Of a DNA stretch of 22,830 bases, positions 1 to 22,830 are shown piece by piece; position 1 is the first letter of the stretch, and every line of letters starts with the position of its first letter. A program made the position numbers and the translations under genes. This DNA is from a virus, in the IMG/VR virus record IMGVR_UViG_3300046822_000181, positions 1 through 22,830 of that record; one strand, written 5' to 3'. Under the pieces are notes generated by a model. That model saw only the letters and a program-made list of their open reading frames with translations, searched no databases and was not told where the DNA came from.

Positions 1-741
1 CTCGGCGGTTCCCTCGATTGTGGCCAGCCGTTGCTCGACGGCTTTGAAGCCACTACGAGGTGGTTTTGGCGCGCCGCGCCGCCCCCCCCGGCTTTGGGGG
101 GGGCTTAGGGGGGGTCTTTCTTGTCTTGTCTGGTACTGTCTTGTAGTCGCGCGCGACGTTTCGTCGGGGGTTTCACACCCCGTTTCATGCTGCGTTTCGA
201 AACGCGTTTCAGGTATTCGCATTAGTGGTATGTAATGCGTTTCAGTCGGTGTTTCGAAACGCGTTTCAGTAGGTGTTTCTGGGTGGGCTTGTCCGTTTGG
301 TTTGTCGGGTGGTGGAGCGCCGTTGTGGTTTGCCCTCCAACGCTTGAGACGCTCCCGGTCAACCTCCCTGGTGCGGGCTGATTTGAGCTTCCGATCGTAG
401 GCGTCGAGCACCTGCTCAGCGACCACCGGATGATACCAGCGATTGTCGGCGCACAGCACGAACCCGTGCATGGCAACCGGCCGGTGCCTTGCCCATGCCC
501 GCATATCCTCGCCAAAGTCAGCGAGCATGCAGAGTTCCTCTTCGTCGTTGGGCAAGCTGCCGGCAGGGCATTGCAGCATGGCAGACCAGTACAGCTTGAG
601 CGAGGCAATACCGCCGCGGCCATCCTTGCGGGCAGCCCGATACCAGCTGCTGGTAAACATCCGATGCCCCCAGAGCTGCATCCACTCGAAGCCGCGCAGG
701 TCGCAGTCCGGTGGCGTCAATGGATGCGGCAGATCACTCAT
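1..741 (-). CDS. DUF1376-like phage replication protein, 3' end beyond window
   Basis: Open from ATG at 741 to the left edge (247 codons seen, no stop). The N-terminal ~130 residues, rich in W, Y and L (for example SSWYRAARKDGRGG, ASLKLYWSAMLQCPAGSLPNDEEEL, NRWYHPVVAEQVLDAYDRKL), look like the DUF1376/replisome-organiser N-terminal fold found in phage replication proteins. A basic stretch (REVDRERLKRWRANH) leads into a linker made of ET-x-x tetrapeptides encoded by 12-bp repeats, then a Pro/Gly/Arg-rich stretch over C8/G8 tracts, then a helical region (GFKAVEQRLATIEG). A GGGAGAG ribosome site lies 5-6 nt before the ATG, which overlaps the upstream stop as ATGA. Likely role: origin recognition or helicase loading at phage replication start. 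The family call is by eye; the C-terminal domain is not visible. Confidence 0.6.
   Translation of the reverse strand, partial: MSDLPHPLTPPDCDLRGFEWMQLWGHRMFTSSWYRAARKDGRGGIASLKLYWSAMLQCPAGSLPNDEEELCMLADFGEDMRAWARHRPVAMHGFVLCADNRWYHPVVAEQVLDAYDRKLKSARTREVDRERLKRWRANHNGAPPPDKPNGQAHPETPTETRFETPTETHYIPLMRIPETRFETQHETGCETPDETSRATTRQYQTRQERPPLSPPQSRGGRRGAPKPPRSGFKAVEQRLATIEGTAE
81..114. repeat. C8/G8 hairpin followed by a G7 tract
   Basis: A run of eight C (82-89) and a run of eight G (96-103) can pair around the 6-nt loop GGCTTT, with an extra G81-C104 pair. A further seven-G run (108-114) follows on the plus strand, so G-quadruplex formation is also conceivable. It lies inside the replication gene, about 45 bp from the 12-bp repeat array. 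There is no classical U-tract, so terminator function is doubtful. Confidence 0.6.
158..286. repeat. GTTTC array with 12-bp period (candidate iterons)
   Basis: On the plus strand GTTTC starts at 158, 170, 182, 194, 206, then 239, 251, 263 and 275: five and four units at exactly 12-bp steps, separated by 33 bp. Two units continue as GTTTCGAAACGC and create the 12-bp palindrome CGTTTCGAAACG (193-204, 250-261 with one end base changed). The array lies in frame inside the minus-strand replication gene and encodes E-T-x-x repeats. It could be a replication origin iteron set, a peptide repeat, or both. Confidence 0.8.
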
Positions 742-1169
742 GGCCGCTCTCCCAATGTCACCACATAAATCCGCCGCCCACGCCCCACGCCTCGTGTCTC
801 GGTGACCACGCCAGCCTCGTCCAACGCCCGCCTGATCTGCCTCCCGCCTTCACTGCTACTGATACCCAAAAACCTGGCCATCCAGTTCGCCGACGGCACC
901 CGGCAACCCACCTCCAGCTTTGGCAAGATCCACCGGGCGATCTTGTCGCGGTGCGATCGGCCTTCCGGCCTCGAATGTGAATACGAGGTGACCATAGTAC
1001 GCGCTCCCTTGCTCAGGCCACGGAGCTGCGTTATGAAGGGGGCGTCAGTTGGTTCTTCCCCTTCGGTGGGTGCAACCCCGAAGCCAGTTATGCAGTTACA
1101 GTTCGCCCCGGTTCCCGCCGGGGCGTTCTCGTTTGTGGCACGGAATGCGTTGAGTCGGTAGAGGCTCAT
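738..1169 (-). CDS. Winged-helix-like phage protein
   Basis: 143 aa if started at ATG 1169. The C-terminal ~85 residues look like a winged helix: a helix with KIARWILPKL, then SANWMARFLGISSSEGGRQIRRALDEAGVV as helix-turn-helix, and a basic wing (GVGRGRRIYVVT). Likely a DNA-binding protein for early regulation or replication. The start is uncertain. ATG 1169 has a GGGAGGG site and overlaps the upstream stop (ATGA), whereas ATG 995 has AAGGGAG and would remove a low-complexity N-terminus encoded over a strong hairpin. The stop overlaps the next start as ATGA (738-741), so the two genes are probably translationally coupled. Confidence 0.55.
   Translation of the reverse strand: MSLYRLNAFRATNENAPAGTGANCNCITGFGVAPTEGEEPTDAPFITQLRGLSKGARTMVTSYSHSRPEGRSHRDKIARWILPKLEVGCRVPSANWMARFLGISSSEGGRQIRRALDEAGVVTETRGVGRGRRIYVVTLGERP
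1085..1125. other. GC-rich hairpin with adjacent CAGTT repeats
   Basis: CGCCCCGG (1104-1111) and CCGGGGCG (1118-1125) form a perfect 8-bp stem around a 6-nt loop. Directly beside it, CAGTT occurs three times (1085, 1093, 1099). It sits under the optional N-terminal extension of the winged-helix gene, between its two possible starts. It could be an RNA regulatory structure; there is no clear U-tract. Confidence 0.4.
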
Positions 1170-1267
1170 CGCACGCCCTCCCCCATTGTCACCACCACCA
1201 CCCACGTCGCGCCGGCGCTCAGCGCCCACGCGCACACCGTCAGGGCAAGGGCGCGGAGCAGGCTCAT
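1166..1267 (-). CDS. 33-aa membrane peptide
   Basis: A short frame that begins MSLLRALALTVCAWALSAG and continues through TWVVVV, giving one predicted membrane span followed by a short charged tail (EGVR). Its ATG overlaps the stop of the VRR-NUC gene (ATGA at 1264-1267) and its own stop overlaps the next ATG (ATGA at 1166-1169). This two-sided coupling supports translation. No family is recognised; with a second tiny membrane peptide in the same operon it may have a host-membrane or exclusion role, but that is inference. Confidence 0.45.
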   Translation of the reverse strand: MSLLRALALTVCAWALSAGATWVVVVTMGEGVR

Positions 1268-1758
1268 GCGGCCATGTCCGTGTATGGCCTCAAGGGCACG
1301 CCAGCCGCCGCCAGGAACGCCAGCACGGCGGGGAGCGAGTTGCACACCGCGATCTCCATGCCCGCCTCACGCAGCCGCGGGAACTCGTCCTCCTGGCCCA
1401 CCAGTTCGCGCAGGGAGCCCCGCCGGGTCCGCACGATGCGTGTGCGCGAGAGCTTGCCGCCGCGGCGCTTCAGCTCCACGCCGTAGATGCGGCCACCGAA
1501 CACGATCTGCACATCCGGCCAGCCGCGTTTAAGGCCCATGCGGGCCAGCTTGGCCGCATAGCGGGGCGGGAGCGGGACGTTTCCGGCCGGAAACGTCGTC
1601 CACCGGGCTGGTGGCAGCAACAGCTTGTCGAGCGCGTCCGCCACGCTGGCATGCAGCTCGTCCTCGGGCCGGATCTCCTCCACCAGCCGGTAGCGTGCCG
1701 GGGTGCGGATCGCGACGCCCTGGACGCCGCCACCGACGCGCATCGGAGCATCGCTCAC
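1264..1758 (-). CDS. VRR-NUC domain nuclease
   Basis: 164 aa, the usual size of small stand-alone phage VRR-NUC proteins of the PD-(D/E)XK superfamily. Visible core: an N-terminal acidic helix (PEDELHASVADALDKLL), W53 and FPAGN, then the conserved block ARMGLKRGWPDVQIVFGGRIYGVELKRRGG with likely catalytic D82, E95 and K97, and KLSRTR, which fits the conserved G-x-LS that follows. Such proteins cut branched or replication-associated DNA and sit in phage replication modules, as here. GTG 1758 is chosen because it overlaps the upstream stop (GTGA); GTG 1764 and ATG 1743 are alternatives. The 3' end overlaps the 33-aa gene. Confidence 0.8.
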   Translation of the reverse strand: MSDAPMRVGGGVQGVAIRTPARYRLVEEIRPEDELHASVADALDKLLLPPARWTTFPAGNVPLPPRYAAKLARMGLKRGWPDVQIVFGGRIYGVELKRRGGKLSRTRIVRTRRGSLRELVGQEDEFPRLREAGMEIAVCNSLPAVLAFLAAAGVPLRPYTDMAA

Positions 1759-1868
1759 CGCCACAGCAGCAGCACCGCGATCAGCGCGTCAGCCAGCAGC
1801 CACAGCAGCAGCAACTCCAGCGCGAGCAGCATGCGGTCGCCCTCCAACTTGTCGAGCTGCGCCGCCAT
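1755..1868 (-). CDS. 37-aa membrane peptide
   Basis: A short charged N-terminus (MAAQLDKLEGDR) is followed by an almost uninterrupted hydrophobic helix (LLALELLLLWLLADALIAVLLLW), one membrane span. The start overlaps the upstream stop (TGATG at 1866-1870) and the stop overlaps the nuclease start (GTGA), so it is likely translated. It is too short for family assignment. A longer frame running upstream to 2045 is Arg/Pro-rich and antisense-like, so the short form is preferred. Confidence 0.5.
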   Translation of the reverse strand: MAAQLDKLEGDRMLLALELLLLWLLADALIAVLLLWR

Positions 1869-2251
1869 CAATCGGCCGCCTCGGGCTGCACATCGGCGCC
1901 AACTTCGGCACTGCATCCGGTCGCTCCGTTCGATTGCCGGCTCTCGAGATAGTCGGCCTCGGCGTCCAGCTCGTCGGCCAGGCGGCGCAGACGCACCGCC
2001 TCGGCCCGCAGCATCGCCGCGCCGCGCACGCGGAACCGGTTCCACTCGTTGAGCAGCACCGGGCGAATGCCAGCCAACCGGTAGTAGAGCGTATGGACGC
2101 GCCAGGGCGTGATGCCGAGCTCGGGCGCGACATCGGCCAGCGACTGGTCCCAGGACAGGCCCCAGCGGCGCCGCGCGCCCACCAGCTTGCGTACCAAGGG
2201 GATGGCCAGCTCGGCCAGGTCGTCACAGGAGTTTCGTGGTGACTCGGCCAC
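1868..2251 (-). CDS. HTH-like early regulatory protein
   Basis: 127 aa. Residues ~30-75 (RWGLSWDQSLADVAPELGITPWRVHTLYYRL) read as a helix-turn-helix of the sigma-like or phage-regulator type. A long Arg/Ala-rich helix follows (MLRAEAVRLRRLADELDAEADYLE, probable coiled coil) and then an acidic tail. The start is GTG 2251 without a clear ribosome site, but it lies 5 nt after the stop of an SD-led short ORF, so reinitiation is plausible. In position it matches phage activator or accessory regulators downstream of cro. The exact family is unknown. Confidence 0.55.
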   Translation of the reverse strand: MAESPRNSCDDLAELAIPLVRKLVGARRRWGLSWDQSLADVAPELGITPWRVHTLYYRLAGIRPVLLNEWNRFRVRGAAMLRAEAVRLRRLADELDAEADYLESRQSNGATGCSAEVGADVQPEAAD

Positions 2252-2256
2252 GACGC

Positions 2257-2331
2257 TTACGCCACTACGCCAAGCTGCCAGAACGAGCTGAGCGGGAGTC
2301 GTCGTGTGAGCAGGCCATTGTGTGTGTGCAT
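2257..2331 (-). CDS. 24-aa leader-like ORF with strong ribosome site
   Basis: ATG at 2331 has AAGGGAGGG 7 nt upstream, among the best ribosome sites in this operon. The peptide begins MHTHNGLLTRRLPLSS and ends at TAA 2257, 5 nt before the GTG of the HTH-like gene. It may serve to deliver ribosomes to that weakly initiated start, or it may be a peptide of its own. It is too short to classify. Confidence 0.35.
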   Translation of the reverse strand: MHTHNGLLTRRLPLSSFWQLGVVA

Positions 2332-2367
2332 ACGTTTCCCTCCCTTGGTGCAGGCGTCGTCAAGCGT

Positions 2368-2583
2368 TCAGGCAGCCTCCGCTGGCTCGCGGCAGGCACA
2401 ATCATGCGGCTCCCAAAGGTCGGGCCTCAGCAGATGACGTGGGATGCCGGTAATGCGGCTGATGGCCGGAACCCGCTCAGCGGGTATCTGTCGCCACTGC
2501 GAGACAGCACCCCGCTCGATCCCGAGTTCCCGAGCGATCAAGGCCCGGAAACCACGGCAGGCGGGGGAGCGCAGCAAGTCCAT
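2368..2583 (-). CDS. Cro-like HTH regulator (YdaS-type)
   Basis: 71 aa. The segment ALIARELGIERGAVSQWRQI followed by PAERV and ISRITGIPRHLLRPDLW matches the YdaS/Cro-like pattern (HTH with AVSQW, then the IPA-RV and TGI-RH-LRPD signature). It is divergent from the repressor remnant across a palindromic control region and heads the early minus-strand operon, as expected for Cro. Start: ATG 2583 gives the usual short N-terminus; ATG 2604 would add seven residues. Neither has a strong Shine-Dalgarno. The Cys/Glu-rich C-terminal tail is unremarkable. Confidence 0.7.
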   Translation of the reverse strand: MDLLRSPACRGFRALIARELGIERGAVSQWRQIPAERVPAISRITGIPRHLLRPDLWEPHDCACREPAEAA

Positions 2584-2647
2584 TCCGGTGAGGACAGCGG
2601 GCATCCGACCACGTTAAGCGACCCTAAACGGCTTGGCAAGCCATCAA

Positions 2648-2673
2648 TGTGCGGAAACGCACAATATTTGTGC
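2648..2673. promoter_or_regulatory. Two interleaved palindromic operators
   Basis: TGTGCGGAAACGCACA (2648-2663) is a perfect 6-4-6 palindrome and GCACAATATTTGTGC (2659-2673) is a perfect 6-3-6 palindrome. They share the middle half-site, giving TGTGC / GCACA / TGTGC. The element lies between the divergent Cro-like and repressor genes, where cI/Cro operators are expected. A weak promoter for the plus strand could be TTGTGC (2668) with GTTATG (2691), overlapping the second palindrome. Confidence 0.7.
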
Positions 2674-2709
2674 AGGGAAACTAAACTCGCGTTATGGCAT
2701 ACCAAGGGT

Positions 2710-3074
2710 ATGACCATTGGCGAACGAATCGCGGCTGCCAGGACGAATGCAGGGCTATCCCAACAGGATGTGGCCAGGGCGTTGGGCGAAGCGCGGTTAA
2801 TCAGTGGGAAAGCGGCACGACCAAGCCCTCGATCACGAGGCGGGCACAGCTCGCCGTCCTGCTGGATATGCGGATAACCGACCTGATCCCCGGCATGCCG
2901 GTGGACGAAATCACAGAGGCAATAGCTCAGATAATTCGAGCAGTGCCGCCAGACAAGCAGGCAGGACTTGTGCTGATGATCGAGCATACCGCAAGGTTAC
3001 TCGCTGATCCTCCCCCAGACCTACCACCGGATAGCCCAGCGCCTCGACGAACAAGGAAGAAGCAGCATTCCTAG
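2710..3074 (+). pseudogene. HTH_3 phage repressor with broken frame
   Basis: From ATG 2710 the frame encodes MTIGERIAAARTNAGLSQQDVARALG, a textbook HTH_3 start. The expected continuation (RSAVNQWESGTTKPS, then RRAQLAVLLDMRITDL) is in the frame one base back (-1), beginning around 2787. Joined, the turn would also lack about two residues that normally sit between ALG and RSAV, which suggests a deletion of about 7 bp. The second frame continues through PVDEITEAIAQIIRAVP to the stop at 3072-3074, with a Pro-rich basic tail and no visible peptidase S24 domain. Unless translation shifts frame, the repressor is inactive. A sequencing error is possible. Confidence 0.65.
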
Positions 3075-3484
3075 CCTCGTTTAGCCGGTCTAACCTGATT
3101 TTGGCTGCATCCCACATTTCCGCTTGCACACCCTGTTCAGGGTCGCTAAACTTACCTCCGTCAATTGATGACGTGAGGATTTGGTTATGGACGGCGGCGG
3201 CACGTATCGGCACGACGGCCTCCTTTCCCCTTATCGTCGGTGTCCCGTCCAAGGGGGCCGAACCGATCTTGCGTCCCTGACGCCCGCCGAGAGCCAGCGT
3301 CATCACATCGTAATCGCGAGAACTCTGGCCGCAACACTTCAATCGCCAGTTGCTCCTGTTGCTGCCACCTCGCAGCGTCAACCATCCGTTACTGAAGCGG
3401 TAGAATCCCATCATTGTCAGCAGGATACATCGGATTTCTCCGATTGCGCTGCATCCACAGTAAAATATCGTTGGAGAACAAACG
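3075..3484. other. Gene-poor control region
   Basis: About 410 bp without a convincing gene. A minus-strand frame (2911-3510) crosses it but lacks a ribosome site, GC-rich third positions and recognised motifs. Visible sites are the dyad CGTCA-ATTGA-TGACG (3159-3173, extended with one bulge by CCTC/GAGG) and the perfect 6-4-6 palindrome ATCGGATTTCTCCGAT (3429-3444). A -10-like TAAAAT (3461) lies 24 nt before the first plus-strand early gene. It is likely the promoter-operator for that operon. Confidence 0.4.
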
Positions 3485-3661
3485 ATGCCCCGGCGACCAC
3501 GCCCCGTCACGTATGCGGAGGCGATGGCCGCCCTGCTGGACGCCTACCTGTCGGTGCTGAGCCTGCTGGAACTGCGCCTCGGTGCGCAGACCCGCGAGCG
3601 CCTGGAGCTGCTGCGGGATCGGCTGGCGCTGGTGGCGAGGCGCGACAACGGCCGGCGATAA
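3485..3661 (+). CDS. 58-aa helical protein, first gene of plus-strand early operon
   Basis: ATG 3485 has GGAG 9 nt upstream (GGAGAACAAACG). The basic N-terminus (MPRRPRPVTYAEAM) is followed by two leucine-rich amphipathic helices (ALLDAYLSVLSLLELRLG and RERLELLRDRLALVARR), probably a small helical-hairpin or coiled-coil dimer. No family is recognised. Its place just after the palindrome-bearing control region suggests an early accessory protein. Confidence 0.5.
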   Translation: MPRRPRPVTYAEAMAALLDAYLSVLSLLELRLGAQTRERLELLRDRLALVARRDNGRR

Positions 3662-3692
3662 GCCGGAGCTGGCAGCAATCCCGGAGGGCGGC

Positions 3693-3899
3693 ATGAGCGA
3701 CGACCCGGTGGTCGCACTCGAAGCGGCGATGGCGATGACGCGCAAGATCAACCGCAAGGTCGATGAGCTGCTGGCCCCCCTCGAACGCGAGATGACGATC
3801 ATGCAGTGGCCTGCCGAATATCGCGCGATCATGTGGGAAGCGGTCCTGCTCGGTGCCAAGCAACGCATGGAAGACGTAGCCAGCGAGGCGGCGCCATGA
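3693..3899 (+). CDS. 68-aa helical early protein
   Basis: ATG 3693 has a good GGAGGG site 4 nt upstream. The protein is mostly helical and charged (VVALEAAMAMTRKINRKVDELL, then EREMTIMQWPAEYRAIMWEAV). No recognised domain. Its stop overlaps the next start as ATGA (3896-3899), pointing to coupled translation. A longer upstream frame from 3582 is out of character (Trp/Arg/Cys-rich) and was dropped. Confidence 0.55.
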   Translation: MSDDPVVALEAAMAMTRKINRKVDELLAPLEREMTIMQWPAEYRAIMWEAVLLGAKQRMEDVASEAAP

Positions 3900-4183
3900 C
3901 CGGCACCGGCACCTGCCCCGATCTGCTCGCGGCGCTGAAGCTGCGCCAGCGAGATCTCGAGCTTGATGCGGTCGCGGTGAAAAGCCGCATCGAGGAGGTG
4001 GCCGAGCTGATCGCCATGCTCGAGCATCCGCAGCGCAAGCGCGGCCGCCCACCGGGACCGCGGGCCGTATTCACCCCCCGCCGTGTCACCCCCTCCGACC
4101 CGCCGCTGCATGTCGCCGGCGCAAACCACCAGCCGCCAGACGATGACGAACTGCCGTTCCAGTCAGACGTCTCCGGCGCGTAA
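3896..4183 (+). CDS. 95-aa protein with coiled coil and AT-hook-like motif
   Basis: The N-terminal ~50 residues form a coiled coil (LLAALKLRQRDLELDAVAVKSRIEEVAELIAMLE). This is followed by QRKRGRPPGPR, whose R-G-R-P core resembles an AT-hook, and a Pro-rich, acidic tail ending DDDELPFQSDVSGA. It could be a dimeric minor-groove DNA-binding accessory protein, though basic Pro-rich linkers can mimic AT-hooks. It starts within the previous gene's stop (ATGA). Confidence 0.5.
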   Translation: MTGTGTCPDLLAALKLRQRDLELDAVAVKSRIEEVAELIAMLEHPQRKRGRPPGPRAVFTPRRVTPSDPPLHVAGANHQPPDDDELPFQSDVSGA

Positions 4184-4198
4184 CAGGGAGACCACACC

Positions 4199-4417
4199 AT
4201 GATTTCCGACGACTACCAGAACCTGGCTGACCGCATCGCCGGATACGCCAACCGCCTCGAGCCCATCATGCCGAGCGTCGCAAAGCACATCGCCGCCAAC
4301 CTGCTGGCCCTGGCCGAGCAGGTGAAGCACCTGGAGAACGTGCCGCTGCGGCTGGACTCGCCCGAGGTGCGGCTGGGCTTCCACAAGCTGCTCCGGGAGC
4401 GCCACGATGCCGAGTAA
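4199..4417 (+). CDS. 72-aa early protein of unknown function
   Basis: ATG 4199 follows a clear GGGAG site (CAGGGAGACCACACC). Predicted helical: DDYQNLADRIAGYANRLEPIM, AKHIAANLLALAEQVKHLE, then VRLGFHKLLRERHDAE. No family recognised. The 3' end overlaps the Gp157-like gene by 11 nt. With Gp157 and ERF downstream it probably belongs to the recombination-replication cassette. Confidence 0.55.
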   Translation: MISDDYQNLADRIAGYANRLEPIMPSVAKHIAANLLALAEQVKHLENVPLRLDSPEVRLGFHKLLRERHDAE

Positions 4418-4886
4418 GCTGCCCAGCTCCCACGCCATCCAGAACGCCATGGTGGCGGCTCAGCGCGCTATCAGCGAACTGCCTGACGACGGCGACAACG
4501 TCCTCTTGCTCAACACGATCGAAGGGGAATCGGATGTGCTTGAGGTGCTCGACCGCGTGATAGAGCACGCCATTGCCGACGCTAAGCTGGTCGAGCTTGC
4601 GCGCGAGCGGGCCAAACGCATCGAGGAACGCGCTAAGCGAACCCGCAACGTCGCGCTGCAGATTATCGAAGCGCTGGGCGTGTCGCCGCTAGAGCGCCCC
4701 GTATATACGGCATCTGTCAGCTATCACCGCGAGTTAGGCTCGCTCGATGAGAGCACACTGCCGGCAGAGTTCTGGCGTCACGCCCCGGACAAGGTGGCGA
4801 TCACCAAGGCCCTGCGCGCCGGCAAGGAAATCCCCGGCGCCTCGCTCGGCAACGACCAGCCTAGATTGACCCTGAGGACCGCCTGA
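4407..4886 (+). CDS. Siphovirus Gp157-like protein
   Basis: 159 aa, the normal size for this family. Features: a helical N-terminal half (IEGESDVLEVLDRVIEHAIADAKLVELARERAKRIEERAKRTRN), then ALQIIEALGVSPLERPVYTASVSYHRELGSLDESTLPAEFWR and KVAITKALRAGKEIPGASL, which match the Gp157 pattern (IP/LPxEFxR, DKxxIxKALKxGxxIPGAxL). Gp157-like genes commonly sit next to ERF or RecT annealing genes, as here, with a single base between them. The family is known for association with phage recombination modules and resistance phenotypes; the biochemical role is unclear. A GGGAG site lies 7 nt before ATG 4407. Confidence 0.8.
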   Translation: MPSKLPSSHAIQNAMVAAQRAISELPDDGDNVLLLNTIEGESDVLEVLDRVIEHAIADAKLVELARERAKRIEERAKRTRNVALQIIEALGVSPLERPVYTASVSYHRELGSLDESTLPAEFWRHAPDKVAITKALRAGKEIPGASLGNDQPRLTLRTA

Positions 4887-4887
4887 C

Positions 4888-5754
4888 ATGAACGAGATTG
4901 CCCCCGTTAACAGCACCGCTCTAATGAGCTTCATCGAGCGCGCCGCCATAAACCCAGACTTCGACGTGCAGAAGTTTGGCGAATTGCTACGGATGCAACG
5001 CGAGATGGAACACGACCAGGCACGCCGCGCATTCAACCAAGCTATGGCGATAACGCAGGCTGACATGCCGCCGGTCGTTCGCAGTGCCACCAACAAGCAC
5101 CTGAACAACAAGTACGCCAAGCTTGAGGATGTCGACCGGGAGATGCGCCCGATCTACACGGCGCACGGCTTCAGTGTTCGCTTCGGATCGGCGCCTGCTC
5201 CCGAGGGATACATCCGCATCACCTGCACGGTGGCGCATGCGTCTGGCTATTTCGAGGAGAACTACCTGGACGCGCCGACCAACAACGTTGGCTCGCAGGG
5301 TGGCAGAACGGCCACAACTGGCGTGCAGGCGGTAGGTTCAGCGGTCACATACTTGAGGCGCTATCTCTTGGGCATGGTGTTCAACATCGTCCTGGCAGAC
5401 GACGACGATGACGGTGAGGGCATGCGCTCTCAGCCAGCCTCCACGCCACGCTACCAGCGCAAGGTAGATCCAACGCCCTATGAGGCTGGCCAGCGCGAGA
5501 CAGACGAGGAGAGATGGAAGCGCAACCTGCTGGCCAAGCTGGCATCGGCGCAATCGCGGGCCGATGTCGTCGCGGTCGGTGCCCTGAAATCGGTCCATGC
5601 TGCGCAGAACTCCGGCATACCGGAACTGAGCATGTGGGTCACAAAAGCGCTGAACGACGCCTTCGCCAGGTTCCCAGCCGACGAGACAGAGGCCGTAGAC
5701 GACGACCTGGACGAGGTCGCGATCGCTGGGGAGGAGAAGCTCGCGGCGGGCTGA
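4888..5754 (+). CDS. erf: ERF-family single-strand annealing protein
   Basis: 288 aa. The ERF domain spans roughly residues 10-175: a helical start (LMSFIERAAINPDFDVQKFGELL), then NKHLNNKYAKLEDVDREMRPIYTAHGFSVRF, and the signature QAVGSAVTYLRRYLLGMVFN (147-166). The acidic run DDDDD (171-175) follows, then a helical C-terminal region and acidic tail. ERF proteins pair complementary single strands during phage recombination and genome circularisation. It follows the Gp157-like gene by one base. A C-terminal acidic tail like this often recruits host SSB or nuclease partners; that part is inference. Confidence 0.9.
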   Translation: MNEIAPVNSTALMSFIERAAINPDFDVQKFGELLRMQREMEHDQARRAFNQAMAITQADMPPVVRSATNKHLNNKYAKLEDVDREMRPIYTAHGFSVRFGSAPAPEGYIRITCTVAHASGYFEENYLDAPTNNVGSQGGRTATTGVQAVGSAVTYLRRYLLGMVFNIVLADDDDDGEGMRSQPASTPRYQRKVDPTPYEAGQRETDEERWKRNLLAKLASAQSRADVVAVGALKSVHAAQNSGIPELSMWVTKALNDAFARFPADETEAVDDDLDEVAIAGEEKLAAG

Positions 5755-5760
5755 CGGCGC

Positions 5761-5769
5761 TGATATAAT
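5761..5769 (+). promoter_or_regulatory. Extended -10 promoter (TGATATAAT)
   Basis: TG-A-TATAAT is a perfect extended -10 element in otherwise GC-rich DNA, starting just after the ERF stop. No good -35 is visible, which extended -10 promoters tolerate. The predicted start near 5776 falls in the first arm of the hairpin at 5772-5805. It would drive the two membrane-protein genes starting at 5876 and 6141. Confidence 0.6.
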
Positions 5770-5771
5770 TC

Positions 5772-5805
5772 GGGCTGGCGCAGCCCTCGGAAGCCGCGCC
5801 AGCCC
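5772..5805 (+). other. 10-bp stem hairpin after ERF
   Basis: GGGCTGGCGC (5772-5781) pairs perfectly with GCGCCAGCCC (5796-5805) around a 14-nt loop. There is no T-tract afterwards, so it is at best a weak terminator for ERF. If the extended -10 is used, it would form the 5' end of the downstream mRNA and could stabilise it. Confidence 0.55.
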
Positions 5806-5875
5806 AGAACGCCACGCCGACTTGCCCAACCGACGCAGCGTCTCTCACCGGGCATAGCACGAACGGGATTGCCCA

Positions 5876-6106
5876 ATGAGTGACACAACCAATGATCTGC
5901 TGCCCCGCGTCGCGATCCTGGAGCATATCGCTAAGGCGACGCTGGCCACCATGGAGCGGCTCGATCGCCGCCTGGACACCATCGAGGCGATCCAGCGCAC
6001 GCAGTTCCTATGGCTGCTCGGTGCCTTCGGAGCGGGCTATCTGTCGCTGGCGGTGATGATGCTCGCCCTGCTCGGCGTCATGGCGCACGGCTTCCACTGG
6101 CTATGA
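5876..6106 (+). CDS. XhlA-like small membrane protein (possible lysis protein)
   Basis: 76 aa: N-terminal coiled coil (PRVAILEHIAKATLATMERLDRRLDTIEAIQ), then a C-terminal membrane span (~43-70, LWLLGAFGAGYLSLAVMMLALLGVM) ending HGFHWL. This layout is that of XhlA-type proteins encoded beside holins, and similar short proteins are frequent in phage lysis cassettes. Only a weak GGGA site precedes the ATG. No canonical endolysin gene adjoins it in this window, so a lysis role is inferred from architecture alone. Confidence 0.6.
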   Translation: MSDTTNDLLPRVAILEHIAKATLATMERLDRRLDTIEAIQRTQFLWLLGAFGAGYLSLAVMMLALLGVMAHGFHWL

Positions 6107-6141
6107 GCGTCGCCTCATCCACTGTGATCGGATCGATGTGA
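6103..6141 (+). other. 12-aa coupling micro-ORF
   Basis: ATG 6103 overlaps the previous stop (ATGA); the frame reads MSVASSTVIGSM and stops with TGA at 6139-6141, overlapping the next ATG (TGATG). It bridges the gap between the two membrane-protein genes and could carry ribosomes across. Chance cannot be excluded for so short a frame. Confidence 0.25.
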
Positions 6142-6353
6142 TGGAAATCCTCATTAGCCTCAGCGTCCTCGGCATCGGCCTGTTGCTGTTGGCGGTGATT
6201 ATCGGAGGCCCTGCTTGGGTGGTGTATCAAGCCTGCACCGGCCCTGATCGACCGATGGAGAGGATCTTGGCGATCGAGGCTCACTACCGCGCCATCGCGC
6301 AGTTCAAGCTTGCCCAGCGCCGCGCACGCCGTCCGGTAGCCCCCTACTGCTGA
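6141..6353 (+). CDS. Single-span membrane protein, 70 aa
   Basis: N-terminal membrane anchor (MEILISLSVLGIGLLLLAVIIGG, then AWVVYQACTGP) followed by a basic amphipathic cytoplasmic part (ERILAIEAHYRAIAQFKLAQRRARRP). It could be a holin-like or spanin-like partner of the preceding protein, but no family motif is seen. ATG 6141 is preferred to the GTG at 6138 because it overlaps the micro-ORF stop. The 3' end overlaps the converging late gene by 10 bp, with no terminator between. Confidence 0.5.
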   Translation: MEILISLSVLGIGLLLLAVIIGGPAWVVYQACTGPDRPMERILAIEAHYRAIAQFKLAQRRARRPVAPYC

Positions 6354-8488
6354 CCCAGCAGCCCCTGTTGCCGCCTCGGTGGTGGCTGGGCTGCCTGGAT
6401 CGCTCCGGTGATGCCAGCCGGCACCCGCACCCACGGCGTTAGCTGCCGGTTCTGCACATTCCCCAGCGCGTTAAAGAACTCGTTACTCTGGCCGCCGCTA
6501 AACAGCAGCTTGGCAATCGCGGTGCGCACCGGGTTGGTGTCGAGCGGGGTCGCCCCTCCCTGGCTCGCGATAAGCGTGCCTGCTGCTGCCACCGGATGCC
6601 CGGCCGCCGCCAGCATGAGAGGCGCCGAGTAGTCCACATCCTTGATGTCGGCGCCGAGCGGTGCCGTCCGTGAGCCGCTCAGCACAGCGTTGCGGGTTTG
6701 CGCGTATGTCCCCTCGTTCTCCATTGTCGAACGGAACTGGTTGAACGTGGTATCGTCACCGAAGCCCGCAGCGATCTTGTTGCGGATCAGTGTGTTGCCG
6801 AAAATCTTCCGCGTTGCATCCGCGCCTTCCTGCGTCGCGTCCACCTTGTCCTTTAGCGCTCGCGCTACGCCCGCGCGGAAGAAGTCCTTATTGCCGTCCG
6901 ACAGCCCCGCAACCGTGTCGGCCGTCACCTCGGGATCATTGTTCAGGATGTTCCGACCCATCTCCATGGCGTCGCGCGCCTCTGACGGGCCGGCCCAGGC
7001 GGCCCGCGCCGCGGCATAGTCGGGGTTGTTCTGGTCAAGGGCTGAGACCCAGGTGCGCCGCAGATCATCGATGGCACGCAGTCTGGGGGTCCAGGCGACT
7101 TGCCCGGTAACATCGCTGCGTGCGTCCTCGATCATCGCATCCATGCCGCGCTTGACGGCATCCAGGCTGCGCATGTTCGGCACGCCGACAATGCGCGGAT
7201 CTCCGTTATCGTCGTATTGGATGGCGGGGTCGGTCGTCGCCAGCGGCGCCTGGCCGCGACCGACGCGGGCCGCGTTCTCAATCCGCTGGATCTCCAAGCC
7301 CTGCTTGAGACCTTGCTGAGCCACAGGATCGTCCAGCATCCCCTGGAGGTTGTCGGTCATCCCGGCCGGCTTGCTGAAGGCTTGTTCGTAGAGCGGCGCC
7401 GCGTTGGTGGAGCGAAGGTCGGCAAGGTTGTTCATTGTGGCGTGGAAATTCGCCGGATTGCCGGTGGCGGCATTGATCGCGGCATTGATCCGGGTCGGCG
7501 CCCCCTCCATGCGCCCTTCGAGGAACTGCGTCGCGATGCCGCGGGCGTTGCCTGGCTGATTGGCGACGCCGGAACCCAGGCCGATGACGTTACCCTTTGG
7601 TGGCCCGGTATCGATCAGCGCGCCCTCTGGGCCGAGTGTTGCCAGCGTCGTCTGGGCCTGCGTGGGAGTGACCATGTCGCGGGTAAACGCCTGGGCGATC
7701 TTGGCCCGCGCCTGTGCCTCCGCGGCGCTCGGCACCAACCGCGCAGCCACCGCATCCACCGCGGGCTTTCCCAGCAGCTTGGCCAGACCCATGATGCTCG
7801 GGATTCCGGCGCCGACGACAGCGCCACCAGCGGCTCCGGAGAGCGGATCGTCCTCGTTCATGCCTGCCCCTGCGGTGCCACCCACGATCGCCCCGCGGCC
7901 CCCCTGGCCCAGCACGTCGAGAGCCCGGTGCAATACGCTGGTGCCGAGCGACGATGGGATGACCCGTGTCAGAGCGCCCTCCCCGATCGCCGCGGTGGGG
8001 AGAGAGCCGACAATCTCCGAGCCGGTCTGCAGATCGGGGTTGCTGGCCTCGAATTTCGCCTGCGGCTGGGCATTCAATTCCTGTCCTGGGGTGGCAATCG
8101 TCCGGTCGAGGCGCGGCGCCAGGCCGAAGCTCAGCCCCTTGGCCATACCGCCGACCACGCCGGCAGCCTTGGCCAAATCCTGCCCGATCGCCGTTGCCCA
8201 CGGATGGTCGGCACGAGGGGGTGGTGGCGTGTTGGCGACTGCCGTGGTGTCGAAGCCCGCGCCCTCATCCAGCGCCCGCAGGAACGTGCTGGCGCGGCTC
8301 CAAATACTGCCGGTTGGCTGTTCCTTGGTCGGCACTTGTTGGAACGATGTCTTGAGGATGCTTGTGGGTTGCGCTGTAGCATTCATGTCCGGATCGGGAC
8401 TGGTCGGCGTATAGACAGGCGGCGGCGCCACGCGTGGATCGGGCGAAGTGTCGGGAGAGGGCGCAGTATATACGTCGTCCCATGCCAT
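6344..8488 (-). CDS. Large internal virion / ejection-type protein
   Basis: 714 aa. It begins MAWDDVYTAPSP with a Pro-rich disordered N-terminus (~1-60), followed by Gly/Ala-rich amphipathic or membrane-active helices around residues 105-125 and 195-250 (GGRGAIVGGTAGAG, GAAGGAVVGAGIPSIMG). The long, helical second half has patterns such as LDAVKRGMDAMIEDARSD and YAAARAAWAGPSEARDAMEMGRNIL, common to large podovirus internal proteins. The C-terminus is Gln-rich. Last gene of the late operon. Its ATG overlaps the preceding stop (TGATG at 8486-8490). Likely injected or lining the ejection channel; no enzymatic motif is recognised. Confidence 0.6.
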   Translation of the reverse strand: MAWDDVYTAPSPDTSPDPRVAPPPVYTPTSPDPDMNATAQPTSILKTSFQQVPTKEQPTGSIWSRASTFLRALDEGAGFDTTAVANTPPPPRADHPWATAIGQDLAKAAGVVGGMAKGLSFGLAPRLDRTIATPGQELNAQPQAKFEASNPDLQTGSEIVGSLPTAAIGEGALTRVIPSSLGTSVLHRALDVLGQGGRGAIVGGTAGAGMNEDDPLSGAAGGAVVGAGIPSIMGLAKLLGKPAVDAVAARLVPSAAEAQARAKIAQAFTRDMVTPTQAQTTLATLGPEGALIDTGPPKGNVIGLGSGVANQPGNARGIATQFLEGRMEGAPTRINAAINAATGNPANFHATMNNLADLRSTNAAPLYEQAFSKPAGMTDNLQGMLDDPVAQQGLKQGLEIQRIENAARVGRGQAPLATTDPAIQYDDNGDPRIVGVPNMRSLDAVKRGMDAMIEDARSDVTGQVAWTPRLRAIDDLRRTWVSALDQNNPDYAAARAAWAGPSEARDAMEMGRNILNNDPEVTADTVAGLSDGNKDFFRAGVARALKDKVDATQEGADATRKIFGNTLIRNKIAAGFGDDTTFNQFRSTMENEGTYAQTRNAVLSGSRTAPLGADIKDVDYSAPLMLAAAGHPVAAAGTLIASQGGATPLDTNPVRTAIAKLLFSGGQSNEFFNALGNVQNRQLTPWVRVPAGITGAIQAAQPPPRRQQGLLGQQ

Positions 8489-10863
8489 CACTGGTAGACC
8501 TTCAGCTTCGTCACGCGCTGCGGGATCGGCCGGCGGTTCGCATCCAGCGCCAGGCTACCGTCCTGGTTCCGTTTCGGCTCCCACGCCTGATAGGGCGCGC
8601 CCGGCGCCAGGTTGCGGTTGACGTAGTTGAGATACGCCTGGTGCTCAGCGTCCGGCGCGTTCGCAGATGGTGGCTCTGGCACCACGGGGCCAAGACCGCC
8701 ACCGGTTACGTTACCGTTCTGATCATACTTGACCGGCGCATTCATGGCTTTGTCGAGGTTGCGGTTGTCGTAGATACGCGGGCTGTTCGGGTTGTTGGGA
8801 TCAGACTGGCGGCCGAAGTAGGTGCTGGCAAATGAGCGCTCGTCCTGGATGCGCTTCTGATAGGCAATGAGCCGCGCTGCCATTTCATTCTGTGCTTCCG
8901 GGGTTTGTAACTGCCCGGGTGTGAACGACTGCAGCTTGTCCATCTCAGCGACGCGTAGCGAGCCGGTGGCTGCCGGCTTCATCTCGATGGAGAGGTAGTT
9001 GCGGGCGGCAATCAGCATCTGCGCCGCCGTGGCCTTGGTTGGGTCCACGACGCCCATCTTGGCCAGTATCCCGGTCATGTCGCCCGTGGTGTCGTATTTC
9101 GCCAGCAGGCCGCCGATGAAGCCATCCGGCATCTTGCCGATCTGGCCTTGCATCTGTTGCAGGATGGGTATCACACGTCCGGCTTTCTGCGCGTCAGCGG
9201 CGCGGTCGTTGAGGTCGGTTTTGGCGATATCCATATCGGCTTTAGCCTGCTCCTGCTGGATCGTGTAGCCAGAAGCTAGTTTTGCCTTCTCGATTTCCGC
9301 GTCCCGGTTCCTCTGGTTCTCCGCTGCCGTCTGCGCCAACTCCTGCTGCTTCAGTTGTGCAGCCTGCGCCAACTCATCAGCCTTCAGCTTCGCAGCCTGC
9401 GTGAGTTCGTCGGCCTTCAGCTTCGCCTGCTGCTGGCGCTGCTGCTCCTCGCCATACAGCTGCCGCTGGGTGTCCAGCGCATTCTTCTGCGCGGCCTGCT
9501 GCAGCTCCAGTGACTTGGCCTGCGCGTCCTGCTGCAGCTTGCTCGCGCGGTCGTTGGCGGTGTTGTAGGCCTCTACCGCCTTGGCCGCCCCGGCATCGTC
9601 ACCCTTTCGATTCGCTGCCGTAAGTTGCAGCTTGGCCGCAGCCATCGCAGACTGTGCCTCGGCCAGACCGGGCGGTGTCACCGTGTAGTCGGCGGCGTTG
9701 ATGGCGATCGGATGCTGCGCCTGGAACTGCTCGAACGTCAGCTGCCCGCCGGGCGGGGGTGGTGTGGCGTCCGCTGTCGTGGCCGTCGTGTCGGCAGGGG
9801 CCGCCGTAGAGCCGCTGGGAGGCGCCACAGTCTTCCCGGCCACCTGATACGGCGCAGGGGGCGCCTGGGCCGTCTGGCCCCGGTTGGCGGCCGCCAGTTG
9901 CACGCCCTTTGCGACATCGGCCGGATTGAGCGTTGCACCACCGCCGCCGCTCTCGTGGGGTTGGGCAGCGAGGATGAACTTCTGCTGCACGGCGGGGTCG
10001 GTGAGATCGATCTTGTCGGTCGGCTTGACGCCGAGGGCATTCGCGACATCGGCCGTGTAGCTGGTCAGATCGGCCTTCGGATCGCTGACCCAGCGTTTCA
10101 CTGCGTCCTGCACCGTGTTGATGCCGTGCTGTGTCTGGTAGAGCGCGAGTTGATCCGCTGTGGCAGCAACGCCGCTCGGAAGATCGGAGAACGTGGCGAA
10201 GCGGTTGCCCTGTCCTGGCTGCGCGCCTGGCTGCCCGGCAAAGGTCAGGTTCAGCGGGTTGTTCTGCCGCATGCCGAGGGCGATGCCGCCCCCGCCTGGC
10301 TTCCCAGCGCCGCCCGCGGTCCCTGGCACGACGGGGGCATTCGCGAGCAGTGGATTGGGGATGCTCGCCCCGTACTGCATCTGCAGCAGCGGCATCGCCT
10401 CCTTGAGCCGCTCCAGCTGCAGCTTCTGCTGCTCCATTTGCCAGTTCTGCTGCGCGCCGAGATAGGACGCCGCCTGCTGCTCGCTGCCAGCTTCGCTCCG
10501 CGATGCCCCCTCGAACCCTTGCGCCAGGCCGCCGAACATCGGCTTGCCCGGATAGTAGCCCGAGCCCGCCATCAGCGACGTGCCGAAGTCTCCGAGCGCA
10601 CGTAGCCCGGCGCGCTCCCGTTGTGCCGGTGACATCGCGTCGGTGGTGGTGCCACCGCCAATGGCCTCGCCCAACAGCGACAGCCAGCCGCGTTTGACCG
10701 GTGTGGTGTCGGGCTGCACCGAAGGCAGCGGCGCCTGGAGCAGCGCGAGCTGCTGCCTGATGTAGTCCGACGTTGGATCGGCAGCCGCGGCCGGTGCAGC
10801 GCTTGGTGGTGGCGGCGGTGGCGCGTCGGTCTGTGCCAGATCCCAGGTGTCAGGTGTTGCCAT
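8488..10863 (-). CDS. Large virion protein with muralytic-like domain and coiled coil
   Basis: 791 aa. Order: Pro/Ala-rich N-terminus with DTWDLAQ; helical region to ~165; domain at ~197-305 with GMRQNNPLNLTF, NRFATFSDLPSGVAATADQLALYQ, GINTVQDAVKRWV and a closing PHESG, which resembles the virion-associated lytic domain of 'structural protein P5' type (R-NNPxN..., FxxxxxGxxA); a Pro/Thr linker; and a long coiled coil ~400-560 containing near-repeats KLKADELTQAA/KLKADELAQAA. Likely opens the peptidoglycan during genome injection. No separate endolysin is visible in the window. ATG 10863 has a G-rich ribosome site. Confidence 0.65.
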   Translation of the reverse strand: MATPDTWDLAQTDAPPPPPPSAAPAAAADPTSDYIRQQLALLQAPLPSVQPDTTPVKRGWLSLLGEAIGGGTTTDAMSPAQRERAGLRALGDFGTSLMAGSGYYPGKPMFGGLAQGFEGASRSEAGSEQQAASYLGAQQNWQMEQQKLQLERLKEAMPLLQMQYGASIPNPLLANAPVVPGTAGGAGKPGGGGIALGMRQNNPLNLTFAGQPGAQPGQGNRFATFSDLPSGVAATADQLALYQTQHGINTVQDAVKRWVSDPKADLTSYTADVANALGVKPTDKIDLTDPAVQQKFILAAQPHESGGGGATLNPADVAKGVQLAAANRGQTAQAPPAPYQVAGKTVAPPSGSTAAPADTTATTADATPPPPGGQLTFEQFQAQHPIAINAADYTVTPPGLAEAQSAMAAAKLQLTAANRKGDDAGAAKAVEAYNTANDRASKLQQDAQAKSLELQQAAQKNALDTQRQLYGEEQQRQQQAKLKADELTQAAKLKADELAQAAQLKQQELAQTAAENQRNRDAEIEKAKLASGYTIQQEQAKADMDIAKTDLNDRAADAQKAGRVIPILQQMQGQIGKMPDGFIGGLLAKYDTTGDMTGILAKMGVVDPTKATAAQMLIAARNYLSIEMKPAATGSLRVAEMDKLQSFTPGQLQTPEAQNEMAARLIAYQKRIQDERSFASTYFGRQSDPNNPNSPRIYDNRNLDKAMNAPVKYDQNGNVTGGGLGPVVPEPPSANAPDAEHQAYLNYVNRNLAPGAPYQAWEPKRNQDGSLALDANRRPIPQRVTKLKVYQ

Positions 10864-10872
10864 ATCCGCCCC

Positions 10873-11244
10873 CTAGAGTCCGAGCAGGCCGCTGGTTTTG
10901 CCACCGCCCTGGAGGTTGACCGGGCGTGCGGTCGCCGGGTTGCTGGCGTCCCGCAGCGCCTGCACGCGCGCCATCAGCATCTGGATCAAGGCGTTCATGC
11001 TGGCCGGGTTGCCGCTGTAGGCACCGCTGGCGGCCTGTCCCGCCGCTGCCTGCGCGCCGGGGGGTAGGTTGGATACGGCCGGCTTCTGCGCCTGCTGTTG
11101 ACCGCCAGCCTGCCCCAGCGCCTTGGCAATGGATGTGAAGTCCATGCCGCCGCCAGTTCCTGATCCGCTGCCTGATGAGAGATCCCAAGCCCCAGAGGTA
11201 TCGCCGCCGCCGCCGAGTGCCGATAGATCCCATGCGCCACTCAT
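10873..11244 (-). CDS. Small Gly/Ala-rich virion-associated protein with WDL repeats
   Basis: 123 aa. The N-terminus carries SGAWDLS twice (residues ~2-8 and 17-23) within Gly/Ser-rich sequence, then a helical middle and a C-terminal helix (MNALIQMLMARVQALRD) ending in GGGKTSGLLGL. No known domain. The same W-D-L/D motif opens the two large proteins downstream, so this may be a scaffold, chaperone or minor virion part of the same internal assembly. Two bases separate it from the upstream gene. Confidence 0.5.
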   Translation of the reverse strand: MSGAWDLSALGGGGDTSGAWDLSSGSGSGTGGGMDFTSIAKALGQAGGQQQAQKPAVSNLPPGAQAAAGQAASGAYSGNPASMNALIQMLMARVQALRDASNPATARPVNLQGGGKTSGLLGL

Positions 11245-11246
11245 CG

Positions 11247-12392
11247 CTATATCCCCGCGGCCGCGCCGCCGATTGACGCCACCTTGCTGATCAGCCCCAG
11301 GTAGCCGCCGATCTGATCCACTGTGGATGGCGTCGTGGTGCCCGTGACGTTCCCCGATGTCTGCCCGGTGCCCGTCGTGGATCCCGTGGTGCCGTAGGGC
11401 ACGCCGCTGACGGCGGACAGCAGCAGATCGAGGTTCTGGATCGGTTGCTGTTGGCCCGCGTAATACTGCCCCATCTGCGCATTCAGCCCCGCCTGCTGCT
11501 GGCTCTGCTGCAGGCCGCCGATGCCGAGCAGGTTCTGTAGATACTGCTGCGGCAGTCCCGAGCCGGTCTGCAACGCGTTGGTGAGATCGGTCTGTCCGTA
11601 GCCCGCCATGGCGCTGCCGGCGTTGCCATACATCGACGCCAGATTGCCGGCCGCACCCTCCCCGAGCTGCTGCCGGGTATTGGCGAGGTTGCCCGCCTGG
11701 GTCAGCGCCTGGCCGTAGCCGGTGTTCAGCAGGTTGCCGAGGACATTTTGCTCATTGAGCGCACCCTGCGCCTGCGCCATGCCCTCCATGACGCCCTGGC
11801 GCGAGCCGCCGAACGCGCCGGCTTGGTTCGCATTCGCGCCTACTTGCTGCAGGTTCTGCGCCAGCGCCTGGCGCCCCAACGCCAGCGTCGGATCGATGAC
11901 CGATTGCGCGTATGGGCTCATCATGCTCATCGCGTCCTGCGCCACACCCTGCACGCTGGCAGGTCCCTGCCCCGCCCATCCCCCAAGCAGTCCCTGCGCC
12001 TGCCCCAGTCCCTGCTGGATGTATTGCTGTTGCTGCGGCAGCGCCATGCCGCTGATCGCGCTGTAGATGTCGCCAGTGGTGCCGCCGATCTGCCGCGCCA
12101 TCCCCGTCGGGTCTGTGCCGGTGCCGTAGGCAAAGCCCTGCTGTTGGCCGGGCGACAGGTCAGCGACTTGCTGCCCGCCATAGGGGGTGAACAGGTTGGG
12201 GTCTTGCGACAGCGTCTGTGCGGTGCCGACAGCTTGCTGCGCCGCGCCGGTCAGCCACGACGGCAGCTGCGTCGACGAGGTGCCGGACGTGTTGCTGGTG
12301 CCTTGCTGCGTGGTCTGCTGGCTACCGCCCTTGCTCTTGTAGACGCCACCGAATGCCAGGTGGTCGGGTTGGCCGGCTTCGTTGAATCTCAT
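11247..12392 (-). CDS. Gln/Gly-rich virion protein (internal or tail component)
   Basis: 381 aa, rich in Q, G, A and S. It starts MRFNEAGQPDHLAFGGVYKSKGG. The middle contains LGRQALAQNLQQVGANANQAGAFGGSRQGVMEG, a pattern (N-A-G-A-F-GGSR) often seen in podovirus virion proteins beside ejection proteins; the C-terminus is Thr/Gly-rich and ends with a hydrophobic helix. Probably structural, with the DNA-ejection apparatus a reasonable guess. Its ATG is one base after the previous gene's stop. Confidence 0.55.
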   Translation of the reverse strand: MRFNEAGQPDHLAFGGVYKSKGGSQQTTQQGTSNTSGTSSTQLPSWLTGAAQQAVGTAQTLSQDPNLFTPYGGQQVADLSPGQQQGFAYGTGTDPTGMARQIGGTTGDIYSAISGMALPQQQQYIQQGLGQAQGLLGGWAGQGPASVQGVAQDAMSMMSPYAQSVIDPTLALGRQALAQNLQQVGANANQAGAFGGSRQGVMEGMAQAQGALNEQNVLGNLLNTGYGQALTQAGNLANTRQQLGEGAAGNLASMYGNAGSAMAGYGQTDLTNALQTGSGLPQQYLQNLLGIGGLQQSQQQAGLNAQMGQYYAGQQQPIQNLDLLLSAVSGVPYGTTGSTTGTGQTSGNVTGTTTPSTVDQIGGYLGLISKVASIGGAAAGI

Positions 12393-12393
12393 A

Positions 12394-12876
12394 TCAGCCT
12401 CGTTTCATGACGGCGCGGCGGAACAGCGCACCGAGTGGCGACATCACCGCAACCCGGCCGCCAGGCACCGCAGCCGCTGCAGCGCGCACCGCGGCACGCG
12501 TGCCGGCCGGGCTGGCGACGCTCTCATGGGCCACCGCCCCCGCCGGCGTGCGCCCCTGCACGACACGCGGGGCCCCTGATGCAATCGCATGCCGCTTGCT
12601 CTCGGGGTAGCCGAGCTGCTGCGCCAGATGCCCATCGGTCACCGTGCGCGCCTTGGCGAACTGCTTGGCCTGCGCCGGCGAGTTGGTCACCAGCGTGCCC
12701 TCGGGACGCGTGGCCTTTACCAGTCCCGGCGGCAGCGTGCGCGGCACCTTGGTCCCTTTGGCCATGAAGGCCGAGGTCTTGGGACTGCGCGGATCCGCCA
12801 CCGCGCCGATCTGCGCCGCCACATCGGCCACCGGTTCCGGCAGTGTGCCCAGCAGGCCTTGCGGCTTACGTGCCAT
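12394..12876 (-). CDS. Hypothetical late protein, 160 aa
   Basis: Starts MARKPQGLLGTLPEPV. The middle (VTNSPAQAKQFAKARTVTDGHLAQQLGYPESKRHAI) looks like a compact helical domain, followed by an Ala/Val-rich stretch and basic end (ALFRRAVMKRG). No family recognised. It is the first late gene downstream of the HNH insertion, and with only a poor ribosome site it may have lost its original upstream coupling. An alternative start at 12927 would cover the hairpin and looks unlikely. Confidence 0.5.
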   Translation of the reverse strand: MARKPQGLLGTLPEPVADVAAQIGAVADPRSPKTSAFMAKGTKVPRTLPPGLVKATRPEGTLVTNSPAQAKQFAKARTVTDGHLAQQLGYPESKRHAIASGAPRVVQGRTPAGAVAHESVASPAGTRAAVRAAAAAVPGGRVAVMSPLGALFRRAVMKRG

Positions 12877-12907
12877 GACAGGCACCAAGCATGTGGTATA
12901 AACGGGG

Positions 12908-12935
12908 CGGCACCGGTGTTTCAGCACCGATGCCG
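12908..12935. other. 11-bp hairpin upstream of HNH gene
   Basis: CGGCACCGGTG (12908-12918) and CACCGATGCCG (12925-12935) pair with a single mismatch around the loop TTTCAG. It lies in the gap between the divergent late gene and the HNH gene. On the minus strand it is followed by CCCCGTTTAT, a poor T-tract, so terminator function for late transcripts is possible but weak. Confidence 0.5.
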
Positions 12936-12967
12936 TCCCTGACCACGGTCCTATGCGCGAGGAACCA

Positions 12968-13564
12968 ATGGCTGAAACCGAAGATAGCAGAGAGAAACGT
13001 CGCGCCTACCTGGCTGCGAACCGGGACGAAATCAACGCGAAAAGACGAGCGCTGCGAGCCAAAAACCACGGAAAGGCACTTGCTAGTAACCGGGCCTGGA
13101 AGGCCGCTAACCGCGAAAAGGTTGACGCCAGGGATCAGGCTTATCGGGCAGCGAACCGTGAGATACTTAATGCGAAAAACCGTGCTTATCGTGCAGTCAA
13201 CGCGGTAAAGGCGAAAGAAGCCATTCGCAGATGGAAGGAGGCGCACCCGGCGCAGTACGCGTTTCTTCACCAAAGAGCGCAGGCGAAACGGCGAAGTGTT
13301 CTGTTCCTGCTTAGCTTTGAGCAGTGGTGGGAGATCTGGCAATCTAGCGGCAAATGGGAACAGAGAGGAATTCGCAGCAGCCATTATTGCATGGCCAGAT
13401 TTGGCGATCGAGGCGCGTATGAGTGCGACAATGTCCGTATTTGTACCGTTCGAGAAAACCACCAAGAATACTTTGATAATCTCGACGCCGAAGCGCGCCG
13501 ACGCATATCGGAAGGCCAAAAACGCCGTCAAGCTAAAGCCCGTCATAACGCTATCCACTTATAA
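12968..13564 (+). CDS. HNH-type (homing-like) endonuclease
   Basis: 198 aa. N-terminal ~85 residues are basic imperfect repeats (RRAYLAANRDEINAKRR, AWKAANREKVDARDQ, AYRAANREILNAKNR), a DNA-binding style common in phage HNH enzymes. C-terminal motif SSHYCMARFGDRGAYECDNVRICTVRENHQE (~138-166) matches the variant HNH of phage free-standing endonucleases (x-MARxGDxGxY-x-x-x-NVRI-x-T-x-x-EN). Start ATG 12968 has GAGG 5 nt upstream; ATG 12953 is less likely. It opposes all surrounding genes, overlaps the GNAT-like gene tail-to-tail by 22 bp, and is visibly lower in GC, so it is probably a mobile homing-type gene. Confidence 0.75.
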   Translation: MAETEDSREKRRAYLAANRDEINAKRRALRAKNHGKALASNRAWKAANREKVDARDQAYRAANREILNAKNRAYRAVNAVKAKEAIRRWKEAHPAQYAFLHQRAQAKRRSVLFLLSFEQWWEIWQSSGKWEQRGIRSSHYCMARFGDRGAYECDNVRICTVRENHQEYFDNLDAEARRRISEGQKRRQAKARHNAIHL

Positions 13565-13911
13565 AAGCTGGGTAGATGTGACTTCCAGCCAGTGGAGGCT
13601 GCTACTCGCCCCCAACCAGGGCGCCCTAGGGCGGTTGCCATCGTGCAACCGTTAGCAGTCGCCCAATCGAGAACTTCTCCTTCCAAGGCGAGCACGCTCC
13701 GGAGTTCTCCTGCGAGAAGCCAAAAGCTCACGGTTTTCAGTAATGGAAACGTATTTATCTCAGCAATAATAACACCGCCGTCATTCTCGAATAGACAAGC
13801 CTCGCCGGCCTTCAGCATGCGCACCACGTCGTCCATGCGGTGCGTTGCGTGGCCGCCGCAGTCCAGCGCCTTCTGCAGCCTGTGTGCCTTCTCGCCCCCG
13901 CTCAAACTCAT
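13543..13911 (-). CDS. GNAT-like phage protein
   Basis: 122 aa. The pattern AHRMDDVVRMLKAGEACLFE, GGVIIAEI, FWLLAGELRSVLALEGEVLDWATANGCTMATALGRPGWGRVAAS matches the short acetyltransferase-like (GNAT fold) proteins that podoviruses encode beside internal virion genes; T7 gp13 is a distant functional analogue. An enzymatic role is unproven. Its start overlaps the upstream stop (ATGA at 13908-13911). The C-terminal KSHLPSFYKWIAL lies against the HNH gene and may have been altered by that insertion. Confidence 0.5.
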   Translation of the reverse strand: MSLSGGEKAHRLQKALDCGGHATHRMDDVVRMLKAGEACLFENDGGVIIAEINTFPLLKTVSFWLLAGELRSVLALEGEVLDWATANGCTMATALGRPGWGRVAASTGWKSHLPSFYKWIAL

Positions 13912-14129
13912 CGCGGCACCTGCTCGGTGTGAAGCACACCGCTCGTATCGACCGAGATTTTCCACGTACTGCCATCCGGCGCCGATAGCCCGATGAACGG
14001 AAACACCGTCGCGCCATTGGCGTCAGCCTTGCGGTTGAGTGCGTCAGCGACTTGCGCCAGCCGCTGGTTGATGTCGCCCGAGAGCGGGGCAACGAACGGC
14101 GCTGCGGGATGTCGGAGATGCGCGACCAT
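13908..14129 (-). CDS. Small late protein, 73 aa
   Basis: N-terminal half helical (LSGDINQRLAQVADALNRKAD), C-terminal half beta-like (VFPFIGLSAPDGSTWKISVDTSGVLHTEQV). The DGSTWKISVD phrase recurs as AGATWKISLAD in the 100-aa late protein at 16406-16708, suggesting a shared fold. Probably a minor virion or fibre-associated protein. Its ATG overlaps the stop of the stabilisation-like gene (TAATG) and its stop overlaps the GNAT-like start. Confidence 0.5.
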   Translation of the reverse strand: MVAHLRHPAAPFVAPLSGDINQRLAQVADALNRKADANGATVFPFIGLSAPDGSTWKISVDTSGVLHTEQVPR

Positions 14130-15727
14130 TACCGTTTCCCGGCCTTGGCCAGATCGATGCGGGTGCGACCGACTGAGAACGGCGCATCAGCCGTCGCTTC
14201 GAGCCGCATCCGAATGCTGCGCCCCGACACCCGCGTGTCCATCAGCCCGTCATGCACTTGTGTATACAACCCACTGTCGGTCTCGACCGGAGAGCGTGGC
14301 TGTTCTTTGGCGAAGAACCGAAACCCGAAGTGGGGGGTCAGCACCGGATCGGTGGTGTCATCGAATACCAGTTGTTTCACGTGAAACCGGATATCCCCCT
14401 CGCCCTGGTTGATGGAGCCGCTCTCCACGAACACCTCGCCGGCACTGGCACGTGGCGCCCCGTTGTCGGTCCAGCCGGTCTCGTGCTGATAGAGTGCGCC
14501 GCCCGTGCCACCAGGGGCGAGCCCGCCCAGGATCGGGTAGTCCAGCGTGCCGATGCGATCGCCTGCGGTGCGTGCCCGTGTGCCCAGCAGCCAGTAGCCA
14601 GCCACCGAACCAGCCTGGCCTGAATAGACGCCGGGCAACACGCCGCTGTAGTTCATGGCGATGTAGCGATTGCATTCGCCAGCGCTATTCTCATCCGGGA
14701 AGTCCCACCAGATTTCGGCGTACTGAGGATTGGCCGAGCCGAACAGTCGGCCGATGCTGCCGGGATTGAGGACGCTGAAAAACCAGTTCTTCACATCGCA
14801 GCCCAGCACCTGCACGTTGCCGTTGTAGAGCCAGAAGTTCTGCAGGCTCATCCATGCAACGAACCCGCCAGCGCCGGCCACCGCACGCGGCGAGATCGGC
14901 CCGCAGCCGGCAGCGATCTGGTTGATGCCGTAGGCGTATGGCGGCCCGACATAGGTCATCAGGTGAACGTCGTTGGTGGTGAACAGCAGGATGCCCGCAG
15001 CCACCTTGCAGGCGGTCAGCGCATGGGCGTTGGTGACGAGCTGCTTGCTGCCGGCGAGGTTGGTCACGTCGGGCGTCCAGACCGTCATATCCTCCTGGTC
15101 CGACCAGGCGACGGCGCGCGGATCACCGCCGGCGCCATACAGCACCACCTGGCGCTGATCGGTGACGATAACGCCGCGGTTGCCGATGGGCGCATTGAGC
15201 ACCTGCGTGGCATGTACCGTGGGCGTGGTGGGGTTCCAACTATACAGATGGCCGTCCTGCGTCGGCACCACCACGAGCACCTCACCGAACGTGTCCATGC
15301 TCCACCAGTCGGTGATATGGCCGAGGATGCCGGGAGGGCCGATAGCCGAACCGGACGGGCTGCTAATGCCATAGAGGCCATCGCCGTAGAACCCGAGGCC
15401 GTAGCCCGAGGGATAGCCGGGAGGCAGGATCGGGGGCGCCCCCGTGGGGGTGATGTCGTAGAGCGCCTGTGTGTCGAAGCAATACGCCCACAGCTTGGTG
15501 TCGGTGCCGTAGGCGGCCCAGCGCTGATAGCTGTTGTCGTGCCAGGTGAGGACATCACGCGGGGTATCGGAAACGTTGGTGCCCGTCAGCACGACATTGC
15601 CGCCAACCGGCGTCAGCACGCCGCCACGCCAGCGCACATTATTGCTGTCAAACCAGTGCCCCGATGTCGCCTCGGAGGTTGACTGCCTCACGACGCCGGG
15701 CGGTGGTGATTGGGTGAGCCTAGGCAA
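14129..15727 (-). CDS. Phage stabilisation / head-closure protein (P22 gp10-like)
   Basis: 532 aa. Opens with QSTSEATSGHWFDSNNVRWRGGVLTPVGG; repeated W- and G-rich beta units follow (DVLTWHDNSYQRWAAYGTDTKLW, NRGVIVTDQRQVVLYGAGGDPRAVAWSDQED), reading as a beta-propeller-like fold used by packaged-DNA stabilisation/tail-hub proteins such as P22 gp10. Family call moderate. Start: no ATG fits; TTG 15727 overlaps the upstream stop by 8 nt and has GGAAG 9 nt upstream. GTG 15691 would remove twelve residues. It would sit at the portal-tail junction. Confidence 0.45.
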   Translation of the reverse strand: MPRLTQSPPPGVVRQSTSEATSGHWFDSNNVRWRGGVLTPVGGNVVLTGTNVSDTPRDVLTWHDNSYQRWAAYGTDTKLWAYCFDTQALYDITPTGAPPILPPGYPSGYGLGFYGDGLYGISSPSGSAIGPPGILGHITDWWSMDTFGEVLVVVPTQDGHLYSWNPTTPTVHATQVLNAPIGNRGVIVTDQRQVVLYGAGGDPRAVAWSDQEDMTVWTPDVTNLAGSKQLVTNAHALTACKVAAGILLFTTNDVHLMTYVGPPYAYGINQIAAGCGPISPRAVAGAGGFVAWMSLQNFWLYNGNVQVLGCDVKNWFFSVLNPGSIGRLFGSANPQYAEIWWDFPDENSAGECNRYIAMNYSGVLPGVYSGQAGSVAGYWLLGTRARTAGDRIGTLDYPILGGLAPGGTGGALYQHETGWTDNGAPRASAGEVFVESGSINQGEGDIRFHVKQLVFDDTTDPVLTPHFGFRFFAKEQPRSPVETDSGLYTQVHDGLMDTRVSGRSIRMRLEATADAPFSVGRTRIDLAKAGKR

Positions 15728-16403
15728 GACGCAGCGCTTCCAGGTCAGACACGCGCGCGAGCAGATCCCGCAGGACATCGCCAACATCCAACCCGCCGGC
15801 CAGCAGCACGTTGGTGCCGTGGACGGTGCCGTGGACGCTCAGGTTGCCGAGGTAATCGAGCTTCATAAGCTGAAGCGACGGGCCGTTCCAGGTGATGCCG
15901 TTGTCCGCCTCACTGAACGCGATGTTGTAGCCGGTAGCCCACTGCAGGACGCGGTTAGGGGCTGTGCGATAAAGGTCGAAGTCGCTCACCTGGGCTGTCG
16001 CGATGGATAGGCCGGCGCTTACGGCAAGACTACCAGGCGGCGATAGCGTCATCGCCTGGGCGCCATTAACAAACCACTGGAACTGCTGGGTGGCCTCCTG
16101 CAATCCGAACGAGTTGCCGCCGCTAAACTGCAGCTCGCGGTAAGGGCTGGAGCGCGTAATCCAGAAATCGCTTACGGTCGGATAGTTGAAGTACGTGGTG
16201 CCGTTGGTGCCCGTGGTGCCGCTGACATACAGGTTGCCGGTGATCGAGCCACCACCGGTCAGCGGCAGATAGCCGGACGCCAGGTTATGGATGGCGCTGT
16301 CTGCCGCGACCCAGTTGGCGTTCAGCTTGCCGCCCCAGGTGTCTTGCGAGGCGCCAACTGTTGGTAAATCGAAACCATAGTTCGGGGTGGTGGTATCGCT
16401 CAT
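15720..16403 (-). CDS. Tail-fibre protein with shared N-terminal module
   Basis: 227 aa. N-terminus: PNYGFDLPTVGASQDTWGGKLNANWVAADSAIHNL, the fibre-anchor-like module shared with two other proteins here. The middle is beta-rich (GGSITGNLYVSGTTGTNGTTYF, ITRSSPYRELQFSGGNSFGLQEA), as in trimeric fibres. The C-terminus LDVGDVLRDLLARVSDLEALRLA is a short coiled coil that may help trimerise. A weak AGGGA site precedes ATG 16403, two bases after the upstream stop. Confidence 0.65.
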   Translation of the reverse strand: MSDTTTPNYGFDLPTVGASQDTWGGKLNANWVAADSAIHNLASGYLPLTGGGSITGNLYVSGTTGTNGTTYFNYPTVSDFWITRSSPYRELQFSGGNSFGLQEATQQFQWFVNGAQAMTLSPPGSLAVSAGLSIATAQVSDFDLYRTAPNRVLQWATGYNIAFSEADNGITWNGPSLQLMKLDYLGNLSVHGTVHGTNVLLAGGLDVGDVLRDLLARVSDLEALRLA

Positions 16404-16405
16404 GG

Positions 16406-16708
16406 CTACTTGATCCCTGCTGGCGGCTTTCCGGGCCATGGGATGGGCGGCGTCAGCGCGGTCTCGACCGGATCGTCGGCGAGCGAGATCTTCCAGGTGG
16501 CGCCTGCGTCGTATGGCATCATGATCAGCCACCCGAGAGGGCCGAGGCCCCTGCGCCTGCCCTGCCAGCCGACCTGTCTGATGTAGTCCTGGCGGTTGCC
16601 TTCCGACAGTACGCCTTTGGTGCGCGTTGGCTGCTTGGCATCGAGCACGTAGTAGGGCTTGCCGTCCGCCGCAACCCACTGGGGATTTGGTTGCGCGGTG
16701 TTGGACAT
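16406..16708 (-). CDS. Small fibre-associated protein, ~100 aa
   Basis: Sequence includes PQWVAADGKPYYVLDAKQPTRTKGVL and GWLIMMPYDAGATWKISLADDP. No known family; the WKIS phrase links it to the 73-aa protein at 13908. Start is odd: ATG 16708 lacks a ribosome site, while a perfect AGGAGG (16735-16740) lies 5 nt before an in-frame ATC at 16729, giving seven extra residues. A stop codon closes the frame just before AGGAGG. Possibly a fibre assembly chaperone, from size and position only. Confidence 0.5.
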   Translation of the reverse strand: MSNTAQPNPQWVAADGKPYYVLDAKQPTRTKGVLSEGNRQDYIRQVGWQGRRRGLGPLGWLIMMPYDAGATWKISLADDPVETALTPPIPWPGKPPAGIK

Positions 16709-16810
16709 CGAGCCTGCGAATGTTGCGATGGTTGCCTCCTATGTTCGGTGCTGGCGGTTGGGTTCGATCGGCTGCATGTCCATGTGGGCGGTCCTAGTCG
16801 GGCGATCCGC

Positions 16811-18214
16811 TCATACCAGCCTCACTTGCAGTGCGTTGGCGTTGCGATACATACCGCCAAGGGGCACACCTGCGGCGGCTGCGGCAGCGTCGTTGGCAGC
16901 ATTGATGGGCAGCGTGCCTGTCCGATGCCCGCCGACCACGTTGTCAAGCACGGTGTCGGATGCCACTGCGATGGTGATAGGCTGATCGCAGACATTACCG
17001 ATAAAGGTGTTCTGGGAGCCTGCCGTGCCGCTGATCGCACTCGTCATATAAGACGGCGTCCTAAAGTCGTGCATCGTGTTGCCGCTCGCGTTCACCAGAG
17101 TGGACGAGAGGATATGCAGCCCGCCGCCCGGCAGACTGGCGCTGCCGATATTGACCGTGGAGTTGCCGGTGATCGTCGTATCAACGGCGTTGGCACCCAG
17201 CCCTATCCCATAGGCTGGCGTGACTGTTCCCGCATCATTGGATGACACCATATTGTCGGCGATGATCACCGAGGCAACGTGATCGACGAAAATCCCTGAT
17301 ACAGTTGAGGCGTTGCCTGTGTTGTTGCCATAAACCCGGTTGTTCGCGATCACGATATGGGAATGCACGCCGGGTGCCGATGTATCGACAGCAATACCAG
17401 AGCTATAGTTATTGTAAGCAATATTATTGGCTATGATGATGTTCTTGCACACCGCTGGCTGCCCGCTATCAGCATACACGAAAACCCCGACAGCGGAGTT
17501 CCTGAAGGTGTTGCCGATCGCACCGCTGTTGGTAATGCCGCCATAGAATGCAAAGCCGAAATCGGTGGTGTTGCCGTCGATCGTGCAGTTGGTAATCCAG
17601 CAATCGTCACACCCAGCAGCGAACTCGTTGGCATTGCCGCCGTTCAGCATCTTGAGGTTGTCGAGGCGCACACGGGTTGATTGGCCGATGTTGAAGTTCC
17701 AGGCATAGGCGTTACGCAATGTGATGCCGGACACCGACACATTGTCGCAGCTGCCGCCGTTGATCCCGGCCGAGGTGGCGGTCTGCGCTGCTCTATTGCC
17801 GTCGATCGTGCCATGCCCGCGCACCGTCACGTTGTTGACGCTTTGCAGCACCAGCACGCCGTTCGAGTTGCCGCCGCGCAGCATGAGCGTGCCGTTGATC
17901 AGCAGATCGGTGCCGGATGGCACGACGAGCGGATTAACCATGTAGGGATGGCCGGTATCAGGCACGAACACCGTGGCTTTGCCAGCGTAGGTGTTCAGCA
18001 CGCTTTGGATTGCAGCGGTATCGTCAGTGATGCCATCGCCCTTGGCGCCGTGATCGAGGACATTGATAATGCTGGCGCCGCTGCCGGCAATCGCCGCGTC
18101 CAACGCATCAGCGTTTGCGTTCCACAGGTCGCCCCATGTGCCGATCGCACGGTTGGAGATCGGCTTGAAGAGCGCCAGGTTGGGCGTGGTGGTGTAGTCG
18201 CTGCTGCCGCTCAT
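16811..18214 (-). CDS. Beta-helix tailspike (pectate-lyase-like)
   Basis: 467 aa. Residues ~10-45 hold the shared fibre N-terminal module (NLALFKPISNRAIGTWGDLWNANADALDAAI). Then INVLDHGAKGDGITDDTAAIQSVL, the classic start of Pectate_lyase_3/right-handed beta-helix spikes, and many helix turns with N-N ladders (ITNCTIDGN, IIIANNIAYNN, IVIANNRVYGNN, ITGNSTVN). Likely binds or cleaves surface polysaccharide. ATG 18214 overlaps the stop of a 24-codon micro-ORF (ATGA). The catalytic residues of such spikes cannot be read reliably by eye. Confidence 0.8.
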   Translation of the reverse strand: MSGSSDYTTTPNLALFKPISNRAIGTWGDLWNANADALDAAIAGSGASIINVLDHGAKGDGITDDTAAIQSVLNTYAGKATVFVPDTGHPYMVNPLVVPSGTDLLINGTLMLRGGNSNGVLVLQSVNNVTVRGHGTIDGNRAAQTATSAGINGGSCDNVSVSGITLRNAYAWNFNIGQSTRVRLDNLKMLNGGNANEFAAGCDDCWITNCTIDGNTTDFGFAFYGGITNSGAIGNTFRNSAVGVFVYADSGQPAVCKNIIIANNIAYNNYSSGIAVDTSAPGVHSHIVIANNRVYGNNTGNASTVSGIFVDHVASVIIADNMVSSNDAGTVTPAYGIGLGANAVDTTITGNSTVNIGSASLPGGGLHILSSTLVNASGNTMHDFRTPSYMTSAISGTAGSQNTFIGNVCDQPITIAVASDTVLDNVVGGHRTGTLPINAANDAAAAAAGVPLGGMYRNANALQVRLV

Positions 18215-18285
18215 ATCCGGCACCTCTCACGGAGAATGACGCTGTGCGCCTGATACGCCCCGCCGGTGAGTGCGATGCGCGCCAT
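18211..18285 (-). pseudogene. 24-aa stub resembling the start of a GGAYQxRS phage protein
   Basis: MARIALTGGAYQAHSVILRE followed by RCRI and a stop. The GGAYQ-x-x-SVI...RC pattern resembles the N-terminus of a widespread phage virion protein family (GGAYxARSxIAxAQRCxNLYPE) from memory. It begins in the upstream stop (TAATG, 18283-18287) and ends in the tailspike ATG (ATGA, 18211-18214). It may be the remnant left when a spike gene was swapped in, or a retained coupling ORF. Confidence 0.4.
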
Positions 18286-19367
18286 TACGCAAGCACCATG
18301 GCTCTAGCCTGCGCACTAGCCACAGCCGGAAACGTCGCAGACGACCAAGCCGAGAAACCCGATGGAGGCGTGTATTGCAACGCGCCGGCAGTATCGCGCA
18401 GCGTGAAGGCAGCGGCTATGCCGGTGGCGCCGGTCGCGACGGAAAGCGCCATCGGCCATGATGTCGACTGGACAGCGAGCCCGCCTGACGGGGTCGCTGG
18501 ATTGCCGGGCGTCGAGCTGGCACCGAACCACGAACCGTTGTTCTTATTCCACCAGACGAAGTTGTTGATCGCATCGTAAGCAATACCGATGACATCGCCA
18601 GAAACATATGTCAGGCCGATGCTGGTGGCATCGAGGCGATTGCCTGTGGGCAGGAGCATATAGGTATATGCCCGGTTAGTGGCACCCTGCGGGGTGCCCC
18701 ACGCTGCGACATTGAGCCCAATGGCGACAAAGGTGTTCAACGTCCCTCCCGCGACGATCTCGGCATAAAACTTTCCGTCTCCGGTGACGTGGGTGAGAAT
18801 ACTTCTGGCGCCCTGCGAGACCGTCACTGCGCTGGTGGCGATCGTGTTGGAAGCACTCAGCGTGATGGCGGATGAGTTATCCGGCCCGAAGCCAAACCCT
18901 TGGGATGTCGTGCCATCCAGCTCTAGGGCTATCATCAGTCCGTTTGTGCTGGATACTCCGGCAGCGAGCGGATTTGCCGGGGTCGTTACACTCTGACCGC
19001 CGTTGGCGAACCATGATGTCGCGCTGCCAACCTGCAGGGTGACATTGATGGCTGTGGTGCAGACGTATCCCACATAATAGTTGGCGCCTCCGGTCAGAGC
19101 GAGAGAAGAGACCAACGGCAGCCTGTTGTAATTGGCGTTAAGCGCGGTGATGGCTGAACCGGTCGCAAGAAGCGCGCTGTGGGCGCTGTCATAGATCAGG
19201 GCCTTATAGCTCGTGCCGCTCGCGCTGGACGGCATATCGAACAGAATAGCATTTGCCGTACCCCCGCCAGGAGGGGCGGTTATCTGCGTCAGGAAAATCG
19301 AGTTAACGCCGGCGCTGCTGCTGCCTCTGGATGTTGGATCAAAGCCGGTAAAGCCCCCGGTCGCCAT
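18285..19367 (-). CDS. Fibre-like protein with SPRY-type domain
   Basis: 360 aa. N-terminal half is a beta sandwich-like region (AILFDMPSSASGTSYKALIYDSAHSALLATG, LPLVSSLALTGGANYYVGYV) common in phage fibres. C-terminal ~170-335 shows SPRY/B30.2-like sequence: GDGKFYAEIVAGGTLNTFVAIGL, then YVSGDVIGIAYDAINNFVWWNKNNGSWF (G-D-V-I-G-I-A-x-D and W-x-x-N-G). SPRY folds act as binding modules, so host-receptor binding is likely. The start overlaps the upstream fibre gene (TGATG). Confidence 0.65.
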   Translation of the reverse strand: MATGGFTGFDPTSRGSSSAGVNSIFLTQITAPPGGGTANAILFDMPSSASGTSYKALIYDSAHSALLATGSAITALNANYNRLPLVSSLALTGGANYYVGYVCTTAINVTLQVGSATSWFANGGQSVTTPANPLAAGVSSTNGLMIALELDGTTSQGFGFGPDNSSAITLSASNTIATSAVTVSQGARSILTHVTGDGKFYAEIVAGGTLNTFVAIGLNVAAWGTPQGATNRAYTYMLLPTGNRLDATSIGLTYVSGDVIGIAYDAINNFVWWNKNNGSWFGASSTPGNPATPSGGLAVQSTSWPMALSVATGATGIAAAFTLRDTAGALQYTPPSGFSAWSSATFPAVASAQARAMVLA

Positions 19368-20149
19368 CAGACGCGGCTCGTTAGTACGGTGATACCCAAA
19401 TCCGCAAGAGTAGCATCTTGCGTCGGGGCCACGATTTGGAGCACGTCACCTATCGCGAGGCTCCCGCCGGCGCCGGACAGCGTGGCGCTGGTGTTACTCG
19501 TGCTTGTGATCGTAACCGTGCCGAGCGCTGTCGTGGTGCCGCCGCTGATCTTGTTGAGCGTGAACACCGAGGACGCGGTCGCTTTCGTCGCGTCATACAC
19601 CACCGTCCCCGCGAGGCCGCTGGGCACGGTCAGCGCCATAGCCATCGGAATGTTGATGGTCGCCGCCGTGCTGGGCTTGCCGCTGAACGGGAATGCGATC
19701 GGCACGCTCTGCACTTCGCTCGGCAGTTGTGCGTAAGTCACCGCACCTGACATCGTGGAGAGTGCTGGAAGCCTCGCTGCGGCCATGGTGCCAGTTGTGA
19801 TATTCACTGCGTTGGTGGTGTCCGTGGTTGCGCTGGCGGCTAGTCCTGTCACCGCTAATGTGCCAGTGGTGATCCCAAGATTGCCGCCCAGCGCGTTGAC
19901 GCTGCCGCCGTTCCATTGCACTGCCAGCGTGCCGCTCGTGGTGATTGGGCCACCCGTGATACCTGCGCCTGATGTGCCCACCGAGGTGACCGTGCCAGCG
20001 CCCCCGACCCCGGTCTGTAAGGCGTGGATCGTGCTGTCGAGCGTGTCGGCGTTGGTGTTGAGGTGATTTCCCCACTGGTTGTTGTCGGCGTCATAGATCG
20101 GCTTGTAGAGACCGAGGTTTGTGGTCTTGGTCCAGTCGGTTCCGCTCAT
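19367..20149 (-). CDS. Tail-fibre protein with shared N-terminal module
   Basis: 260 aa. It starts [20 protein letters not shown] and continues [21 protein letters not shown], the clearest copy of the module found in two neighbouring fibre genes. The middle is Gly/Thr/Ser-rich with long beta repeats; the C-terminus ([33 protein letters not shown]) is a common phage fibre terminus. Start overlaps the upstream stop (ATGA at 20146-20149), stop overlaps the SPRY-like gene. Confidence 0.65.
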
Positions 20150-20706
20150 GATACTGCCACCACGTCGAACGGGCCTGGCGCCCATACACCGGGCTGATTG
20201 CCGCACAGCGCGACGGTGCCGAACGTCCGCAACAGCAGCACTCGCCAGTCCTCCATCTCATAGGGTCCGACGCCATAGCCGCCCACGTCGTAGGGCGAGC
20301 CAAGGCCGCTGTTGGGGGGCACCAGGGAGTGGTTGGTTGCGTACCTGCCGACGCCCCAGGTGAGTGTGCCAAAGCCTCGCGGCGGAATTGGCGCGTTGTA
20401 GACCTGATAGCCGGATGCTGACACGCGCAGCACATCATACGGGTTGCCGCGCACGACCGAGGTCGCCTGCTCGGTGCAGAGCAGGTTGCCGCCGGTCAGC
20501 GCATCGTAGAGGTTGACGGTGTCGACCAGTCCCCAGTCGGAGCCGCACGCCGGCCACTGCACGCTGGCAGCGTTCGCAGCGAAGCCGGCTTCTGCGGTCT
20601 CCACGAACGTGGCAGGGCGGCGCACATAGCCGACGCCCGATACCTCCACGCCAGCCACCTGCAGGCCCATCCAGCAATTGAAGGGACAGGTGATGGAGGC
20701 GGCCAT
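20146..20706 (-). CDS. Tail-fibre-type protein (YxRQ...GGNLL family)
   Basis: 186 aa. [15 protein letters not shown], then [19 protein letters not shown], resemble small phage fibre proteins of the form 'VSGxGYxRQ...WGxVTHxxLFDAxxGGNLL'. The C-terminal half ([43 protein letters not shown]) is Gly/Tyr-rich beta. Likely a structural tail or fibre component. ATG 20706 overlaps the adaptor stop (TGATG); ATG or GTG at 20718 is an alternative. Confidence 0.5.
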
Positions 20707-21383
20707 CAGAACACGCACGCCATCTCGGAGCGTAACGGTGCCCCGCTGTAGTCCGATTGCTGCTTGGCGAGGTCGGCCCGTGTCACTGCCTGCTGAAACA
20801 GCGCATCCATCTGTGTGGCGCGGTCGTCATCCAGCGCCCAGATCGCGCCCTGCTTGATGACGCCGTAAAGGTAGACGGAATACAGGTTCTCCAGGATCGG
20901 GTTGGTATCTGTTGGGAGCAGCAGCGGCCGCGGCTTGCGATACCATCCCATCAGTATGCTCTGCGGCACCCAGGACGGGTCTGGAGGGCTTGGCACCTGC
21001 GGGTGGGGTAAGAACTCGATGCAGTTCGCGACCAGCCTGTAGGCCACGCTGGGGCCGCTCAGCGCGGTGATGGCGTCGTAGGGCTGCCATCCTATCGGCG
21101 CGTACTGGTTATTCCAATGCCCGCTCCACTCGTCCTTCAGCACCAGCAGCTCGCCGGTGGTGGCGTCCCTGATGGACTCCATGGTGGCGAAGTCACTCGG
21201 CAGCGCGATGTAGGGCGCGTCGATCGGCTGGATTGCCGACGCCACCTGGCAGCGTGCGCGCAGGGTCTCGGCCAGCTCGGTCTCAACCGCTGCCACCCAG
21301 CCCGGCATGACGCCATTGGTCAGGATGTCCTGCCGGTTGAGATAGGACGCCACATCGGCCTGGAGTTGCGCGAGCGATGCCAT
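20706..21383 (-). CDS. Head-tail adaptor-like protein
   Basis: 225 aa. MASLAQLQADVASYLNRQDI, then PGWVAAVETELAETLRARCQVASAIQPIDAPYIALPSDFATMESIRDATTGEL and a helical C-terminal half (ENLYSVYLYGVIKQGAIWALDDDRATQMDALFQQAV). This pattern (N-terminal helices, PxDFxxMxSIRD strand, long C-terminal helices) is typical of podovirus gp6-like or SU10-type head-tail adaptors that ring the portal. TGATG overlap with the Ig-domain gene fixes the start at 21383. Confidence 0.65.
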   Translation of the reverse strand: MASLAQLQADVASYLNRQDILTNGVMPGWVAAVETELAETLRARCQVASAIQPIDAPYIALPSDFATMESIRDATTGELLVLKDEWSGHWNNQYAPIGWQPYDAITALSGPSVAYRLVANCIEFLPHPQVPSPPDPSWVPQSILMGWYRKPRPLLLPTDTNPILENLYSVYLYGVIKQGAIWALDDDRATQMDALFQQAVTRADLAKQQSDYSGAPLRSEMACVF

Positions 21384-21883
21384 CAGGGCGGCGCGGCCAC
21401 GACGACGCCGTTGGAGGGTGGGGCTGCGGTGGTCCCCAGCGCATTGGTGGCGCTCACGACACACGTCGCCGTCGATCCGGCGTCGGCTGCCACGACAGGC
21501 AGCGTTGCGCCGGAGCCTGGGATGGAGGTGCCGTCCAGGCTCCACGCATAGGCGTAGCTGTGCGGCTCTGCTTGCATGCCCTCCCAGTTGCCCATGGTGC
21601 ACGTAAGTTCGCTGCCAACCTGCTGGACATGCGGCACATCGACGTTGACCGGCGGTGCGGTGGGTGCCGGATCGGGGCCGCCCCCCTCCGGTGCATCGAT
21701 GTCCAGCACTGGCTCATACTGGCTGGCCTCCAGCACTGCGCCGGCGGCGGCTGTCTCCTCGCCCTGTGCCAGTGCTTTGACCTTCGCGTCACTGATGCCG
21801 TCGGCCTCGGGGTACATGCGGATTAACGGCACCGGATCGATGTCGTCCGCGAGGACCGGCTCGATGGTGTCGGTGCCGCTCAT
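21383..21883 (-). CDS. Virion protein with shared module and Ig-like domain
   Basis: 166 aa. Residues ~14-58 (DIDPVPLIRMYPEADGISDAKVKALAQGEETAAAGAVL) parallel the end of the preceding gene. Residues ~78-155 are an Ig-like domain: VGSELTCTMGNWEG with Cys95, AYAWSLDG with Trp114, and ATCVVSATNALG with Cys141, the core Cys-Trp-Cys layout. Ig-like domains decorate phage capsids and tails and bind surfaces loosely. Start overlaps the preceding stop (ATGA). Confidence 0.65.
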   Translation of the reverse strand: MSGTDTIEPVLADDIDPVPLIRMYPEADGISDAKVKALAQGEETAAAGAVLEASQYEPVLDIDAPEGGGPDPAPTAPPVNVDVPHVQQVGSELTCTMGNWEGMQAEPHSYAYAWSLDGTSIPGSGATLPVVAADAGSTATCVVSATNALGTTAAPPSNGVVVAAPP

Positions 21884-22194
21884 TGTTCGGTCTTTGGGAT
21901 TGGCGCGCTCTGCGCCGCCACCAACTCCGCACCCTGCTCCCAGGTCTTCTTGCCCTGCGCCAGCGCCTGCGCCAGCGCATCGGCAGCGCTATCGGCATCG
22001 GGATAGAGGCGATGCAGCAGTACTGGGTCGATGCCCTCGACCATCTGTGGCTCAGCGCCCTTGGTCTCCGGCGTCTGCGCAACGTGCCCTGCCATCGGTT
22101 GCATACTGCCGGCGGTTGCCGGTGCGCCGCCGACGCCCGGCGTGGGCTTCATGCTGCCGGCATGCGGAGCGTCGTGTTTCGTTGGGCTGGCCAT
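21880..22194 (-). CDS. Small late protein carrying the paired module
   Basis: 104 aa. Met/Pro/Gly-rich disordered N-terminus with AGSM-x-P twice, then residues ~54-98 (GIDPVLLHRLYPDADSAADALAQALAQGKKTWEQGAELVAAQSAP), clearly related to the start of the next gene. No known domain. Start ATG 22194 has GGGAG 10 nt upstream. A longer upstream frame reads through the hydrolase gene in another frame and is Arg-rich, so it is rejected. Confidence 0.6.
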   Translation of the reverse strand: MASPTKHDAPHAGSMKPTPGVGGAPATAGSMQPMAGHVAQTPETKGAEPQMVEGIDPVLLHRLYPDADSAADALAQALAQGKKTWEQGAELVAAQSAPIPKTEQ

Positions 22195-22226
22195 GATGTT
22201 ACTGCTCCCGGTTGGTGATGAGGGTG

Positions 22227-22830
22227 TTAGCTGTTGAACACGACGCGCCGCATCGCATCGGCGATCCAGCCCGCCATGTAGGCGTGCCCTGCGTCGTTGG
22301 GATGGATTGCGTCGCTGCCGATATAGATGTCGCTGTTCCCCGATCCATTTGGGGCGCCGGTATAGCCAGTCCCGGTAAAGCATGGGCCGTTCGGGTCGGT
22401 AACATTCGGGATGAAATACATTGCCGGGTCGCGGAACGCGGCCATTGCCGACGCCATAGCGGTTTCCATCGGCTGGGTCGCGGCCAGCGGCGTGCTATTG
22501 GCATCTAGCATCATGACGATGGGCACGGACGCCAGCACAGGCGTCGCACGGATAGCATTGAGGTAGGTAGTTACCTCTGTTGAAAGCTGGCCTGGCGTCG
22601 TGGGGGTACCGACGTCGTTCAGACCGCCGCAGATCAGCACGATGTCGGGCGCGGCTATCACCATGTCGGACAGTCGCTGGCGGAACGTGGTTTGCGTGCC
22701 GCTGGTATTGGCTATAAAACCCGAGCCGCCAACCCCCCCGTTCCAGACATCCTTGAAGCCCAACAGATCGCCCAATATCGCTGCGTAGCCATTGAAATCA
22801 ATAGTTGCGCCCGCTGCCTGACACATACTG
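22227..22830 (-). CDS. SGNH/GDSL hydrolase, 5' end beyond window
   Basis: The visible 200 residues show SGNH blocks: II around GVGGSGF, III as ICGGLNDVG (G-x-N-D, Asn oxyanion), and V as DAIHPNDAGH (D-x-x-H catalytic pair). At the edge, codon 22829-22827 is Ser followed by Met, and the base before it is C, consistent with Gly-Asp-Ser, the nucleophile block. The reported Met at 22826 is therefore internal. Such esterases in virions deacetylate polysaccharides. It precedes the paired-module genes in the late operon. Confidence 0.8.
   Translation of the reverse strand, partial: SMCQAAGATIDFNGYAAILGDLLGFKDVWNGGVGGSGFIANTSGTQTTFRQRLSDMVIAAPDIVLICGGLNDVGTPTTPGQLSTEVTTYLNAIRATPVLASVPIVMMLDANSTPLAATQPMETAMASAMAAFRDPAMYFIPNVTDPNGPCFTGTGYTGAPNGSGNSDIYIGSDAIHPNDAGHAYMAGWIADAMRRVVFNS

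Follow-up and report, generated by a model that had tools for sequence, protein, structure and literature searches.

The window analysed here is the whole of a 22,830-bp linear virus contig, and it begins within a gene for a putative phage replication initiator in which a 5-bp word is repeated at regular intervals. The question raised by this locus is whether the DNA itself is the signal—possibly a replication origin embedded in the gene of its own initiator—or whether the regularity merely reflects a repetitive peptide. Nine copies of GTTTC (span 158–279), first located in the preliminary description and re-found here at the same positions, follow one another with a step of exactly 12 bp within each of two blocks, the blocks being separated by 33 bp start to start (Table 1). 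The motif GTTTC-N7-GTTTC occurs seven times in the window, always in the array, versus 0.03 occurrences expected from dinucleotide shuffles.

On the coding (−) strand the word reads GAAAC, and all nine copies are in frame 0, as GAA ACN, encoding Glu-Thr. The uniform choice of GAA, contrasted in the preliminary description with mixed usage elsewhere, was borne out by the counts: GAA serves in 9/9 array Glu codons, whereas the remainder of the initiator gene has 3 GAA and 9 GAG and the GAA:GAG ratio across seven large ORFs of the window is 16:57; the chance of nine GAA out of nine is thus p ~4e-6 or ~1e-6. With a free third base in the Thr codon (ACA, ACG, ACC) and divergent 7-bp spacers, the 5-mer is all that is fixed. 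The array contains, moreover, two copies in the reverse orientation that the preliminary description does not mention—GAAAC on the + strand at 199 and 256—which complete perfect 12-bp dyads GAAACGCGTTTC together with forward copies. A 7-bp inverted repeat seen by eye in the 33-bp gap was discarded, as it is not conserved in the relatives L002 and L003 and the gap itself is missing in L005.

Table 1 Features of the candidate origin region and of the head of its operon, in positions of the window
Feature	Position	Strand	Remark
Phage replication initiator gene, 5′ 247 codons	1..741	−	Truncated by contig start; about 268 aa in full-length relative L003
N-terminal winged-helix domain, residues 1–140, proposed DNA-reading domain	322..741	−	AlphaFold2 pLDDT 92.9
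Candidate iteron block 1, nearest the N-domain	239..279	+	GTTTC at 239, 251, 263, 275
Perfect 12-bp dyad GAAACGCGTTTC (5-2-5)	256..267		Reverse copy + forward copy
Spacer between candidate iteron blocks	211..238		~60% A+T; missing in L005
Candidate iteron block 2	158..210	+	GTTTC at 158, 170, 182, 194, 206
Perfect 12-bp dyad GAAACGCGTTTC (5-2-5)	199..210		5-2-5 geometry with other words in 14/17 lineages
Purine-rich tract, ACAAGACAGTACCAGACAAGACAAGAAAGA	115..144	− (coding strand)	77% purine; ~15–25 nt past last iteron; conserved in L003, L005, L243
C-run/G-run segment directly past the purine tract	80..114		Also in L003, L005, L006, L243
Cro/YdaS-like regulator heading the operon that extends to the initiator	2368..2604	−	YdaS_toxin E 5.4e-11, P22_Cro E 3.9e-6
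Divergent HTH repressor-like gene (cI position)	2694..3074	+	HTH_3 E 2.3e-4; phrog transcriptional repressors

The initiator and its gene neighbourhood

The encoded protein matches the profile phrog_22470, ‘replication protein’, with an E-value of 1.4e-19 over residues 4–136, i.e. over its N-terminal domain. Concerning PF07120 (DUF1376), it scores 19.9 bits, below the gathering cut-off of 30.1, the corresponding scores of the relatives L139 and L107 being 52.7 and 28.0 bits. The AlphaFold2 model of the N-domain has the order helix-strand-helix-helix-hairpin and matches the structures of DUF1376 phage proteins in BFVD (E 1.7e-12). In the PDB, Foldseek yielded no significant hit for the N-domain; weak structural matches are to generic winged-helix proteins, with the staphylococcal Rep initiators 4pta, 4pql and 5kbj (Z 3.4–4.2) among them. 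The protein is DUF1376-like, as had been supposed, although it does not reach strict membership of the family.

Homologues of the protein are annotated as replication or primosomal proteins in their phages, and the genes that come after theirs encode DnaC-like loaders, DnaB, primase-helicase, RusA or DEAD helicases. The next gene downstream specifies a product of 157 aa with no family match, not recognisable as a helicase loader, the model of which (pLDDT 42.6) was unusable. The Cro/YdaS-like gene and the divergent HTH gene at the head of the operon make the early layout lambda-like. It should also be mentioned that an Acidithiobacillus locus, L053:1025-1836 (−), has two DUF1376-like genes in tandem, of which the first-named type of product is short and has no linker, whereas the other is long and its gene contains the GAAAC array. 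Elsewhere in the window an opposite-strand gene at 12953–13564 (+), which may be a homing-type insertion, lies among the tail genes; its product has basic tandem repeats and a C-terminus matching phrog_16521 (unknown).

Conservation of the word, its spacing and its symmetry

Among four close relatives, units 2–9 of the array have 0/40 variable sites in the core, compared with 13/84 in the spacers, and L002–L004 are without any core change in these units while the third codon positions of the N-domain vary at 41/134. The number of units is 8–9 in this close group, six (contiguous) in L005 and seven in L006, the latter having a 36-bp gap; L007, with an N-domain identity of 71–73%, has just three copies. 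No clear array was seen in the homologues L028, L051, L054 and L058 or in the Paracoccus-type group.

On sequence grounds, the strongest case for conservation at the DNA level is the sister phage L243, which shares neighbouring genes with the window phage and was found via the downstream gene (80% identical), so that it was not selected for its array. Its N-domain shares 56% identity with that of L003 and the ET repeat is missing. The linker-coding segment has instead six copies of GTGAC—at 460, 471, 493, 517, 528 and 540, i.e. with steps of 11, 22, 24, 11 and 12—in codon phases 1, 0, 1, 1, 0 and 0, as well as three copies of GTCAC at 478, 500 and 512 and two GTGACGCGTCAC dyads; the purine tract and the C/G runs known from the window come next. 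The eight GAAAC copies of L139 (steps 23, 22, 23, 11, 12, 12 and 12; phases 2, 1, 2, 1, 0, 0, 0 and 0) encode RKR, KRN, LKR and QRN in addition to ET, and the Acidithiobacillus homologue L052 has eleven copies distributed across three phases. It should be noted that L139 and L107 were both obtained by scanning for the GAAAC pattern; the word in them is for this reason not independent evidence, but their other-frame copies are.

That scan of viral contigs found the 12-bp GAAAC pattern in at least 120 stretches, most of them unrelated low-complexity ET-repeat genes, and the pattern alone is therefore not diagnostic; four of the stretches encode the same N-domain, two of these being new lineages. 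Taken together, the comparison of peptide and codons in homologues that the preliminary description had proposed came out in favour of DNA: judged from the aligned relatives, it is the DNA that has been conserved rather than the ET peptide, in line with the constraint which that description had suspected. Protein-preserving codon resampling per gene gave p ~0.1 for the window, because a repetitive peptide will produce a recurring word irrespective of the predominant Glu codon, and was replaced by the direct tests of GAA/GAG usage, frame and spacing.

The spacing was surveyed family-wide, in 34 lineages, as the distance between recurring 6-mers within the 300 nt that follow the N-domain, with the N-domain of the same genes as control. 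The linker 6-mers peak at 10–12, 21–24 and 33–36 nt; the 12-nt spacing was found in 56 runs from 24 lineages and the 11-nt spacing in 20 runs from 17 lineages, the N-domain control giving 0 and 3. Copies thus lie near integral multiples of the helical turn, and the 12-bp steps of the window agree with the family peaks. Hexamer tracts of the (GGGACA)n type inflate the classes 6, 12, 18 and 24, but not 10–11, 22–23 and 34–35. Such tracts, present in the linkers of L009, L012, L013, L014, L024 and L039, are translated as GQGQGQ or as GTGTGT depending on the phage, hence are kept across reading frames.

As for symmetry, a word followed by its reverse word with exactly 2 bp between the halves, i.e. 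a 12-bp dyad, was present in 14 of the 17 lineages with a clear word (GAAAC, GTGAC, GTAAC and GTCCC) against a placement null mean of 1.75 (p 2e-4), it being understood that the lineages are not fully independent and that the words were chosen for repeating, the 7-bp offset having been no part of the choice. Past the array, most lineages have a 30-nt stretch that starts 2–39 nt beyond the last copy and as a rule has the highest purine content within the gene; L055 is without it, and in L006 it is weak.

At the genome scale, the near-complete relative G003 (41.9 kb) has 41 copies of GAAAC/GTTTC in total, ten of which fall in a single 150-bp window over the array and at most two in every other such window. 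With the array as the sole GAAAC cluster, a single structural site fits better than dispersed operators. Cumulative GC skew, which the preliminary description had offered as a check on the position of the origin, has only a local maximum near the array in this genome, the global extremes being elsewhere, and does not place the origin at the array. In a duplex-stability scan with 100-bp windows the array was among the 9–19% least stable without forming a minimum and the purine tract was not unstable; no A+T-rich unwinding element was therefore seen. The 12 DnaA boxes found, versus 11.2 expected, represent no excess.

Alternative explanations of the array

It is very unlikely that ETxx was selected as a feature of the protein, e.g. 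as a flexible or binding linker, with the regularity of the DNA as a secondary effect. All forward array copies in the window, L005 and L006 are indeed in frame 0 and encode ET, and many unrelated viral genes combine ET repeats with GAAAC each 12 bp; however, every ET pair of the array uses GAA, the architecture persists in L243 without ET, GAAAC is read in three frames in L139 and L052, and the spacings 10, 11, 22, 23, 34 and 35 nt, common in the family, are not multiples of three. A repeat at the level of the peptide is in this respect already largely refuted. Similarly, a minisatellite, in which a 12-bp unit would have been duplicated recently and without function—the alternative that had been left standing in the preliminary description—would explain the variable number of units (8–9 in the close group, six in L005, seven in L006), and tandem-type arrays with identical spacers are known elsewhere among the scanned stretches. 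Here, however, the spacers have diverged and the 5-mer has not, the reverse copies give exact 5-2-5 dyads, and distant homologues hold arrays of other words at the same place, which makes such an origin of the array extremely unlikely.

The array might also be bound by another protein or serve another DNA process, as a repressor operator, a partition centromere or a packaging (pac) site; phased repeats are used by operators and centromeres, too. In addition, relatives have their packaging genes not many genes further downstream, the homologous phage phi297 has a gene for a ParA-like protein near its initiator, and a gene for a terminase small subunit, L172:2208-2972, has four in-frame GAAAC copies at 12-bp steps with diverged spacers, which could be an analogue belonging to a packaging site. 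These explanations are nevertheless improbable, since the word is inside the initiator gene, the array is retained next to differing neighbours (DnaC, DnaB, primase, RusA, DEAD helicase), the 41.9-kb relative is without a second GAAAC cluster near regulators, and the word changes in relatives with diverged N-domains. A signal at the level of RNA in the initiator mRNA—for antitermination, translation control or RNA binding—is hardly credible: the array does lie in a coding, hence transcribed, region and L003 has a NusG-like antiterminator gene two genes downstream, but the helical-turn phasing and the perfect inverted dyads, along with direct copies that relatives have on either strand, would be expected if a duplex is bound and not from linear RNA motifs.

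Relation to known origins and a proposed mechanism

By analogy with the systems compared below, the array very probably represents helically phased iterons for the initiator encoded by the same gene and, together with the purine-rich segment, the origin of the phage, situated inside that gene. This interpretation builds on the DNA-level constraint, the helical phasing, the conserved dyad geometry, the position in a replication gene and the uniqueness in the near-complete relative, all of them observed here. Iteron plasmids, such as RK2, F, P1 and R6K, have longer iterons, which are usually found outside coding sequence. What these plasmids have in common with the window is repeats phased with the DNA helix and, as is proposed for the window, a winged-helix reader, the Rep protein in their case (PMC5043065, PMC10797057).

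The lambda origin lies within its own initiator gene (PMC5043065, PMC7466680). The iterons in the middle of gene O, the codon phases of which are mixed (0, 2, 2, 1), are followed by a comparable purine-rich stretch at +7, and the early operon lies behind a Cro-like gene; in all these respects the locus studied here, taken with its relatives, is similar. The lambda iterons are, however, inverted repeats of 18–19 bp, about 20–24 bp apart and accompanied by a 40-bp A+T-rich element, whereas here there are 5-bp words at 11–12 bp, with 12-bp dyads at 199–210 and 256–267 only, neither inverted-repeat iterons of 18–19 bp nor an A+T-rich unwinding element beside the array. The N-domain exhibits no profile similarity to the N-terminal region of lambda O, a single O sequence being a weak test. 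The parallel with lambda O drawn in the preliminary description holds for the design with linker iterons; no sequence relationship with lambda O was found, and no A+T-rich element is obvious. With regard to O-like initiators, those at L095:251-1243 and L130:5249-6133 have 12-bp repeats (ATGNAACG and GAAACACA, respectively) with no detectable N-domain similarity, and the authors describing phage MD8 reported repeats in their O-like gene.

The pSK41 initiator of the RepA_N type binds, via a winged-helix N-domain, to Rep boxes central in its own gene, and it can do without the linker that the origin encodes (PMC5703833). The array of the window is placed analogously, after the N-domain, as the Rep boxes are in the linker-coding segment, and the weak structural similarity of the N-domain extends to the staphylococcal Rep proteins mentioned above. 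On the other hand, no RepA_N is found among the Pfam matches of the window protein, pSK41 has four Rep boxes compared with six to eleven helical-turn-spaced 5-bp words here, and both host range and gene context are those of a phage. Since the origin-encoded protein segment of pSK41 is dispensable, the variable linker seen here fits. In SPP1 oriL the origin-binding gp38 recognises direct repeats inside its own gene 38, with gp39 as loader and gp40 as helicase (PMC6316719); the location of the repeats is the same as here, but the host group is different and SPP1 has an A+T-rich unwinding element. The origin of P1, oriL, was located within the initiator gene repL by synonymous base substitution (PMC9948254), and is likewise similar in its position, although it is defined by an A/T-rich region and not by a phased iteron array.

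As in the general own-gene origin design, the coding sequence of the initiator was found here to contain recurring words that are conserved as DNA. A DUF1376-like initiator with linker iterons that works like lambda ori or RepA_N, being a member of neither by the tests made, is well supported as a design. In such a scheme the N-terminal winged-helix domain would read the word GAAAC(G); owing to the 12-bp spacing, consecutive protomers would lie on almost the same face of the DNA, and a pair of protomers would face each other on paired sites, GAAAC-GC-GTTTC. Their cooperative loading would then bend and strain the DNA so that the duplex nearby opens, and the helicase would be brought in via the C-terminal part of the initiator and the product of the next gene. 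The peptide over the array would be a tolerant linker and the ETxx pattern a by-product, because the DNA word sits in frame 0. Binding, opening and helicase recruitment are proposed after lambda, SPP1, pSK41 and P1, and we infer both the origin function and the dispensability of the linker at this locus.

A more specific idea, put forward tentatively and rather doubtful, is that of a distinct DUF1376-like type of origin, in which half-sites G-N3-C recur per helical turn and the nucleating element is a 12-bp dyad whose 2-bp centre is invariant. A strand-asymmetric purine tract, with one strand captured by the initiator, would replace the A+T-rich element, and the DNA-reading domain and the word embedded in its gene would change together as one specificity cassette.

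DUF1376, occurring in proteobacterial prophages and phages, is still listed by Pfam as a family of unknown function, and no paper describing iterons in DUF1376 genes was found in the open-access literature. The design with the origin inside the initiator gene is already known, and the DUF1376-like version with phased 5-bp words appears to be a variation on it, in which related viruses keep the spacing and the symmetry while the word, the reading frame and the encoded peptide change. If it is true, the DUF1376 proteins gain a role and the replication origins of many uncultured phages become locatable by sequence alone. The domain–word pairs (GAAAC, GTGAC, GTAAC and GTCCC) would, moreover, be available for studying the evolution of initiator specificity with the site inside the gene of its reader, and the linker repeats ETxx, GQGQ, GTGT and SMDS would be by-products of DNA signals.

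A further array was observed in the gene just upstream of the initiator, in L003:3444-3737 and L243:932-1303, where GAGCGAGCC-N9-GAGAGTRCC-N9 alternates with a period of 36 bp and encodes ERAxxxESAxxx. Its codons are uniform (GAG in 19/21 Glu, CGA in 9/16 Arg) and its spacers diverged, and it is missing from the window's copy of that gene (738–1235) as well as from L002, L004 and L005; it is possibly a second signal at the DNA level.
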